Source: Thioploca ingrica
GTDB lineage: Bacteria > Pseudomonadota > Gammaproteobacteria > Beggiatoales > Beggiatoaceae
Length of the DNA: 64,000 nucleotides
Direction: 5' to 3'
NCBI GenBank assembly: GCA_000828835.1
Contig: AP014633.1
Location: forward strand, 2,232,001 to 2,296,000
The first letter of the stretch is position 1, and each line of letters begins with the position of its first letter. A model generated the notes under the pieces. That model made no database searches. It saw only the letters and a list, made by a program, of their open reading frames with translations, and had not been told where the DNA came from. Both the position numbers and the translations under genes were made by a program. Positions 1 through 64,000 of this stretch are shown in pieces.

Positions 1-2623
1 GTGTGGTAGGCGTGCCCATCGCATCGAAGGTGAGACTAAATTGACCTTCATTAGCACCTGCACTGACAACAAACACTTTCCGACCACCGGTATCACTAAA
101 GTTTAAGGTTTGTCCAGAAACCACTGGCATGGTGGTCATTTGCATGCACCGGTCATTCATTAATGCTCCCTTGATCAGTTGACATTGCTCAGCAGTCAAA
201 GCTTGCATTGTAGTGCACAGACCATTGGTGAAAGTACCACCGACGGTTTGACATTCCATCTCAGTCAGCTGTTTTTCTTTCCATTGAATCTCTGTTACGG
301 ATTTAGGCGTGATATTATCTGCTGCTTGACCGTTAACAGTCAATTTGACATTAGTGGGTTGATTCGGATCCGGTTCAACAAAGAGATTGTCTTTATCATC
401 TAAGGTTTCTACGGTTAAAGCAACTTCACTATTAACCGGGATCGTATCTTCGTCTAAGTAGGATTCAATCTTAACTAAGCCTTGATAGGCTGGAATAGTA
501 GTAGTTAAAGTTAAGTTCTTTTTACCGGGTTTGGTAAAGTTGAGAGAAATCGCATCTTGACCGGCAAATTGATTGGCTCCCATCGCATCATAGCGAATCG
601 CAATTAATGAAGGAATGCCGCTATTATCAAAGAATTCCAACCGTCCTGGGATACCATGTGTGCCTTCTCTGGTATTATAGAGAACCTGACCGTTGCTCGA
701 TTCTCCAAAGACGAACCCGGTTGTCGCCGCACCGATCGGCGTCTCGGGATTACCCCATTCATCTTCCAATACGAAAGCAACTTCTGGTAAGAGTGTATAG
801 TATTTCTTATCTGGGGTAATCTGGGTTGGGACGATATCGGTTAAAACTTGCCCATGCGCATTATGAAACTCTGCTTGCGTAGCAGCAGCCGCAGTAATGG
901 CACCCGCCTGGATCCAAATCTGACCATAATTACCCGCCCGATCATAAACTAGGTATTCACCGTGATCATCCGTGGCTTTCTTAAAGAGAGCACGTACCAC
1001 ATTATTAGAATCAGGATAAGCAGAAGATTCTTCGCCGGTATACAAATTCCTAATCGCAATATCACCTTGTGGGCGAATCGGATTATTATTGGCATCAACG
1101 TGCAATTGCCCCTTATTATTGAGTACCTTGACCATAATGGCTTCAAATTCTTCACCCGCCAAATGATCTTCCAAGAACGCGGGTTGTACTGTGACACCCA
1201 AGGAAGTGGGGACAACCATTATTTCTAAAGGATTAGAAGCGGCGATTGAACCAATCGGTGTACCATTGGCACCACTCGCCGTGGCAACTAACGAGGTGGT
1301 ACTCACTGTAGTCGTAACCACTGGAGTCGTACCTGGCGTTGTACTTACTGGGGTCGTAGCAACCGGTGTGAGCAGTTCATCCTTTTGGTTTCCTAAGATG
1401 AGATCATTCGTTCTGGCTATCGCCTTGCCATCAGGAGAACCCGCCGGAATGTACAGATTTAAAGCACTATTACTGGCAACCCCTTTAGAATCTTGAATGG
1501 AAAGATTGATATCCATCGGAGTCATTGTACATGTAGTCATGCCCGTTGCTAAATCTTTAGCTGGGGCACACGGGGTAGTGGCATTACCAAACGCATCTAA
1601 TAACTGAGCCTGTACCGTCGCACCTTGAGAGATTTGATTATCCGGGAAAGGGAAGGCCGTAAAATCGGCTTTAGCAATGCGATTTTTGGCTGACCAGAGT
1701 TTTAATCCAGCCGGAACGCCCGTTGACCAAACTTTTAATTTGTCTGCATAAACTGACCGAACACTATTGCCATCAAATCCTTTCATGGTTGCTTCGATAT
1801 AGTATTCACCGGCTTTGGTTATAGCACTATCTAGGGTAACCATAGCACGACCCTGAACCATTTCAGCCTTATAAGTTTGTTTGAGTTCAGGCATCTCGGT
1901 AGTATGAGTCACGGTCACGGTGATTTCACCGGCAGCTTGTTGATTTTGCGCCCAAACTTCAATTTGCCCACCGGCAACACCCGCTGTCATTTCACCCCAG
2001 ATGCCATTATCCGGTTCGGTACAAGTATCTCCCATAATACCGCTAGGAGTACAATCCATTTTCCCACGTGGATCGGATGGAGTGGGTTTAAAAGATTTAA
2101 TATTTAATCCGCCGGGATCGGTTACCGGTGGTGTAATGGTGATTTCTTTGGTCATAGGGCTGGTAATGTTTTTGAATTCAAAACCACCACCGCTTACCGG
2201 AATTTTCTCTTGAAAAGAGACTTCTATCGTTTCAGTACCACGCGCACTGGGCGGACATTGGAGGAAAACTTTGCCATTGCCCTGATCTAAAGTGACATAT
2301 CGCGTAGCAGAAGCAAACTGACCTTCTCCTAAACGATTGCTGTCCGGCGTGGTGGTGGGTTCACCGGTTGGGCTACTGCTGCCCCCGACGATGTCACATT
2401 GGTCACTTTTAACCGTGACCATAATCATTGAACCACTTTGTTTGTCTACCGCCCCTTGGGCATCGAGACCTAATAAAGCGAGATTAACGATTCCACCCGC
2501 TGCAACCTCGTCCCGATCACTAATAACCGTCCCACCAACTGTGGTTGTAACTGCCCATACACTAGTGCCGCTTGCTGATATCAATGCTAACGCTATCGCT
2601 GAAGCAAGTGCTGTTTTTTTCAT
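1..2623 (-). CDS. Large secreted protein with Ig-like regions, N-terminal 874 residues (partial)
   Basis: The minus-strand frame is open from ATG at 2623 to the left edge, so the C-terminus lies outside the window. A GGAGA ribosome site at 2634-2638 sits 10 nt before the start. The N-terminus is a clear signal peptide (MKKTALASAIALALISASG...VWA). The rest is rich in Thr, Gly and Val and reads like bacterial Ig-like beta domains; phrases such as 'QAQLLDAFGN' resemble invasin-type Big_1 repeats. A Thr/Pro-rich linker lies near nt 1270-1370. Close to the edge there are two copies of a small cysteine motif, ECQTVGGTFTNGLC and QCQLIKGALMNDRC. It is probably a surface or exported structural protein. 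The exact function is unknown, and the domain reading is by eye. Confidence 0.75.
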   Translation of the reverse strand, partial: MKKTALASAIALALISASGTSVWAVTTTVGGTVISDRDEVAAGGIVNLALLGLDAQGAVDKQSGSMIMVTVKSDQCDIVGGSSSPTGEPTTTPDSNRLGEGQFASATRYVTLDQGNGKVFLQCPPSARGTETIEVSFQEKIPVSGGGFEFKNITSPMTKEITITPPVTDPGGLNIKSFKPTPSDPRGKMDCTPSGIMGDTCTEPDNGIWGEMTAGVAGGQIEVWAQNQQAAGEITVTVTHTTEMPELKQTYKAEMVQGRAMVTLDSAITKAGEYYIEATMKGFDGNSVRSVYADKLKVWSTGVPAGLKLWSAKNRIAKADFTAFPFPDNQISQGATVQAQLLDAFGNATTPCAPAKDLATGMTTCTMTPMDINLSIQDSKGVASNSALNLYIPAGSPDGKAIARTNDLILGNQKDELLTPVATTPVSTTPGTTPVVTTTVSTTSLVATASGANGTPIGSIAASNPLEIMVVPTSLGVTVQPAFLEDHLAGEEFEAIMVKVLNNKGQLHVDANNNPIRPQGDIAIRNLYTGEESSAYPDSNNVVRALFKKATDDHGEYLVYDRAGNYGQIWIQAGAITAAAATQAEFHNAHGQVLTDIVPTQITPDKKYYTLLPEVAFVLEDEWGNPETPIGAATTGFVFGESSNGQVLYNTREGTHGIPGRLEFFDNSGIPSLIAIRYDAMGANQFAGQDAISLNFTKPGKKNLTLTTTIPAYQGLVKIESYLDEDTIPVNSEVALTVETLDDKDNLFVEPDPNQPTNVKLTVNGQAADNITPKSVTEIQWKEKQLTEMECQTVGGTFTNGLCTTMQALTAEQCQLIKGALMNDRCMQMTTMPVVSGQTLNFSDTGGRKVFVVSAGANEGQFSLTFDAMGTPTT

Positions 2624-2773
2624 ATTTCAGTAATCTCCATTGTTAAACATTGGAAACCAAACGGTTAATGAAGAATATCTCTTATCTTCGTTGCCGCTGC
2701 TTTCCTTATACAATTGTTTTAAATATTGCACATAATTTGCCCCGATTTCAAGTAGCAATCGCTTTTTTTTTTC

Positions 2774-4339
2774 TTATTGAGTGGTTATCCAAACGATCTT
2801 CCGTGCTGGGATCATTGATGAATTATCACTCAATTTTAATATTGCTAGCAATTCATAAATTCCTTCTGCTAAAGAATCGGGTATAATTCCCATTCCCAAT
2901 AAAGCAGTTGATGTGCCATAAAGTGCTAAGTTAAGATTACTCTCAAACCAGTAGGGGCTACTCAATGTTTGATTATACGGGATTGATTCCACATTGTCGT
3001 TACTATTCCATACTTTAAATAAAGTGTAACGCTTTTCTGTATTACTGGGAAGGTTAATACGTAAGTATAGGTCACCTTTCCGACCAGCGACTTGATTTAA
3101 GCTCAAATTTAATGTTACCTGGTTTCCATTATGAAACACCTCCCCAGCCATCGGTACAAATTGTAAATTGGGTACTTGATCTTGATTGAGAGGAACAGAA
3201 CGCAATGGAACTTTAAGTAGCCCAAACCCATACTGAGAGTCAAAACCAGGGGTATCAATATCATCTTGGCAGGCAGCTAATAAAGTGACTGTCCATTCTG
3301 CTGCGGTAGCAGTCGGTTGTTGTGCCACTATCAACGCCAACACCCCACTGACTAAGGCGGTGGCTGCTGAACTACCATCAAACCAGTCGGCATAGCCTCC
3401 CCCAATTAAAGTGCTTAACAGATTTTTACCTGGCGCACTAATCAGTAATCCATCGCCGTAATTACTGGAAGGGAGCCGTTTGCCTTCTTTATCAACTGCA
3501 CCAACCCCAATAACCCAAGGCAAATTAGCTGGATAGTCTACCGGTTGACGACCACGATTACCAACAGCGGCTACCACCACTTTACCTTGCTGTTTAGCAT
3601 AAAGTAAAGCATCTTGCACGACCGGCACGGCTTCGTCAAGCACTAAGCTTAATGACAAAATCGTTGCCGAACTATCAGCAGCGGCTAAAATAGCGGCAGC
3701 GAGATCCGAGGCAAAAAATCGTCCACTTCCCTTTTGATTCAGCTTATAAGGAATAATTTTAGCGGCGGGTGCAACCCCACATACGCCTTGTTGATTATCA
3801 CATTTTGCTACCATCAAACCAGCCATCGCAGTGCCGTGACCGTTTTCGTCGTAGGCGAAAGTGTCTTGATCACCAAAATCATATCCCTGCTCAAATAAAA
3901 TATTTCCTAATAAATCGGGGTGATTCGGGTCGACACCGCTATCTAAAAGGGCAATAACAGTTCCTTCTCCTTGAGTATCTTTCCACATTTCCAGTGCATT
4001 TATTTCGGTTAAATACCATTGCTCACTATAATGTGGATCATCTGGTATAGCTGTGCTATCAGTAGCGAAGTAGCCTTCCACATCGGGGTAAAGTAAGCCC
4101 TTATGCCGAATAAGTTCTAATGGTGGTGAAATTTGGGTATCATAAAGATTAGAAGTTTCTACAACCAGCCAGGGTAAAGGATATAAATGTCGAATCACAT
4201 GAATTTGCTCATTTTCAACGAGAGTAAGTTCAGTTGATTCAGCAAGATGAACGAGAAAACGGGCAGCCAGGCCACTCGTAGGTAACACATTGAATAAAGT
4301 TAAAATGACGAGCGAAATATAACCAGTCGAATTCATCAT
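2774..4339 (-). CDS. Secreted subtilisin-like serine protease (S8 family)
   Basis: A 521-residue protein with a signal peptide (VILTLFNVLPTSGLA). The subtilase triad is visible: Asp133 in ALLDSGVDPNHPD, His168 in DENGHGTAMAG and Ser324 in DGSSAATALVSG, plus an oxyanion Asn in VVAAVGNRG. The classic GTSMA around the serine is GSSAA here. Residues about 25-115 form an N-terminal region that could be a propeptide, and about 350-521 form a C-terminal beta-rich extension with no recognised domain. Start choice: ATG codons lie at 4339 and 4336. The AAGGA site at 4341-4345 is 1 nt from the first and 4 nt from the second, so 4336 is slightly better. It should act in the periplasm or outside the cell. 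The neighbour on the same strand is also a secreted protein. Confidence 0.9.
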   Translation of the reverse strand: MMNSTGYISLVILTLFNVLPTSGLAARFLVHLAESTELTLVENEQIHVIRHLYPLPWLVVETSNLYDTQISPPLELIRHKGLLYPDVEGYFATDSTAIPDDPHYSEQWYLTEINALEMWKDTQGEGTVIALLDSGVDPNHPDLLGNILFEQGYDFGDQDTFAYDENGHGTAMAGLMVAKCDNQQGVCGVAPAAKIIPYKLNQKGSGRFFASDLAAAILAAADSSATILSLSLVLDEAVPVVQDALLYAKQQGKVVVAAVGNRGRQPVDYPANLPWVIGVGAVDKEGKRLPSSNYGDGLLISAPGKNLLSTLIGGGYADWFDGSSAATALVSGVLALIVAQQPTATAAEWTVTLLAACQDDIDTPGFDSQYGFGLLKVPLRSVPLNQDQVPNLQFVPMAGEVFHNGNQVTLNLSLNQVAGRKGDLYLRINLPSNTEKRYTLFKVWNSNDNVESIPYNQTLSSPYWFESNLNLALYGTSTALLGMGIIPDSLAEGIYELLAILKLSDNSSMIPARKIVWITTQ

Positions 4340-4768
4340 ATCCTTATTATAACTTCACTCCATTGATTCATTAATACCATTTTGTCGAGTTAACCTGAGT
4401 TAATCAATATCAGTATCATTAAAATTTCACTCAATCAATTGGGTGTTGATTATATCAAGAGAAAATTAATCCTCAATAGTTTGGACATTTTTTTCCTTAA
4501 GTGATAAATCTTAATATCACGATATTTTTAATTTAAGTAATTGATTATTAAAAATACTGTCTAAGGGATTAAATCCTGATACTGATTTTTAATTAGCAGT
4601 GAACCATTATTAATAAATAATTATATCAATAAGTTGGACATTAAAATCGGTGCGTTATGATTATTGTGCACTAATTTTAGTAATGCCACTTAAAAATTTT
4701 TACCCTCCAAAACAATTTAGTTAGTATGATCGCTTAATCAAGATAACTGTTCACTGATAACTCACTAT
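4340..4768. other. AT-rich intergenic region between divergent genes
   Basis: This 429-bp stretch separates the protease (minus) from the permease (plus). It is very AT-rich and has no convincing reading frame. A near-repeat of 'AATAGTTTGGACATT' (about 4477) and 'AATAAGTTGGACATT' (about 4630) is visible. It must hold promoters for both directions, but I could not place -35/-10 boxes with confidence. Confidence 0.5.
4744..4764 (+). repeat. Three TAACTGA-type heptamers directly before the permease start
   Basis: Three heptamers lie end to end: TAACTGT, TCACTGA, TAACTCA. They finish four bases before the ATG at 4769 and occupy the place where a Shine-Dalgarno site would be; no purine-rich site is present. 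Each differs from TAACTGA by one or two bases. Confidence 0.6.
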
Positions 4769-5587
4769 ATGCCAATATTTAACTTTATTAAACGTTACGG
4801 TAGAGCCACTTATGCTGGCTTATGGGGACCGATTCAAACGGCTTATACTCACCGCTACCTTCTATTTTTACTCGTTAAGCGTGATATGATTAGCCGTACT
4901 GCGGGTACCCTGCTCGGTGATGCCTGGTTGCTATTTCAACCGGCTCTACAACTGCTCGGGTTTTGGTTTTTATTAGATGTGGTATTGAAAGTCAAGTTCC
5001 CCAGCGGCGTTCCTTTTATCGATTACTTTCTCCTTGGAGTATTACCGTGGGCTTTCATTGCCGAAACTTTATCGCGTAGTTTAACCGTGTTGTCTGAATT
5101 TGGTGGACTTTATCAACGTGCCATTTTTCCCATTGTGGTGTTACCTTTATTTCCCTTACTGCTTTCTTCTATGCTCTACGCTTTAGTCATGGCGGTTACA
5201 GCCGGTTTATTACAAGGGGTTGGCGCAATGCCGATTGGCGTTATCATTATATTGTTATTAGCGATTTGGTTAATACCGCTCTGTTATTTATTAGCCATCA
5301 TGGGCTTATTCCTCAAAGACATTAGCCAATTTTTTCCTTTTCTTATTACGATTACTTTGTATTTAACCCCGATTTTATATATGCCCGATTTAATGCCCGA
5401 ACCCATGCACTGGGTATTAACCATTAATCCGATTGCCGATTTAATGGCATTGATTCACGCCAGCATCCAAAACTTATCTTGGAATTGGGCCAACATTGTT
5501 CGACCTTTAGGAATTTGGTTATTATTATTAGGACCCGCCTGGGTCTTATTTCATCGTGCTGAACCCCATATTCGTGAGATGCTTTAA
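4769..5587 (+). CDS. ABC-2 type transporter permease (polysaccharide-export type)
   Basis: A 272-residue integral membrane protein with about six hydrophobic segments. The N-terminal part, RYLLFLLVKRDMISRTAGT followed by LGDAWLLFQPALQLLGFWFLLDVV, is typical of the ABC2_membrane (Wzm/TagG/KpsM-like) family that exports surface polysaccharides or teichoic-acid-like polymers with a separate Wzt-type ATPase. No ATPase gene is adjacent, so the partner must be elsewhere. It has no Shine-Dalgarno; three heptamer repeats precede the start. The next gene follows 17 bp downstream and is also a membrane protein linked to sugar transfer, which supports a role in surface glycans. The family is clear, the substrate is not. 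Confidence 0.85.
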   Translation: MPIFNFIKRYGRATYAGLWGPIQTAYTHRYLLFLLVKRDMISRTAGTLLGDAWLLFQPALQLLGFWFLLDVVLKVKFPSGVPFIDYFLLGVLPWAFIAETLSRSLTVLSEFGGLYQRAIFPIVVLPLFPLLLSSMLYALVMAVTAGLLQGVGAMPIGVIIILLLAIWLIPLCYLLAIMGLFLKDISQFFPFLITITLYLTPILYMPDLMPEPMHWVLTINPIADLMALIHASIQNLSWNWANIVRPLGIWLLLLGPAWVLFHRAEPHIREML

Positions 5588-5604
5588 ATTAAATTATTAA
5601 CTCA

Positions 5605-7446
5605 ATGCTATCAAATCCCATGTCCGTCAATTCAACACCTAACCATACTCAATTACTTCTACAAACGTGGTATATACAAACGTTACTATTGGCTATTGTA
5701 GTTGCTTTAACCTATGGTCACACTTTAGATGTTCCCTTTTATCTAGACGATTTCTCTTCCATTGAAGAAAATCCGGTAATTTATAATTCCTCTGGCTTAT
5801 TAGCATTATGGCAATTTGCGCCACTACGAATCGTTGGTTACCTCAGCTTTGCACTGAACTATCAAATTCACCAGTTTCAAGTCGCTGGTTACCACCTTGT
5901 CAATATTATTATTCACTTTTTCGCTGGTATGGCCGTATTTGGTTTGTTACGTGGCTTAGTGCGAACCCCGGCAGTTAACCTGACTTTATCAGCATCGACT
6001 CAACAATGGTTACCGATTCTGACCGCATTAATTTTTGTGCTGCATCCACTCCAAATTCAGGCGGTGACTTACATTGTCCAGCGGCTCGCTTCTTTATCGG
6101 CACTGTTTTACATCGCTAGCATGGCTAGTTTTATTCAAGCACGCTTAACAGACAGAATCGGGCAGCGGGTTCTTTGGATACTGGCTTGCATTTTTTTAGC
6201 ACTACTGGCTTTTTTTACCAAACAAAATACCGCTACTTTACCACTCACACTCTTATTATTGGAATTAATCTTCTTTCCTGGTCACAAACGTCGCTTAATG
6301 ATGGTGACGGGAATTGCCGGATTAGGATTAGGCTGCATTTGGTTTATTTTAGCCGTGGTATTTCATCACAATCCGTTCTCTCTAGAATCTATGCAAGCGT
6401 TAACTCGAGAAACGGAAGAAGTTACCCGAACAGCCTACTTTGCAACCCAAATGAGTGTCTTGTGGACTTATATTAAGTTATTCTTTTGGTCATCCAGCTC
6501 TCACATTGATTATTACTATCCAATCACCGAAACATTTCTCTCGACGCAGAATTATAACCTGATTGCTAGATTACTCGATAGTGTAGCCCTATGGGCTTTA
6601 ATCGGGCATCTTCTCGTCTTGGGATGGGCTGGATATAGCCTTCGTCGTTGGCCATTAGTCGCTTTTGGAATCTTTTTCTACTATTTGGCCCATCTGATCG
6701 AATCCAGCTTTATTCCGATCCGCGATGTTATCTTTGAACATCGAACTTATCTACCCAATTTAGGATTAATTATCGCTAGTAGTTGGTTATTGGTAGTTTA
6801 TTTACCTCGCTGGGTTAGTCAGAAAACAACTTTGACTATAATAATCCTGTTATTAGTTATGTTAGGAATAACAACCAAGTTGCGAAATCAAATGTGGCGA
6901 GATCCTATCGCGTTATGGCAGCATAATGTTGAACAATCACCTGATAAACAGAGAGGCTGGGTCATTCTAGGTAAGCATTTAATTCAAGCTGAGCGTTCAG
7001 AAGAGGCTATTGAAGCACTTAATCATGCAGTGACTAAGAAAGTTAATCCTGATGGTACCGAATCACTCTCAGTCAGTACTGAAACAGCGTTGAATTTCGT
7101 GGTAGCTTATAAGAGATTACATCGATATGACGAAGCACTTCAATGGATTGATCGCTCTTTAGCACTTAAAGATCAGTTACGTCCATTTGATCAAGCAAAA
7201 TTTTTGATTAATCGCGGTAATATTTTGTTTGAATTGAAACATAATCAGGAAGCAGAGAATTCTTATCGTCTTGCTTTACAGATTTATCCCCAAAACTTAA
7301 ATGCACGCATCAATCTGGGAACTATTTTAGCAGCAACGGGCCGCTATGATGAAGCCATAGCGCTTTATCAAGAAATTTTAGCCATTGATCCAAGTAATGC
7401 TTATGTCAAAAGCAATTTAGAAAAATTGCAAAAATTACGTCACTGA
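5605..7446 (+). CDS. Polytopic membrane protein with C-terminal TPR repeats (TMTC / O-mannosyltransferase-like)
   Basis: A 613-residue protein. Residues about 20-430 carry many membrane helices. The conserved start region, 'VPFYLDDFSSIEENP' then 'VAGYHLVNIIIHFFAGMAVF', matches the GT-C type membrane family that includes eukaryotic TMTC proteins and bacterial PMT-like proteins; the acidic YLDD pair would be the catalytic or metal site in that fold. Residues about 445-610 are tetratricopeptide repeats (for example 'LNARINLGTILAATGRYDEAIALYQEIL'-type units). An alternative start is ATG 5620. It lies 17 bp after the permease and probably shares its transcript. It may glycosylate exported proteins or move lipid-linked sugars. 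The specific reaction is inferred. Confidence 0.8.
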   Translation: MLSNPMSVNSTPNHTQLLLQTWYIQTLLLAIVVALTYGHTLDVPFYLDDFSSIEENPVIYNSSGLLALWQFAPLRIVGYLSFALNYQIHQFQVAGYHLVNIIIHFFAGMAVFGLLRGLVRTPAVNLTLSASTQQWLPILTALIFVLHPLQIQAVTYIVQRLASLSALFYIASMASFIQARLTDRIGQRVLWILACIFLALLAFFTKQNTATLPLTLLLLELIFFPGHKRRLMMVTGIAGLGLGCIWFILAVVFHHNPFSLESMQALTRETEEVTRTAYFATQMSVLWTYIKLFFWSSSSHIDYYYPITETFLSTQNYNLIARLLDSVALWALIGHLLVLGWAGYSLRRWPLVAFGIFFYYLAHLIESSFIPIRDVIFEHRTYLPNLGLIIASSWLLVVYLPRWVSQKTTLTIIILLLVMLGITTKLRNQMWRDPIALWQHNVEQSPDKQRGWVILGKHLIQAERSEEAIEALNHAVTKKVNPDGTESLSVSTETALNFVVAYKRLHRYDEALQWIDRSLALKDQLRPFDQAKFLINRGNILFELKHNQEAENSYRLALQIYPQNLNARINLGTILAATGRYDEAIALYQEILAIDPSNAYVKSNLEKLQKLRH

Positions 7447-7449
7447 ACA

Positions 7450-7721
7450 GTTACCCATTAGCGGTTAGCGGTTAGCAATTATCATGTACTCATTATCAAC
7501 GATTAGGTACACGTTATTAAGTAACACTTAGCTGTTATTAACTAATGTATACCCGTTATCAATTATTGAGTAGCCGTTATCAATTATCGCTTAACCGTTA
7601 TTAACTAACGTGTATTCATTATCAATTATTCTATTGTAGTTATCGATTAACATGGAGTCGTTATTTAATATCGGGTGTTAGTTATTTATAACAGCTCGCT
7701 GTTAATTGATTAAGGTTAACT
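7450..7721 (+). repeat. Degenerate 21-bp tandem array built from heptamers
   Basis: Twelve anchors reading GTTA or ATTA stand exactly 21 bp apart: 7450, 7471, 7492, 7513, 7534, 7555, 7576, 7597, 7618, 7639, 7660 and 7681; a further GTTAATTG is at 7701 (20 bp on). The best-kept units read GTTATCAATTAT plus nine variable bases. Each 21-mer divides into three 7-mers such as GTTATCA, ATTATCG and CTTAACC. The reverse complement of GTTATCA is TGATAAC, a rotation of TAACTGA. The array fills the gap between the TPR protein and the DUF4139 operon, ending about 35 bp before ATG 7737. Confidence 0.85.
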
Positions 7722-7736
7722 GTGTTAGGAGAAAAT

Positions 7737-9107
7737 ATGTTTAAATCAATAATGGCCTTTATACTTTTTACTTTATGGTCGGTTGAAACTTATGCTCGGA
7801 TTGATTTAGTCACTTTACCCGTACGAGACCAATTACAATTAACTATTTATAATCCAGCAGATTTGACTTTGGTACGTGAACACAGAACGCTGACTTTAAA
7901 ATCCGGAATCAATCGCCTTGAATTCAGTTGGGCGGAAACTTTAATCGATCCCACTTCGGTGCAGTTGGAAGCACCACAGCATCAAGGGCAAGTGAACTTG
8001 CTAGCAGTGAGTTATTCGCCTAATGTTAAAGACAGTGCTATTTTAATTATTGAATCGCAACTGACTGGCGAAGTCCCGGTAGAAATAAGTTTCTTCACCG
8101 CCGGCATCACTTGGAATGCCTTTTACAATATAACCTTATCAACAGATGAACAAAGCCTGCATTTGCAAAATGAAGTGCGGGTCAATAATCAAAGTGGGGA
8201 AGACTATCTCAATGCTCAAATCCGAGTGGTCGTGGGAAAGGTACAGTTACTCGATGAAATTGCTCGCTTGGCTAAACAAAATTTACCTTATGGTATGCCA
8301 ATAGAACCTCTGCCAGTTGCAGATGAAAAAGGAATCTTAAAAGAGGGCTTAGCAACGGGGGCAAAGTCAGTCAGATCTCTATTCACCGATTCAGAAGGAA
8401 TGGCTCCGAAACGAATTACTAAAGAAGGTCTGTCTGAATATTTTCTTTATACTATTGAGGGAACAGAATCAATCCCTAATGGTTGGGGTAAGCGGTTACT
8501 CGCTTTGGATAAAGTCGATATTCCCGTTCACGTTTTATATCGTTATGATGAACAACGTTACGGAACCGAAACTCAACAGCTCTTATTTTTCAAAAATGAT
8601 CCGCAACATCATTTAGGTGAAACGCCTTTACCGGATGGACAAGTGATGGTTTATCGACAACTCGGAGAAAATCAACATTTAAGTTATGTCGGTCAATTGC
8701 AAACGCCATACATTCCGGTGGGGCAAGCAGTCGAATTCAATTTGGGAACCGCTAAACAAGTAACCGTAGAACCCATCTTAATGGATTATAAAACTGAAAA
8801 CTATTTATTTGATTATCAAGGTCAGATTTCGGGATTTGATCGCATTCAACAATGGCAACTCAAATTAGCAAACTATCGTGATATTCCAGTGGAAATAGAA
8901 ATCTTTCGCCAAGTTGATCATTCTTACTGGAGCGTGACTCATGCGCCGGATTTAGCGGCTCACTATGAAAAAGTAGACCTCGATACGATTAAATACCGGT
9001 TAACTCTACCACCACATACCCAAGAATATTTGCTTCCCTATACCTTGACTTTATTTGAAGGCGAACGTCAACAGAAAAAGGCACTTATTAAAGGCGTGGC
9101 ACCATGA
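7737..9107 (+). CDS. Secreted DUF4139-domain protein (first of tandem pair)
   Basis: A 456-residue protein starting at ATG 7737, with an AGGAGA site 4 nt upstream; an in-frame GTG at 7722 lies upstream of that site and is less likely. The signal peptide is MFKSIMAFILFTLWSVETYA. The body is beta-rich, with motifs such as 'GITWNAFYNITL' and 'NNQSGEDYLNAQIRVVVGK' that are characteristic of DUF4139, the domain found in mucoidy-inhibitor MuiA-like proteins. No catalytic residues are known for the family. The stop overlaps the start of the next gene by 4 nt (ATGA), so the two are translationally coupled. It probably acts in the periplasm or at the envelope. Confidence 0.8.
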   Translation: MFKSIMAFILFTLWSVETYARIDLVTLPVRDQLQLTIYNPADLTLVREHRTLTLKSGINRLEFSWAETLIDPTSVQLEAPQHQGQVNLLAVSYSPNVKDSAILIIESQLTGEVPVEISFFTAGITWNAFYNITLSTDEQSLHLQNEVRVNNQSGEDYLNAQIRVVVGKVQLLDEIARLAKQNLPYGMPIEPLPVADEKGILKEGLATGAKSVRSLFTDSEGMAPKRITKEGLSEYFLYTIEGTESIPNGWGKRLLALDKVDIPVHVLYRYDEQRYGTETQQLLFFKNDPQHHLGETPLPDGQVMVYRQLGENQHLSYVGQLQTPYIPVGQAVEFNLGTAKQVTVEPILMDYKTENYLFDYQGQISGFDRIQQWQLKLANYRDIPVEIEIFRQVDHSYWSVTHAPDLAAHYEKVDLDTIKYRLTLPPHTQEYLLPYTLTLFEGERQQKKALIKGVAP

Positions 9108-10237
9108 AATTAAGTCTATCGGTCACTTATTTACTGAGTTTATTCCTGTTGTTTGCTCAAGTCAGTTGGGCACGAGTCAAATTAGTGGCTTTACCCGAAC
9201 GCGAAGCCACCGTGGTTCGCCTAGATAACCCGAGGGCTACTTTACTGGAGGAAGAACGCTTATTAACTTTACAAAAGGGAATTAATCAAGTGAATTTTTC
9301 TTGGCAAGGGGTAGAAATTGTACCCGATTCGGTCCGTCTAACTGTGTTAGATCCCCCGGATTCAGTCACGGTACTGAATGTAAGTTATCCGCCCAATGAA
9401 CAAGCTTTAATTTGGCAAGTCGTTAGCCCCAATGGTCAACCCGTTCGAGTAAGAATGAGTTATTTACTTAAACAAATTGATCGGTTAATCGCCTATAACG
9501 CCCTAGTTAATAAAGAAGAATCGGCTTTAGATTTAACCGCTTTTGTCGTATTAAGAAATTTCTCCGGTGAAAATTTACCCTTAACCCGCTTTCAACTCGA
9601 TCAGGGTGAAACTTTGGAAAATGAAATCCTCCAGGGTGAAACGAAGCGAATCTCTTTTTTTACCGCTAATCAATTACCGATAAAGAAATATTTTACTTTT
9701 GATGCCGAACAGTTGCCTTGGAATCCGAAACAAGTCAGTGATAATATCAGTATCCCCGTTCATTACGAACTGGAAAATATCGCCGAAAATGGCTTAGGTA
9801 AACAGGCCTTATGGGATGGTAAAATAAGATTGTATGCTGAAGATGGTCATGGCAGTCACCTTTTTTTAGGCGAAGATAATGCCCAATTTACTCCAGTGGG
9901 ACAAACGTTAAAATTAAGGCTCGGTGATAGTCACGATATCGTTATTACTCAAAGAAAAATCAGCGAAAATCGGGTCAATGAACGTCGTGATAAACAAAGA
10001 ACCAAAGTCATTCTCTATGATCTTGAAGCAGCGATGCAAGTCGACATGGAAAATTTTAAAGACCAACCCGCTTGGGTAAGACTTAAAGAACTGATGCCGG
10101 AAGAATGGGAAATGAAAACCAGTTCTCATCCTTATAAACGTGAACGTAATCAGGAAATCATCTTTGACATTACGGTACCCGCCAAAGAAAAAGTGACCGT
10201 GACTTATAATTATATTCAGCGTAATATGCGTCCATAA
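9104..10237 (+). CDS. Secreted DUF4139-like protein (second of tandem pair)
   Basis: A 377-residue paralogue of the preceding gene. Its signal peptide ends near VSWA and is followed by RVKLVALPEREATVVRLDNP, which matches RIDLVTLPVRDQLQLTIYNP of the first protein. Both then have a 'TLxxGINxxxFSW' stretch and end in a similar beta-rich segment. This copy is about 80 residues shorter, mainly because a middle segment corresponding to about residues 180-240 of the first protein is missing or much reduced. The 4-nt overlap with the upstream gene suggests equal expression and possibly a heteromeric complex. Function unknown. Confidence 0.75.
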   Translation: MKLSLSVTYLLSLFLLFAQVSWARVKLVALPEREATVVRLDNPRATLLEEERLLTLQKGINQVNFSWQGVEIVPDSVRLTVLDPPDSVTVLNVSYPPNEQALIWQVVSPNGQPVRVRMSYLLKQIDRLIAYNALVNKEESALDLTAFVVLRNFSGENLPLTRFQLDQGETLENEILQGETKRISFFTANQLPIKKYFTFDAEQLPWNPKQVSDNISIPVHYELENIAENGLGKQALWDGKIRLYAEDGHGSHLFLGEDNAQFTPVGQTLKLRLGDSHDIVITQRKISENRVNERRDKQRTKVILYDLEAAMQVDMENFKDQPAWVRLKELMPEEWEMKTSSHPYKRERNQEIIFDITVPAKEKVTVTYNYIQRNMRP

Positions 10238-10261
10238 CTGTGTGATATTCAACGAGTACTT

Positions 10262-11047
10262 ATGACTAATTTAACTGCCGACAAAAATGTTAAAGCCTTA
10301 CAGCGTCTCCTCAGCATTATGGAGGAGTTACGTGAACAATGCCCTTGGAATAGTAAGCAAACCTTAGAATCATTACGTCATTTAACCATTGGCAAAACCG
10401 ACGAACTCTCTGAAGCGATTCTAGCCGGTAATCTAGAAGCACTTAAACAAAAATTAGGCGACTTAATTTGGCACGTCGTTTTCTATTCTAAAATAGCGGC
10501 AGAACAAAATGCTTTTGATATTGGGGACGTTATCAATGGTGTTTGTGACAAACTTGTCGTCCATCATCCGCCGCTTCATACGGTTGCTAGCGAAGCAGAA
10601 TCGCAACATCATGGGAACTTGTCAACACCCCCAGAAAAGGATCCTAATCAAAGCCTACTCGTTGACATTCAGGCTTCGCTACCGGCTTTAATTAAAGCGC
10701 TGCGTATTCAAGAACAAGCCCACCGTATCGGTTTTGATTGGCCTAATCAAGCTGAAGTCTGGGAAAAAGTGGAAGAAGAAATTCGCGAATTGAAACAATG
10801 CCAAGAGGCGGGTCATCCTCAAGCACAACTTGAAAATGAATGGGGTGATTTATTGTTTTCACTGGTTAACTATGCTCGGTTTATTCACATCAATCCAGAA
10901 TCAGCATTAGAACAAGCCAATCGAAAATTTATCAAGCGCTTTCATTATATGGAACAAGCCGCTCAACGCGATGGAAAAAACCTACCCGATTTGTCATTAG
11001 CCGAGATGGACACTTATTGGGAAGCAGCTAAAAAGAATCTAAATTAG
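10262..11047 (+). CDS. mazG: Nucleoside triphosphate pyrophosphohydrolase MazG
   Basis: At 261 residues it is close to E. coli MazG (263). Two MazG folds are in tandem. The C-terminal half keeps the metal-binding helix motif (VEEEIREL ... EWGDLLFSLVNYAR). The N-terminal half keeps KLGDLIWHVVFYSKIA, but its EExxE is altered to TIGKTDELSEAI, losing one acidic residue. In E. coli the C-terminal domain is the active one, so activity is likely kept. The enzyme hydrolyses NTPs to NMP and pyrophosphate and lowers (p)ppGpp under starvation. It follows the DUF4139 pair by 24 bp and precedes an unknown gene by 5 bp, so a common transcript is likely. Confidence 0.93.
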   Translation: MTNLTADKNVKALQRLLSIMEELREQCPWNSKQTLESLRHLTIGKTDELSEAILAGNLEALKQKLGDLIWHVVFYSKIAAEQNAFDIGDVINGVCDKLVVHHPPLHTVASEAESQHHGNLSTPPEKDPNQSLLVDIQASLPALIKALRIQEQAHRIGFDWPNQAEVWEKVEEEIRELKQCQEAGHPQAQLENEWGDLLFSLVNYARFIHINPESALEQANRKFIKRFHYMEQAAQRDGKNLPDLSLAEMDTYWEAAKKNLN

Positions 11048-11052
11048 AAAAT

Positions 11053-11601
11053 ATGTTCTGGGAATTCATTGTGATTAGTGTCGCTTGCTATGTTACGCAT
11101 CTCCTGTTGCTCCATTATCATTTGCGTCGACAATCAGCCATTAAAGAACTAAAACCAACTACAGAAAATACCTTAACCAATGACGATATCAATCATATTC
11201 AAACTGAACTGGAAAACAGAGGTTATCTGATTCGCTTCCCAGAAAAAGAGATAACACCCCTAACCAGAGAAATTGAAGAAAAACCGCACTATCATAATGA
11301 CTTACCCTTACATGTTTATATTTTTGCGACCGGCTGTATACCTCAATTTGAAGATGCCGAATCATTATTAACGGCTTTAGAGAAAATCACTCAGCAATAT
11401 GGTAATGTGGTGTTTAAAGAACATCCTGATGATTTAGCAGAATTATCTTTGGAATACAATCATGATAAGCAACGGTTTGAATGTGTATACTCCAACCATG
11501 TTGATGAAATACAAAGCCGACGCAATGAATGGCTAAACCGGGAAGAAACACTCATGTTTTTAAAACAAGTGATTGATAAATATATCAAAGAGTATGCTTA
11601 A
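11053..11601 (+). CDS. Membrane-anchored protein of unknown function
   Basis: 182 residues, not recognised. One N-terminal hydrophobic helix (FWEFIVISVACYVTHLLLLHY) is followed by basic residues and a soluble domain, so the main part is probably cytoplasmic with a signal-anchor. The soluble part has a mixed alpha/beta look ('PLHVYIFATGCIPQFEDAES'). It begins 5 bp after mazG, so it is almost certainly co-transcribed with it. Its stop codon falls inside the 5-bp TAAAA sequence that is duplicated at both ends of the downstream foldback element. Confidence 0.7.
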   Translation: MFWEFIVISVACYVTHLLLLHYHLRRQSAIKELKPTTENTLTNDDINHIQTELENRGYLIRFPEKEITPLTREIEEKPHYHNDLPLHVYIFATGCIPQFEDAESLLTALEKITQQYGNVVFKEHPDDLAELSLEYNHDKQRFECVYSNHVDEIQSRRNEWLNREETLMFLKQVIDKYIKEYA

Positions 11602-11603
11602 AA

Positions 11604-11749
11604 CGGTTAGCCGTAGGGGTAACCCTTGCGGTTACCCTTTTCAATTATCATGCAATGAGTTGGACTGTTTTGGTACAATACTTCGGACAATGATGAGTAA
11701 CAACTGGTATCATAGCAAAGAGTAACCGCAAGGGTTGCCCCGCTAACTG
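11604..11749. mobile_element. 146-bp foldback element (MITE-like) with TAAAA target duplication
   Basis: The ends are inverted copies: the left arm has CGGTTAGC, a short spacer and then GGGGTAACCCTTGCGGTTAC; the right arm, read on the other strand, has CAGTTAGCGGGGCAACCCTT and continues GCGGTTACTC. The pentamer TAAAA occurs immediately outside both ends (11599-11603 and 11750-11754), as expected for a target-site duplication. There is no coding capacity. Each arm also contains its own small palindrome (GGGTAACC...GGTTACCC). It sits between the mazG transcript and the small membrane protein gene, whose ribosome site lies just beyond the right end. Confidence 0.6.
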
Positions 11750-11764
11750 TAAAAGGAGAAATTA

Positions 11765-12187
11765 ATGAGTATTCTTAAATATTTTATATACATCCCGCTG
11801 TTTCTTATTGTCCTGATACTTTATAACTTAATGGCATGGTTAGGAATCAACTTTGAGTTTACGGCTGAACCACTTTTCAATATGGGACTGCCTTCGGGAG
11901 CTAATTGGAGTCCAACTTGGAGTGATGTCTTTATTATATTGGGAGTTATTACGCTTTACCTAGAATTAGTCAAATCCACTCAAACGGGTAACGGAACCAT
12001 TGTTGAACACGCTTTATCAATGGTGGTGTTTATTTTATTCCTATTAGAATTTCTCTTGGTTAAAATTGCTGGAACTTCAACCTTCCTGATTATCACATTA
12101 ATGTCTTTATTAGATGTCGTGGCCGGTTTTAGCATCACGGTGGCATCAGCACGACGTGATTTCACCATGGGCGGTGGCGGAAGTTAA
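11765..12187 (+). CDS. Small integral membrane protein, unknown function
   Basis: 140 residues with a good AAGGAG site 7 nt before the ATG. Four hydrophobic segments are visible, at about residues 5-28, 55-72, 82-102 and 105-125, ending in a Gly-rich tail (TMGGGGS). I do not recognise a family. It lies 42 bp before the transketolase/RuBisCO-like operon on the same strand and could be its first gene, but the gap and its separate ribosome site leave that open. Confidence 0.65.
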   Translation: MSILKYFIYIPLFLIVLILYNLMAWLGINFEFTAEPLFNMGLPSGANWSPTWSDVFIILGVITLYLELVKSTQTGNGTIVEHALSMVVFILFLLEFLLVKIAGTSTFLIITLMSLLDVVAGFSITVASARRDFTMGGGGS

Positions 12188-12229
12188 CAGCGAACTCCTA
12201 ATTGAATCTCGTCAAAGAGCGGAGCAACG

Positions 12230-13138
12230 ATGTGGCAAGCTGAGGTAAGACGTGTCGCTTTAGGTATTCGCCAACGCGTTTTTGAACATACTATCAAAAA
12301 TCAGGGTGGTTATCTCAGTCAAGCTTGTTCCGCAGCGGACTTTTTAGCCACCCTGTATGTCAAAACACTTAATCTTGGACCCAGTATTGCGCCACCCGTT
12401 CCCCGCCCTTTTGCTGGTCCACCCGGCGTAAATAATCCCAACAGCTTTACTGGCGCTGATTATCACGGTGCTAAGCAACCAGAATACGACCGCTTTTTTA
12501 TCAGTCCGGCGCATTACGCCTTGGTTATCTATGCCGCACTCATCGAAACTGGCAGAATGGCACCGGCCGGATTAGATCTTTTCAATCAAGATGGTAGTAG
12601 CGTGGAAATGATCGGTGCCGAACATTCGCCCGGGATGGAAGTCACTACCGGTTCGCTGGCGCAGGGATTGAGTATGGCGGCAGGGGTGGCATTAGCCAGA
12701 AAACTGAAACAAGAGCCTGGAAGAATATGGGTTTTCCTCTCAGATGGCGAATTACAAGAAGGGCAAACTTGGGAAGCTTTCCAAGTGATTCACCATTACG
12801 CCTTGGATAATTTAGCCGTGATTGTCGATGTCAATGGTCAACAATGCGATGGCGCGATGGATTCTGTCTTACTACCGGGTGCCTTTGCTGCTAAACTGAC
12901 TGCTTTTGGCGCACAGGTCGTGGAAGTCGATGGTCACGACATCGAAGCCTTGCAACGGGCAGCGGCCATCAAACCATCACAGCGTGCGCTTGTAATCCTG
13001 GCTAAAACTTGTCCTTATCAAGGCATGGATTACCTGAAAAAACGTTATCCACGTTTGCACTACGTGCGGTTTCGCTCCGCCAAAGAATTCGATGAATTTG
13101 AAGCAGCGATTCGGCAACAACTTTATCACCTCAAGTAA
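12230..13138 (+). CDS. Transketolase, N-terminal (TPP-binding) subunit
   Basis: 302 residues, matching the N-terminal half of transketolase in the split form. The thiamine-pyrophosphate motif is present as SDGELQEGQTWEAF followed by 'VDVNGQQCDG', and the substrate histidine region reads GAEHSPGMEVTTGSLAQGLS. A GGAG site lies 6 nt before ATG. The C-terminal half is encoded 8 bp downstream, so the pair forms one enzyme of alpha2beta2 type that transfers two-carbon ketol units between sugar phosphates. An insertion rich in Pro/Gly (about residues 48-75) lies near the N-terminus. Adjacent to the RuBisCO-like gene it is more likely a pathway-specific transketolase than the housekeeping one. In characterised D-apiose pathways, apulose-4-phosphate transketolase is also split into two subunits. 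Confidence 0.9.
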   Translation: MWQAEVRRVALGIRQRVFEHTIKNQGGYLSQACSAADFLATLYVKTLNLGPSIAPPVPRPFAGPPGVNNPNSFTGADYHGAKQPEYDRFFISPAHYALVIYAALIETGRMAPAGLDLFNQDGSSVEMIGAEHSPGMEVTTGSLAQGLSMAAGVALARKLKQEPGRIWVFLSDGELQEGQTWEAFQVIHHYALDNLAVIVDVNGQQCDGAMDSVLLPGAFAAKLTAFGAQVVEVDGHDIEALQRAAAIKPSQRALVILAKTCPYQGMDYLKKRYPRLHYVRFRSAKEFDEFEAAIRQQLYHLK

Positions 13139-13146
13139 GCAAAACT

Positions 13147-14148
13147 ATGGACTTAGTCAGTAAACCTTATGCGCAGGCTTTCATCGAATTTGCCCGCCAT
13201 AAACCGGAAGTACTATGCATTTCTGCCGATCTCACCAGCTCCTGTGAAATCGATGGTTTTCGCGAGCAGTTTCCCGAACGCTTTTTTTCCATGGGCATGA
13301 CTGAACAACACACGCTCAGTTTCTGTGCCGGTTTGGCTCTGGAAGGTTTTCGGCCTTTCTTTCATACTTTCAGTGTATTTTTGTATCGCCGACCTTACGA
13401 TCAACTGATTAACTCCATTGCTTACTCCAATCGTCAAGTCAGATTAATGGGCTTTCTCCCCGGCATTACCACACCGGGCGGCATTACTCATCAAGCGATT
13501 GAAGATATTGCCATACTACGCAGCGTTCCCAACCTGACTTTACTCGAAACCGGGGATGCCACCGAAGTAGAAACCGTCTTGGAAGTTGCTGATGCTATCG
13601 ATGGTCCAGTTTATGTTAGGGTATTGCGGGGTTTAGTCCCCCGGTTATTCACCACGCCATTTGGTTTCAACCAATTACGAACTTTGAGCCAAGGAAAAGA
13701 CGTGTTGGTATTATCAGCGGGCATCACCACCGAAGAAGCCATGCGCGCTACCCAAGCCCTAACTCAAGCGGGGGTTGGTATCACCCATTTACATGTCTCT
13801 ACTTTGAAACCCTTCGCACGGCAGGCTTTTCTGGAAGCACTTACGGATATTCGTTATGGCGTGGTCACCATAGAAAATCATACCATTATCGGTGGTTTGG
13901 GCAGTATGGTAGCGGAAATTCTCGCTGAAGAAGGTATCGCTAAAAAATTAATTCGTTTAGGACTTCAAGATACTTTTGCTCATGGTGCCAGCCGTCCTTA
14001 TTTGATGAAAAAGTATAGCTTAGATGCCCTGGCGCTAATCCGAGCAATAGAAAAATTACTCCACCACACCACCGGCATCACCGCCAATGAATTACAAGCG
14101 GTGAGATTGGACACGGTTCATAGTGAAGCCAAAGCGGAGGCATTATGA
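13147..14148 (+). CDS. Transketolase, C-terminal (pyrimidine-binding) subunit
   Basis: 333 residues, the complement of the upstream subunit. The Pyr domain is shown by 'FFSMGMTEQHTLSFCAGLALEG', with the conserved Glu of MTEQH that activates TPP, and FLPGITTPGGITHQAIEDIA. The C-terminal domain (about 190-310) has VLVLSAGITTEEAMRA and 'ENHTIIGGLGSMVAEILAEEG'. The overall pattern is transketolase-like; a close reading against 1-deoxyxylulose-5-phosphate synthase or pyruvate dehydrogenase E1-beta would be the alternative, but those have different flanking domains. The TGA stop overlaps the next ATG by 4 nt, coupling it to the RuBisCO-like protein. Confidence 0.9.
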   Translation: MDLVSKPYAQAFIEFARHKPEVLCISADLTSSCEIDGFREQFPERFFSMGMTEQHTLSFCAGLALEGFRPFFHTFSVFLYRRPYDQLINSIAYSNRQVRLMGFLPGITTPGGITHQAIEDIAILRSVPNLTLLETGDATEVETVLEVADAIDGPVYVRVLRGLVPRLFTTPFGFNQLRTLSQGKDVLVLSAGITTEEAMRATQALTQAGVGITHLHVSTLKPFARQAFLEALTDIRYGVVTIENHTIIGGLGSMVAEILAEEGIAKKLIRLGLQDTFAHGASRPYLMKKYSLDALALIRAIEKLLHHTTGITANELQAVRLDTVHSEAKAEAL

Positions 14149-15263
14149 TCGGGGAACGATTTCAGGTGATTTATCATCTCAGTGGAACAGAAGCCGTTGC
14201 CTTGGAAAAAGCGCAAACCATTTGTTTAGAACAGACCGTCGAAGTTGGCCAAGAACTTGTTCCCAATGGATTTATCAAAGAACATATCGTGGGTCGCTTG
14301 GAACAATTTTCTCCGGTGACATCAAACTGTTATGCTGCTACCATCAGCTATGCCGTTGAAACCGCCGCCGGGGAATTAACTCAGTTACTTAACGTCATTT
14401 TTGGCAATACCAGTATCAAGCCGGAAATTCGGGTACAACAATTAATATTAAGTGAAAAATTATTAGCGCAGTTTGGCGGTCCCCGTTTTGGCATCGCTGG
14501 ATTACGCCAACTCATTGGGGTTGCTGAAAAACCACTCCTCTGCACGGCTTTAAAACCGATGGGTAAGTCCGTAATAGAATTAGCCGGATTGGCTTATCAA
14601 TTTGCTTTAGGTGGTGTTGATCTCATCAAAGATGATCACGGCTTAACTAATCAACCGTTTTGTCCCTTCACTGAACGGGTAAAAGCGTGCAGCGAAGCGG
14701 TTCACCGAGCTAATCGGCAAACCGGCAAACATTGCCTTTATGTCCCGAATATCACCGCGCCTTGTCATCAATTACGCGAACGTGCGATTTATGCTCAAGA
14801 AATAGGAGCTGGCGCTTTACTCATTGCCCCGGGTTTGACTGGTTTTGACAGCCTGCGAGCCTTAGCAGCAGATGATGCGATTAGATTACCACTGATTTCA
14901 CATCCCGCTTTCCTAGGCACGATGGTGACTCATCCAGCCAATGGCTTGGCGCATGGGGTTTTATTTGGACAACTCCAGCGGCTAATGGGTGCTGATGCGG
15001 TCATTTATCCCAATTACGGTGGTCGCTTTGGCTTCACTCGTGAAGAATGTCAAAGCATTGCTGCTAGCTGTCGAGAACCCATGGGCCATTATCTCCCCAT
15101 CTTCCCTATGCCTGGCGGTGGTATGAGTTTAGAAAAAATTCCCGATCTATTAAATGAGTATGGTAATGAAGTCGTGCTACTCGTGGGTGGCGCACTTTAC
15201 ACACGTTCTCCTGATATTGTCGACAATGGGCGTTATATTTTGTCATTAGTGGGACGTTCATAA
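14145..15263 (+). CDS. RuBisCO-like protein (form IV, non-carboxylating)
   Basis: 372 residues with the RuBisCO large-chain fold. The segment around Lys137 (CTALKPMGKS) equals the loop with catalytic K175/K177 of plant RuBisCO, but the second Lys is not at its place and the spacing is one residue short. The carbamylated Lys is kept (K162 in IKDDHG) with the two Asp, while Glu204 is replaced by His165. Other catalytic sites differ: HR (294/295) is HP in ISHPAFLG, the loop-6 K334 is Arg in YGGRFGF, and the S379 SGG is GGG. The phosphate-site VGGALY is kept. So it binds a phosphorylated sugar as an enolase, isomerase or decarboxylase, not as a CO2-fixing enzyme. It is translationally coupled to the split transketolase. 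Confidence 0.9.
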   Translation: MIGERFQVIYHLSGTEAVALEKAQTICLEQTVEVGQELVPNGFIKEHIVGRLEQFSPVTSNCYAATISYAVETAAGELTQLLNVIFGNTSIKPEIRVQQLILSEKLLAQFGGPRFGIAGLRQLIGVAEKPLLCTALKPMGKSVIELAGLAYQFALGGVDLIKDDHGLTNQPFCPFTERVKACSEAVHRANRQTGKHCLYVPNITAPCHQLRERAIYAQEIGAGALLIAPGLTGFDSLRALAADDAIRLPLISHPAFLGTMVTHPANGLAHGVLFGQLQRLMGADAVIYPNYGGRFGFTREECQSIAASCREPMGHYLPIFPMPGGGMSLEKIPDLLNEYGNEVVLLVGGALYTRSPDIVDNGRYILSLVGRS

Positions 15264-15284
15264 AATGTGGAATCTAGGAAATCG

Positions 15285-15434
15285 CTAAACATTATTATTA
15301 AGTGAAGTAACTCCATGTCGCACTAGCCAGTCCGGTGGCGGGCAAGGTTTAATTCCAGCCCACAGTGAGGTATCTTCTTCTACGGTAATATTAAATCGAT
15401 TTTTGATATCTTTTAAGGTGAAATCACTGTATGA
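15285..15434 (-). pseudogene. Possible remnant of a small cyanobacterial-type gene
   Basis: On the minus strand one frame is open for about 49 codons between stops at 15435-15437 and 15285-15287 and reads SDFTLKDIKNRFNITVEED followed by SLWAGIKPCPPPDWLV. It has no start codon. The beginning resembles the N-terminus of a family often seen in cyanobacteria and Beggiatoa (pattern FTLxxIxxRFxLTVxExxxLWAxI), from memory. The rest of such a protein is absent. Treated as a fragment, with low certainty. The remaining part of the 15264-15632 gap holds a C-rich/G-rich hairpin near 15512-15543 and a solo MITE end. Confidence 0.3.
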
Positions 15435-15547
15435 CTATATTGCCGGTGATGTTTCTGAAACTGCTATCGGTGAGAATTTGATTTATCCCGTACTTAAAGC
15501 TGCTTGGAACCCCCCTCCATGCCTTCCCCTGGTCAAAGGGGGGAATT

Positions 15548-15565
15548 CTTAACTTAATGGCATTG
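15548..15565 (-). repeat. Solo terminal repeat of the CAATGCCATTAAGTTAAG family
   Basis: CTTAACTTAATGGCATTG is the exact inverted terminal repeat found on the MITEs at 31.8-32.0 kb. No partner end with a target duplication was found here, so this is probably a decayed or partial copy. Related ends occur at about 20484-20500, 24326-24343 and 24378-24395. Confidence 0.6.
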
Positions 15566-15632
15566 CTGCGGAAGATGAGTTAATTAGGAGGGCACTTAAT
15601 GAGCACACTTTGAGGAGATTTAACGAGAAGAT

Positions 15633-15707
15633 TGGTGGGCGATGCTGGATTTGAACCAGCGACCCCTGCCGTGTGAAAGCAGTGCTCTACCCCTGAGCTA
15701 ATCGCCC
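15633..15707 (-). tRNA. tRNA-Val (anticodon CAC)
   Basis: The reverse strand folds as a tRNA: acceptor GGGCGAT pairs with ATCGCCC, the D arm is GCTCAGGGGTAGAGC, the anticodon stem-loop is CTGCT-TTCACAC-GGCAG giving anticodon CAC, and the T arm is GCTGG-TTCAAAT-CCAGC. The 3' CCA is encoded (15633-15635). It stands alone, just upstream of and divergent from gltX. Confidence 0.93.
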
Positions 15708-15714
15708 TTAATAA

Positions 15715-15741
15715 TTGACAATTCTAAAATACGGCTACTAT
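15715..15741 (+). promoter_or_regulatory. Candidate sigma-70 promoter for gltX
   Basis: A perfect TTGACA (15715-15720) is followed 15 bp later by TACTAT (15736-15741). The spacing is shorter than the ideal 17, so this is tentative; a TATAAT without a good -35 box also lies at 15778-15783. Confidence 0.3.
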
Positions 15742-15816
15742 CAAGTCAAATTTCTTTTTATCCCCTCGCATTGTTATTATAATGAACTCTCTTTAATTTC
15801 CCACTCTGAGATAAAA

Positions 15817-17226
15817 ATGATAGTTCGTACTCGCTTTGCACCTAGTCCTACCGGTTATTTACATATCGGTGGGGTTCGTACTGCTTTGTTTTCATGGCTA
15901 TATGCTCGTCAATATCAAGGGCAATTTATACTTCGAATCGAAGATACCGATCGGGAACGTTCTACCCAAGAGTCAGTTAATGCAATTTTAGAAGGAATGG
16001 CTTGGCTTGGCTTACAGTATGATGAAGGCCCTTTTTATCAAACGCAACGTTTTGATCGTTATCAACAAGTTATTGAACAGTTATTGGCTGAAGGTAAAGC
16101 CTATTACTGTTATTGTTCTAAAGAACGCTTAGAAAAATTACGTGCTGAGCAAATGACACGTAAAGAAAAACCTCGTTATGATGGGCATTGTCGCTATCTG
16201 ACTTCGCCACCGCCAGGTGACATTAAACCGGTGGTGCGCTTTAAAAATCCGGCCGACGGAAAAGTGATTGTCCATGATTTAATCAAAGGATTAGTTACTT
16301 TTAATAATAAAGAATTAGATGATTTGATTATCGCTCGTGCTGATGGGACACCCACTTATAATTTCACGGTAGTGGTAGATGATTGGGATATGCGGATTAC
16401 CCAGGTGATTCGCGGAGATGACCATTTAAATAATACACCTAGACAAATCAATATATTAGAAGCGTTAGGTGCTCATATACCTCAATATGCCCATGTGCCC
16501 ATGATTTTAGGGAGTGATGGTCAACGTCTTTCTAAGCGTCATGGTGCTGTCAGTGTGATGAGCTATAAAGAAGAAGGTTATTTGCCCGATGCGCTGCTGA
16601 ATTATTTGGTACGGCTAGGATGGTCACATGGTGATCAAGAAATTTTTTCTCGGCAACAGATGATAGAATTATTTGACCTTAAAGCAGTACAAAGTTCTCC
16701 TTCCGCGTTTAATCCGGAAAAATTACTTTGGTTAAATCAACATTATATTAAAACCGGTCATCCTGATGAATTGGCAACACATTTACGGTTCCAGTGTGAC
16801 CAGTTAGGAATAGATACCCAGCACGGTCCCGCGTTAGCCGCTCTGGTTACTGCACAAGCTGAGCGTGCTAAAACGTTAAAAGAAATGGCCCAAAATAGTC
16901 GTTTTTTCTTCGAAGATCCGCTTGAAATGGATGAACAAGCCATAACAAAACATCTTAACGCCACGATTTTTGAACCACTAACTAATTTATGTGAACGTTT
17001 AGAAAAACTTAACGAATGGACTGCTCCAACCATTCATGCCACTATTCAAGCACTTTGCGAACAGTATGCGTTGAAACTGGGTAAAATTGCGCAACCATTA
17101 CGGGTAGCGGTTACCGGTGGGACAGTATCTCCACCGATTGATATCACGGTTTATTTAATCGGTCAAACTCGCAGTGTCGAACGAATTAAACAAGCATTGG
17201 CTTTGATAAGGAGTAGACCAACCTAA
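15817..17226 (+). CDS. gltX: Glutamyl-tRNA synthetase
   Basis: The real start is ATG 15817, giving [19 protein letters not shown]; an upstream in-frame extension to 15715 has no family support. The 469 residues agree with bacterial GluRS. Class I signatures are present: the HIGH motif as LHIGG and the KMSKS-type loop as [10 protein letters not shown] zinc-type site is visible as CYC and, about 25 residues on, DGHCRY. It charges tRNA-Glu with glutamate in the cytoplasm. The C-terminal anticodon-binding helical bundle is complete, ending near LIRSRPT. Confidence 0.96.
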
Positions 17227-17246
17227 CAACATCACCAAGGAGAATG

Positions 17247-17468
17247 ATGACCATGGCAATCACACGCAAAAGAATGCATGTCGTGATGATAATGAGTGAC
17301 AGCTCTAAATTGGAAGGTACTTTGATAATTGAAGGTTATACCCGTTTATCCGATGTCATTAATAATAAGAGTAAGGATTTCCTGGTATTACTGGATTTTA
17401 ATACTCAAGTTCATATTGTTAATAAACAGCATATTATTCAAATAATGGAAATGGGTGAAATGGATTGA
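17247..17468 (+). CDS. Small protein of unknown function
   Basis: About 73 residues. AAGGAG at 17237-17242 serves one of three in-frame ATGs (17244, 17247, 17253); 17247 or 17253 have workable spacing. The sequence is basic at the start and has a small beta-rich core (VVMIMSDSSKLEGTLIIEG ... DFLVLLDFNTQVHIVNKQHI). This pattern of 'x-EGxLxIxGYxRLSDVIN' with a later hydrophobic strand resembles small uncharacterised beta-barrel domains that bind effectors or nucleic acid, but I cannot name a family. It lies 20 bp after gltX and 55 bp before tamA, on the same strand. Confidence 0.6.
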   Translation: MTMAITRKRMHVVMIMSDSSKLEGTLIIEGYTRLSDVINNKSKDFLVLLDFNTQVHIVNKQHIIQIMEMGEMD

Positions 17469-17523
17469 TAATCTTGTGGCTTAACCTGAACGAGTCATTT
17501 CCCCAACCGGATTCAATAAAACC

Positions 17524-19314
17524 ATGCCTTGTTTACCTAAACCAGCCTATTTTCAATTTTGGATATTGGTGTTGTTTTTGCTACCTATGAGCCATTGTCT
17601 CTACGCCGCTGACAAGATACAAATTCAAATTGAGGGTGTAAAAGGTGAAATGCTTGATAATGTACGTGCTTATTTAAGTCTAGAACAGCAAAAAAATCAT
17701 CCGCAGTTATCAGCTAGTCGTATCCACAACCTGCATAACCGTGCTCCAGAGGAAATTCAGCAGGCATTACAACCCTTTGGTTATTATCGAGTTAAAGTAA
17801 CAAGTGACTTGAAATCTACTCCCGATCCATCCGGATGGCAGGCACGCTATATAATTAAATTAGGGGAACCTTTAAAATTAAAAACGCTGGAGATACATAT
17901 TGATGGTGAAGCGAATAAAGATAACGTTTTTCAGCAATTATTGCATAATTTTCCTCTCAAAGTGGGTGAAGTACTCAATCAACTGCAATATGAAAAAGGC
18001 CAACGAAATTTACTGCAATTAGCTGAAGAACGGGGTTATTTCGATGCACAACTCACTCAACATGAAATCCACTTTGATGAACAAGCTTATACTGCCGAGG
18101 TTATCTTGAAACTAGACAGTCACCAACGTTATCGGTTTGGTGAGGTAAAATTTCAAAATAATGAGGAACTTAAAGAATCTATTTTACAACGGTTTTTAAC
18201 TTTTAAACCCGGTGATTTTTACACTGGAAATGCCTTGCTGGCTTTTAAAAGTGCACTGACCAACAGTGACTATTTTGCCAAAGTGGACGTTGAAATGGAG
18301 CGTGCCGCAACGACACCTGATTTGCAAGTGCCCATTAAAGTCACTTTAGAACCTCATAAACGAAATAGGTACGCTTTTGGCATTGGTTATGGTACTGATA
18401 CCGGCGTTCGCGGTAGTGCCGAGTGGAAACGTCGCTACATCAATCGATATGGACATCAGTTTACTACTAAAATTGAATTATCAGAAATACGCCAAAGTGC
18501 TACCGCTCGTTATCTTATTCCGATTGGGAAAACGATAGATAATTTTCTAACAATTACTGCGGGTTACAGGGATGAAAATACGAATACGAGTGATAGTGAA
18601 TTATTGTTACTCGGTATTGGCAAACATCAAACCCGCACCCTATTGAGAAGAAAGTTAGAAGAGGTTATTGGTATCGAATATCGTGACGAAAGATTTACGG
18701 TTGGTAGTGATAGCGGCCATGCTAGATTGTTGATGCCTTATATTAATTGGTCTTATGTTAAAGCCGACAATCGCATTTATACTTGGCGAGGACATAAAAT
18801 CGAGTTGGGTGTCCGAGGTGCCTTAGATAATATGGGTTCTAATGTATCCTTTTTGCAAACGCGGTTAAATACTATTTTTATTCGTCAACTAGGGGCCAAA
18901 GGTAGAATTATTGCTCGAGGCGAGTTGGGTTATACCTCAATGGATTTATTAGATGGTGAATTTAGCCACTTACCGCCTTCAATCCGTTTTTTTGCGGGGG
19001 GTGATCGGAGTATCAGAGGCTATGATTATCAAGCGGTGGGCCCCAAGAATCAAGAAGGTCAAGTTCTTGGTGGTAAAAATCTGTTAGTAGGCAGTCTTGA
19101 ATATGAGCAGAAAATTTTAGATAAGTGGAGCCTAGCGGTTTTTTATGATATTGGGAATGCTTTCAATGATTTTTCTGAACCGTTGAAGCACGGTGCTGGT
19201 ATTGGGGTTCGTTGGCAATCGCCAGTGGGTTTAATCCGGGTTGATTTAGCAACCGCCTTAAGTGAGGATGGATATCCACTACGGTTACATATCACCGTTG
19301 GTCCCGATTTATAA
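17524..19314 (+). CDS. tamA: Translocation and assembly module subunit TamA (BamA/Omp85 family)
   Basis: 596 residues with a signal peptide (ILVLFLLPMSHCLYA). Three POTRA domains fill about residues 30-285: one begins IQIQIEGVKGEMLDNVRAYL, a second LKLKTLEIHIDGE and a third YRFGEVKFQNNEELKES. Residues about 285-596 form the outer-membrane barrel, with the Omp85 motif FFAGGDRSIRGYDYQAVGP (the conserved RGY/Fx[GS]G region). This is the architecture and length of E. coli TamA (577). It inserts autotransporters and other barrels with the inner-membrane partner TamB. No tamB follows in this window, which is unusual because tamA-tamB are normally neighbours. Confidence 0.9.
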   Translation: MPCLPKPAYFQFWILVLFLLPMSHCLYAADKIQIQIEGVKGEMLDNVRAYLSLEQQKNHPQLSASRIHNLHNRAPEEIQQALQPFGYYRVKVTSDLKSTPDPSGWQARYIIKLGEPLKLKTLEIHIDGEANKDNVFQQLLHNFPLKVGEVLNQLQYEKGQRNLLQLAEERGYFDAQLTQHEIHFDEQAYTAEVILKLDSHQRYRFGEVKFQNNEELKESILQRFLTFKPGDFYTGNALLAFKSALTNSDYFAKVDVEMERAATTPDLQVPIKVTLEPHKRNRYAFGIGYGTDTGVRGSAEWKRRYINRYGHQFTTKIELSEIRQSATARYLIPIGKTIDNFLTITAGYRDENTNTSDSELLLLGIGKHQTRTLLRRKLEEVIGIEYRDERFTVGSDSGHARLLMPYINWSYVKADNRIYTWRGHKIELGVRGALDNMGSNVSFLQTRLNTIFIRQLGAKGRIIARGELGYTSMDLLDGEFSHLPPSIRFFAGGDRSIRGYDYQAVGPKNQEGQVLGGKNLLVGSLEYEQKILDKWSLAVFYDIGNAFNDFSEPLKHGAGIGVRWQSPVGLIRVDLATALSEDGYPLRLHITVGPDL

Positions 19315-19385
19315 AATGACTACCTCACGACCAAACCGAGTACTAAATTAATTTTTTCACAACCAAATAAATGGTGATAATGATT

Positions 19386-20426
19386 ATGACTACTGATTCG
19401 CAAACTGAGTCTACTAATGACATTCAATCTAAACGAATTACTAAAACGGATCTCAATCAACTGGCACAAACTCAATACGGTGAACAAGCCTACTGCGAAC
19501 ATATTCGTAGCGGACAGCGTGGCTGGTATCTTTATGCTGGGCATGAGCCCGTATTTCTGGGTGTTAATATAACGGATGCGTTTCATTCATTACAAACCCC
19601 AAATTTTTTGACTACCCCCGATTCTACCCAAGTGACTGTCACACCCAGCGATATTTCTGCTCCAAAAGAAAATGCCGAATTGCAACAATCCAAAGTGACT
19701 GCTCCCGCAACCAAAGTCCAGGTAGATAGACCCCCGCTTTCTCCTGAGCAGATGCTAGAGATATTAATAGAAAAATTTCCCCATACCTTCTTTAAAGATC
19801 CACAGAAAATCCGTCCGGTCCAAAAATATATTCACAAAAAAATTCGTCAAGTATTAAATTATGAATATACTAAAGAAGAAGTATCGGCTGCCTTAGCAAT
19901 TTATACTCAAGCAGATAATTATTGTAACCAACTGATATTAGGTGGACAGCGGCTTGATTTGGAGGGTAACCCTTGTGACGAAGTATCTCCAAAACATATA
20001 GAAGATGCTAAAGCCAGAATCATGGGTGAAAAGCCAATGCGACCGGCTAAAAAGAAGAAACATCAACCGGCATCACTTTCCCATGTTGGTCCGCCACCCA
20101 TTGAGGAACTGATCACCGGCAAAATGGAGCTGAGTGTTAAAATCGATACAGTCCCCATTGATTCTAAAACAGTGAAAAATGGTTGGCAAGAATTTACCAT
20201 TGAAGCGAGTGGTCAGATAATTAAAGTCACTGTCCGACCCAAAACTTGGAATAAATTGCAAAAAGCCGGGAGTGAATTTCCAGCTTGGATAGCACATCTT
20301 AAAGGTAAAATGGGAGAACGTATCAAGGGAGGATTTGAAATTGAACAACCGTCAGTTCAAATATTTGAAAAGCAACCGAAAGGGACTAAGGTAGAACTAG
20401 AAGCGGTTAACAACGATGATTCTTAG
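19386..20426 (+). CDS. ProQ/FinO-family RNA chaperone with extra C-terminal domain
   Basis: About 346 residues from ATG 19386, preceded by GGTGAT 7 nt upstream; in-frame ATGs at 19371 and 19380 are possible. Residues about 120-215 match the FinO/ProQ RNA-binding domain ('ILIEKFPHTFFKDP', 'ALAIYTQADNYCNQLILGG' and 'RLDLEGNPCDEVSPKHI'). A Lys-rich linker (PAKKKKH) leads to a further domain of about 100 residues (ELSVKIDTVPIDSKTVKNGW onwards) not found in E. coli ProQ. An N-terminal region of about 115 residues is also extra. ProQ-type proteins bind structured sRNAs and mRNA 3' ends. The roles of the added domains are unknown. Confidence 0.82.
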   Translation: MTTDSQTESTNDIQSKRITKTDLNQLAQTQYGEQAYCEHIRSGQRGWYLYAGHEPVFLGVNITDAFHSLQTPNFLTTPDSTQVTVTPSDISAPKENAELQQSKVTAPATKVQVDRPPLSPEQMLEILIEKFPHTFFKDPQKIRPVQKYIHKKIRQVLNYEYTKEEVSAALAIYTQADNYCNQLILGGQRLDLEGNPCDEVSPKHIEDAKARIMGEKPMRPAKKKKHQPASLSHVGPPPIEELITGKMELSVKIDTVPIDSKTVKNGWQEFTIEASGQIIKVTVRPKTWNKLQKAGSEFPAWIAHLKGKMGERIKGGFEIEQPSVQIFEKQPKGTKVELEAVNNDDS

Positions 20427-20483
20427 CGGATGAGGTGTATTATTGTTGAAATTTTATCGTTCGTTTCATCTAAACTACGCGCT

Positions 20484-20545
20484 ACTGCCATCAACTTAAG
20501 GAGTCCCCTCTTTGACAAAGAAGGATTAGGGGGGATTTAAGATCT
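20484..20545. repeat. Dispersed repeat with MITE-like end and CTTTGACAAAG palindrome
   Basis: ACTGCCATCAACTTAAGGAG followed by CCCCTCTTTGACAAAG and, after a short gap, GGGGGGATTTAAG. The same parts recur in varied order at 24326-24395, 34390-34440 and 57105-57175. They look like decayed copies of a short interspersed element. Confidence 0.45.
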
Positions 20546-20575
20546 TAATTAATTTAAATAACCACGAGAATTATC

Positions 20576-20589
20576 TAAGTTATAAGTTA
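20576..20589 (+). repeat. Two tandem TAAGTTA heptamers before the PanE-like start
   Basis: TAAGTTA occurs twice in a row, ending four bases before ATG 20594, and no Shine-Dalgarno is visible. The placement is the same as for the heptamers before the permease and mobB genes. Confidence 0.5.
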
Positions 20590-20593
20590 CCAG

Positions 20594-21547
20594 ATGGAAA
20601 CCACATTACCAAACTATCGCCGCTACGCCATCATTGGAACTGGGGCTATCGGCGGATTTTATGGCGCTCGGTTGCAGCGGGCTGGATTAGAAGTCCATTT
20701 TTTATTGCATACCGATTATGCAACGGTTTGTCAATCAGGTTTAGTTATTGACTCCATAGAGGGTCATTTCACTCTACCCCAGGTGAATGCTTATCAAGAT
20801 GTTCACCAAATACCGCCTTGTGATGTGGTGATAGTCAGTTTGAAAACGACTCAAAATCATCTTCTACCACAATTATTACCACCCATTCTTCAAGAATCCG
20901 GAGTCGTTTTAATCCTGCAAAATGGTTTAGGAATGGAAGAAATAGTCGCCAAGATTGTCGGTGAACAACGAGTAATGGGCGGAATCTGTTTTATTTGTTC
21001 CCACAAAGTCGGACCTGGGCACATTTGTCATCTTGATTATGGTTCAATAACGATGGGCGAATATCTCCCTCGCGGAATAACCGCACGGTTATCTCAAATT
21101 GCCGCTGATTTTAACCAAGCCGGCATCGCGGTACAAATGACAGAAGATTTATTACTTGCCCGCTGGCAAAAATTGGTCTGGAATATCCCATTCAACGGCT
21201 TATCAGTTGTTCTCAATGCCACCACGGCTGAGTTGCTTAATCATGCTGACAGTCGTTACCTCGTAAAACAATTGATGGATGAAGTCAAAGTGGCTGCTAC
21301 GAGTTGTGATCGCAGTATTGCGGAAATTTTTATTGAACAAATGTTGACTCATACCGAAAAAATGAAACCCTATAAACCCAGCATGAAATTAGACTACGAA
21401 GCCCACCGACCGCTAGAAATAGAGGCTATTTTTAATCAACCTTTACATCTCGCCACCGGTGCTGGGATAAAATTACCGCAGATGATGATGCTTTATCGAC
21501 AACTACAATTTTTAGATACCCAAAATCGGCTCAAGCCAACGAATTAA
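20594..21547 (+). CDS. panE: 2-dehydropantoate 2-reductase (PanE/ApbA family)
   Basis: 317 residues. The N-terminal Rossmann motif is YAIIGTGAIGGFYGARLQRAG for NADPH binding; VVIVSLKTTQ and LILQNGLGMEE are the family's conserved strands, and the C-terminal helical domain contains the catalytic Lys region (LARWQKLVWNIPFNGLSVVL). It would reduce ketopantoate to pantoate in coenzyme A synthesis, but many family members are putative reductases of other 2-oxo acids, and no other pan gene is near. Its TAA overlaps the TAA of the convergent AMMECR1-type gene in a shared TTAA. Confidence 0.85.
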   Translation: METTLPNYRRYAIIGTGAIGGFYGARLQRAGLEVHFLLHTDYATVCQSGLVIDSIEGHFTLPQVNAYQDVHQIPPCDVVIVSLKTTQNHLLPQLLPPILQESGVVLILQNGLGMEEIVAKIVGEQRVMGGICFICSHKVGPGHICHLDYGSITMGEYLPRGITARLSQIAADFNQAGIAVQMTEDLLLARWQKLVWNIPFNGLSVVLNATTAELLNHADSRYLVKQLMDEVKVAATSCDRSIAEIFIEQMLTHTEKMKPYKPSMKLDYEAHRPLEIEAIFNQPLHLATGAGIKLPQMMMLYRQLQFLDTQNRLKPTN

Positions 21548-22140
21548 GCCGCTCTTGGATCACGGTGTTCCTGACTGGTTTGTTCAGAAATAGATTCTAC
21601 TGTATACCGTTCTACCTTAATCGTGTTCGACCAATAATGCGGATCCAGACCGGCTTTACGTTTTAATTGCATGAGAAAATCACGAGGTTCTGCTAGCGAT
21701 TCCCATACGGAAGGCAAAAAAGTCGCTCGCTGCTTACCCGCCGTTATGATCACGCCATCTATCCCAGGTCGTAATTGTTGGAGTAAATGTGATTCAGAAA
21801 TAAACTCGATGGGCTCCGGTTGACTGAGAATAGAAATATGAATAGCTAATTGAGCAAATTCTTCACGTTGTAATTGGGTAAAACGTGGATCAGCAAAAGC
21901 AGCGGCATAAGCATGATAAGCCACATCACTAACCAAAGGTTGGAATGCGACTATCGTCCCGATACACCCCCGTAAATGATTATCGATTTCTAAGGTAACA
22001 AAACTCGCCTTCTGTTCTTGAAGCGCTGGCGCATAATCTCGTGGTTCCACGGTGAGCGGCTTACCCGTTTCTAACCCGTGCCAGATAGCCTGTTTTGCTA
22101 CCTGTAACAGGATTTCATGTTGTTCTTTAGTTAAAGACAT
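21544..22140 (-). CDS. AmmeMemoRadiSam system protein A (AMMECR1 domain)
   Basis: About 198 residues, starting at ATG 22140 (an in-frame ATG at 22149 is the alternative). AMMECR1 signatures are visible: 'FVTLEIDNHLRGCIGTIVAF' with the invariant LRGCIG, then 'YAAAFADPRFTQLQREEFAQLAI' and HISILSQPEPI. It overlaps the 3' end of the MEMO-type gene, so both are in one transcript. In many prokaryotes this protein, a MEMO protein and a radical SAM enzyme occur together; the reaction they perform is not established. The conserved Cys of LRGCIG could be catalytic. Confidence 0.9.
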   Translation of the reverse strand: MSLTKEQHEILLQVAKQAIWHGLETGKPLTVEPRDYAPALQEQKASFVTLEIDNHLRGCIGTIVAFQPLVSDVAYHAYAAAFADPRFTQLQREEFAQLAIHISILSQPEPIEFISESHLLQQLRPGIDGVIITAGKQRATFLPSVWESLAEPRDFLMQLKRKAGLDPHYWSNTIKVERYTVESISEQTSQEHRDPRAA

Positions 22141-22921
22141 AAGCACCATACCCGACTACTTGATGTTTCGGTCCCGCCGTATCACCCGAATTGCGCAAAT
22201 CTATTGTTTGAGCACGCATCCCCAGATTTTTGGCGATAGACAACAAACCATTGATTGGGCGTTGACCACAGGCTTGTTCATGATGAATTGCTTCTGGTCT
22301 TAGATCTTCAATGGCTTGAGAAGTCAATTGATCGATTTGTTGCGCTGATTGGTAATCCCGATAATGACTGAGATCAGAACTAATCACGATGAGGGTTTCT
22401 TCACCCCCCCACAGTTTTTCTAGGACTGCGCTTACCTCTTGGGGTGTTGCCTCTCCCACCACGAAGGGGATAATACTAAAATCCGCTAAGATTTCTTGCA
22501 AGAAGGGTAAATGAACTTCTAAACTATGCTCATAGGCATGTGCTTGATCCATAATAACCACTTGTGGAAGGGACAAAATGGTTTTAATCGCTGCTTGATC
22601 AACGGGCACGGTACCGAGCGGAGTGGCGAAGTAATCCATACTCGTCGCGGCAATTCCTCGTAATGGAACGCGGTGACAAGGACCGAATAACACGACTTTA
22701 TTTATAATATCACGAGCTTGTGTTAATCGGGCATAAGCACTGGCTGCAATCGGTCCAGAATAAATATAACCTGCATGGGGTACAATAATCGCTTTGGGTA
22801 CCGGTACTGGACCCAATGCGGGTATTTCTTTTAAGAACTGGTGCACCATGCGTCGTAATTCATGAGTATCATTTGGATAAAACATCCCGGCGACTGCCGG
22901 AGGTCTAACAGTACTAGTCAT
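22127..22921 (-). CDS. AmmeMemoRadiSam system protein B (MEMO1 family)
   Basis: 264 residues, with a strong AGGAGG site before ATG 22921. MEMO motifs include RPPAVAGMFYPND, 'IIVPHAGYIYSGPIAASAYA' with the metal-type His, VVLFGPCHRVP, and 'YEHSLEVHLPFLQ' with the HSLEVHLPF signature. The fold is related to extradiol dioxygenases, and human MEMO1 binds metal in this cleft. The last 14 nt overlap the start region of protein A. The radical SAM partner starts 95 bp away in the opposite direction, so one divergent control region serves all three. Confidence 0.92.
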   Translation of the reverse strand: MTSTVRPPAVAGMFYPNDTHELRRMVHQFLKEIPALGPVPVPKAIIVPHAGYIYSGPIAASAYARLTQARDIINKVVLFGPCHRVPLRGIAATSMDYFATPLGTVPVDQAAIKTILSLPQVVIMDQAHAYEHSLEVHLPFLQEILADFSIIPFVVGEATPQEVSAVLEKLWGGEETLIVISSDLSHYRDYQSAQQIDQLTSQAIEDLRPEAIHHEQACGQRPINGLLSIAKNLGMRAQTIDLRNSGDTAGPKHQVVGYGAYVFN

Positions 22922-23016
22922 CTTTCCTCCTGGGTGAAATGACAGAATACCTAATTAAGTATAGTATTAAAATAACGAAATAAAAAATTCCAGCACTTAC
23001 CCCTAGGATAACCGTG

Positions 23017-24117
23017 ATGAAAACCGCTATTTTGCAAACGGTTGTACCCACCCGTTATTGGCATATCTTAGCTGACGGACGAGTACAATGTGATTTATGT
23101 CCTCGTGCTTGTCAACTCAAGATCGGACAGCGTGGTTTATGTTTTGTGCGCGCTAATCAAGATCAAACCATCGTGTTAACCACTTATGGGCGTTCCAGTG
23201 GTTTTTGCGTCGATCCCATTGAAAAAAAGCCACTCAATCATTTTTTACCCGGAACACCTATCTTGTCATTTGGCACGGCTGGTTGCAATCTGACTTGTAA
23301 ATTCTGCCAAAACTGGGATATGAGCAAATCGAGAGAAATGGACACGCTTGCTGATCAGGCGGATCCAGAAACCATTGCCCAGGCTGCTCAACAACTGGGT
23401 TGTCGTAGTGTGGCTTATACTTACAATGATCCCGTTATTTTTCATGAATATGCTATTGATGTCGCGCAAGCCTGTCAACAATTAGGTATAAAATCGGTCG
23501 CCGTAACCGCCGGCTATATTTGTAAAGAACCCCGTACCGAATTCTTTAAATACATGGATGCGGCTAATGTAGACTTAAAAGCGTTTAGCGAAGACTTTTA
23601 TCACCGCTTAACGGGTGGACATTTACAACCGGTGCTAGAAACTTTACTTTATCTTCAACAAGAAACTCAAGTTTGGTTTGAATTAACCACCTTACTAATT
23701 CCTGGCGAAAATGATTCTGAATCAGAGATCGAAGCCATGACACAATGGGTAGTAGAAAATCTTGGTTCTCATGTTCCCCTGCATTTCACCGCCTTCCATC
23801 CCGATTGGAAAATGTTGAACAAGCCACCGACTCCATCATCAACCCTAACGAGGGCACGGCAGATTGCTTTAAAAAATGGTGTTCGCTATGCCTACACGGG
23901 CAATGTCCACGATAAAACCGGCGCCAGTACCTATTGTCACCAATGCGGTCAGCGGCTGATTGGACGAGATTGGTATCTGCTCAGCGATTGGAATTTAACC
24001 CCAACCGGTCAATGTAATCAATGCGGTACGGCTTGTGCGGGACTATTTGATGCACAACCGGGTCAGTGGGGAGCAACCCGGTTACCGGTGAGATTGCGAG
24101 ATTTCAAACGAGTGTAG
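23017..24117 (+). CDS. AmmeMemoRadiSam system radical SAM enzyme
   Basis: About 366 residues from ATG 23017 (AGGAT 8 nt upstream; in-frame GTG at 23014). The radical SAM cluster motif is CNLTCKFCQNWD (CxxxCxxC). Before it lies a second cysteine set, CDLCPRACQLKIGQRGLC, and at the C-terminus a zinc-ribbon-like pair, YCHQCG and QCNQCGTAC. The layout matches the PflA-like enzymes of this system. 'CVDPIEKKPLNHFLPG' is characteristic. It should generate a 5'-deoxyadenosyl radical to modify an unknown target together with the AMMECR1 and MEMO proteins. Confidence 0.92.
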   Translation: MKTAILQTVVPTRYWHILADGRVQCDLCPRACQLKIGQRGLCFVRANQDQTIVLTTYGRSSGFCVDPIEKKPLNHFLPGTPILSFGTAGCNLTCKFCQNWDMSKSREMDTLADQADPETIAQAAQQLGCRSVAYTYNDPVIFHEYAIDVAQACQQLGIKSVAVTAGYICKEPRTEFFKYMDAANVDLKAFSEDFYHRLTGGHLQPVLETLLYLQQETQVWFELTTLLIPGENDSESEIEAMTQWVVENLGSHVPLHFTAFHPDWKMLNKPPTPSSTLTRARQIALKNGVRYAYTGNVHDKTGASTYCHQCGQRLIGRDWYLLSDWNLTPTGQCNQCGTACAGLFDAQPGQWGATRLPVRLRDFKRV

Positions 24118-24675
24118 CCTGAACGAGTGTAGCCTGGATGAAGCGGAGCGGAATCCAGGTGCAATGATTTACTTACTTTGCGTGTCCGACCAATCAAGTT
24201 AAATCGCCTTTCTACTTCTTGGTTTGGCTTTCCACTTCTTCGCGTACCCTATAGTAGTGCCAAGAATATTATTCTTTGGTTTCAGCCCGCACATTTACCA
24301 GATTGCGATCCCATCAAGTGTTTCTCAATGCCATTAAGTTAAGCCATAACTCCCTCCTTTGACAAAGTGAAGAACTCCTTAAATTGATGGCAGTGACGAT
24401 TTGAGTCAATAAAGGTTTAAGACTAAATGATTTAACAAAAGACCCTAGCTATTTAACTAAAATACAATTATAATTATCTCATATATTTAAAAAAAATCCA
24501 ATAAAACTTGATTGCCCTATTTAAAAATATAATGTATTACTAAAATCAATTTTTTGTCAAAGCAAGATAATATCATGAGTCATGGTAGTAGTACGCTTTA
24601 TTTCACCTTACCGCGACAACTACCGTTATTAGTAAAGTAAAAAATAATCAGGGTGAATTCATTGAGAAAACTGAG
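24118..24675. other. Non-coding gap with decayed repeats
   Basis: 558 bp without a credible gene. It holds a palindrome of the CCTGGAT/ATCCAGG family at 24129-24159, a half palindrome GCGTGTCCGACC at 24180-24191 (whole copy at 27272-27297), and a 70-bp segment at 24326-24395 with MITE-type ends around CTCCCTCCTTTGACAAAG. The flanks of that segment do not match, so it is degenerate. The last 200 bp are AT-rich and should contain the kinase promoter. Confidence 0.5.
24129..24159 (+). repeat. REP-like palindrome, CCTGGAT family
   Basis: GTAGCCTGGATGAAGCGGAG continues into CGGAATCCAGG. CCTGGAT and ATCCAGG form the stem. An inverted copy is at 57224-57254. Confidence 0.6.
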
Positions 24676-27225
24676 ATGTTTTTGCATAAAATTATTCTTA
24701 TGCTACTGTTGCTGTTGATGCGAATCGTAGTAGCATCGCCTAATCTCGAACCCCATGATACCAAGCACCACCTATTAATCTTGCTTTCCTACCACGAAGG
24801 CATGCCTTGGCAACGCACTTTTTTGAATGGCTTCAAACAGTTTTTTGAACACCAGGATACTGAACTTTACATTGAACAATTGGATACCGCGCGATTTCAT
24901 GAATTGGATTATGCTGAAACCTTCCAAAAAATGATTAGCGAAAAATACCAACATATTAAACTTGATCTCATTATAACTGAGAGTACCCCGGCTTCTACTC
25001 TAGTGAGTCGTCTAGACCAATTCCAACCCCAAGCTTTGCGGCTTTATGTGAACGACCGGGAGAATAGAAATTTATTTAATTATGTCGGCGAAAAGATTAA
25101 CAAGATTACCCTGCCGCTCATAGATTATCTTGCGGTTGTCAATATAGCAGTCCAACTGGTACAAGCTCAAACGCTTTATGTCATTAGTGAAGCGATTTCT
25201 AAAGATAGTTATGCCACGCTCAACGATTTCAAGGAAGCTATCAAACTTTATCGAGGTAAGAAGGTCAAGATAGAGTACTTAGACCTGCCCCTGAATGAAT
25301 TGAAGGAACGAGTGAGCCACTTGCCACCATCCAGTGCCATTCTCTTTTTGCTAAAATTCAAAGACGAAAACGGTTTACCTACCACACCTTACCAAGTGGT
25401 TCAGAGCTTGTCACAATATACCGCTGTTCCTATCTTTAGCTACTGGAGTTCCTTGATAGGCAGCGGTGTAGTTGGAGGTAAAATGATAGTGGGAGAAAAG
25501 GTCGGAAAATTAGTCGCTGAGCAAGCAATACAGTTACTCAATGGGGGGACTATCCTGTCATTAGATGACATCTACCAACATGTCTTTGCCTTTCAATTTG
25601 ATTGGCGACAATTGCAACGATTTCACCTTAATCAGCAACGCTTGCCAAGAGACAGTGAGATTTTTTATCGCGAACCGACTTTTATTGAGCAGCATAAGGG
25701 ACCATTGGTGGTTTCAGCAATCATTATTATCGTACTTTTTCTGATGGTGATCTTTCTTAAAAGAGAAGTTGCTAAACGGACTCAAGCCCTCAAGACTCAG
25801 AATGCCGACTTGGTCAAGGCACGCAATCAAGCTGAGTCAGCTAACCATGCCAAAAGCCAGTTTCTGGCTAACATGAGCCATGAATTGCGCACGCCGCTAA
25901 ACGCTATTTTGGGTTATACGCAAATTCTTGAGCGTAATACCATGGTACCTGCTGAAATACAGGAAAAAATTAGCATCATCGAACATAGCGGCGAGCATTT
26001 GCTAACCCTTATCAACGATATTCTTGACTTGTCCAAAATCGAAGCCGGCAAGTTGGAATTACAGCCGACAGAAGTGAATTTGCCAACATTTTTCAAAGAA
26101 GTAGTACATTTATTTGAGTGGCGTGCCCAGCAAAAGGGGCTAGAATTTATTTATGAACACCACCTTGCTTCCGCGGTGTCATGGTGTCAAGGCTTTCCGG
26201 ATATCATCATGGCTGACGCCAAACGCCTGCGCCAGATACTGCTAAATTTACTCAGTAATGCAGTGAAGTTTACCGAAAAAGGCCAGGTGATTTTAAGTGT
26301 TACCTATTTGCCCAAGACCATGCTGGTAGAAGTGAAAGATAGCGGGCGTGGCATCGCTCCAGCGGATATGGACACCATTTTTGAGCCTTTCCGTCAAGTA
26401 GGAGATCAACAGCAGATTGAAGGCACTGGTTTGGGATTGCCCATCTGCCGCAAACTGGTGGCGCTAATGGACGGTGAACTCAAAGTGAGTAGCATCCTTG
26501 GACAAGGCAGCGTGTTTAGCTTGGAAATTCCTCTAGCGGTGGTGCAATGGACTGCTAAGTCACACGCTCAATCAACGACTGTTGCTCAGCGGCAGATCAG
26601 CGGTTATCAGGGACCGCGCAGAAAAATACTGGTGGTAGATGATGTGATGGCCAATCGCACTCTGCTGCTAGACTTTTTCAAACCGTTGGGCTTTATCCTG
26701 GCCGAAGCGAGTGACGGCCTAGAAGCCCTGCGTATCGCTTCAAATTTTCAACCGGACATCGTATTTATAGATGTGCGCATGCCTCACTTAGATGGCTTGG
26801 AAGCAACTCGTCAATTACGTGCTATGGCGGGTTTTGCCGACACCGTGATTTTCATCATGTCTGCTAGCGTATTCCAGGAACAAAAACAGCACGCCATGTC
26901 AGTCGGTGGTAACGCTTTTTTAAACAAGCCCATTGATTTCGATGAAATGCTGGCTGCTATGACAGAACATAGTCATATCTTATGGATTGAAAAAGTAGCC
27001 AGCCAAAGTAGTACGGTTCCCAGTAATACGCTGGTTCCGCCATCTCCCGAGATCCTGGCAACCTTGCGAGAAATGTTGCGTCGCGGTGAAGTATTACCGG
27101 CGAGAAAACTGCTAGAAAATCTCCAAGAACCGGCATGGATCCGGTTTCGTGATGAAGCCTTGAAACTGGCAAAACAGTTCAAAATGAAGGAACTAAAAGC
27201 ATTTGTTAACGGATTTGGAGCTTAG
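24676..27225 (+). CDS. Hybrid sensor histidine kinase with periplasmic substrate-binding-like sensor
   Basis: 849 residues. A signal or first membrane segment (LMLLLLLMRIVVAS) is followed by a periplasmic domain, residues about 30-335, that resembles ABC-transporter sugar-type binding proteins of the ABC_sub_bind class ('LLILLSYHEGMPWQRTFLNG', VDLIITES-like strands). A second membrane helix lies near 345-363 (VVSAIIIIVLFLMVIFL). The HisKA box has phospho-His402 in FLANMSHELRTPLN; the ATPase part has LLNLLSNAVKFTEKG and GTGLGLPICRKLV. A receiver domain follows with Asp699 in FIDVRMPHLDG and KPIDFDEML. About 90 residues at the end may be a short Hpt-like or helical tail without an obvious phospho-His. 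The ligand is unknown. Confidence 0.92.
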   Translation: MFLHKIILMLLLLLMRIVVASPNLEPHDTKHHLLILLSYHEGMPWQRTFLNGFKQFFEHQDTELYIEQLDTARFHELDYAETFQKMISEKYQHIKLDLIITESTPASTLVSRLDQFQPQALRLYVNDRENRNLFNYVGEKINKITLPLIDYLAVVNIAVQLVQAQTLYVISEAISKDSYATLNDFKEAIKLYRGKKVKIEYLDLPLNELKERVSHLPPSSAILFLLKFKDENGLPTTPYQVVQSLSQYTAVPIFSYWSSLIGSGVVGGKMIVGEKVGKLVAEQAIQLLNGGTILSLDDIYQHVFAFQFDWRQLQRFHLNQQRLPRDSEIFYREPTFIEQHKGPLVVSAIIIIVLFLMVIFLKREVAKRTQALKTQNADLVKARNQAESANHAKSQFLANMSHELRTPLNAILGYTQILERNTMVPAEIQEKISIIEHSGEHLLTLINDILDLSKIEAGKLELQPTEVNLPTFFKEVVHLFEWRAQQKGLEFIYEHHLASAVSWCQGFPDIIMADAKRLRQILLNLLSNAVKFTEKGQVILSVTYLPKTMLVEVKDSGRGIAPADMDTIFEPFRQVGDQQQIEGTGLGLPICRKLVALMDGELKVSSILGQGSVFSLEIPLAVVQWTAKSHAQSTTVAQRQISGYQGPRRKILVVDDVMANRTLLLDFFKPLGFILAEASDGLEALRIASNFQPDIVFIDVRMPHLDGLEATRQLRAMAGFADTVIFIMSASVFQEQKQHAMSVGGNAFLNKPIDFDEMLAAMTEHSHILWIEKVASQSSTVPSNTLVPPSPEILATLREMLRRGEVLPARKLLENLQEPAWIRFRDEALKLAKQFKMKELKAFVNGFGA

Positions 27226-27271
27226 CGAGATAGGGTGGGCATTACTCGCCAAATCGAGGGTAGCGAGGTAG

Positions 27272-27297
27272 GTCGGACAAAGCGAAGCGTGTCCGAC
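27272..27297. repeat. REP-like palindrome, GTCGGACA family
   Basis: GTCGGACA, a spacer AAGCGAAGCG, then TGTCCGAC: a perfect 8-bp stem. Half of the same sequence occurs at 24180-24191. It could also act as a terminator hairpin for the kinase gene 47 bp upstream, though no T-run follows. Confidence 0.6.
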
Positions 27298-27336
27298 TTC
27301 ATTTCTTCCTCACGAAACTCGGTGTTTCCAACCTCG

Positions 27337-28089
27337 CTAAGGGAGGCTCAATTTCCCGGATTTCGTACTTTCGGAACTGATGAGATCTAAAAGATCTTGA
27401 TTTCCTTGCGGTGTGTTTGGTGTTGCCTGAGTACGAGGAAAAGTCTTGGTGTCTACAGCCAGCATATTTTGCTTAGCTTCTTCCCGCACTTTAGGGTCGC
27501 ATCGAATATCATAGGTGTTATAAGTTATTTGCTTTTTATCGACTTCAAAAACCGTGTAACGTAGGGGCCAAGTCACCGTAGAGGCCATAGTAAAGTAGGC
27601 GATGTGATCTTCTTCAAGATAACGGGTGCTCAGATGGCGATGACCCGATAATGTCATGATGACTTGAGGGTGTTGTTTTAAAATCGTCTTGACGGCATCA
27701 GCGTTGTACAATACAAATTTATCAAAGTCATTTTCACTGGTTTGTTCTGCGGGGGTGTTGGGGACCATTAAATCCATGTCCTTGAAATGTCGAGATCATG
27801 GTTGCGTGAGTAACCCCGGGTTCTTGAGCAGTAGCTTGAGTATCCACCGGACTAATATCATTAGTACCCAGGATGACATACCATGGCATATTCAATTCGT
27901 CCATCACTTCCTGAAAACGATCCACGTTCCACGGTTCAGCGTCTTTGGTAAGGTCACCTAACACGATGACAAAATCAATATCATCTACTTTGTTAATGGC
28001 TTTAACAGTAGATTGGAGCAATTCCTCAAAATAACAACGAGGAATAAGTTAATAAGTAACAGAATATTTTTATATCGTATCTTTTTCAT
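27337..28089 (-). pseudogene. Decayed metallophosphoesterase (calcineurin-like) gene
   Basis: Three pieces are spread over two frames. A start ATG at 28089 with an AGGAAA site begins a signal peptide (MKKIRYKNILLLINLFLVV). After about 23 codons the frame is lost. In another frame (down from about 28021) LQSTVKAINKVDDIDFVIVL, GDLTKDAEPW and 'MPWYVILGTNDISPVD' are readable, ending ISTFQGHGFNGPQ. The third part (from about 27760) reads 'SENDFDKFVLYNADAVK' and 'VIMTLSGHRHLS'. Intact family members have the first metal site (DxH) before the 'LQSTV' part and some 60-70 residues between NGPQ and the 'FDKF' part; both are missing, and GNHD has become GTND. This is a gene broken by at least two deletions plus frameshifts. 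Confidence 0.8.
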
Positions 28090-28269
28090 CGTATTTTTCC
28101 TGTTTGGATTATTAAATACATCCATATATAATATATAGGCTAATTATTATAGCCAATTTAGAATAGATTTGTATAGTTGGTTTTGATGTGGACAAGCAAA
28201 TAGGGTAAAGCCTGTGGAGGATCAATGCCGAGTGGAAGTACCTGAACGCCTAGAAATTGATTTCGCGAA

Positions 28270-28800
28270 CTATACGAGTTGCAAAATGTGTCTCTCAATA
28301 AAAGCCACGATTTCTTCTGGTTTATTCATATCGAGTAAGGGTAAATGAGTAGCGATTACCGGTGGAGCATCACAGGCAACAGCGATGATTAAAGGATCTT
28401 GCGGGAAGAGGGGAGTACGTCCCAGTTGAGGGCGATGAATTTCGATCTTGGGAAAAGATTCGTGTTTAAAGCCTTCAACTAAAATTAAATCCAATTTACC
28501 TGGCTCAAAATGCGGTAATAGATAGTCTAAATTCGGTTCATCCAACGGTGTGGTTTCTACCATCAGTGCCCAGCGGTGCCGAGAAGCAACCAAAGTTTGA
28601 TCCGCACCCGCATGACGAAGACGATAGCTATCCTTACCGGGTTGATCAATATCGAATTGATGATGGGTATGCTTAATAACACCCAGGCGTAAGCCACGTT
28701 GTTTCATTAACGGGATTATTTTTAATAATAAAGTGGTTTTACCGGTACCACTGCCGGCAACAAAACCTACAATTGGAATTTGTTTGGTAGTACTTACCAT
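28270..28800 (-). CDS. mobB: Molybdopterin-guanine dinucleotide biosynthesis adapter MobB
   Basis: 176 residues. The P-loop is GFVAGSGTGKTTLLLKIIP, followed by 'LGVIKHTHHQFDIDQPGKDSYRLRHAGA', the MobB signature, and LILVEGFKHESFPKIEIHR. MobB is a GTP-binding adapter that assists MobA in making the bis-MGD cofactor of molybdoenzymes such as nitrate reductase. It lies 25 bp after mobA on the same strand. It has no Shine-Dalgarno; TAACTGA repeats stand in front of its start. Confidence 0.93.
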   Translation of the reverse strand: MVSTTKQIPIVGFVAGSGTGKTTLLLKIIPLMKQRGLRLGVIKHTHHQFDIDQPGKDSYRLRHAGADQTLVASRHRWALMVETTPLDEPNLDYLLPHFEPGKLDLILVEGFKHESFPKIEIHRPQLGRTPLFPQDPLIIAVACDAPPVIATHLPLLDMNKPEEIVAFIERHILQLV

Positions 28801-28804
28801 TGGT

Positions 28805-28832
28805 TCAGTTATTTTTCTCAGTTATTCAGTTA
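28805..28832 (-). repeat. Three exact TAACTGA copies between mobA and mobB
   Basis: On the minus strand TAACTGA is found at 28832-28826, 28824-28818 and 28811-28805. The first contains the TGA stop of mobA, and the last ends four bases before the mobB ATG. The spacings are 8 and 13 bp. No purine-rich ribosome site is present between them and mobB. Confidence 0.75.
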
Positions 28833-29422
28833 TTCGCTTGGGTTAGAATGGCATGTTCTTCCAGCGTGTTAACATTGACTAGTGTTTCTGGAATATCTGT
28901 AAAATCCGCTCGTGCTAAAGAGTGTTGCGCGTACCATTCACTGACTTTATGTTTACCTTGATTTAGAAAAGTCAATAAATCAGGTAACAGCGCGCGTTTT
29001 ATAAGCGCAACTACGTAGTGTAACCGACAACCATCGTCGGCGACGCTAATTGTCGCTTGATGGTTAATCAGGCTGATGTATAAACGTGATGCTAATTGTA
29101 AACTCAATTGTGGCGAATCACAGGGAACAAAGAGAACGTAATCGGTTTGAGCTTGTTGTAAAGCGGTTGCCATCCCCGCCAGTGGACCCGCATAGTGTCC
29201 AAAAGTATCCGTTAACACTGGACAATTGCACAGTTTGGCATACTGCAATTGATTACGATTGGCACTCACTAACAAGGTACTGACTTGCGGGCGAAGAGCA
29301 GCAATCACCGATTCTACTAAACATTTACCCTGCCAGGGGATTAAACCCTTATCTTGTCCACCCATTCGAGTTGCTCGCCCACCCGCGAGGATAACACCCG
29401 TTATATTGTCAATTGGAACCAT
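28826..29422 (-). CDS. mobA: Molybdenum cofactor guanylyltransferase MobA
   Basis: 198 residues. The nucleotidyltransferase motif is ITGVILAGGRATRMGGQDKG with the Mg/GTP region 'YVLFVPCDSPQL', and 'PVLTDTFGHYAGPLAGMATAL' is typical of MobA. It attaches GMP from GTP to molybdopterin. The size agrees with E. coli MobA (194). It is the first gene of a mobA-mobB pair. The presence of both genes implies the organism uses molybdoenzymes with the bis-MGD cofactor; none is encoded in the window. Confidence 0.94.
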   Translation of the reverse strand: MVPIDNITGVILAGGRATRMGGQDKGLIPWQGKCLVESVIAALRPQVSTLLVSANRNQLQYAKLCNCPVLTDTFGHYAGPLAGMATALQQAQTDYVLFVPCDSPQLSLQLASRLYISLINHQATISVADDGCRLHYVVALIKRALLPDLLTFLNQGKHKVSEWYAQHSLARADFTDIPETLVNVNTLEEHAILTQANN

Positions 29423-29447
29423 GAAATTGATTGAATGGTTTTAGTTA

Positions 29448-30584
29448 CTATTTAATTTTGCTGAGAATTTCTTTTAAAGCTTCCACACAATACCAAACAT
29501 TTTTCAGATTACAAGCATACCCCATTAAACCAATCCGCCAAATTTGACCAGCGAGGTTGCCCAAGCCCGCGCCAATTTCTAAATGGTATTCGTTGAGTAA
29601 TCGTTGTCTTACTTCGGCTTCATCTATTCCTGCCGGTACCGTGATCGCATTGAGTTGTGGCAACCGTTCAGATTCTTTGACTTTAAAAGTGAGCCCCAAG
29701 TTCTCAATACCTTGACGCAATGCTTGGTAATGTCGTTCATGTCGTGCCCACGCATTTTCTAAACCTTCTTCTTTCAGCATGATTAAGGCTTCGTGGAGTC
29801 CATAAAGAACATTAATGGGTGCCGTGTGGTGATAAGTTCGTTTAGCACTACTACCCCAATAACCCATGACTAAATTCAAGTCAAGAAACCAACTCTGGAC
29901 TTTAGTTTGCCGCTGTTTAATTTTCTCAACCGCCCGTTCGTTAAAACTGACCGGGGATAAACCCGGCGTGCAAGATAAACATTTTTGTGAGCCTGAATAA
30001 ATCGCATCAATTTGCCATTCATCGACTTTGAGTGGGATTCCACCTAATGAAGTCACGGCATCAACAATCGTAATACAATGATAGCGGTGCGCAATTTCAC
30101 CTAACGTTTTAGCATCCGATTTAACACCCGTAGACGTTTCTGCATGGACAAAAGCGACAATTTTCGTATCTGGATGTGCTTTTAGCGTATCTTCTAGGCG
30201 ATTGGGATCAACCGCGGTTCCCCATTCATCTGCAATAACGACGGCAATACCACCAGTTCGTTCCACATTTTCTTTCATCCGTCCACCAAACACCCCATTT
30301 TGGCAAACAATGACTTTATCACCGGGTTCTACTAAATTAACAAAACAGGTCTCCATTCCAGCAGAACCGGGTGCCGAAATGGGAAGAGTTAAAGCATTTT
30401 GAGTTTGAAAAGCATAATGTAACAAAACCTTAATTTCGTCCATCATGTCGATAAAAGCGGGATCTAAATGGCCAATCGTGGGACGTGCCATCGCTTGTAA
30501 AACTCTGGGATGAACATCAGACGGTCCCGGTCCCATTAAAGTGCGAATCGGCGGAATAAATGACTTAATATCCGTTATATTCAT
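29448..30584 (-). CDS. Class V aminotransferase (alanine/serine-glyoxylate type)
   Basis: 378 residues from ATG 30584; an in-frame TTG at 30590 is less likely. The family start LMGPGPSDVHPRVLQAMARP and the PLP-lysine segment DAIYSGSQKCLSCTPGLSPV are clear, with 'FVHAETSTGVKSDAKTLGEIAH' and IVDAVTSLGGIPLKVDEW between. The set fits alanine-glyoxylate or serine-glyoxylate aminotransferases, PLP enzymes that turn glyoxylate into glycine. Glycine supply would also feed the betaine-synthesis genes at 40-42 kb, but that link is only suggestive. No Shine-Dalgarno is evident. It lies 25 bp upstream of mobA on the same strand. Confidence 0.88.
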   Translation of the reverse strand: MNITDIKSFIPPIRTLMGPGPSDVHPRVLQAMARPTIGHLDPAFIDMMDEIKVLLHYAFQTQNALTLPISAPGSAGMETCFVNLVEPGDKVIVCQNGVFGGRMKENVERTGGIAVVIADEWGTAVDPNRLEDTLKAHPDTKIVAFVHAETSTGVKSDAKTLGEIAHRYHCITIVDAVTSLGGIPLKVDEWQIDAIYSGSQKCLSCTPGLSPVSFNERAVEKIKQRQTKVQSWFLDLNLVMGYWGSSAKRTYHHTAPINVLYGLHEALIMLKEEGLENAWARHERHYQALRQGIENLGLTFKVKESERLPQLNAITVPAGIDEAEVRQRLLNEYHLEIGAGLGNLAGQIWRIGLMGYACNLKNVWYCVEALKEILSKIK

Positions 30585-30906
30585 AAGCAAAAACTGTCCG
30601 GTTGAAGAGGTAAAAATTTTTTATTCATCATAATTAACTTAAGGGTGGCATTTTATTTTATTATTTTGAAACTATCTGAATAAAAATGTTTAATCGCTTA
30701 ACGGGCGACTGATTGATAACAATGCCTCAATCTCTCATAGCAAGCCAACCCAAAATTTATTATGACTTCTCAATTTAGCTTTGTAAAGCAGATAACTAAG
30801 GCGTATCGTTGGGTGGGTCACACGGCGCGAAACTCACCTGAAAAATGATTCCTATTCAATTAATCGATGCTACAATTAACTCTATCTAAACATCAGAAGA
30901 GGATTT
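30585..30906. other. Intergenic region between divergent genes
   Basis: About 320 AT-rich bp. It contains a weak palindrome (GGTGGGT ... ACTCACC, about 30813-30839) of the kind that recurs as REP-like sequence in this genome, and no credible reading frame. Promoters for the aminotransferase (minus) and Uma2 gene (plus) must lie here. Confidence 0.45.
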
Positions 30907-31710
30907 ATGCTTAACGCGGCTTTGAATGAACCCGAATGGATTCCCCAACTTTCACTTCCTACCCAAGATGATTTACCTTGTGATGATGGTATTCCCATGG
31001 AAACTGAACGTCATAAAAAACAAATGGACCTCCTTATTTACCCCTTAGAATCTTGGCTGAATCAACGCGGCTATGTTGGGGGAAATATGTTTGTTTATTA
31101 TAGTTTGAAACAAGTTCGTTATCAGGATTTTAAAGGCCCGGATGTCTTTGTGGTTTTAGGTGTTCCTCGGGTGGAGCGCAAGAGTTGGGTGGTGTGGGAG
31201 GAAGGAAAAAGTCCGGATGTCGTCATTGAATTATTATCAGAAAGTACCGCAACCTATGATAAAGGAGAAAAGAAACAGATTTATCAGGATCGATTAAAGG
31301 TTTCGGAATATTATTGGTTTGATCCCTTTGCGCCGGAAGATTGGGCCGGTTTTGAGCTGAAAGGCGGTAGTTACGAACCTATCTTACCCGATGAACGCGG
31401 TCATCTGGTCAGTCAACGATTAGAATTAACTTTGGTACGTTGGTCAGGCGTTTATGCCGGAGTTGAGGCCATTTGGTTGCGTTGGGCTACTTTGAGCGGT
31501 GAAGTGTTGCCAACTGCTCAAGAAATCAGTGACAGGGAGATGCGCCGAGCCGACGCGGAAGCCAAACGAGCCAAAGTTGAGGCACAACGAGCCAACGCGG
31601 AAGCACAACGGGCGATTTTAGCCGAACAACGAATAGCGGCTGAAATCGAAGCTCGTCAAGCGGCTGAAGTCGAGATTGCTCGGTTACAAACGTTGTTAGC
31701 AAACAAATAA
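30907..31710 (+). CDS. Uma2-family (DUF820) nuclease-like protein with C-terminal coiled coil
   Basis: 267 residues. The PD-(D/E)XK-type core is visible: 'DFKGPDVFVVLGVPR' (Asp), then 'SPDVVIELLSESTATYDKGEKK' with the Glu and Lys, and 'YWFDPFA'. Residues about 205-267 form a charged coiled coil of repeats such as AEAKRAKVEAQRANAEAQRA. Uma2 proteins are numerous in cyanobacteria and in Beggiatoa-type genomes and rare in most gammaproteobacteria, so this may reflect gene exchange. The biological role is not established. The gene stands alone, followed by the nested MITEs. Confidence 0.85.
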   Translation: MLNAALNEPEWIPQLSLPTQDDLPCDDGIPMETERHKKQMDLLIYPLESWLNQRGYVGGNMFVYYSLKQVRYQDFKGPDVFVVLGVPRVERKSWVVWEEGKSPDVVIELLSESTATYDKGEKKQIYQDRLKVSEYYWFDPFAPEDWAGFELKGGSYEPILPDERGHLVSQRLELTLVRWSGVYAGVEAIWLRWATLSGEVLPTAQEISDREMRRADAEAKRAKVEAQRANAEAQRAILAEQRIAAEIEARQAAEVEIARLQTLLANK

Positions 31711-31768
31711 CCACTATTGATTCCGGATTCCACTTGGTGTCATGTGTGCTACTGGCTAGGCTACACGT

Positions 31769-32023
31769 CAATGCTATTAAGTTAAGGATCAAATCGACCA
31801 CCACCCCTCGCTCCAATGCCATTAAGTTAAGGGCAAACACGCCGGTCTGCCCCTACCAAATGCCACGTATGTAGGGGCGAACCGACGTGTTCGCCCTAAC
31901 ACCCAATTGCTTAATGGCATTGACCCCTCGCTCCCCTCCTTGCTATCGACCACCACCCCTCGCTCCCCTCCTTGCTAAGGAGGGGAAGGGGGTGGTTTAA
32001 TTAAGCTTAACTTAATGGCATTG
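31769..32023. mobile_element. Outer MITE with 11-bp target duplication
   Basis: The ends are CAATGCTATTAAGTTAAG (31769-31786) and its inverted partner CTTAACTTAATGGCATTG (32006-32023), 17 of 18 bases matching. The 11 bases AGGCTACACGT stand directly outside both ends (31758-31768 and 32024-32034). Internally there is a long G/C palindrome (CCCCTCCTTGCT against AAGGAGGGG) and a 32-bp tandem duplication, the first copy of which is split by the inner element. No coding capacity. The end sequence resembles that of IS4. Confidence 0.85.
31814..31922. mobile_element. Inner 109-bp MITE inserted in the outer one, 11-bp target duplication
   Basis: It begins CAATGCCATTAAGTTAAG and ends CTTAATGGCATTG (13-bp perfect ends). 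ACCCCTCGCTC flanks both sides exactly (31803-31813 and 31923-31933). The core is a foldback of AGGGCAAACACG ... GCCCCTAC against GTAGGGGC ... CGTGTTCGCCCT. Confidence 0.85.
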
Positions 32024-32038
32024 AGGCTACACGTGGTT

Positions 32039-32524
32039 TCATTTCGATTCAACGTTAGAAAAAACACGGTGATGTGGTCTAGGACTTTGAGCAACGGTTA
32101 CTAATTGGCGCCTTTCTTCTGCACTGAGTTGGCTGGCTATTTTAACTAGATCCGCTTGCATCATTTGTTGCATTTGACTCATTTGTTGATGAAGGTTGGC
32201 TAAAGCACTCGAAAGCGCTGCCGCATTAAAATCTGGGGCAATGAGTTGTTGATAGACGACTTGCCGGGCTTGTTGAACCTTCTGAAATTGGGGTTGGATG
32301 CGTTGTTGATGTTCTTGAAGTAACGGTAAAACTTTCTTTTGGCTAGCTGCAGGTAACGATTGAATTAACCAATGAAATTTCATCATCATTGGCCCTTGAT
32401 GCGCCCCCCCTTGCTGAACCAGTGGGTTTAAAAAATGTCCCACTAACCAGCCACCGAAAAACAGATTTAATGCTAACGAACTCAGCAAAAGGATACCAAT
32501 TAAGCGTAACTGACTTTGATTCAT
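32039..32524 (-). CDS. Periplasmic metal-sensor-like protein (CnrX/Spy-type helical)
   Basis: 161 residues. An N-terminal membrane anchor (LIGILLLSSLALNLFFGGWLV) is followed by a Met/His/Gln-rich helical domain (GGAHQGPMMMKFHW, then QKKVLPLLQEHQQRIQPQFQ and LHQQMSQMQQMMQADLVKIA). This matches the heavy-metal resistance/CnrX group related to Spy and CpxP. In CnrYXH-like systems such a protein senses metal in the periplasm and controls an anti-sigma factor. Its ATG overlaps the upstream gene's TGA (ATGA), and upstream are an anti-sigma-like protein and an ECF sigma factor, exactly that arrangement. The ligand is unknown. Confidence 0.8.
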   Translation of the reverse strand: MNQSQLRLIGILLLSSLALNLFFGGWLVGHFLNPLVQQGGAHQGPMMMKFHWLIQSLPAASQKKVLPLLQEHQQRIQPQFQKVQQARQVVYQQLIAPDFNAAALSSALANLHQQMSQMQQMMQADLVKIASQLSAEERRQLVTVAQSPRPHHRVFSNVESK

Positions 32525-32991
32525 AACTGTTGCTCTAAAGTACCGAGTCCTAATAAATTGAACTCCTCTTCAACTTCCCCAGTATCATTAAAAGAAGCGA
32601 GGCTAAGACCCATCACTATCCCCAGTAACAGGGGGATAAGTAAAATAACGGCTGGACGCCAAATATGTTCATGAGACGTGGTACCAAGTAACAATTGACT
32701 TAACCACTGCCCAATATCAAGTAATGGTTGTTCAGGCGGCTGAATCGCGGCGAGAATACGGTTACGTAACTTTAATGAAGGTGGGACAGTAGCAACCTGG
32801 TCTAATAAATCATCCAAGCTCACAGCCGCTTGCCGCAAATGACGTGCTTCTGCAGAAGTTTCCAGTAATTGTGCCGCTGCGACTTGTTCTTCTAAAGGCC
32901 AATGGTTGGTATGGCCTCCATAAGCCGCTACCAATTGGGAAAATCGGGTCATCGTCATGGCGGTATCGGCAACCGGGTTTGCTTGATTCAT
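32521..32991 (-). CDS. Putative membrane-bound anti-sigma factor
   Basis: 156 residues. A cytoplasmic N-terminal part (about 1-105) starts with an amphipathic region (FSQLVAAYGGHTNHWPLEEQ) and has Ala/Leu-rich helices; one membrane helix lies near 113-135 (AVILLIPLLLGIVMGLSLAS), and a short acidic periplasmic tail follows. No zinc HxxxCxxC motif is present. Identification rests mostly on position: its ATG directly follows the stop of an ECF sigma gene, and it overlaps the sensor gene. This is the common order sigma, anti-sigma, sensor. The direct family match is weak. Confidence 0.7.
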   Translation of the reverse strand: MNQANPVADTAMTMTRFSQLVAAYGGHTNHWPLEEQVAAAQLLETSAEARHLRQAAVSLDDLLDQVATVPPSLKLRNRILAAIQPPEQPLLDIGQWLSQLLLGTTSHEHIWRPAVILLIPLLLGIVMGLSLASFNDTGEVEEEFNLLGLGTLEQQL

Positions 32992-33555
32992 TTATAATTC
33001 CCCCAATAAATTATCTACTTGCGCTTGCAGGATTTTCCGCAACGTTCGTCTTCCTCTCGCCATAAGTGATTCTAGGGCAGCTACACTGATTCCTAATACC
33101 GCAGCGGCTTCACGATTATTCATTTCTTGATAATGACAAAGAATAATAGCACTGCGTTGAGCGGGTGGAAGTTGTTGTAATGCGGCTTTGACCTGCACTT
33201 CAACGTCTGCTTGTTGCCGAAACTCAGCGGGTTGATGCTCGTCTGGTAAATCAAGCGCTTCTATGTCGATGTATTCCCCTTTCTGACCGCGGTAGTAATC
33301 AATACAGAGGTTGTAAACAATACGATGCAACCAAGTTGAAAGCTGAGCGGATTGGGGATGCCATTGTGCTGATTTTTGCCAGACTCGTAACCAAGCTTCC
33401 TGAACAATGTCATCTGCCTCGGTAGGATTGCCCAGCATTCTTTGGGCAAATCCATGTAAAGCGCCTAAATAGTGGTCTACTAACGTGGCAAAAGCCTGCT
33501 GATCCTGCTGTTGGACTTTCTGCATCAGTTCATCATCATTTGCGGTTGACTTCAC
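32992..33555 (-). CDS. ECF-type RNA polymerase sigma factor
   Basis: 187 residues. Region 2 is clear: 'LGALHGFAQRMLGNPTEADDIVQEAWLRVW' and LSTWLHRIVYNLCIDYYRG; region 4 is ALQQLPPAQRSAIILCHYQE followed by 'MNNREAAAVLGISVAALESLMARGRRTLRK' with its helix-turn-helix. The length and the lack of regions 1 and 3 are typical for the RpoE group. It would direct polymerase to envelope or metal stress promoters when released from the membrane protein encoded next. It lies 62 bp downstream of an EF-hand gene on the same strand and probably regulates its own operon. Confidence 0.93.
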   Translation of the reverse strand: MKSTANDDELMQKVQQQDQQAFATLVDHYLGALHGFAQRMLGNPTEADDIVQEAWLRVWQKSAQWHPQSAQLSTWLHRIVYNLCIDYYRGQKGEYIDIEALDLPDEHQPAEFRQQADVEVQVKAALQQLPPAQRSAIILCHYQEMNNREAAAVLGISVAALESLMARGRRTLRKILQAQVDNLLGEL

Positions 33556-33617
33556 CCACTGTTCCTCTCACTACCTTTTTATTACCATCACATTAGTAAA
33601 CCTTAAAATGCAATTAA

Positions 33618-34184
33618 TTACCAAGAAGGACGTGGCATTTGACGCAACTCTGCTTGAGTAATAACCCCATTATTATCAGCATCAAATCGATCAAACATCG
33701 GCATATTGGCAGTGAATTCAGTTAAAGTAATTTGGCCATCTCCATTATTATCAAAGCGAGCAAACCGAGCTTGTGTCCAATCTATATCATTCCAGTTACC
33801 TAGGCGTGGGCATGATGGATTTTGGCCCCGGCCACCACCCGGATTTCCCCGACCTCTTCCTCTACCTTTGCCAGCACCGGCTGGACTTTGTGGTCCCCGC
33901 ATTATACTGGTCATATTTTGAAATTCGGCTAAATTGAGCATGCCATTGCCATCGGTATCGGCTGGCTTAAATAAACGCGCATGAACAGATTGGGCTTCAT
34001 CCAAAGTAATTTGCCCATCTTGATTCAAATCCAGGCGAGACATCATTCTCTCTACACGCAATGCTGGTCCTGGGCCAGGGTTACCATAACCATAGGAATA
34101 AGCTGGATTATTATCCACAGCAAAACTGGTTGGGACGACTAAACTCAAGGTCATCATCGTTGCAAAAGTCATCATCGGTTTCAT
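33618..34184 (-). CDS. Secreted four-EF-hand calcium-binding protein
   Basis: 188 residues with a signal peptide (TFATMMTLSLVVPTSFA). Four EF-hand loops are visible: DLNQDGQITLDE, DTDGNGMLNLAE, DNNGDGQITLTE and DADNNGVITQAE, each with the expected Asp/Asn and the last Glu. A Gly/Arg/Pro-rich linker (GAGKGRGRGRGNPGGGRG) separates pairs one and two. It should bind Ca2+ in the periplasm or outside. Being the gene before an ECF sigma/anti-sigma/sensor set, it may be the target or the input of that circuit. Confidence 0.9.
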   Translation of the reverse strand: MKPMMTFATMMTLSLVVPTSFAVDNNPAYSYGYGNPGPGPALRVERMMSRLDLNQDGQITLDEAQSVHARLFKPADTDGNGMLNLAEFQNMTSIMRGPQSPAGAGKGRGRGRGNPGGGRGQNPSCPRLGNWNDIDWTQARFARFDNNGDGQITLTEFTANMPMFDRFDADNNGVITQAELRQMPRPSW

Positions 34185-34498
34185 GGTAGTACTCCTTCAA
34201 TCAAGTTTAACAACAGCGTTTAGAGAAAGTTGAGTTGCGCAACAATACTTTCTTATAACCTTAAACGTAAACTTAACCGGTTTTCTGTCGGTTTTTAAAA
34301 AATTTTTTGGTCATCCCAATTGGAGTAGTGCTAGACCAGTAGCGAGGTTAGCCCGGTGGCAATTAGAGGCTGCAATCCCTGGTTACACCATCTCTTTGCC
34401 GTCAACTGAATAAATCCCCACTTTGTCAAAGGAGGGAATTTCTAAAGCGGTGATAGAATTGGTTTAGCTGATATTGTCCACCTTACAAAACCAAAAGA
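34185..34498. other. Non-coding gap with decayed repeat
   Basis: 314 bp without a gene. It includes another copy of the dispersed element part CACTTTGTCAAAGGAGGGAA at about 34419-34438. The 34185-34320 part should carry the promoter of the EF-hand/sigma operon; a GAACTT-like ECF -35 box was not identified with certainty. Confidence 0.4.
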
Positions 34499-35926
34499 TT
34501 AGCTTATATCAATCGGTATACACTGTTTATCAAGAATGTCATACCGCAATATTTGATGGGTATTGGTGTTAGCAATCCACAAAGTATCTTGGTATAAACT
34601 TAAACCACTGGGTTCGTTTAATGGATAATGGATATCTTCGTCAACCACTTGATGAGTGTTGATATCAAACCACTTGATTTTGCTGTTATAAGTGTCTGCT
34701 ATCCAAATACCTTGACGTGATTTATCCCAAGCAACTGCGAGCGGATGTTGTAACCGCGCTTGAGTGCCTATTCCGGCTTTGTCGCCGAACACAAATAAAC
34801 CACAACCGATTAACGTATCGGTAATCGCAGCCGGTAAATGAATGCGTCGCACGGCGGAGGTTTCGGCGTCAGCAACATATAAAACGCCATCACCGCTACT
34901 TAATCCCGATGGTTGAGCAAAAGCCGATTGATGAGCCTGACCGTCGATAATGTCTTCCCGACCGGAACCCGCATAAATACTGATAGTCTGTTGGACTAAA
35001 TTCATTGCCCAAATCTGGTGTTGTCCAGCCATAGCGATATATAAAATACCTTCATGGTAAGCCAGATCCCAAGGTGAATTTAGGGCAATTTGTAATAAGT
35101 TTTTAAAAGAGTTGCTTTGGTAACGACCTTGTTGTCCAGTCCCGGCGAGGGTGTCAACTTGTCCAGTCGTTAAATCAATTCGACGTAAAGCGTGATTATG
35201 CGTATCGGCTACATACAGTTGGTCATCAAGTTTGATTAAGCCTTGTGGATCATCAAATTGAGCTTGTTCTCGGTTGCCATTAATTAAACCAGGATGACCG
35301 TTGCCAAAACAGCGTAAAATTTGACCTGCCCAATTCGTTTCTAAAATACGATGATGTCCACTATCACTGAGATATAAACGGTCCGCACTGGCATAGAGTT
35401 TACTGGGAAATTTTAGCGGTGAATTTGGTTCTGGTGATAGTTGAACTGGCATCGCACTGGTTACTCGTATGCCTTGTTGTTCAGCTTGTGCTAAATAGTG
35501 GGTGATGAGGTGGTCCAGTTGTTCACGTCGTCCTTCGCCACTCAAGCTAGCAACGACATAGCCAGCGGCGTCAATCAAAATAAAAGAAGGCCATGCCCGA
35601 ATACCGTAGTTTTCCCAAACTGTTAATAAAGGATCATGGGCAATCGGATGATGGATATCATAGCGGTTAATGGCTTTTTGAACTTGCTTTCCTACCCGTT
35701 CCTGAGGAAATTTAGGCGAATGAATTCCAATCACCGTTAAACTATCTGGATATTTTTGTTCTAAATAAGCGAGATCAGGCAAAATGTGCATGCAGTTAAT
35801 GCAGCAGTAAGTCCAAAAATCGAGTAAAACCATTTTACCACGTTGCTCAATCAACCGCAGTGGGGATGGCGTATTGAACCATTCTAAGGTGGCAGGTAAT
35901 TCGGGGGCGCGGATACTTGGATTCAT
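34499..35926 (-). CDS. Thioredoxin-like/NHL-repeat protein (NHLRC2-like)
   Basis: 475 residues from ATG 35926, with AGGGGC upstream; a longer frame runs through the tRNA-Ser gene and is not real. Residues about 15-160 form a thioredoxin-like domain with the unusual redox motif FWTYCCINCMHILPDL (CCxxC) and IGIHSPKFPQE. Residues about 170-475 are NHL beta-propeller repeats (for example LYVADTHNHALRRIDLTTGQ, 'IWIADTYNSKIKWFDI'). This two-part layout is that of human NHLRC2 and its bacterial relatives. No signal peptide is evident, so it is probably cytoplasmic. Function unknown; a thiol-redox role is inferred. Confidence 0.88.
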   Translation of the reverse strand: MNPSIRAPELPATLEWFNTPSPLRLIEQRGKMVLLDFWTYCCINCMHILPDLAYLEQKYPDSLTVIGIHSPKFPQERVGKQVQKAINRYDIHHPIAHDPLLTVWENYGIRAWPSFILIDAAGYVVASLSGEGRREQLDHLITHYLAQAEQQGIRVTSAMPVQLSPEPNSPLKFPSKLYASADRLYLSDSGHHRILETNWAGQILRCFGNGHPGLINGNREQAQFDDPQGLIKLDDQLYVADTHNHALRRIDLTTGQVDTLAGTGQQGRYQSNSFKNLLQIALNSPWDLAYHEGILYIAMAGQHQIWAMNLVQQTISIYAGSGREDIIDGQAHQSAFAQPSGLSSGDGVLYVADAETSAVRRIHLPAAITDTLIGCGLFVFGDKAGIGTQARLQHPLAVAWDKSRQGIWIADTYNSKIKWFDINTHQVVDEDIHYPLNEPSGLSLYQDTLWIANTNTHQILRYDILDKQCIPIDIS

Positions 35927-35968
35927 AAGATTGCCCCTATGATAGACGAAAAAAATAATAACTCGGGT

Positions 35969-36059
35969 TGGCGGAGAGGGTGGGATTCGAACCCACGGAA
36001 GGGTATTAGCCTTCAACGGTTTTCAAGACCGTCGCTTTCAACCGCTCAGCCACCTCTCC
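35969..36059 (-). tRNA. tRNA-Ser (anticodon TGA)
   Basis: The reverse strand gives acceptor GGAGAGG pairing with CCTCTCC, an anticodon stem-loop ACGGT-CTTGAAA-ACCGT with anticodon TGA, a long variable arm as in class II tRNAs, and T arm GTGGG-TTCGAAT-CCCAC. Discriminator G and CCA are encoded at 35969-35972. Length 91 nt. Confidence 0.94.
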
Positions 36060-36210
36060 AAGCGAGGAGGATATTATCCTTGAAATCACTAAGAGATGCA
36101 AGGGGGGGCATCACTTTAGTTTTTTATTTATAATCAGTATTTTATTGATACAAATGCGACACCAGATTAACCTCTTTATCTCTAGAATTGAGGTTGTTAA
36201 CAAGCCGTTG

Positions 36211-37164
36211 CTAGTGTTGATGGATAACTGGCGTTTTTTTCTTCAGGGATGAGCAGTCTTGATTAGGATCAGGAGATATCCAACAATTGACTTTATCGGG
36301 GTTTTCTTTTACCCAACGTTGAGCATTTGCATAAGGTGCTAGTTTGTTTTCTTCATTCCATACCATCACTTGTTCCATATCCTCAGGTTCCCAGTAAAAT
36401 TTATCGAGTACTCGATAGACTTCAGGCATATCTTGTTTGAGTCCTTTGCGTACAATCGTACCAATATGCTCTTCACCACTGTAAATCCCTTTTTGATCAT
36501 AAATGCCTTTTGGATCAGCGAGATATTTTAATTGCCAGCGAGAAAACATCCAGTGGGGTGTCCAACCGGTAACGACTACCCATTGCTGATTAGTAATGGC
36601 TTTTTCTAACATCGCTGTCATTGTCGCACCACTGCTTTCCATTAATTTAAAGTTTAAATGGTAGGCTTTTATAGCCTCTTCGGTTTTACTCATCAACCCG
36701 ACACCGGGATCGATGCCAATAATTTTCTTGCCAAATTTATCGGCATAGGCATTTAATTCTTCGATAGAATTAATCGTGACATAACGGGGTACTACCAAAC
36801 CAATTTTGGTTCCTTCTAAATTTGGTCCTAAATACTCTACTTGGTGTCTAACGGCTCTTAGATAATGGGCATGGGCAGTGTATAACCAGGCGGCTACCAA
36901 GGCATCCGCTTCACCACTGGCAACGGCTTGCCACATAGCGGCTGCGGTAACCGGAATGATTTCAACTTGATAACCTAATTGTTCTAGCACCACTTTAACC
37001 ACATTGGTACTCGCAATCTCGCTAGACCATTCTACATAAGTTAATTGTACTTTACCGCGATAAGTTTTCTCAGTAGCCCAGGTTAAGGTGGAACTCATGA
37101 AAACGAGTAACCCGATGACTACAATCACTGTGCTTATATCAGCCCATCTAGGATTTTTGCTCAT
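36211..37164 (-). CDS. proX: Glycine betaine ABC transporter substrate-binding protein
   Basis: About 317 residues from ATG 37164, with GGGAGGG 9 nt upstream; the frame extends to 37182 but includes that ribosome site. A signal or membrane segment (VIVVIGLLVFMSSTLTWA) precedes the OpuAC/ProX domain: 'YVEWSSEIASTNVVKVVLEQLGY', 'ASGEADALVAAWLYTAHAHYL' and GWTPHWMFSRWQLKYLADP, with Trp residues that form the aromatic box for the trimethylammonium group. It delivers betaine (or choline/proline betaine) to the membrane permease encoded upstream in the operon, 105 bp away. Confidence 0.9.
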   Translation of the reverse strand: MSKNPRWADISTVIVVIGLLVFMSSTLTWATEKTYRGKVQLTYVEWSSEIASTNVVKVVLEQLGYQVEIIPVTAAAMWQAVASGEADALVAAWLYTAHAHYLRAVRHQVEYLGPNLEGTKIGLVVPRYVTINSIEELNAYADKFGKKIIGIDPGVGLMSKTEEAIKAYHLNFKLMESSGATMTAMLEKAITNQQWVVVTGWTPHWMFSRWQLKYLADPKGIYDQKGIYSGEEHIGTIVRKGLKQDMPEVYRVLDKFYWEPEDMEQVMVWNEENKLAPYANAQRWVKENPDKVNCWISPDPNQDCSSLKKKTPVIHQH

Positions 37165-37269
37165 TAAAGTAGTCCCTCCCAAAAGTCAGTTTTAATTCTG
37201 GATAATGATAAACCCTTTTAGTCATTTATTTGAATAATTATGGTGTTGTTAACTGCAAAAAAATAGTTT

Positions 37270-38148
37270 TTATTGACGCTCTGGAGAATTTTGTTTGCCA
37301 ATTTTTTGAGTAATGCGGTCAAGAATCATCGCTAGAATGACTATAGCTATGCCCGCTTCAAACCCCTTGCCGGGTTCTAGTCGTTGTATGGCTTTCCATA
37401 CTTCACTTCCCAATCCACCCGCACCAATCATCGCCGCAATGACGACCATAGAGAGTGCTAACATAATCGTTTGATTAATACCGGCCATAATGGTTGGAAT
37501 AGCCAGAGGCAATTGTAATTTAAATAATTTTTGCCCACGGGTAGAACCAAAGGCATCAGCGGCTTCGATCAATTCTCGCGGAACTTGCTTGATTCCTAAA
37601 CAGGTCAGACGAATAGCCGGCGGTACAGCGAAAATCACGGTGGCAAAAATAGCGGAAACAGCACCTAATCCAAAGAAGGGAATGGCTGGAATAAGATAAA
37701 CAAAGGCGGGCATAGTCTGCATAAAATCCAAAATGGGCATAATGATACGATAAGCCATTGGCGAAAGGGCAGACCACACTCCCAAGGGAATCCCGACGAT
37801 GATAGCAATAACCGTTGCGACTAAAACCAGAATCAAGGTTTCCATGGTCGGTTCCCACAAGCGTAAGTTCCATAATAAACCCAGCCCCAGTAAGGTGAAA
37901 ATTCCTACATTACGTCCCGCTAAACGCCAAGCTAACGCGGCAAAAATAGTAATCACTAGCCAGGGTGGTAAAGCCATTAGGCCGTCAGTACTCGCTTCAA
38001 TAATCGTTGCCAAATATTTACTGATCGCTTTAGTTAAAAAGGCAAAATGTTCCGTTAGGAAATCGATTAACTTATCAATTTCTTTATCCAATGGCAATTT
38101 ATCGGTGAGGTAATGCCATTTATCAACCGACACAGCAGAATTTTCCAT
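37270..38148 (-). CDS. proW: Glycine betaine ABC transporter permease
   Basis: 292 residues with a cytoplasmic N-terminal stretch and about six membrane helices. The BPD_transp motif EAADAFGSTRGQKLFKLQLPLAIPTIMAGI (EAA loop) and MVVIAAMIGAGGLGSEVWKA are the ProW/OpuAB signatures. It forms the channel with the ATPase encoded 3 bp upstream. A hydrophobic MALPPWLVITIFAALAWRLAG segment marks the first helix. The usual ProW length is about 350; this one is shorter at the N-terminus. Confidence 0.93.
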   Translation of the reverse strand: MENSAVSVDKWHYLTDKLPLDKEIDKLIDFLTEHFAFLTKAISKYLATIIEASTDGLMALPPWLVITIFAALAWRLAGRNVGIFTLLGLGLLWNLRLWEPTMETLILVLVATVIAIIVGIPLGVWSALSPMAYRIIMPILDFMQTMPAFVYLIPAIPFFGLGAVSAIFATVIFAVPPAIRLTCLGIKQVPRELIEAADAFGSTRGQKLFKLQLPLAIPTIMAGINQTIMLALSMVVIAAMIGAGGLGSEVWKAIQRLEPGKGFEAGIAIVILAMILDRITQKIGKQNSPERQ

Positions 38149-38151
38149 GGT

Positions 38152-39336
38152 TTATTCTTCCCCTTTAGTTAAGGCCATTAACACACGATTACTGAGAATC
38201 ATTCCTTGCAGTTTATTTTCCGGATCGACCACCGGGATTGGCCAAGGCCATTTGGTTAGAATCCGAATTAACTGGGTTAAAGGTGCAGTAGCTGTCACGG
38301 TAGGTACTTGTGATTCAATGATATTCGCAATAGTTTTATCGCCGCGTTCTACTGCTTGACGGGTTACTTCGGCTAATACGATGCCCAATAAAGTATTATC
38401 CCGTTTTACGACAAACAGGCTAGCCACTTTATTGGTTTGCATTTTACTAAGAACATGGGCTGGTTCATCTTCTAGGTAAGCAGAGAGGTTTGTTTCTATC
38501 AAGATCGAGCGTGCCGTCAAAATTTTAGATTTATCGACGTTTTCGACAAACCGTTTCACATAATCATTAGCTGGGGTAGTCAGAATTTCCTCGGGTGTTC
38601 CTATTTGCACCACTTGCCCATCTTTCATCAACACCACTCGATTGCCAATTTTCAGTGCTTCATCCAGATCATGAGTAATAAAGAGAATGGTTTTTTTCAT
38701 TCGCGCTTGCAAAGACATCAGTTCCGTTTGCATATCACCGCGGATCAAGGGATCCAGCGCACTGAATGCTTCATCCATTAACAGGATATCGGGATCAACC
38801 GCTAAGGCGCGAGCTAAACCAACCCGTTGTTGCATCCCGCCACTGAGTTGATTAGGCATAGCATCTTCCCAACCTTCTAAGCCTACTAATTTTAGAGCTT
38901 GCCTCGCTTTGTCCTGGCGTAAGAGTTTATCAACTTGTTGAATTTCTAGCCCATATTCAACATTATTGATAACATTCCGCTGTGGAAATAGGGCAAAATG
39001 TTGGAAGACCATTCCAAATTTACGGCGGCGCAATTCTAATAAGGCGTGATGATCTAAAGAAGTGATGTCGATGCCATCTATAAAAATCTGGCCTTGGGAT
39101 GGTTCAACCAGACGGTTGATACAGCGGATAAGAGTCGATTTACCACTCCCACTCAACCCCATCACCACCAGAATTTCACCTTCGTGCACATCGAAAGAAA
39201 TTTTAACCAAACCAACCGCTTGTCCAGTTTGGCTAAAAATTTCATCTTTACTCATGCCCTGGTCAAGAAGGGTTAGGGCACGTTGAGGATGAGAAGCAAA
39301 AACCTTAGTTACATTGACCGCTCTGATCTTTTCCAT
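38152..39336 (-). CDS. proV: Glycine betaine ABC transporter ATPase with CBS domains
   Basis: 394 residues, preceded by AGGAGC. Walker A is VMGLSGSGKSTLIRCINRLV, the ABC signature is LSGGMQQRVGLARALAVDP and Walker B ILLMDEAFSALDPL. After the ATPase (about residue 275) two CBS domains follow (for example 'ASLFVVKRDNTLLGIVLAEVTRQ' and 'PIPVVDPENKLQGMILSNRVLMAL'), which in ProV/OpuAA-type proteins sense ionic strength or nucleotides. It drives osmotically controlled uptake of betaine. It is the first transporter gene, 114 bp after the betaine-synthesis gene SDMT. Confidence 0.95.
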   Translation of the reverse strand: MEKIRAVNVTKVFASHPQRALTLLDQGMSKDEIFSQTGQAVGLVKISFDVHEGEILVVMGLSGSGKSTLIRCINRLVEPSQGQIFIDGIDITSLDHHALLELRRRKFGMVFQHFALFPQRNVINNVEYGLEIQQVDKLLRQDKARQALKLVGLEGWEDAMPNQLSGGMQQRVGLARALAVDPDILLMDEAFSALDPLIRGDMQTELMSLQARMKKTILFITHDLDEALKIGNRVVLMKDGQVVQIGTPEEILTTPANDYVKRFVENVDKSKILTARSILIETNLSAYLEDEPAHVLSKMQTNKVASLFVVKRDNTLLGIVLAEVTRQAVERGDKTIANIIESQVPTVTATAPLTQLIRILTKWPWPIPVVDPENKLQGMILSNRVLMALTKGEE

Positions 39337-39450
39337 TTTAACTTGGCTCCTATTTTTAGATTAATTGATTCTTCACCGCTTAATCAATTTATTTTTATTA
39401 TCAGAACAGTTTTTGGTTAAATAATCAACTCATTTTGCTTGAACCCATCA

Positions 39451-40284
39451 TTATTTTTTGCGAAAGTGTAATATTCCCCACACCAAATAACCTTGTTGAC
39501 CCTTTTCAATCCAGTGATTTAAACCGATTTTCATCCGCTCAATATAATCTTGATTGCACACTTTAAGGATTTTTTCGTAGTGCTCGTCAGTGGCTTGCAA
39601 TATGTGACGGTAATGGTTAACGAGTTGTTCAGTCATTTCAATGATTTGAATAGTTTCCAATCCCACTGTTGCCGCTGTTTGAGTGTAGAAACTCATTGAA
39701 CCCATTGAATCTAAGTTTAGTCGGTCTAAAACTGGTTGTAAAATATTGGGAGGACAATAGTCACTTTGCATCGGATCAGTAAAGATAAATTCACCACCGG
39801 ATTTAAGTACCCGGGCTACTTCTTTAAATACTTGAAGACGGTTGCCACTATGTAAGATAGCATCTTGAGATAGAACGACATCATAGTGTTGCTCGGCTGC
39901 TGGAATCGCTTCAAAATTACCCTCAATGATGCGAATTTTACCGATTAACCCTTGCTGTTGATTCAATTGCTGATGGCGTTGATTCTGAACTTGACTCAAG
40001 TTTAAGCAATCAACTTGACAGCCCGTATTCTTAACTAAGTAGCGTGCCATTCCCCCATAACCCGCCCCAATATCTAAAACGCGACTATCTTCATGAAGTT
40101 TGAGCAAGGAGGCGAGTTTTTGTACGGTGCGGTGACTAGCTTGAGCAATGGAATCACTTTCTTGCTCATAAATACCAATATGGATGTTCTCACCGCCCCA
40201 AATACTAGCGTAGAAGTTGTCAGCATCGTTGCTATTGTAGTAAGTACAAGTGGTTGCCACTGCGGGAGAATCGGATGGTTCCAT
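39451..40284 (-). CDS. Sarcosine/dimethylglycine N-methyltransferase (SDMT)
   Basis: 277 residues, the length of Ectothiorhodospira SDMT (279). The SAM-binding motif is VLDIGAGYGGMARYLVKNTG, with 'QVDCLNLSQVQNQRHQQLN', then 'IPAAEQHYDVVLSQDAILHS' and FIFTDPMQSDYCPPNILQPV, all characteristic of dimethylglycine methyltransferases. It would turn sarcosine into dimethylglycine and then glycine betaine. Its ATG shares one base with the TAA stop of the upstream GSMT gene (TAATG), showing coupled translation. Confidence 0.9.
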   Translation of the reverse strand: MEPSDSPAVATTCTYYNSNDADNFYASIWGGENIHIGIYEQESDSIAQASHRTVQKLASLLKLHEDSRVLDIGAGYGGMARYLVKNTGCQVDCLNLSQVQNQRHQQLNQQQGLIGKIRIIEGNFEAIPAAEQHYDVVLSQDAILHSGNRLQVFKEVARVLKSGGEFIFTDPMQSDYCPPNILQPVLDRLNLDSMGSMSFYTQTAATVGLETIQIIEMTEQLVNHYRHILQATDEHYEKILKVCNQDYIERMKIGLNHWIEKGQQGYLVWGILHFRKK

Positions 40285-41111
40285 TAAATCTCTCCAGGAT
40301 TTTTTGTGCCCAGTTCATATTTTTTTTCCGCAACGTGAATGAAAAAATCCGGGGTATGTTGATGATGAGTTTCTTGGAAATCACCATAAGTGGTAATCTG
40401 TTGAAAACCAACTTCCGTCATCAGTTGGCGGACATAGTTTTTTCGCAGTGGATACATGTTGAGGTGAAATACGGATTCATCTGGAAATTCGTAACGGAAC
40501 CGAGCTAACCCGTCATCGACATATTCCGGTTCCGCTTTCACATTGTCTCCACAATAATAGTAGATGTGTTTAGATGAAAATCCGCTATCCAGAATCTGAT
40601 CATAATTACGTTGATCTAAAATAAGCACACCATCATGGCGAAGCGCCGCATAAAATTCTGCTAAGGCTTTACGACGATCATTTTCGGCAAATAAATGGGT
40701 AAAGGAATTTCCTAAACAAATAACAGCATCATACTTACCATGGACATCACGGTTAAGCCAACGCCAATCGGCTTGTACTGTACGCAAAATTAGCCCGCGG
40801 CGGCGACCGTTTTCAAAGGCTTTAGCCAGCATTTCTGGACTACCATCAGCACTGACCACGTCAAAACCGGCTTGGAGGAGGCGCACTGAGTGGAAACCCG
40901 TACCTGTAGCCACATCAAGAACTTTTTTGGCCCCTCGTTGTTGTAAGACTTCCATAAAAAAACGACCTTCACTTCGGGCTCGTGCTTCCCAATTGATCAG
41001 TTGATCCCAACGGGCAACAAAACTGGTAATATATTCTTCTTTATACTTATCCGTTTGCCGAACGGCAACCGGATTGGGGCCGTAATTTTGTTGTTGCTTT
41101 TGAACTATCAT
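40284..41111 (-). CDS. Glycine/sarcosine N-methyltransferase (GSMT), copy 1
   Basis: 275 residues from ATG 41111, which has AAGG about 5 nt upstream; longer in-frame starts up to 41183 lack support. The SAM motif is KVLDVATGTGFHSVRLLQAG, followed by 'VVSADGSPEMLAKAFENG', 'YDAVICLGNSFTHLF' and 'HDGVLILDQRNYDQIL', a set matching Ectothiorhodospira GSMT (about 268). It methylates glycine to sarcosine and dimethylglycine. A closely related paralogue lies directly upstream. Confidence 0.9.
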   Translation of the reverse strand: MIVQKQQQNYGPNPVAVRQTDKYKEEYITSFVARWDQLINWEARARSEGRFFMEVLQQRGAKKVLDVATGTGFHSVRLLQAGFDVVSADGSPEMLAKAFENGRRRGLILRTVQADWRWLNRDVHGKYDAVICLGNSFTHLFAENDRRKALAEFYAALRHDGVLILDQRNYDQILDSGFSSKHIYYYCGDNVKAEPEYVDDGLARFRYEFPDESVFHLNMYPLRKNYVRQLMTEVGFQQITTYGDFQETHHQHTPDFFIHVAEKKYELGTKNPGEI

Positions 41112-41266
41112 ATGAACCTTCCTATAGGGAAATAACGGTATTTTCACATTGAAAATACGTTGGTTAGAGAATAAGTCAATCAATAAATTCAGGGGTAAGC
41201 CGGTTCAACCTCACTAAACTAAGTGATATCAAGCTAGTTTGACTTCACACTTTGGTCAAAGTGTCT

Positions 41267-42079
41267 TCATTTACTTTTAGCCGGTTCATATTTCTTTTCA
41301 GCAACATGGATAAAGAAATCGGGTTCATCATGGTGATAAGTTTCTTTAAAATCACCATAGGTCTTGATTCTTTGAAAACCCACTTCCTTCATTAATTGCT
41401 GCATGTAGGTTTTACGCAACGGATAATTGTCAAGGTAAAAAACCGAATTATCGGTAAATTCATAACGAAACCGAACTAATTTTTCATCAACGTGCTCCGG
41501 TTCAACTTTTACGCTTTCGCCGCAATAATAATAGGCTTTGCGGCTGGAGAAATGACCTTCCAGAATGGCATCATAATTCCGTTGGTCCAAAATAAGAATG
41601 CCGTCATGTTCTAATACCGCATAAAATTCAATTAAGGCTTTGCGACGATCGCGTTCAGAAAACAGATAAGTGAAAGCATTACCTAAACAAATAACGGCAT
41701 CAAATTTTTCATGGACATCACGACCGAGCCAACGCCAATCGGTATGTATCGCTCGCAAAATAAAGTTTTTTTGCAGGGCATTTTCAAAGGCTTTAGCGAG
41801 CATTTCCTGACTGCCATCGACACTGGCGACTTGAAAACCCTCCTGAAGTAATAAGACTGAGTGAAATCCAGTTCCGGTAGCGACATCAAGAACATTTTTT
41901 GCCGATTTTTCTTGTAATACGTCAATAAAAAAGCGACCTTCACTGATTGAGCGAGCTTCCCAATCAATTAACTCGTCCCAATGGGCCACTAGGTTTTGAA
42001 CAAATTCCAGTTGGTAGAGATCGGTTTCTCCAGCACCCGGTGAACTTGATTTATTCTTTTTGGAGTATGGTTGAATCAT
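41267..42079 (-). CDS. Glycine/sarcosine N-methyltransferase (GSMT), copy 2
   Basis: 270 residues, clearly paralogous to the next gene: NVLDVATGTGFHSVLLLQEG, DGSQEMLAKAFENA, 'FDAVICLGNAFTYLF', 'HDGILILDQRNYDAIL'. The two differ mainly in the first 25 residues and in scattered exchanges. The ATG at 42079 has no evident ribosome site. Being first in the row of minus-strand genes GSMT-GSMT-SDMT-ProV-ProW-ProX, its upstream region (42080 on) likely holds the osmotic promoter. The duplicates could differ in preference for glycine and sarcosine, which is speculative. Confidence 0.88.
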   Translation of the reverse strand: MIQPYSKKNKSSSPGAGETDLYQLEFVQNLVAHWDELIDWEARSISEGRFFIDVLQEKSAKNVLDVATGTGFHSVLLLQEGFQVASVDGSQEMLAKAFENALQKNFILRAIHTDWRWLGRDVHEKFDAVICLGNAFTYLFSERDRRKALIEFYAVLEHDGILILDQRNYDAILEGHFSSRKAYYYCGESVKVEPEHVDEKLVRFRYEFTDNSVFYLDNYPLRKTYMQQLMKEVGFQRIKTYGDFKETYHHDEPDFFIHVAEKKYEPAKSK

Positions 42080-42477
42080 GTTTAGTCAGCATAACAATTA
42101 ATTAAGGTCGGTTGTTTGTTGAGTGCTTAATTCTTAGGGCTACCTTATTCTTAGGGGTACCTTGTGTCGCCTTGATGATTAGGTTGAGCATAAAGTACCT
42201 TTGATTGAAGTAACCCCCATTTTTAACTGGTTAACATCAGCAAATTCCTTTGTTATTCACGCCTTCTTACCTACACTAACTTTGGTTGCAAGCGTGGATT
42301 ATAGGCACTGTTTCAGCACAGATCAAATGAGGACAGATTGAACAGGGCTGGTGAGAAGAAAATAAGTTAAACCACGAAGAAAGAGGGAAAGAGAAAGGTT
42401 TCAAATGATTTGAAATTATTCTCTTTCCACCCAGTCTTTTATTCCTCTTAGTTAACGTTCTGAATAAGGTTATTCAG
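42080..42477. other. Intergenic region: leader of the betaine block and 3' end of the giant gene
   Basis: 398 bp, no credible gene. It contains a direct repeat of 'ATTCTTAGGG' (about 42129 and 42146), a strong hairpin at 42386-42428 and a TAACTGA overlapping the giant gene's stop (42474-42480). Confidence 0.5.
42386..42428. terminator. Strong hairpin downstream of the giant secreted-protein gene
   Basis: GGAAAGAGAA then TTTCAAAT are mirrored by ATTTGAAA then TTCTCTTTCC around a very short loop, giving a stem of about 18 pairs with a small bulge. It lies 50 bp past the stop at 42478 and could stop transcription from the right. It lacks a clear U-run, so a processing or stability role is also possible. 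Confidence 0.5.
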
Positions 42478-45400
42478 TTATTCGACGGCATAATGTCTAG
42501 TGCACCCCAGCGCCATCCCTTCTATATCTTGATAAGGTTTTTCTAGGGTATCAACCGGTTCAACAACACAATTTTTATTACTATCCACATTAACTGAGTA
42601 GACAATATCTTTGCCATCAATACCCATTAAGAAAACATTTCCTGAAATTATTTCCAAAGCTTCAATCTTGCGATTTTCTAGCAAAGTGCAAATCAGAGTT
42701 GGTTTGGCTGCGTTACCTTCATAACGTAGGATTTTATTTCTTTGTGCCAAGTAGAGCACTGTACCCTCTTCGTTCCAAGTGAGATCATCAATCCGTATGG
42801 TAGAAAGCCATTCAAATTGAGGAAGTAGCGGTAATTGATTGACATCAACCCAAAAAAGTCCATTGCCTGGTGACCATCCCCACAACAAGCCGGTCATGGG
42901 GTTAAAGGAAAGACCACTGACATCACCAAGTCCCAAGTCGCCCACTAAATTGAGTTGTCCGGTAGAACTATCTACGGTATAAAGAATACCCGGTAATAGC
43001 GCATCTTTTCCGGAAGCCGCGTACAGTTGTTCTGTTTCTAAAGAAGCATCTAAAGCTTCAATATCGTGAGCAACATAAAGAGCCCCTAAGGGATTGACAG
43101 TTTTTGTTTGCGGATCAATGACCAAGAATTGGGAGTTATTCAATCCTTCATCGTCAACGGCATACAGTTTACATGTGGTTACTTTCTCAACGATGAATGA
43201 CATCGTGGCGCTCAACGGTCCTGAACCACTGCTATTAGCGGTTTGTATCCACCATTGTGCTTCACCTTCAGCCAGTTCTTTGTCTGGAGTAACGGAACAA
43301 AGCTGAGTTTCTTCACTACAATTGGCTTCCACACTGGTATACATTTTTTCAAACACCTGGCCACTCGCATCTTGCACCCGCATGAGATACTGTGTCGCCT
43401 TTGGTACGGTTTGCCAAGTGTAAGTTGGCAGATTCTGATGCAGGGTGACTTGAGGCGAAACTAAAGTCGCCGCTAATGGAGTTGTGAGTACGGTAAAAGG
43501 CAATGCTTGGCTCCACTGACCGTTACCCACTTGGTTTTGAGTTTGAATATTCCAGCTATAATTGCCATCAGTTAGCGGCGTGGTTGGGCTGAAAGAACAA
43601 GTTTCCTGCTCACTCTGACAATTAGAAATCGTTTCCTCAACGACAACTTGATTATCAGCATCAGTCACTTGTAATTGATAAGTCGTTGCAGTGGCAATTG
43701 TATTCCAAGTATAAGTAGGCTTGTTCTCACGGATAACTTCACTGGGTGAAACTAAAGTAGTCGCTAAGGGTGGACATTGCACTACAAAAGATAAAGTTTC
43801 ACTCCAGGGTGCTTCTCCTTTTAGGTTAGCCGCTTTGACTTGCCATTGAATGTTACCCTCTGCGGTTTGGAAATCTGGCGTTACTGAGCAAAGGGTGGCA
43901 TTACAATTCGCTTCGATAGCACTATACCAACGTTCAGTTGTCCCTTGGCTGTCCTGTACCGACAATAGATATCGCGTAGCTAAAGCCGCCGGTTGCCAAC
44001 TATAAGTCGGTGTTTGGTTGCAATTGACCAAAGTCTGAGCGGGTGAAATTAAATTCGTCGCATCCGGAAGAGTCTTGACGTTAAAGGAACTTGGACTACT
44101 CCAGGCACTTGAACTGACTTCGTTACGGGTTTGGACTTGCCATTGATAGTTACCATCGGATAAATTGAGATTATTTACATTAACGGCGCAAATTTCTTGG
44201 CCCGGACTACTACAATTCAAACTCGCAGCCGAATACCATTTTTTCATGACGGCTTGCCCTTGTGCATTTGTTATCTGGAGTTGATAGAGGGTTGCACCAG
44301 AAATAGCCTGCCACTTATAAGCAATAGCACTGCTTTGGACTGGTGGGAACCCCGATAGAGAAGTGCCGGTTCCTCCAGGAAAGAGAGTATTGCCAGAGGT
44401 AGCACCACCGCTACTAGGAATTAAGGTGGGAGCCGCTGGTGGACACTTCATAGTAAAAGATAAAGTTTCACTCCACGGCGCTTCTCCTTCTGGGTTAGCT
44501 GCTTTGATTCGCCAACTCACGTTACCCTCTGCCGGTTTGAAATCTGGCGTTATTGAACAATCGGTTAAAGTACAATTGGCTTCAGTTGAACTATACCAAC
44601 GTTCTATTACCTCAAGATTATCTTGCACTGCGAGTAGATACCGAGTGGCTAAATAAGCCGGTTTCCAGCTATAAGTCGGGAATTGGTTGCAGTTAACGAA
44701 GGTTTGAGTAGGTGAAATTAAACTGGCTGCATCCGGAAGAACCTTAATAGTCATCGGCATTGCCCCACTCCAAGCACCTGGGCCAACTTGATTTTGCGTC
44801 AGCACCTTCCAACTATAGTTACCATCGAGTAATTTCGGAGTGGGAGTGAAAGAACAAGCGCCTGGGTTAACAGGACAATTGATCCCGGTTTCATCAATCA
44901 CGATTTGGTTGTTGGCATCAAGTACTTGTAAACGGTAGGTTGTGGCTGTAGGAATAGCATTCCAAGTATAAGTAGGCGTATTATCATTAATCACGCCGGT
45001 TGGTGAGACTAGGGTAGTAGCCGGGGGTGGACATTTCACCGCAAACGACCCCGCTTCACTCCAAGGCCCTTCCCCTTTCGTGTTAGCCGTTTTTACTCGC
45101 CAATTCACATTGCCCTCTGCCGGTTTGAACTCGGGTGTGACTGAACAAGTAGTATTACCACAATTCGCTTCGGTATCAGAATACCAATGTTCAATTGTTC
45201 CTTGGCTATCCTGTACCGACAAGAGATATCGCGTGGCTAAATTCGTCGGTTTCCAACTATAAGTCGGGGTTTGAGTACAATTGAGCAGGGTTGCTGTCGG
45301 TGAGACTAACGTCGTTGCATCCGGAAGCATCTTGATAGTCATTGGCATTGCCCCACTCCAAGCGCCTGGGCCAACTTGATTTTGCGTCAGCACCTTCCAA

Positions 45401-48400
45401 CTATAGTTGCCATCGAGTAATTTCGGCGGGGGGGTGACAGAGCAAATGCCTTGGTTAACATTACAATTGGCACTGGTTTCGTCAACCACGATTTGGTTAT
45501 TGGCATCAAGCACTTGTAAACGGTAGGTCGTGGCAGCGGGAACGCTATTCCAAGTATAAGTGAGCGTATTATCATTAATCACGCTCGTCGGTGAGACCAA
45601 GGTCGTGGCCGGGGGTGGACATTTCACCGCAAACGACCCCGCTTCACTCCAAGGGCCTTCCCCGGTGGAATTAGCGGTTTTTACTCGCCAAGTCACATTG
45701 CCTTCTACCACGTTAAAGTCTGGGATTACCGAGCAAAGCGTATCAGTACAATTCGCTTCGGTCATACTATACCAGCGTTCCGTTAATTGACTCGTATCCT
45801 GGATGGATAACAGATAACGAGTGGCTAAATTCGCTGGTTTCCAACTATAAGTGGGTTTTTGAGTACAATTGAGCAGAGTTGCTGTCGGTGAGACTAATGT
45901 TGCTGCATCAGGCAGCATCTTGATGATAAAAGGCAATGTGTTACTCCATACACCATAACCCACTTCATTACGGGTTTGTACGTTCGAGTAGTAAGTGCCA
46001 TCTGGCAAATTGAGACCCCCCACGTTAACTGAGCAATTCTGTTGGCCACTATTACAATTCAAACTGGTGGCTGAATACCATTTTTTCAAGATCACTTGCC
46101 CTTGTGAATTTTTTATCTGCAATTGATAAAGCGTGGCACTGGGAACCGTTTTCCAGGTATAGGCAACTAGATTGCTATTCGTTACCGGTATCGCTGTGGA
46201 CAGCGTGGTTGGCGGTGGCGGACACTTTACTGCAAATGACAAGGTCGTACTCCATGGCCCGTCTCCTTTGGAATTGGCTGTTTTTACTCGCCATTGAACA
46301 TTACCTTCCACCACGGGGAAATCCGGTGTAACCGAACAAGTGGTTGTTGTACAATTAGCTTCAATATTACTGTACCAGCGTTCGGTGGTTACTCCTAAAG
46401 CATCTTGTACTGATAATAAATATCGCGTGGCTAAGGCAGCCGGTTGCCAACTATAAGTGGGTTTTTGAGTACAATTGAGCAAAGTTCCCGTGGGTGAAAT
46501 CAAAGTAACGGCATCCGGAAGCATCTTGATAGTCATGGGCATCGCCCCACTCCAAGCGCCTGGGCCAACTTGATTTTGCGTCAGCACCTTCCAACTATAG
46601 TTGCCATCGAGTAATTTCGGCGGGGGGGTGACAGAGCAAACGCCTGGGTTAACATTACAATTAGCACTAGTTTCGTCAACCACGATTTGGTTATTGGCAT
46701 CAAGCACTTGTAAACGGTAGGTCGTGGCAGCGGGAACGCTATTCCAAGTATAAGTGAGCGTATTATCATTAATCACGCCCGTCGGTGAGACCAGGGTAGT
46801 AGCCGGGGGTGGGCATTTCACCGCAAACGACCTCGATTCACTCCAAGGCCCTTCCCCTTTCGTGTTAGCCGTTTTTACTCGCCAAGTCACATTGCCTTCT
46901 ACCACGTTAAAGTCTGGGGTTACCGAACAAAGCGTATCATTACAATTCGCTTCTATCATACTGTACCACCGTTCCGTTAATTTACTCGTATCTTGGACGG
47001 ATAACAGATAACGCGTGGCTAAATTCGCCGGTTTCCAACTATAAGTGGGTTTTTGAGTACAATTGAGCAAAGTTCCCGTGGGTGAAATCAAAGTAGCGGC
47101 ATCCGGAAGCATCTTGATAGTCATGGGTAATGTTTGACTCCAAGTCCCTTCTCCAACTTCATTGCCAGTTAGGATTTGCCATTGGTAATTGCCATCAGGT
47201 AAGTCGACTGCCAAATTAACCGTACAAACCCCTTGACCTTGACTACAATTCAAACTATTAGCCGGATAGGATTTGTCTACAACAACTTGTCCTTGCTGAT
47301 TTTTTATTTGTAATTGATAAAATGTAGCGCTGGGAACAGCTTGCCAACTATAAGAAGTAGGATTATTGGCGGGTAGTGGTATTCCAGAGATAGATTGATT
47401 ACTTACTACACCAGGAAAAAGAGTACTACCGGTGGTAGGGCTACTCGGGACTAAAGTTGTTGCCGGTGGCGGACATTTCATGGTGAAAGTGTTAGTAGTA
47501 CTCCATGGTCCCTCTCCTTTAGAATTAGCGGTTTTTATTTGCCATTGTACTGAACCTTCAGCCGGTTGAAATGCTGGTGTTACTGAACAAGTCTTTGTCT
47601 GATCGACACAATTGACTTCACTCGCATTATACCATTGTTCAAATACTGGATTCTTTGCATCTTTTATATGTAATAAGTAGCGTGTTGCCAATGCCGCCGG
47701 TTGCCATTGATAAGTCGGTAATAGGCTACATTTAATGGTATTTTCCAGTGGCGCAACTAAAGTAGCCGGATCGGGAAGTGTTTTGACGGTGAAAGATAAA
47801 GTATTACTCCATAAATCGCCACCAGCTTGATTTTGAGTTTTAACTTGCCATTGATAAGTCCCATCAGCTAAAGAGGTTCCTGGTGCTACTGAACACGAAC
47901 CGGCTTGACTGTCACAAGCAATTTCATCGGAAGAATATTTATTGTCAATCAGTACATTATGATTAGCATCAACTAACTGCAACTCATATATCGTTGCGCT
48001 GGGAACGCTATGCCAACTAAAGGTAGGTGTATTAGTATAAATAATCTCGGCGGGTGAAATTAAAGTAGTGGCTGGGGGGGGGAGTACTAAAGCAAAACTT
48101 TTTCCCTTAATAAATACAGCTGAATCCAAACTAAAGTCACCTCTATCAGCAATAGCCAGTTTCATATGATGCTGTTTTCCTGGGGTGACTTTAGCTACGG
48201 CTGATAAGACGGTGGTAAATCCATCGAATTCAGTCAAAAATGGGGTAATAGTTCCTGGTATACAACTGTTTTTATTATAGTCGGTAATATTACTGGGGGA
48301 GGGATATTCATTATCGTAGTAATATTTGCTATTTGACCATTTATTAATTGTGTTAATGGCTACTGGAGTAGAAGACTTCGGAACGAGGGCAATATTTTGA

Positions 48401-48903
48401 TCATTTAAGAAAAAGGCAAATATATCATTAAATTTAGAACCTACCCACTCTGGATATTCTTCTGAAGCAAAAACATATTCAAATTTTAAAGTATCACCCT
48501 GTGGTATAAAATCAAATTCTAATACCGAAGCATCATAGGTAGTAGTACCTTGCTCCAGAGTATTAAGGCTACTATCACCCGGTTTACGGTTAACCGTAGT
48601 TGTTTTATAGCATTTATTAGGGCCAATCGCATTGGTAACGTTACCCGTAGTTAAAATAACACCTCTGTCAATCCCTAATCCATCTCCCATCCCGTTACTA
48701 AAAATGCCGGAGGCTTGGTAAGCACCTTGGTACTTGATTCCAGAAACGGTAATTTGACTACTGGAGGTATCAATCAACTCAGTTATCAAACCATTGGCAC
48801 TAAGTGTTCCTCCTAATGGACTGACTGAGATAGCAAAACTATTGTTACCCCACAGCAAAAAAGTGATTGCTAAAATCACTCGGATAGTTTTCTGGTTATA
48901 CAT
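42478..48903 (-). CDS. Giant secreted modular protein: choice-of-anchor L domain plus 16 FN3/Ig-like modules
   Basis: About 2141 residues from ATG 48903 (AGGGGA 6 nt upstream; a frame extension to 48936 includes that site). A signal peptide (VILAITFLLWGNNSFA) precedes a choice-of-anchor L domain, residues about 30-270 ('GVILTTGNVTNAIGPN', 'FEYVFASEEYPEWVGSKFND'). Residues about 275-1905 are 16 modules of about 100 residues, strictly alternating two types: A (TTLVSPTGVINDNTLTYTWN ... LTQNQVGPGAWS) and B (LLNCTQKPTYSWKPANLATR ... KTANTKGEGPWS). Nearly every module has a Cys pair about 5-9 apart (NCxx...CSV); B modules have two more. Residues about 1910-2141 look like a beta-propeller (LYAVDDEGLNNSQFLVIDP). 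No sortase or PEP-CTERM sorting signal is seen. Probably an adhesin or sheath component. Confidence 0.85.
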   Translation of the reverse strand: MYNQKTIRVILAITFLLWGNNSFAISVSPLGGTLSANGLITELIDTSSSQITVSGIKYQGAYQASGIFSNGMGDGLGIDRGVILTTGNVTNAIGPNKCYKTTTVNRKPGDSSLNTLEQGTTTYDASVLEFDFIPQGDTLKFEYVFASEEYPEWVGSKFNDIFAFFLNDQNIALVPKSSTPVAINTINKWSNSKYYYDNEYPSPSNITDYNKNSCIPGTITPFLTEFDGFTTVLSAVAKVTPGKQHHMKLAIADRGDFSLDSAVFIKGKSFALVLPPPATTLISPAEIIYTNTPTFSWHSVPSATIYELQLVDANHNVLIDNKYSSDEIACDSQAGSCSVAPGTSLADGTYQWQVKTQNQAGGDLWSNTLSFTVKTLPDPATLVAPLENTIKCSLLPTYQWQPAALATRYLLHIKDAKNPVFEQWYNASEVNCVDQTKTCSVTPAFQPAEGSVQWQIKTANSKGEGPWSTTNTFTMKCPPPATTLVPSSPTTGSTLFPGVVSNQSISGIPLPANNPTSYSWQAVPSATFYQLQIKNQQGQVVVDKSYPANSLNCSQGQGVCTVNLAVDLPDGNYQWQILTGNEVGEGTWSQTLPMTIKMLPDAATLISPTGTLLNCTQKPTYSWKPANLATRYLLSVQDTSKLTERWYSMIEANCNDTLCSVTPDFNVVEGNVTWRVKTANTKGEGPWSESRSFAVKCPPPATTLVSPTGVINDNTLTYTWNSVPAATTYRLQVLDANNQIVVDETSANCNVNPGVCSVTPPPKLLDGNYSWKVLTQNQVGPGAWSGAMPMTIKMLPDAVTLISPTGTLLNCTQKPTYSWQPAALATRYLLSVQDALGVTTERWYSNIEANCTTTTCSVTPDFPVVEGNVQWRVKTANSKGDGPWSTTLSFAVKCPPPPTTLSTAIPVTNSNLVAYTWKTVPSATLYQLQIKNSQGQVILKKWYSATSLNCNSGQQNCSVNVGGLNLPDGTYYSNVQTRNEVGYGVWSNTLPFIIKMLPDAATLVSPTATLLNCTQKPTYSWKPANLATRYLLSIQDTSQLTERWYSMTEANCTDTLCSVIPDFNVVEGNVTWRVKTANSTGEGPWSEAGSFAVKCPPPATTLVSPTSVINDNTLTYTWNSVPAATTYRLQVLDANNQIVVDETSANCNVNQGICSVTPPPKLLDGNYSWKVLTQNQVGPGAWSGAMPMTIKMLPDATTLVSPTATLLNCTQTPTYSWKPTNLATRYLLSVQDSQGTIEHWYSDTEANCGNTTCSVTPEFKPAEGNVNWRVKTANTKGEGPWSEAGSFAVKCPPPATTLVSPTGVINDNTPTYTWNAIPTATTYRLQVLDANNQIVIDETGINCPVNPGACSFTPTPKLLDGNYSWKVLTQNQVGPGAWSGAMPMTIKVLPDAASLISPTQTFVNCNQFPTYSWKPAYLATRYLLAVQDNLEVIERWYSSTEANCTLTDCSITPDFKPAEGNVSWRIKAANPEGEAPWSETLSFTMKCPPAAPTLIPSSGGATSGNTLFPGGTGTSLSGFPPVQSSAIAYKWQAISGATLYQLQITNAQGQAVMKKWYSAASLNCSSPGQEICAVNVNNLNLSDGNYQWQVQTRNEVSSSAWSSPSSFNVKTLPDATNLISPAQTLVNCNQTPTYSWQPAALATRYLLSVQDSQGTTERWYSAIEANCNATLCSVTPDFQTAEGNIQWQVKAANLKGEAPWSETLSFVVQCPPLATTLVSPSEVIRENKPTYTWNTIATATTYQLQVTDADNQVVVEETISNCQSEQETCSFSPTTPLTDGNYSWNIQTQNQVGNGQWSQALPFTVLTTPLAATLVSPQVTLHQNLPTYTWQTVPKATQYLMRVQDASGQVFEKMYTSVEANCSEETQLCSVTPDKELAEGEAQWWIQTANSSGSGPLSATMSFIVEKVTTCKLYAVDDEGLNNSQFLVIDPQTKTVNPLGALYVAHDIEALDASLETEQLYAASGKDALLPGILYTVDSSTGQLNLVGDLGLGDVSGLSFNPMTGLLWGWSPGNGLFWVDVNQLPLLPQFEWLSTIRIDDLTWNEEGTVLYLAQRNKILRYEGNAAKPTLICTLLENRKIEALEIISGNVFLMGIDGKDIVYSVNVDSNKNCVVEPVDTLEKPYQDIEGMALGCTRHYAVE
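43183..48083 (-). repeat. Eight A-B module pairs with a 1194-bp higher-order repeat
   Basis: The coding repeats run from about 48083 to 43183. Successive A-type modules end in 'IKMLP' or 'VKTLP' and successive B-type modules in 'FAVKCPP'. The block 46581-46769 is almost identical to 45387-45575, exactly 1194 bp (four modules) away, which shows a recent duplication of a four-module unit. Confidence 0.8.
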
Positions 48904-48945
48904 GTTTTTTCCCCTATGAATTATTGATATTTGCACCTAGCTCAT

Positions 48946-49482
48946 TCACAATGTTGAATCGGGATCCCACCGAGTAACATAGGCTACTTCATCAGAGAAA
49001 TTCTGCATATTCAATTGGGTCCATTTAGAACGGTCCACTTTGGCCAGTTCAATTCCCGGTTCTAATTCGACGGCATAAAAACAATGTTCATTAACAAATT
49101 CTAAATCCATAGGAATGTTAAAACTTAACACCAATTCTTGTTCAGCATCGCATGGTGATCCACTTTGACTATTGTGGCTACAAAAAGCAGTGGGGATATC
49201 GGTTAACCCGTTCTTCGTAATAAACCATAATTTCTCTGCTGATTCACAGGGGTGATAAATAACATACAATTGAAAAGCAGAATCAGGATTATTGGCGTTT
49301 TTTTCATTAAACCAATAACGCAATTCGATTGGTTCACCTAAGGCTTTGACTTTTAATTCTGATGAAGTTTCACCGGCAATTTCCAACCCCTCATAGTTTT
49401 CTGCTTGTCCTATTAAGGGAAAAATACTGATGAGGGTGAGAAAAAAGCTTCTTTTAACCCATTTTTTGCTAAACTTAAACAT
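48946..49482 (-). CDS. Small secreted protein, probable partner of the giant protein
   Basis: 178 residues with a signal peptide (SFFLTLISIFPLIGQA). The mature part has four cysteines (YHPCESA, AFCSHNS, SPCDAEQ, EHCFYAV) and a beta-rich look. I do not recognise a family. It lies 42 bp upstream of the giant modular protein on the same strand, so both are likely made from one transcript and exported together. A helper, anchor or co-assembling subunit is a reasonable guess and nothing more. Confidence 0.7.
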   Translation of the reverse strand: MFKFSKKWVKRSFFLTLISIFPLIGQAENYEGLEIAGETSSELKVKALGEPIELRYWFNEKNANNPDSAFQLYVIYHPCESAEKLWFITKNGLTDIPTAFCSHNSQSGSPCDAEQELVLSFNIPMDLEFVNEHCFYAVELEPGIELAKVDRSKWTQLNMQNFSDEVAYVTRWDPDSTL

Positions 49483-49760
49483 AATTCACTCCTTATGAAG
49501 GATTCAGATAACAATATCGAACAGGAGGAAAGAAGCTTATTCTAAGAGAATATTAAGGAATCTCTAAAAATTCCCCTGTCCTTAAGGTGGTCATCATGGA
49601 ATGGAGAATAATTAAATACCATACGAATAACCAAGATGACATATCCCCTGATTGATCAAAATGACGAGGACCATCATATATTTTTGTAATTATAGCATAA
49701 TTTAAGTACTAAGAATAATTTATATTTTACTTCTTCGCTATCAGAAAATTGCTTATTTTT

Positions 49761-51971
49761 ATGTCCACATTGCTTGCTTTTTTTGCCACTGCACCTAAAG
49801 GGATGGAACCTTTATTAGCCAATGAACTACATGACACTTTTAATCTGAGTCAAGTTTCACCGACTCGTGCCGGGGTTGCTTTTCAAGGAACGATAACTCA
49901 AGCTTATCGAATTTGTCTGTGGTCACGAATTGCTAATCGAATATTATTACCACTGAGCACCTTTCCCGCTCCGGATCCTGAGGCGTTATATGAGGGTGTT
50001 CAAACGATTCGCTGGGATGAACATCTGGCAGCGGATGGTTCATTAGCGGTTGATTTCACTAGCCGTCAATCTCATCTGCAACATACTCATTTTGGCGCAC
50101 TGAAAGTTAAAGACGCGATTGTGGACCAATTTCGTACTTACTATCAAATTCGTCCTAATGTTAACCAACAACAACCGGATCTTAGAATTAATGTCCATTT
50201 AGATCATGATCAAGCGATTGTTAGTATTGATTTAAGTGGTGATAGTCTACATCGACGTGGCTATCGAGAAAGCGGTGGACCGGCACCCCTAAAAGAAAAT
50301 TTAGCGGCAGCCATACTCATCTGGGCTGGTTGGCCGCAGATCGCTGCCCAAGGGGGTCAATTATTAGATCCCATGTGTGGTTCTGGCACTTTGCCTATTG
50401 AAGCCGCTTTGATAGCCGCCGATATTGCACCGGGACTATTACGTTCTTACTTTGGCTTTTTACATTGGCGACAACATGATCCTATCCGGTGGGCTAATTT
50501 ATTAGCCGAAGCCCAACAACGTAAAGTAGCCGGTCTTAGTCAATTACCCAAAATAATGGGTTACGATATCGACAAAAATGCAATACGCAGTGCACTCATT
50601 CATGTTGAACGTGCGGGACTGACCGGGAAAATTCACCTGGAAAAACGATCTTTAGCGCAATTAACCGCTTTACCCAGTCCGGGTTTATTGGTGACCAATC
50701 CTCCTTATGGCGAACGTTTAGGTAATTACGAAGCCATGAAACATTTATATAGCCATTTAGGTGAGGTTCTTCGCACCCACTTTCAAGGTTGGCAAGCCGC
50801 TGTGATAGCTAGTGATTTAGACATGGGAAAGCAAATTGGCATTCGTGCTAACAAAAAATATACCCTCTATAATGGCGCCTTAGAGTGTAAATTATTACGC
50901 TTTAACATCGAGTCACAATGGTTTATGCAACCGCAAACCACTACCGAGCCGCCGTGGTATCAACCACCACCGGTTCCATTGGTAGACAAGGTAAACCAGT
51001 GGAGCCAAGGTGCTCACATGTTAGCTAATCGGTTACAAAAAAACCTCAAACATCTGAAACGTTGGGTACAACGTGAACAAATTCATTGTTTTCGTTTATA
51101 TGACGCTGATTTACCCGAATATGCCATTGCCATTGATATCTATGAACAATGGATACACGTACAAGAATATGCACCCCCAAAAACCATTGATCAGCAAAAA
51201 GCAAAAGATCGCTTACAAGAAGCTTTAGCTGTGATTGCCGAAGTTTTGCAAACACCGCCCCAACGAATTTTCTTAAAAGTGCGACACCCCCAAAAAGGCA
51301 AAACGCAATATCAAAAACACAATAACACCGGTCAGTTCTATGAAATTCACGAAGACAAGGCCATATTTCTCGTAAATCTAACGGATTACCTAGACACAGG
51401 TTTATTTTTAGATCACCGCCTTACTCGTCAACTCATTTTCTCCTTGGCTCAAGGGCAACGCTTTCTCAATCTATTTGGGTATACGGGTACCGCAACAGTA
51501 CAAGCTGCTTTAGGGGGTGCGATGGCGACCACCACGGTTGATACTTCCAAAACTTATTTGGCTTGGGCACATCGCAATTTAATTCGTAATGGCTTAAGTG
51601 AACATCATCACCAGTTGATTCAAGCGGATTGCCAGTCTTGGTTACAACAAGAAGCAGATAGATTCACCCAATCCCCGCGATTGGGACGTTATGGGTTAAT
51701 TTTTTTAGATCCACCGACATTCTCTAATTCTAAACAAACTGACCAAACCTTAGACATTCAGCGCGATCATGTCACCCTCATTCGTACCGCTTTAAAATGT
51801 TTAACTCGGAATGGCGTATTAATTTTTTCAACGAATTACCAAAAATTTAAACTGGATACTCAAGCATTCACCCAATTACAATTGGAAAACATGAGCCATT
51901 TAACCTTACCCAAAGATTTTGAACGTAACCCACGTATTCACCAATGTTGGAAAATTTACCCCAGCTACTGA
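49761..51971 (+). CDS. rlmL: Bifunctional 23S rRNA methyltransferase RlmKL
   Basis: 736 residues from ATG 49761 (FFATAPKGMEPLLANEL); an in-frame TTG at 49749 is not needed. A THUMP domain (about 45-160) is followed by the RlmL methyltransferase with LLDPMCGSGTLPIEAAL and TNPPYGERLG (NPPY), then by the RlmK half with FLNLFGYTGTATVQAALGG and IFLDPPTFSNSK. E. coli RlmKL (702) makes m2G2445 and m7G2069 in 23S rRNA. The fused form is typical of gammaproteobacteria. It is intact and stands alone, with a transposase remnant downstream. Confidence 0.95.
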   Translation: MSTLLAFFATAPKGMEPLLANELHDTFNLSQVSPTRAGVAFQGTITQAYRICLWSRIANRILLPLSTFPAPDPEALYEGVQTIRWDEHLAADGSLAVDFTSRQSHLQHTHFGALKVKDAIVDQFRTYYQIRPNVNQQQPDLRINVHLDHDQAIVSIDLSGDSLHRRGYRESGGPAPLKENLAAAILIWAGWPQIAAQGGQLLDPMCGSGTLPIEAALIAADIAPGLLRSYFGFLHWRQHDPIRWANLLAEAQQRKVAGLSQLPKIMGYDIDKNAIRSALIHVERAGLTGKIHLEKRSLAQLTALPSPGLLVTNPPYGERLGNYEAMKHLYSHLGEVLRTHFQGWQAAVIASDLDMGKQIGIRANKKYTLYNGALECKLLRFNIESQWFMQPQTTTEPPWYQPPPVPLVDKVNQWSQGAHMLANRLQKNLKHLKRWVQREQIHCFRLYDADLPEYAIAIDIYEQWIHVQEYAPPKTIDQQKAKDRLQEALAVIAEVLQTPPQRIFLKVRHPQKGKTQYQKHNNTGQFYEIHEDKAIFLVNLTDYLDTGLFLDHRLTRQLIFSLAQGQRFLNLFGYTGTATVQAALGGAMATTTVDTSKTYLAWAHRNLIRNGLSEHHHQLIQADCQSWLQQEADRFTQSPRLGRYGLIFLDPPTFSNSKQTDQTLDIQRDHVTLIRTALKCLTRNGVLIFSTNYQKFKLDTQAFTQLQLENMSHLTLPKDFERNPRIHQCWKIYPSY

Positions 51972-52017
51972 TTACAGAACCAACCGCAGACTGGTTCAAC
52001 GGTGCTGACCAAAGCGG

Positions 52018-52228
52018 ATGGATGTCACTTTTCGTGAAAAGGCCAGCCGCAGTCGCAAAGGGAGCGCCCCGGCCAGGTTGACTACGGCTCGACATCTCGG
52101 TCTTGGGCGGTTTGAGGCTGACGCGATGCAGCCTTGCTAACAAACACCGTCAAGCCGATTGGAGCGATAGCCACCGCGCCAAGCTCGTCTTTGGAAAGGC
52201 ATTTCAAGGCGCTGGCCCTGATTCATAG
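52018..52228 (+). pseudogene. GC-rich remnant of an IS transposase C-terminus
   Basis: The stretch 51995-52225 is clearly more GC-rich than its surroundings. One frame reads MDVTFREKASRSRKGSAPAR then LTTARHLGLGRFEADAMQP to a stop at 52138; shifting by one at that point continues NKHRQADWSDSHRAKLVFG. The pattern 'LDVTFxEDxSRxRKGxAPxNLxxxRHLAL ... KRRQAGWDDxY' is that of the C-terminal end of DDE transposases of the ISAs1/IS4 type, from memory. Only this end survives and it is frameshifted. It also marks where foreign DNA came in between rlmKL and rpsU. Confidence 0.5.
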
Positions 52229-52237
52229 GTAAATATT

Positions 52238-52266
52238 TTGCGTTTTAGGTTATTTCAAATTATAAT
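52238..52266 (+). promoter_or_regulatory. Candidate sigma-70 promoter for the rpsU-dnaG-rpoD block
   Basis: TTGCGT (52238-52243), a 17-bp spacer and a perfect TATAAT (52261-52266). It starts just after the transposase remnant and about 200 bp before rpsU, leaving a long AT-rich leader. Confidence 0.5.
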
Positions 52267-52463
52267 GGAACGTTTACAGTTTGAAAGTAACGCGGGTGAA
52301 ATTAACGCTCACCAAGTGAATACGACTTAACAAGCTATCAAGAAAATAACATTGTTAATGTAGTGAAAATTGAGTTGATAGTTTGAGTTTAACATTATCA
52401 AATCATGATGACAATCTTATCAATCCTTATCTAAAGAAATCCTTTAAGGAGGTTAATCTTTCA

Positions 52464-52679
52464 ATGCCTAATATTCGTGTCAAAGAGAATGAACCTTTTG
52501 AAGTTGCTATTCGTCGTTTTAAACGTGCTTGTGAAAAAGCGGGTATTTTAGCAGAAGTCCATCGTCGTGAGTTCTATGAAAAGCCGACCACCGTTCGTAA
52601 GCGTAAAGCAGCGGCTGCTGTTAAACGGCATTTAAAAAAAGTGAGTCGTGAAACTTTACGTCGTGAACGTCATTATTAA
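52464..52679 (+). CDS. rpsU: 30S ribosomal protein S21
   Basis: 71 residues from ATG 52464, the size of E. coli S21. A full AAGGAGGT lies 10 nt upstream (52446-52453), unusually strong for this window. The protein begins [20 protein letters not shown] and ends with the basic tail [15 protein letters not shown]. An in-frame upstream ATG region from 52383 is leader, not protein. S21 binds 16S rRNA near the anti-Shine-Dalgarno end. It is the first gene of the macromolecular-synthesis block. Confidence 0.97.
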
Positions 52680-52704
52680 CAAGGCGATTCTTCAGTTTGG
52701 CTAT

Positions 52705-52722
52705 CACCCGTCTTTACGGGTG
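52705..52722 (+). terminator. Hairpin between rpsU and yqeY
   Basis: CACCCGT-CTTT-ACGGGTG forms a perfect 7-bp stem with a 4-nt loop, 26 bp after the rpsU stop. No U-run follows, so it is more likely an attenuator or processing/stability element that separates abundant rpsU mRNA from the rest. Confidence 0.45.
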
Positions 52723-52747
52723 GACACATCAGGTATAACAAATCACT

Positions 52748-53203
52748 ATGGCTGAGTTTTCTATTAAAGAAAAAATTACCGAAGACATGAAAGTAGCCAT
52801 GCGTGCTAAAGAGAAGCAACGCTTAGGTGTGATACGGCTTATTCAAGCTGCTATTAAGCAACGGGAAGTGGATGAACGAATTAGTTTAGATGACACGCAA
52901 GTTATCGTGGTACTAGACAAAATGCTCAAGCAGCGACGTGATTCCATTGAACAATATGAGAAAGCGAAGCGACAAGATCTAGTCGATCAGGAAGCTTTTG
53001 AAATTCAGGTCATTAAAACTTATTTACCCCAACCACTGACTGAAACTGAATTAGCCAATTTAATAACCCATGCGATTCAAGCAACCGGAGCAACTACTGT
53101 CAAGGATTTAGGCAAAGTGATGGGTATTCTTAAAGTTCAAGTACAAGGTCGTGCTGAGATGAAACAAGTCAGCGACCAAATTAAACAACGATTAAATCAG
53201 TAA
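52748..53203 (+). CDS. yqeY: GatB/YqeY-domain protein
   Basis: 151 residues, a stand-alone YqeY domain: LGVIRLIQAAIKQREVDERI, 'DKMLKQRRDSIEQYEKAKRQDLVDQEAFE', 'VIKTYLPQPLTETEL' and 'KDLGKVMGILKVQVQGRAEMKQVSDQIKQ'. The domain occurs as the tail of GatB in the Glu/Asp-tRNA amidotransferase. The lone form is common between rpsU and dnaG. A role in tRNA-linked amidation is inferred from the family only. Confidence 0.93.
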   Translation: MAEFSIKEKITEDMKVAMRAKEKQRLGVIRLIQAAIKQREVDERISLDDTQVIVVLDKMLKQRRDSIEQYEKAKRQDLVDQEAFEIQVIKTYLPQPLTETELANLITHAIQATGATTVKDLGKVMGILKVQVQGRAEMKQVSDQIKQRLNQ

Positions 53204-53239
53204 AAAATTATTAACTTAATTGACAACTGCTAATTGAAG

Positions 53240-54973
53240 ATGGGTGGTCACATCTCGCGCAGTTTTATTCATGAGTTAATCAATAGGATTGATCTCGTTG
53301 ATTTAATTGACAGTTATTTTTCGTTACGCAAAACCGGTCAGAATTATATCGCTACTTGTCCATTTCATCATGAAAAAACGCCTTCTTTCACGGTGAATCC
53401 GGAGAAACAATTTTACTACTGTTTCGGTTGCGGTGCTCAAGGAAATGCTATCAGCTTTTTAATGAACTACGCTCAGTTTGAGTTTGTCGAAGCGGTTCAT
53501 GAATTAGCTTCCCAAGTGGGTATGGAAGTACAGTATGAACAAGGTAGTGCACCAGTCTCTATCACTTCACCAACCAGCTTATATGATCTGCTGACGCAAG
53601 TTGCTAAGTACTATCAGCAACAATTGCGTCAATCTCCAATAGCCATTACTTATCTAAAAAAACGGGGACTCACTGGCGAAATTGCCCGTGATTTTGGGTT
53701 AGGTTATGCGCCAACCGGTTGGAATAATATTTTAACCACTTGTGGGAGTACTTCAGAGGCTAAAACTCGCTTGTTGGAAACCGGATTAATAAAAAAAAAC
53801 GCTAAAGGGGATTATTATGATCTGTTTCGGGATCGCATTATGTTCCCCATTGTGGACGGACGAGGACGGGTTATTGCTTTTGGTGGGCGGCTACTCCAAG
53901 ATAATTCTAAAGAACCCAAATATCTTAACTCTCCTGAAACCCGCTTATTTCAAAAAGGGCGTGAATTATATGGTTGGTATTGGGCGCGTCAAAATCGACC
54001 ATTACCGCATTTAGTGGTGGTAGAAGGCTATTTGGATGTCATTACCTTAGCACAGTACGGCATTAAAAATGTGGTTGCCACTTTAGGTACAGCCGTCACT
54101 CGTGAACATCTAACGCGCTTATTCCGAACTGTGCCGGAAATTCGGTTTTGTTTTGATGGTGATCTTGCTGGACAAAAAGCCGCTTGGCGTACCTTAGAGA
54201 AAGTCTTCCCTTTCTTACAAGAGGGACAACAGGTCAGTTTTGTTTTTTTACCACCAGGACATGACCCCGATAGTTTATTACGTCAAGAAGGTATCTCCAA
54301 ATGGAATAGCTGTGTAGAGAAAGCCTTACCGTTGTCAAATTTTTTATTTGATACCCTCCAGCAACAAGTTGACATCAGGCATCTTGATGGGAGAGCAAAA
54401 TTAATAGAATTAGCTAAACCTTTGTTAAAACAATTACCCAGCACCAGTTCTTATCAGCTATTGATGACACAACGATTAAGCGAACTTACTCAACTCGATG
54501 TTAAGCAATTGACGAAAATCATTTCCGGTGAATTAATTGAATCTCACCCAATAAAATCATCCCTACCGAATAAGACTGTAAGGGAATATTCACTGGTACA
54601 TCAAGCTATTATTTACTTATTACATAAACCCACTTTGTTACAACACCTCGCTTATCCCAACGAAAAATTATCGGGTCTACTAGACGAACACATAAAATTA
54701 TTCTTACAGTTAATTGAATTAATAAAATCAAATCCTAAAATAACTTTAGGGATGATTTATGAACAGTGGCGTGGAACAGAATATGAAGATATTATCAATC
54801 AATTAGGATTAGTCTCACAAGGATCGCTATTGACTAATCATATACATATGATAGATATAAATAAAGAATTTGAGGGTACCATTGCGCGTTTAGAGGAAGA
54901 ATATCATAAACAAATTGTGTTCCCAACGAGAAACAAAACCCGAACAGATGAAAAAAAGAACCACAGATATTAA
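53240..54973 (+). CDS. dnaG: DNA primase
   Basis: 577 residues from ATG 53240 (GGHISRSFIHELINRIDLVD); a TTG six bases earlier is in frame but unlikely. The CHC2 zinc domain is CPFHHEKTPSFTVNPEKQFYYCFGCG, and the TOPRIM domain has VVEGYLDVITLAQYG and RFCFDGDLAGQKAA. The C-terminal helicase-binding part is present and AT-rich. It makes RNA primers at the replication fork with DnaB. It lies 36 bp after yqeY and 260 bp before rpoD, as in the classic block. Confidence 0.96.
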   Translation: MGGHISRSFIHELINRIDLVDLIDSYFSLRKTGQNYIATCPFHHEKTPSFTVNPEKQFYYCFGCGAQGNAISFLMNYAQFEFVEAVHELASQVGMEVQYEQGSAPVSITSPTSLYDLLTQVAKYYQQQLRQSPIAITYLKKRGLTGEIARDFGLGYAPTGWNNILTTCGSTSEAKTRLLETGLIKKNAKGDYYDLFRDRIMFPIVDGRGRVIAFGGRLLQDNSKEPKYLNSPETRLFQKGRELYGWYWARQNRPLPHLVVVEGYLDVITLAQYGIKNVVATLGTAVTREHLTRLFRTVPEIRFCFDGDLAGQKAAWRTLEKVFPFLQEGQQVSFVFLPPGHDPDSLLRQEGISKWNSCVEKALPLSNFLFDTLQQQVDIRHLDGRAKLIELAKPLLKQLPSTSSYQLLMTQRLSELTQLDVKQLTKIISGELIESHPIKSSLPNKTVREYSLVHQAIIYLLHKPTLLQHLAYPNEKLSGLLDEHIKLFLQLIELIKSNPKITLGMIYEQWRGTEYEDIINQLGLVSQGSLLTNHIHMIDINKEFEGTIARLEEEYHKQIVFPTRNKTRTDEKKNHRY

Positions 54974-55057
54974 TCTTTATAGATTGATTTAATTCCAAGA
55001 AACATTATTAAAGAGGATTATTGATAAAAGGGTCACTGCAGTAATAAATTGCTTTTT

Positions 55058-55066
55058 TGCTATAAT
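55058..55066 (+). promoter_or_regulatory. Extended -10 promoter element upstream of rpoD
   Basis: TGCTATAAT is an extended -10 (TGN plus perfect TATAAT at 55061-55066), about 168 bp before the rpoD ATG. No good -35 box stands 17 bp upstream, which fits extended -10 promoters. It would let rpoD be made apart from rpsU-dnaG. Confidence 0.5.
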
Positions 55067-55233
55067 TTAAAAAGTGTATCTTTTAATTAGTCAAAGACAG
55101 AGAGCTGATAATGGGTGAAGTTGCTGGCTAAAACTGTCTATCTTGACGTTCAATTGGTTTTCCAAAGCTTACCAAACCATTTTAGTGGGGAGAGTCGTTG
55201 GCTGTCGTTGAACAACCCATAGTATAGGTACAT

Positions 55234-57081
55234 ATGAATCACGAACAACAGAAATCTCAACTCAAATTACTGATTGCCAAAGGCAAAGAACAGGGTTATT
55301 TGACTTATCATGAAGTCAATGATCATTTACCGGATGATATTGTAGAACCGGAACAAATCGAAAGTATCATTAATATGATTAATGATATGGGTATTACGGT
55401 ACATGAATTTGCTCCGGATACCGATTCCTTACTGATTTCAGATGCGCCCGTCGCTGACGAAGAAGCGGCTGAGGAAGCAGCGGCGGCTTTAGCCAATGTT
55501 GATAGTGAATTTGGGCGTACCACTGACCCAGTACGAATGTATATGCGTGAAATGGGCACAGTCGATTTATTAACCCGTGAGGGTGAGATTAAGATTGCCA
55601 AACGTATTGAAGAAGGCTTAAATCAAGCCTTATCGGCATTGGCAACCCATCCTGATATCATTGCGGAATTCTTAAGCTATTATGATAAGGTTGAAATAGA
55701 TGAACTCAAACTATCTGATATTTTGACTGGATTTATCGATTCTGCTTCAGAAGACGTACCTGAAATTGAAATAGATGAAACTAAAGTGCCACCGGAGCTA
55801 GAAATAGAAGTTGAAGCGACTGTTGATGAAGATGATGATGAAGAAGTACCTCCTATCCTGGGTGAAGAAACTTTGCTTGATATGGAGGAAACTCGGAGTC
55901 GCTTTGCTCGATTACGCGGGTTATACCAACGGATGTTGCAGGTAGAAGTAAGCCAGGGGACACAAGCAGAGGCGTATATTCAGTTACGCAAAGACGTAGC
56001 AGATTGTTTTCTGCAATTCAAGTTAGTGCCGCGAGTGATTGAAGAATTAACGGCTAAATTACGCCAAACGGTGGCTTTTATTCGGGAACAGGAAAATTTT
56101 ATTCGGGATACTTGTATCCTGAAAGTCGGCATGAATAAAAAAGAGTTTTTGTCTTCTTTCAAAAACCAACTGACTGATCCCTACTGGTTACCGTCGCTAT
56201 TAAACTCGGCTAAACCTTATGTTACCAGCTTACAACAATATCAAAAAGAACTTGAAGGTGCTCAACAAAAATTGATTGTTCTCGAAAAGCAATGTCGCTT
56301 GAATCTGGTGGAGATTAAAGACATTAATCGCCGTATGTCGATTGGTGAAGCGAAGGCGCGGCGTGCCAAGAAAGAGATGATTGAAGCGAATCTCCGTTTA
56401 GTCATTTCTATTGCGAAAAAATATACCAATCGTGGCTTACAATTCCTGGATTTAATTCAAGAAGGCAATATCGGTTTAATGAAAGCGGTTGATAAATTTG
56501 AATATCGACGCGGTTATAAATTTTCCACTTATGCCACTTGGTGGATTCGCCAAGCCATTACCCGTTCGATTGCCGATCAAGCTCGCACGATTCGGATTCC
56601 GGTTCATATGATTGAAACGATTAATAAACTTAATCGGGTTTCACGGCAAATTCTACAGGAAAAAGGTCGGGAAGCGACTCCAGAAGAATTAGCAGAACGG
56701 ATGGAAATGCCAGAAGATAAAGTTCGCAAAGTCCTGAAGATTGCTAAAGAACCCATTTCGATGGAAACGCCCATTGGTGATGATGAAGATTCTCATTTAG
56801 GTGATTTTATTGAGGATACTAGTATTCAAGCACCGATTGATTCAGCGACTTTTGAAGGGTTGCGGCGAGCCACTCAAGAAATGTTACATGGATTAACGCC
56901 ACGGGAAGCGAAAGTATTACGAATGCGTTTTGGGATTGATATGAACACCGATCATACCTTAGAAGAGGTCGGTAAACAATTTGACGTCACCCGTGAACGT
57001 ATCCGTCAAATTGAAGCTAAAGCGCTCCGTAAATTACGTCATCCGAGTCGCTCAGAACAATTACGGAGTTTCCTGGATTAA
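55234..57081 (+). CDS. rpoD: RNA polymerase primary sigma factor (sigma-70)
   Basis: 615 residues, like E. coli RpoD (613). Region 1.1 is at the start ([20 protein letters not shown]), region 1.2 at '[21 protein letters not shown]', an acidic non-conserved segment follows ([12 protein letters not shown]). Regions 2.1-2.4 ([20 protein letters not shown], then '[27 protein letters not shown]') and 4.2 ([20 protein letters not shown]) are complete. It is the housekeeping sigma factor and the end of the macromolecular-synthesis block. Confidence 0.98.
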
Positions 57082-57104
57082 ATAACTCAGGTTACGCACA
57101 GCTG

Positions 57105-57254
57105 CCATTTTCCCCTTTGGTAAAGGGGGGAGAGGTCGATTTCAAAAAATTAAAAAGGGGGTCAGGGGGGATTTAACAAATTGATATCTGCTCAGATTTT
57201 CCTCAATCCCCTTTAACCCATTTCCTGGATTCCGCTGCACTGCATCCAGGCTAC
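57105..57254. repeat. Cluster of dispersed repeats between rpoD and dapB
   Basis: CCCCTTTGGTAAAGGGG (about 57113-57129) is a hairpin close to the rpoD stop and may serve as its terminator. Further on are GGGGGTCAGGGGGGATTTAA, the same tail as in the repeat near 20530, and at 57224-57254 an inverted copy of the CCTGGAT/ATCCAGG palindrome of 24129-24159. Confidence 0.55.
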
Positions 57255-57263
57255 CTTAATCGG

Positions 57264-58073
<810 letters not shown>

Positions 58074-58129
58074 TCAATTTATCCAATAAAATGAAATGAC
58101 TTCATAACAATATGATCGTAATAAATTTT

Positions 58130-58441
58130 TTAATCAAAGCAATAGCCATAAAACCAATAAGTTGTAGTAGTATAAATATTTTTCACGGTATGAATAGCAC
58201 CACGGGGGATAAAAATTTCATCACCGGGTTCTAAAATCCATGGTTGTCCTTGAATTATCAGTTGCAATTGTCCGTCGACGACAGTCACCAGTTCATCGCA
58301 CGGATGAATAAAATCGCGCCATTCTCTTCCAGGTGGATCGGTAAATGAATTGCAAGAATAACCGCGTTGTTTCCAGTCAGCAGCGACGGTAGTATATTCA
58401 ATCGGTAGTTGAAATTTTTTCTGAATCAACCAGTTATTCAT
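58130..58441 (-). CDS. Small cupin-domain protein
   Basis: 103 residues with one cupin barrel. Motif 1 is 'DFIHPCDELVTVVDGQLQLI' and motif 2 'LEPGDEIFIPRGAIHTVKN', giving the likely metal ligands His, Glu and a second His. A GGAAAC site precedes the ATG. Such single-domain cupins bind small molecules or sugars; the ligand is not evident. It is divergent from yjbQ with a 118-bp gap. Confidence 0.85.
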   Translation of the reverse strand: MNNWLIQKKFQLPIEYTTVAADWKQRGYSCNSFTDPPGREWRDFIHPCDELVTVVDGQLQLIIQGQPWILEPGDEIFIPRGAIHTVKNIYTTTTYWFYGYCFD

Positions 58442-58559
58442 ATTGTTTCCGCTGTTATTAAAAAGTAGCTAATCTGCTTTATTTGTTATCCAGGGATGGT
58501 AAAATTTTAACGAGGTTAACTAAAAATGTTAGTTTAGACTATTAAAGGCAGAATTATAA

Positions 58560-58979
58560 ATGAAAAGCTATCGTAAAGAACTTTGGTTTAATACGCCAGA
58601 ACGTTTGGTTTTTATCAATATTACATCATCAGTTAATGAATGTTTAAAAGAAAGTGGTATTCAAGAAGGGTTAATACTGGTTAATGCGATGCACATCACC
58701 GCTTCGGTTTTCATTAATGATGATGAATCGGGTTTGCATCAAGATTATGAAGAATGGTTAGAAACATTAGCACCTCACGAGCCGATTAATCGTTATCGTC
58801 ATAATCGAATTGGCGAAGATAATGGTGATGCTCATCTCAAACGCCAAGTCATGGGGCGTGAGGTGGTGGTCGCGGTTACTAAAGGACAATTGGATTTTGG
58901 TCCTTGGGAACAGATTTTTTATGGTGAATTTGATGGGGGGCGTCGGAAAAGGGTATTGGTGAAAATTATTGGTGAGTAA
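58560..58979 (+). CDS. YjbQ family protein (UPF0047)
   Basis: 139 residues. Family marks: '[23 protein letters not shown]', then '[31 protein letters not shown]' and '[29 protein letters not shown]', with the conserved His and Glu near the trimer active site. Some family members have weak thiamine-phosphate synthase activity, and the true role is unsettled. A small palindrome AACTAA-AAATG-TTAGTT (58519-58535) lies in the divergent promoter gap. Confidence 0.92.
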
Positions 58980-59133
58980 AGCAATACTTTAATTTTATTA
59001 TGCGTTCGTTTATCGCTGTTGAGGAAAAAGAAAATCAGGCTAGTTCTAAACGGGTAGTGATTTTAGCAATGGAGTTAATCTGGCTTTTAAAAACAGCCGC
59101 TAAGCTAGCTTGACAGAAAAACTCCAAAAAACA

Positions 59134-60060
59134 TTATCCTGAGCGGGAACGTAATCGTTTAAATATCTGATGTAATATACTGTTTTCTTCCAAAAAGATA
59201 GTTAATTGTTGTCGCAACTGCGGGGATAAAATTTGTGGCTCTATCGGCGTAAAAAACGCTTCTTTGACTGCTTGATAATACCAAGCTAATTCAAACGATT
59301 GTAACGCACGAATCAAGCCAAAACATAACCGTGAGGTAATGAGATAAGCCGCTATTGGCAAAGGAAAATAGCGACGAATAATCCAAATCGTATTACGAGT
59401 AGGATAATAAACCCGTCGCCAATGAGTTCGACCGAGTGGGGATTGACGATGTATAATTCGACAATTCGGATCATAATAAATTTTATAGTGTTGACACAAG
59501 ACTCGAATGGCAACCTCAATCTCATTTTGATAAAGAAAAAATTCTGGCGGATACCAACCAACCTGTTCGAACAATGAACGTCGAATCGCAAAACCACAAC
59601 CGACGAATGCCATGGATAAACCGGGCGTATCCGGTTGAGGAAGATGCCAAGTAGACAAAGGTTGTCCTTGTATCGATTCAATCCGACAAGCTACAATACC
59701 AATTTCCGGATGAGTATCTAGGCACTCAATGATGCGATCAAGTGTGATATGATCAACGGGGTGAGAATCATCATCCAAGACGAGTAGATAATTTCCCTGA
59801 GCCTGTTGGAAACCTTCGTTATAACCGGCAATACCGCTATTGTTGGGCAAATAAATCACTTGCACCCAGTGAGTTTGGGTTTGCAAAAATTCTTTAGTCC
59901 CATCAGTAGAACCGTTATCAATAGCAATAACTTCAATATCATGGCGCTGTTCCCATAGCCAAGACAGTTGTTCTAAAGTATAACGCGTTTCCGCCAGGCG
60001 GTTATAATTGAGGAAAACAATGCTCAATTTAGGTTGGGTAGCTGATTTAACTCTTGTCAT
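59134..60060 (-). CDS. Family 2 glycosyltransferase
   Basis: 308 residues with the GT-A fold: KLSIVFLNYNRLAETRYTLE, 'EVIAIDNGSTDGTKEFLQ', and the metal-binding LVLDDDSHPVD (DxD-like). 'MAFVGCGFAIRRSLFEQVGWYPPEFFLYQNEIE' is the acceptor region seen in rhamnosyl- and related transferases (with the ED replaced by NE). The C-terminal part has aromatic helices that may touch the membrane. It would add a sugar to a surface polysaccharide or a lipid. It is not in an operon here. Confidence 0.88.
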   Translation of the reverse strand: MTRVKSATQPKLSIVFLNYNRLAETRYTLEQLSWLWEQRHDIEVIAIDNGSTDGTKEFLQTQTHWVQVIYLPNNSGIAGYNEGFQQAQGNYLLVLDDDSHPVDHITLDRIIECLDTHPEIGIVACRIESIQGQPLSTWHLPQPDTPGLSMAFVGCGFAIRRSLFEQVGWYPPEFFLYQNEIEVAIRVLCQHYKIYYDPNCRIIHRQSPLGRTHWRRVYYPTRNTIWIIRRYFPLPIAAYLITSRLCFGLIRALQSFELAWYYQAVKEAFFTPIEPQILSPQLRQQLTIFLEENSILHQIFKRLRSRSG

Positions 60061-60285
60061 TATTTCAGTATATTATGTTTGATGGGATTAGCTTCAATCC
60101 GACCTAATTCAGTTGACAACCCGTTAGGTAGGTATTTCTTATTTGCAATAACAACGCCTAATGACGAATGATAAAATAAAATGAGAGGAATTCATATGAT
60201 TAGTTGATCTTGGATCGAGGCTTGTCACCGAACGGCTTTGTCTAGTGTAAAATACCCGTTTTTTGAAGGAGGGAGACTGTGCAAG

Positions 60286-62367
60286 ATGGATGATATTATC
60301 CGCTTAATTGTTATAGAAGAATCTGCTAATGATGCTGAAGTGATTTTAAATAGTTTGCGTAAAGCGCGTTATCCCATTCGTCCTCGCCATGTGGAAGACG
60401 ATGAAGATTTACAAGCCGCATTAGGAGAACATGAATGGGATCTCATTATTTCTGTGCCTCAAGTGGGCGAATTTACTTGTGCACAAATTTGTGAGATGGT
60501 TAACAGTTCCAAACAAGATATACCGGTCATTGTATTAACCGACAAATTGGACGGCAAAATTATTTCCACCTTGCTGAGTGGTGGTGCTCGCCAAGTCATT
60601 CCTAGTCAAAGCGATGGTTGTTTACAAGCCGCTGTCGGCAAAGAATTAGCTGATCTAACCGAACGTCGTCGACGTAGACATCTCGACCAACTTTATAGGG
60701 AATTGCAAAGACACAATAAAATACTGTTGGAATCTTCACGCGATGCGATTGCTTATGTGCATGATGGTATGCACATCCATGCGAATCCAAGTTACCTAAA
60801 AATGTTCAATTATAAAAGTATGGATGACATTGAAGGGTTACCGATTATGGATTTAGTTTCGCTAGAAGATCAAGCTAAGTTTAAAGAATTTATGCGTGAA
60901 TTTATGACTGATGACCAAGAAAAGGAGCGTCAGATTGATTTAGAAGGGATAGCAGCAGATAAAAAGCGTTTAAAACTCAAAATGGAACTCAGTCATGCCA
61001 TTTATGATAGTGAGCGATGTATTCAAGTTATTATTCGAGATCAATCGCAAAATCAAGAGTTGGAACAGAAGATTAAAGAAATTAGTCGCCGTGATCAAAC
61101 CACCGGGTTACTTAATCGCCAATATTTCATTGAGTTATTAGAAAAAGCTTTAGCCAAAGCCATGGAAACACACACCCGTAGTGTGCTGTTTTACATTGAA
61201 TTGGATAATTTTAATACGATGAGAGAAAATCTGGGTGTCGGTGGCAGCGACCCAGTCATCCAAAATACCGGTAAAATCATTAATGAGGTATCAGAAGGGG
61301 GTGCTTTATCACGGTTTGGGGAAAATGTATTTACCTTATTATTAACGGATAAAGATGGTAAAAAGTATGCCAACGCTGGACCATTAGCCGATAAAATTTG
61401 TAAAGCCGTTGAAGCCAATGTGACGGAAGTGGGTAAACAATCGGTTGTTAGCACCTGTAGTGTTGGTATCGCCCAAGTACTGGCTTCCGCCGCTACGCCC
61501 CAAGATGTGCTTAACGATGCTCATAATGCCTGTGCTATCGCTATGAAACGAGGCGGTAATAGCTTTGAATTTTACAAAGTCAGCGGTGATCAGAAAGGTG
61601 ATATGAAACTGTCTGATATTGCTAAACTCATTGAAACCGCCATTGAGGAAAAACGGTTATCGCTCCGTTATCAACCTATCGTTAACTTACACGGCGACTC
61701 GCAAGAAATGTATGAAGTATTTTTACGGATGCTCGATGGAGAAGGAAAAACGGTGCCAGCAAGTAATTTGTTTGATGCCGCCGAAAAAGCTAACTTGAGT
61801 ATTCAACTGGATAAATGGGTATTAGAACAATCGATTAAAAAATTAGTCCAACAACAGAAAGCCGGTCATAAAACTCACTTTTTTATTAAATTATCTGATC
61901 AAGCGATTCGGGATGAAAGTGTGTTACTTTATATTAGGAAATTACTTAAATCGACTCAGTTACCCGGTAGCCGGCTCATTTTTGAATTGAGCGAATCTAT
62001 CGCCATTAGCCAAGTTAAATTAGCTAAAGCCTTTATTAGTCAGCTCAAAAGCTTTGAATGTCAATCGGCATTAGAACACTTCGGTACCGGCCTAAATTCG
62101 TCAACCACGCTCAAACATTTGCCAGTCGATTATGTCAAAATTGATTCTTCTTATAGCAAAGGGTTATCAACCAATCCTGATAATCAAAAAGCCGTACAAG
62201 AAATTGTCAAAATGGCACATGAGTTAGATAAACTGACGATTGCTGAAGCAGTAGAAGATGCTAACAGCCTAACGGTATTATGGTCATCAGAAGTGGATTT
62301 TGCTCAAGGACATTATATTCAAGAACCGATGGATGAGCCGGAATTTGATTTTTCTGAGGAAGAGTAG
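60286..62367 (+). CDS. fimX: FimX-like c-di-GMP effector (degenerate REC-PAS-GGDEF-EAL)
   Basis: 693 residues from ATG 60286, with a GGAGG stretch 10-13 nt upstream; P. aeruginosa FimX has 691. The order is receiver-like (about 5-125, 'IRLIVIEESANDAEVILNSL'), PAS (about 155-265), GGDEF-like (about 275-440) and EAL-like (about 450-690). The receiver has Ser at the usual phospho-Asp position (DLIISVPQ), the GGDEF motif is GENVF (345-349) and the EAL motif is EVF (477-479). So it should bind c-di-GMP in the EAL fold but neither make nor break it, as FimX does when it controls type IV pili through PilZ and PilB. Gliding or twitching control is inferred. Confidence 0.85.
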   Translation: MDDIIRLIVIEESANDAEVILNSLRKARYPIRPRHVEDDEDLQAALGEHEWDLIISVPQVGEFTCAQICEMVNSSKQDIPVIVLTDKLDGKIISTLLSGGARQVIPSQSDGCLQAAVGKELADLTERRRRRHLDQLYRELQRHNKILLESSRDAIAYVHDGMHIHANPSYLKMFNYKSMDDIEGLPIMDLVSLEDQAKFKEFMREFMTDDQEKERQIDLEGIAADKKRLKLKMELSHAIYDSERCIQVIIRDQSQNQELEQKIKEISRRDQTTGLLNRQYFIELLEKALAKAMETHTRSVLFYIELDNFNTMRENLGVGGSDPVIQNTGKIINEVSEGGALSRFGENVFTLLLTDKDGKKYANAGPLADKICKAVEANVTEVGKQSVVSTCSVGIAQVLASAATPQDVLNDAHNACAIAMKRGGNSFEFYKVSGDQKGDMKLSDIAKLIETAIEEKRLSLRYQPIVNLHGDSQEMYEVFLRMLDGEGKTVPASNLFDAAEKANLSIQLDKWVLEQSIKKLVQQQKAGHKTHFFIKLSDQAIRDESVLLYIRKLLKSTQLPGSRLIFELSESIAISQVKLAKAFISQLKSFECQSALEHFGTGLNSSTTLKHLPVDYVKIDSSYSKGLSTNPDNQKAVQEIVKMAHELDKLTIAEAVEDANSLTVLWSSEVDFAQGHYIQEPMDEPEFDFSEEE

Positions 62368-62428
62368 TAGTAGAAGCCAGCGTGCGCACTGCTAAAAAAC
62401 GCGGCGCGCACTTTACCTAGCTCGTTTC

Positions 62429-63355
62429 TCAATCCATCCGCATCAATACCTTTAAATGAGCAGCCACACTACGTCCGAGCGATTGGAGTTCATAACCCCC
62501 TTCTAAAGTAGAAATAACGCGACCTTGGGCATATTTATCCGCTATAACTAAAATTTCTCGTGTTACCCAAGCATAATCATTCTCACGTAAGCGCAATTGG
62601 GACATATCATCCTCCGCATGAGCATCAAAACCGGCTGAAATGAGGATAAGTTGCGGCGCAAATTTATATAAATTGGGGATCCAGTGCATTAAGACGGCTT
62701 CTCGAAATTTATCACCACCGGTACCGGCTGCTAAAGGAACATTGATGATATGATTGCTCATGGTATCTGCACCACAATAGGGATAAAAAGGATGTTGAAA
62801 AGTTGAACACAGCATGACACGGGGTTCATGAGCAAAAATATCTTCGGTACCATTCCCATGATGAACATCAAAATCAACAATAGCAACCCGGTTAAGACCA
62901 TATTTTTCAATCGCGTGAGCAGCACCTACTGCCACATTATTAAAAAAGCAAAAACCCATAGCCCGATGACGTAAAGCATGATGCCCTGGTGGACGAATAT
63001 TACAGAAAGCGACTTTGTGTTGATCCATTAATACTAAATCGACTGCTTGAATCATAGCACCCGCCGCACGTAAAGCCGCCTGAGGTGTTGCGGACATTAA
63101 CACCGTATCGGGATCAAGATAAACCACACCCGATTTGTCAGTAAAATTTAGAATAGTATCAATGTATTCGGAATCGTGGACTCGGGTCAATTGTGCTCGA
63201 GTCGCTAGCGGTGCCTCATAATAACGCACGAGTTCCAGCAAACGACTCGCTTGCAATTGATCTTCTATCGCATTAATTCGACTGGCTCTCTCTGGATGAC
63301 CTTTACCCATATCATGCAATAGGCATTCAGGATGATGAAAATAAGCAATGGGCAT
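62429..63355 (-). CDS. Histone deacetylase-like amidohydrolase
   Basis: 308 residues of the arginase/deacetylase fold. The zinc and catalytic motifs are visible: 'NIRPPGHHALRHRAMGFCFFNNV' (His-His pair), 'AIVDFDVHHGNGTEDIF' (Asp and His ligands) and 'ISAGFDAHAEDDMSQ' (Asp ligand). The start MPIAYFHHPECLLHDMGKGH with ERASRI is typical of the bacterial class II-type group. Possible substrates are acetylated proteins, polyamines or other small amides. AGGAAA precedes the ATG. Confidence 0.92.
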   Translation of the reverse strand: MPIAYFHHPECLLHDMGKGHPERASRINAIEDQLQASRLLELVRYYEAPLATRAQLTRVHDSEYIDTILNFTDKSGVVYLDPDTVLMSATPQAALRAAGAMIQAVDLVLMDQHKVAFCNIRPPGHHALRHRAMGFCFFNNVAVGAAHAIEKYGLNRVAIVDFDVHHGNGTEDIFAHEPRVMLCSTFQHPFYPYCGADTMSNHIINVPLAAGTGGDKFREAVLMHWIPNLYKFAPQLILISAGFDAHAEDDMSQLRLRENDYAWVTREILVIADKYAQGRVISTLEGGYELQSLGRSVAAHLKVLMRMD

Positions 63356-63395
63356 AATTTAATTTCCTGTTATTCTCTTAAGGTGAATTAATTGA

Positions 63396-64000
63396 TTATT
63401 TTTTAAGATGTTGATAAGCACCCAAGGCTTCACGACGTGATTGCATGTAATCAATAATCGGTGTCGGATAATCGGGTTGAGGTTGAGCAAGCCAAGGTCT
63501 ATGTCGATATTGTGGTGGTAAATCGGCTAATTCTGGCAGCCAACGTTGCAAATAATCTCCTTGGGGATCAAAGTGAGTGCTTTGTAATAACGGATTGAAA
63601 ATTCGATAATAAGGTACGGCATCAGCACCACAACCGGCAACCCATTGCCATCCCAGGGTATTATTGGCTAAATCCGCATCCACCAGATGTTCCCAAAACC
63701 AATAAGCGCCTTCTTGCCAAGGAATTGCACAGTTTTTAGTTAAAAAAGAAGCTGTTACCATTCGTACTCGATTGTGCATCCACCCGGTCGTTAATAATTC
63801 CCGCATCCCGGCATCCACGAGTGGATAACCGGTTTGTCCTTGTTGCCAAGCTTTTAATAGCTTTTGATAATCAGTCCGCCACGGAAATTTTTTAAATACC
63901 GGCCGCAAGGGTTGTTCTGGGGTATAGGGATAGTGATAGAGCAAGTAATAAGCAAATTCGCGCCAAAAAAGTTGACGTTCATAATTTTGTACCCCTCGAA
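63396..64000 (-). CDS. phrB: Deoxyribodipyrimidine photolyase, C-terminal part (partial)
   Basis: About 201 residues up to the right edge, where the frame is still open, so the N-terminal half is outside. FAD-domain motifs: YERQLFWREFAYYLLYHYP, 'TGYPLVDAGMRELLTTGWMHNRVRM', SFLTKNCAIPWQEGAYWFWE, 'DADLANNTLGWQWVAGCGAD' and 'PYYRIFNPLLQSTHFDPQGDYLQRWLPEL'. These match class I CPD photolyases. It repairs UV dimers in DNA using blue light. The end AYQHLKK is the natural C-terminus. Light-driven repair suggests the organism lives at least partly in the light. Confidence 0.93.
   Translation of the reverse strand, partial: RGVQNYERQLFWREFAYYLLYHYPYTPEQPLRPVFKKFPWRTDYQKLLKAWQQGQTGYPLVDAGMRELLTTGWMHNRVRMVTASFLTKNCAIPWQEGAYWFWEHLVDADLANNTLGWQWVAGCGADAVPYYRIFNPLLQSTHFDPQGDYLQRWLPELADLPPQYRHRPWLAQPQPDYPTPIIDYMQSRREALGAYQHLKK

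Follow-up and report, generated by a model that had tools for sequence, protein, structure and literature searches.

The genes tktN, tktC and RLP of Thioploca ingrica, located in the window (the whole stretch of 64,000 nucleotides analyzed here), probably encode a module for O2-independent salvage of 5'-methylthioadenosine (MTA), in which a split transketolase replaces a cupin and cleaves 1-methylthioxylulose-5-phosphate. The sequence support consists of the linkage and co-occurrence of the genes, the alternation of transketolase and cupin, the matching core active site of the RuBisCO-like protein (RLP) and the altered active site of the transketolase. The identity of the substrate is inferred, and so, to an even greater degree, is what becomes of the methylthio-C2 unit.

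Structure of the locus

All three genes are on the forward strand. tktN (positions 12230-13138, 302 aa; PF00456, 6e-21) encodes the N-terminal thiamine-diphosphate-binding half of a split transketolase-like enzyme, tktC (13147-14148, 333 aa; PF02779 and PF02780) encodes the pyrimidine-binding plus C-terminal half, and the third gene (14145-15263, 372 aa; PF00016, 102.9 bits with the cut-off of 30.1) encodes a form IV RLP, the proposed 5-methylthioribulose-1-phosphate 1,3-isomerase. As the earlier note had it, tktN and tktC are separated by 8 nt, and tktC overlaps the RLP gene by 4 nt (ATGA). No mtn gene is found beside tktN-tktC-RLP at this locus. The promoter and terminator scan is uninformative, since it yielded 6 and 1 sites, respectively, versus 6.0 and 4.2 in shuffled sequences.

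The RuBisCO-like protein

Both by sequence (9e-80) and by fold, the best PDB match of the window RLP is 3qfw (36% identity), which we take to be RLP1 of Rhodopseudomonas palustris, rather than another RLP of this species; its KDDHG residues, and the fact that rlp2 has an entry of its own (2qyg), are consistent with that. Among five predicted RLP structures there is a single good model (pLDDT 81.4), the next one having pLDDT 60.7. In PMC5893883, RLP1 is described as 5-methylthioribulose-1-phosphate 1,3-isomerase. Judging by the alignment, the core active site of the window RLP, which carries the KDDHG motif, matches that of RLP1. In particular, 63 transketolase-linked RLPs, 16 cupin-linked RLPs and RLP1 all share N88, K137, K162-D163-D164-H165, H253, G293, R294, P323, G325 and G326; N290, Y291, G292 and G348 are variable among the compared RLPs, and M139 corresponds to Gln in RLP1. 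In the RLP tree, with two MtnW sequences as the only outgroup, 3qfw forms a long branch.

MtnW and OiaX (apionate pathway) belong to the same form IV RuBisCO superfamily, but the window RLP is far below both NCBIfam cut-offs (185.6 bits versus 513.6 for MtnW, and 83.7 versus 700 for OiaX, NF042437). Membership in either clade, which the earlier note had named as evidence against its reading, is thus not observed.

The split transketolase

Several positions of TktN and TktC differ from the active-site motifs SGH, GHP and EDG of ordinary transketolases. In all 13 aligned TktN sequences, GGY (Y28) replaces SGH, and the GHP position is occupied by Ile (Ile128), preceded by Met in twelve sequences and by Leu in one. 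In TktC, Gly111 stands in place of the EDG aspartate, and 14 of 14 aligned sequences have PGG here. The thiamine diphosphate (ThDP) motif (SDGE...N) and the catalytic Glu53 are retained, and the ordinary transketolases of five genomes keep both histidines and the aspartate lost in the RLP-linked enzyme. As pLDDT of the TktN model is below 50 at positions 125-141, the change in the GHP loop is read from the alignment.

The closest solved structure to TktNC by sequence, and to the predicted structure of TktN by fold (6yak being the best match), is the split transketolase of Carboxydothermus hydrogenoformans (6yaj/6yak). It has the same two-gene architecture and fold, but, according to the alignments, keeps the NSGH, GHP-type and EDG motifs. 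Family scans of the locus proteins gave no match to phosphoketolase. No support was found for apiose-type chemistry, and among the families covered by the NCBIfam scan there was no match to AptA/AptB, the split transketolase for apulose-4-phosphate.

Distribution in the family

In a search of 57 relatives, orthologues of tktC (73-95% identity, E <= 1e-60) turned up in exactly the eight genomes that have an RLP orthologue (62-89% identity), and this co-occurrence exceeds chance. Orthologues of tktN were found in seven of these eight genomes and additionally in G007, while a more distant RLP (45% identity) in G049 is not accompanied by a TktC of this type. Of the eight genomes, only the window genome (G000) and G001 of the same genus have tktN, tktC and RLP contiguous; in G018, about 2 kb separate tktN from tktC, and in G011 the distance is about 150 kb within one contig. 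Within the family, no conserved neighbors beyond these three genes were identified, except those shared with G001 and a few clusters of two or three loci.

Genes mtnA and mtnP are present at other sites of the window genome and in all eight RLP-containing genomes of the family. MtnC and MtnD have no match in the window genome; in the eight genomes, MtnD has no match and no MtnC is above the cut-off (a single match of 20.9 bits in G032). The universal methionine salvage of the MtnW type is rejected on these grounds together with the low MtnW score of the RLP. RLP with the transketolase (8 genomes) and MtnC/MtnD (6 genomes) do not overlap among 36 family genomes, but this exclusion was not used as evidence, because p is about 0.19.

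Linkage to methylthioribose genes in public genomes

The wider sample consisted of the best 80 RLP loci from public genomes, many of them contigs of metagenome assemblies. This type of tktC occurs in 57 of the 80 best loci, in 53 of them within 1.6 kb of the RLP gene and always upstream of it (53/53). Both halves are beside RLP in 48 loci, which supports the expectation of the earlier note that the three products work together, as a conserved functional unit, and demonstrates that other genomes have this gene order too. The module occurs in numerous bacteria, with cultured hosts such as Clostridium ljungdahlii, C. drakei, Sporotomaculum, Alkalispirochaeta and Pseudovibrio, and in one or more archaeal genomes.

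The gene for methylthioribose-1-phosphate isomerase (mtnA) is found in 14, and that for methylthioribose kinase (mtnK) in 12 of the best 80 loci, 15 loci in combination, with about 0.3 mtnA loci expected by chance (assuming one gene per 4 Mb). All 15 are among the 57 tktC loci and none among the other 23 (Fisher p 0.004, kinship ignored). In C. ljungdahlii, the order is mtnK-mtnA-tktN-tktC-RLP. Representatives pass NCBIfam cut-offs (mtnA of loci L118, L133, L135, L168 and L174; mtnK of L133 and L158). It is this neighborhood of mtnA/mtnK and tktC-RLP that points to MTA salvage as the pathway. The earlier note had argued against methionine salvage from the lack of kinase and salvage genes nearby, and this argument fails, since mtnA and mtnP are present elsewhere in the genome and mtnK/mtnA are beside the module in other organisms.

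Alternation with the cupin methylsulfurylase

Fifty RLP-containing genomes were searched as a whole, 30 with this tktC and 20 without it; mtnA is above the cut-off in 47 of the 50. A cupin related to 1-methylthioxylulose-5-phosphate methylsulfurylase is found in 16 of the 20 genomes lacking this tktC, and in only one of the 30 having it (both genes in 1 genome, TktC only in 29, cupin only in 16, neither in 4; Fisher p 1.5e-8, kinship ignored). When weak matches in two further tktC genomes (74.5 and 43.7 bits) are counted, the latter number becomes 3/30 (Fisher p 6.6e-7), and for cupins of at least 150 bits the table is [[1,29],[9,11]] (p 5e-4). The 16 cupins include seven divergent ones (88-108 bits), and the two of these that were compared with PDB match Rru_A2000-group proteins first, with TM1459-type cupins close behind for one of them; the L106 cupin matches Rru_A2000 (3jzv, 1e-38). 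In the eight RLP-containing family genomes, including the window genome, no cupin of this type was found at E 1e-10.

Mapped on the best RLP tree, the type of partner changes at least 10 times, with 4-5 changes forced by well-supported branches; the kinship-aware test of independent pairs, with 4-5 supported pairs too small to be decisive, gives p 0.125. The best reading of these sequence data is that the split transketolase stands in for the cupin.

Alternative substrates and functions

A module for 5-deoxyribose, formed from 5'-deoxyadenosine of radical SAM enzymes, is an unlikely alternative. Here, RLP would convert 5-deoxyribulose-1-phosphate to 1-deoxyxylulose-5-phosphate, and the transketolase would yield glyceraldehyde-3-phosphate and acetaldehyde or an acetyl unit. 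According to PMC6079011, 5-deoxyribose can be the substrate of homologues of the kinase and the isomerase, and the 5-deoxyribose kinase DrdK resembles MtnK and accepts both sugars; the loss of polar active-site residues of the transketolase also suits a 1-deoxy ketose. However, the transketolase alternates with a cupin of the methylthioxylulose-5-phosphate methylsulfurylase family, and such a cupin would have no task in 5-deoxyribose salvage. The module may have a dual use, for both methylthioribose and 5-deoxyribose.

Slightly less likely still, RLP produces a different ketose phosphate, not related to MTA, that is used by the transketolase. This is consistent with the flanking DNA examined, in which mtnA/mtnK are absent from 42 of the 57 tktC loci and from 65 of all 80 best loci, with sugar ABC transporters, FGGY-like kinases and DhaK at some of these 80 loci (assigned by eye; the DhaK family was checked for L116), and with the function of related RLPs being called unknown in PMC7325909, but the linkage to mtnK/mtnA, the presence of mtnA in nearly all genomes and the RLP1-like core active site argue against it.

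That TktNC is an ordinary transketolase sharing an operon with RLP and serving the pentose phosphate or Calvin pathway is very improbable: the fold, the family matches and a true RuBisCO in the same genome (C1:3989887-3990813) are compatible with it, but the window genome has a separate ordinary full-length transketolase (663 aa), four other genomes examined have ordinary split ones, tktC tracks RLP exactly in the relatives, and the motif positions are changed in every aligned sequence.

Proposed pathway

In the proposed MTA salvage, MtnP (or a nucleosidase and MtnK) and then MtnA would convert MTA to 5-methylthioribulose-1-phosphate, and RLP would then form 1-methylthioxylulose-5-phosphate by a carbonyl shift, the reaction of R. 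palustris RLP1 and Rhodospirillum rubrum RLP. ThDP of TktNC would then attack C2 of this compound, and the C2-C3 bond would be broken with the release of glyceraldehyde-3-phosphate. For the C2 unit, our first choice is the loss of methanethiol, leaving acetyl-ThDP that would yield acetyl-phosphate or acetate, with methanethiol recaptured by MetY; as the second choice, 2-(methylthio)acetaldehyde would be released or the methylthio-C2 unit transferred to another aldose. MetY (TIGR01326, above the cut-off) is present in 6 of the 8 RLP-containing family genomes, 26 of the 30 genomes with this tktC and 12 of the 20 without it, a distribution compatible with methanethiol capture but not specific to it. 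Phosphoketolase, a ThDP enzyme that cleaves xylulose-5-phosphate, is a mechanistic analogy only: the group leaving its C2 unit is water, while with TktNC it would be methanethiol.

The MTA-isoprenoid shunt of R. rubrum and R. palustris, comprising a DeepYkr RLP and the cupin methylsulfurylase, shares MtnP, MtnA and the core active-site residues of RLP with the proposed route, and the RLP product, 1-methylthioxylulose-5-phosphate, is expected to be common to both. The difference is that the window genome and seven other RLP-containing family genomes have the split transketolase and no detected cupin, and that the shunt yields DXP, while the proposed route would yield C3 and C2 products. The DHAP shunt (MtnA and the class II aldolase Ald2) likewise cleaves a methylthio-sugar phosphate to triose phosphate and a C2 unit independently of O2, but by an aldolase, where RLP and a ThDP enzyme would act in the proposed route.

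Biological significance

Classical MTA salvage needs O2, and O2-independent routes were discovered only recently, as stated in PMC10418091. The module described here is a concrete and widespread candidate for such salvage, with cultured hosts and a likely substrate, and it combines RLP with an unusual two-piece transketolase. Searches of an open-access library gave no description of this combination or of a pathway based on it, in line with the suggestion of the earlier note that the route may be undescribed. The best reading also follows the idea of that note that the transketolase receives a ketose from the enolising enzyme. A more specific version, tentative at present, is that a ThDP enzyme cleaves the methylthio-ketose phosphate and expels methanethiol to give glyceraldehyde-3-phosphate and acetyl-phosphate, which would be a redox-neutral, oxygen-free methionine salvage with energy gain, present in an archaeal genome and across many phyla, several of which are known for anaerobes. 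What the module recycles is probably a toxic sugar that contains sulfur and is a leftover of normal metabolism; if so, many RuBisCO relatives of form IV would be assigned a task, and the transketolase family would gain a new type of substrate.

Organization and conservation of the locus

The three genes, all on the forward strand, are tktN (12230-13138), tktC (13147-14148) and the RuBisCO-like protein (RLP) gene (14145-15263), assigned by Pfam and NCBIfam to the transketolase N part, the transketolase C part and the RuBisCO large-chain domain, respectively. Their tight spacing, described in the earlier note, is confirmed by the sequence: 8 nt separate tktN from tktC, and tktC overlaps RLP by ATGA. 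MtnW and OiaX were rejected as identities of this RLP, which scores far under both NCBIfam cut-offs. A true RuBisCO is also encoded in the genome, a single contig of 4.81 Mb, as is a full-length transketolase. Of two adjoining ORFs at 7722-10237, the first scores above the Pfam cut-off for DUF4139 and the second has no Pfam or NCBIfam match.

Among the 57 relatives searched (36 of them, G000-G035, in the family; G000 is the genome studied here), RLP orthologues are found in eight, tktC in exactly the same eight, and tktN in seven of these and in G007. TktC adjoins RLP in G000, G001 (same genus, locus on a 19,332-base contig), G011, G018 (distance about 250 nt), G024 and G032, and is on a separate contig in G021 and G022. 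Among these eight genomes tktN adjoins tktC only in G000 and G001; the two lie about 2 kb apart in G018, about 150 kb apart in G011, and on separate contigs in G022, G024 and G032; the orthologue search gave no tktN match in G021. As the genes are kept together despite rearrangement, a shared task of the three products, as proposed earlier, is argued for.

The lone tktN of G007 (G007:C83:35578-36477, 77% identity; genome 99% complete, without tktC or RLP orthologues) may be a relic or reflect an assembly gap. Outside the family, G049 encodes an RLP 45% identical to the one studied here (L011, G049:C19:117542-118630) without such a tktC; the RLP query has two further hits in that genome.

Genome contigs were scanned with the RLP alignment, and the best 80 of at least 546 loci were searched by profile. 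The gene order, which the earlier note suggested checking across genomes, is not unique: RLP is flanked by both transketolase halves in 48 of these best 80 loci. TktC is present in 57, and within 1.6 kb of RLP in 53, always upstream (53/53); a few loci have a different order, e.g. RLP-tktN-tktC in L160. Other genes there include mtnA (14 loci), mtnK (12) and cupin (5), many loci being short, so that absence says little. All 15 loci with mtnA and/or mtnK, whose representative products pass NCBIfam cut-offs, contain tktC. The order mtnK-mtnA-tktN-tktC-RLP is observed in Clostridium ljungdahlii (L133), C. drakei (L142), a Lokiarchaeota MAG (L118) and Anaerosolibacter (L117), preceded in the two Clostridium loci by an apparent sugar-binding protein, ABC ATPase and permease (by eye). 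In L168, a ribulose-phosphate epimerase gene (TIGR01163, over cut-off) lies downstream of RLP.

An LsrF-like thiolase/aldolase gene is near the module in four loci: L168 (12042-12830, NF006081 over cut-off) and, assigned by clustering, L135, L146 and L179. Judged by eye, the Chloroflexi RLPs of L134, L139 and L161 neighbour an FGGY-like kinase and ribose-type ABC transporters; whole-genome searches found no RLP-linked-type tktC in these three genomes and no cupin in those of L134 and L139, and these RLPs possibly act on a different substrate.

Alternation of transketolase and cupin

In five loci without tktC (L105, L106, L108, L128, L148), a cupin gene is beside or near RLP. The best PDB matches of the L106 cupin are Rru_A2000 (3jzv) and 3kgz; in the R. 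rubrum 5'-methylthioadenosine (MTA)-isoprenoid shunt, Rru_A2000 is described as the 1-methylthioxylulose-5-P sulfurylase (PMC4958253).

Whole genomes were searched for 50 of the 75 loci L105-L179, 25 picked for tktC at the locus and 25 for no complete module there, a few of the latter (e.g. L156, L176) having tktC nearby. RLP-linked TktC scores at least 534 bits, and other transketolases at most 274. TktC was found in 30 genomes, cupin in 17, both in one and neither in four (Fisher p 1.5e-8, kinship ignored). Counting weak cupin matches (74.5 and 43.7 bits) in two more transketolase-positive genomes gives p 6.6e-7, and counting only cupins of at least 150 bits gives [[1,29],[9,11]], p 5e-4 (kinship ignored in both). 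Seven of the counted cupins are divergent (88-108 bits); for the two compared with PDB, Rru_A2000-group proteins rank first, with TM1459-type cupins a close second in one case. A further divergent cupin adjoins S-adenosylmethionine synthetase.

The RLP tree implies at least 10 partner switches, or 4-5 on well-supported branches only, where some rows received the partner label from the locus alone. Supported independent pairs (4 and 5 in two runs) yielded over 200 pairings 3.5 and 4.0 opposite changes and 0.0 in the same direction, one pair going the same way in a few pairings of the first run; at p 0.125 the pairs are too few to decide.

In the region L190:1773-7991, the G066 cupin is near nitrogenase-like subunit genes (resemblance by eye), and in L189 (5409-7223) and L148 (5501-7235) a MetY gene comes after the cupin.

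Active sites

The best match of the predicted RLP structure is 3qfw (R. palustris RLP1), with 36% identity. N88, K137, K162-H165, H253, G293, R294, P323, G325 and G326 are identical in 63 transketolase-linked RLPs, 16 cupin-linked RLPs and 3qfw, while active-site agreement is incomplete: variation occurs at N290, Y291, G292 and G348, and 3qfw has Gln in place of M139. Transketolase-linked and cupin-linked RLPs are not cleanly separated by any column (lowest distribution overlap 0.43). R. palustris RLP1 converts 5-methylthioribulose-1-P (MTRu-1-P) to 1-methylthioxylulose-5-P and 1-methylthioribulose-5-P, 3:1 (PMC5893883); for related RLPs, those of Moorella among them, PMC7325909 calls the function unknown.

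The predicted TktN structure matches split transketolase 6yak. Compared with ordinary split transketolases of four genomes and the full-length enzyme of the same genome, the RLP-linked transketolase retains the thiamine diphosphate (ThDP) motif, the catalytic Glu, H115, R161 and, in 11/13 sequences, H95 (Gln in two). SGH is replaced by GGY (13/13), the GHP His is gone (Met127, next to Ile128, is aligned there), and Asp of EDG is Gly (14/14). In known transketolases, these residues contact donor and acceptor hydroxyl groups. Their loss would suit a donor that lacks the hydroxyl at C1, for example a methylthio-ketose.

Salvage genes and the proposed route

The earlier inference from missing salvage genes does not hold, since MtnA and MtnP are encoded in this genome and the other RLP-positive family genomes (all eight have both; 35/36 and 33/36 in the family, respectively). 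MtnC and MtnD over cut-off each occur in the same 6/36 family genomes, none RLP-positive, a non-overlap not significant taken alone. MtnA and MtnP without MtnC/MtnD (over cut-off) or an RLP orthologue are found in 19/36 family genomes (e.g. G002, G003, G009, G010); three more lacking MtnC/MtnD/RLP are short of MtnP or of both MtnA and MtnP (22 in all).

The open-access literature yielded no description of an RLP and split-transketolase methylthio-sugar route (one may exist in a subscription journal or as a preprint), and nothing on split transketolase together with RuBisCO or apulose-4-phosphate with transketolase; the word transketolase is absent from the main text of the pathway review PMC6302742.

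In the proposed route, MTA would be converted to MTR-1-P by MtnP, or by a nucleosidase and MtnK, then to MTRu-1-P by MtnA and to 1-methylthioxylulose-5-P by RLP. ThDP-dependent cleavage by the split transketolase would give glyceraldehyde-3-P and a methylthio-C2 adduct, which might expel methanethiol to form acetyl-ThDP and then acetyl-phosphate; MetY, encoded in this genome (C1:1785136-1786392, over cut-off), could then make methionine from the methanethiol. Methanethiol elimination as the outcome of cleavage is a tentative and rather doubtful suggestion, while a methylthio-sugar phosphate of MTA salvage is the probable substrate. The tktN-tktC-RLP genes form a real, widely conserved module, which most likely serves a variant form of MTA salvage, with the split transketolase in place of the cupin.
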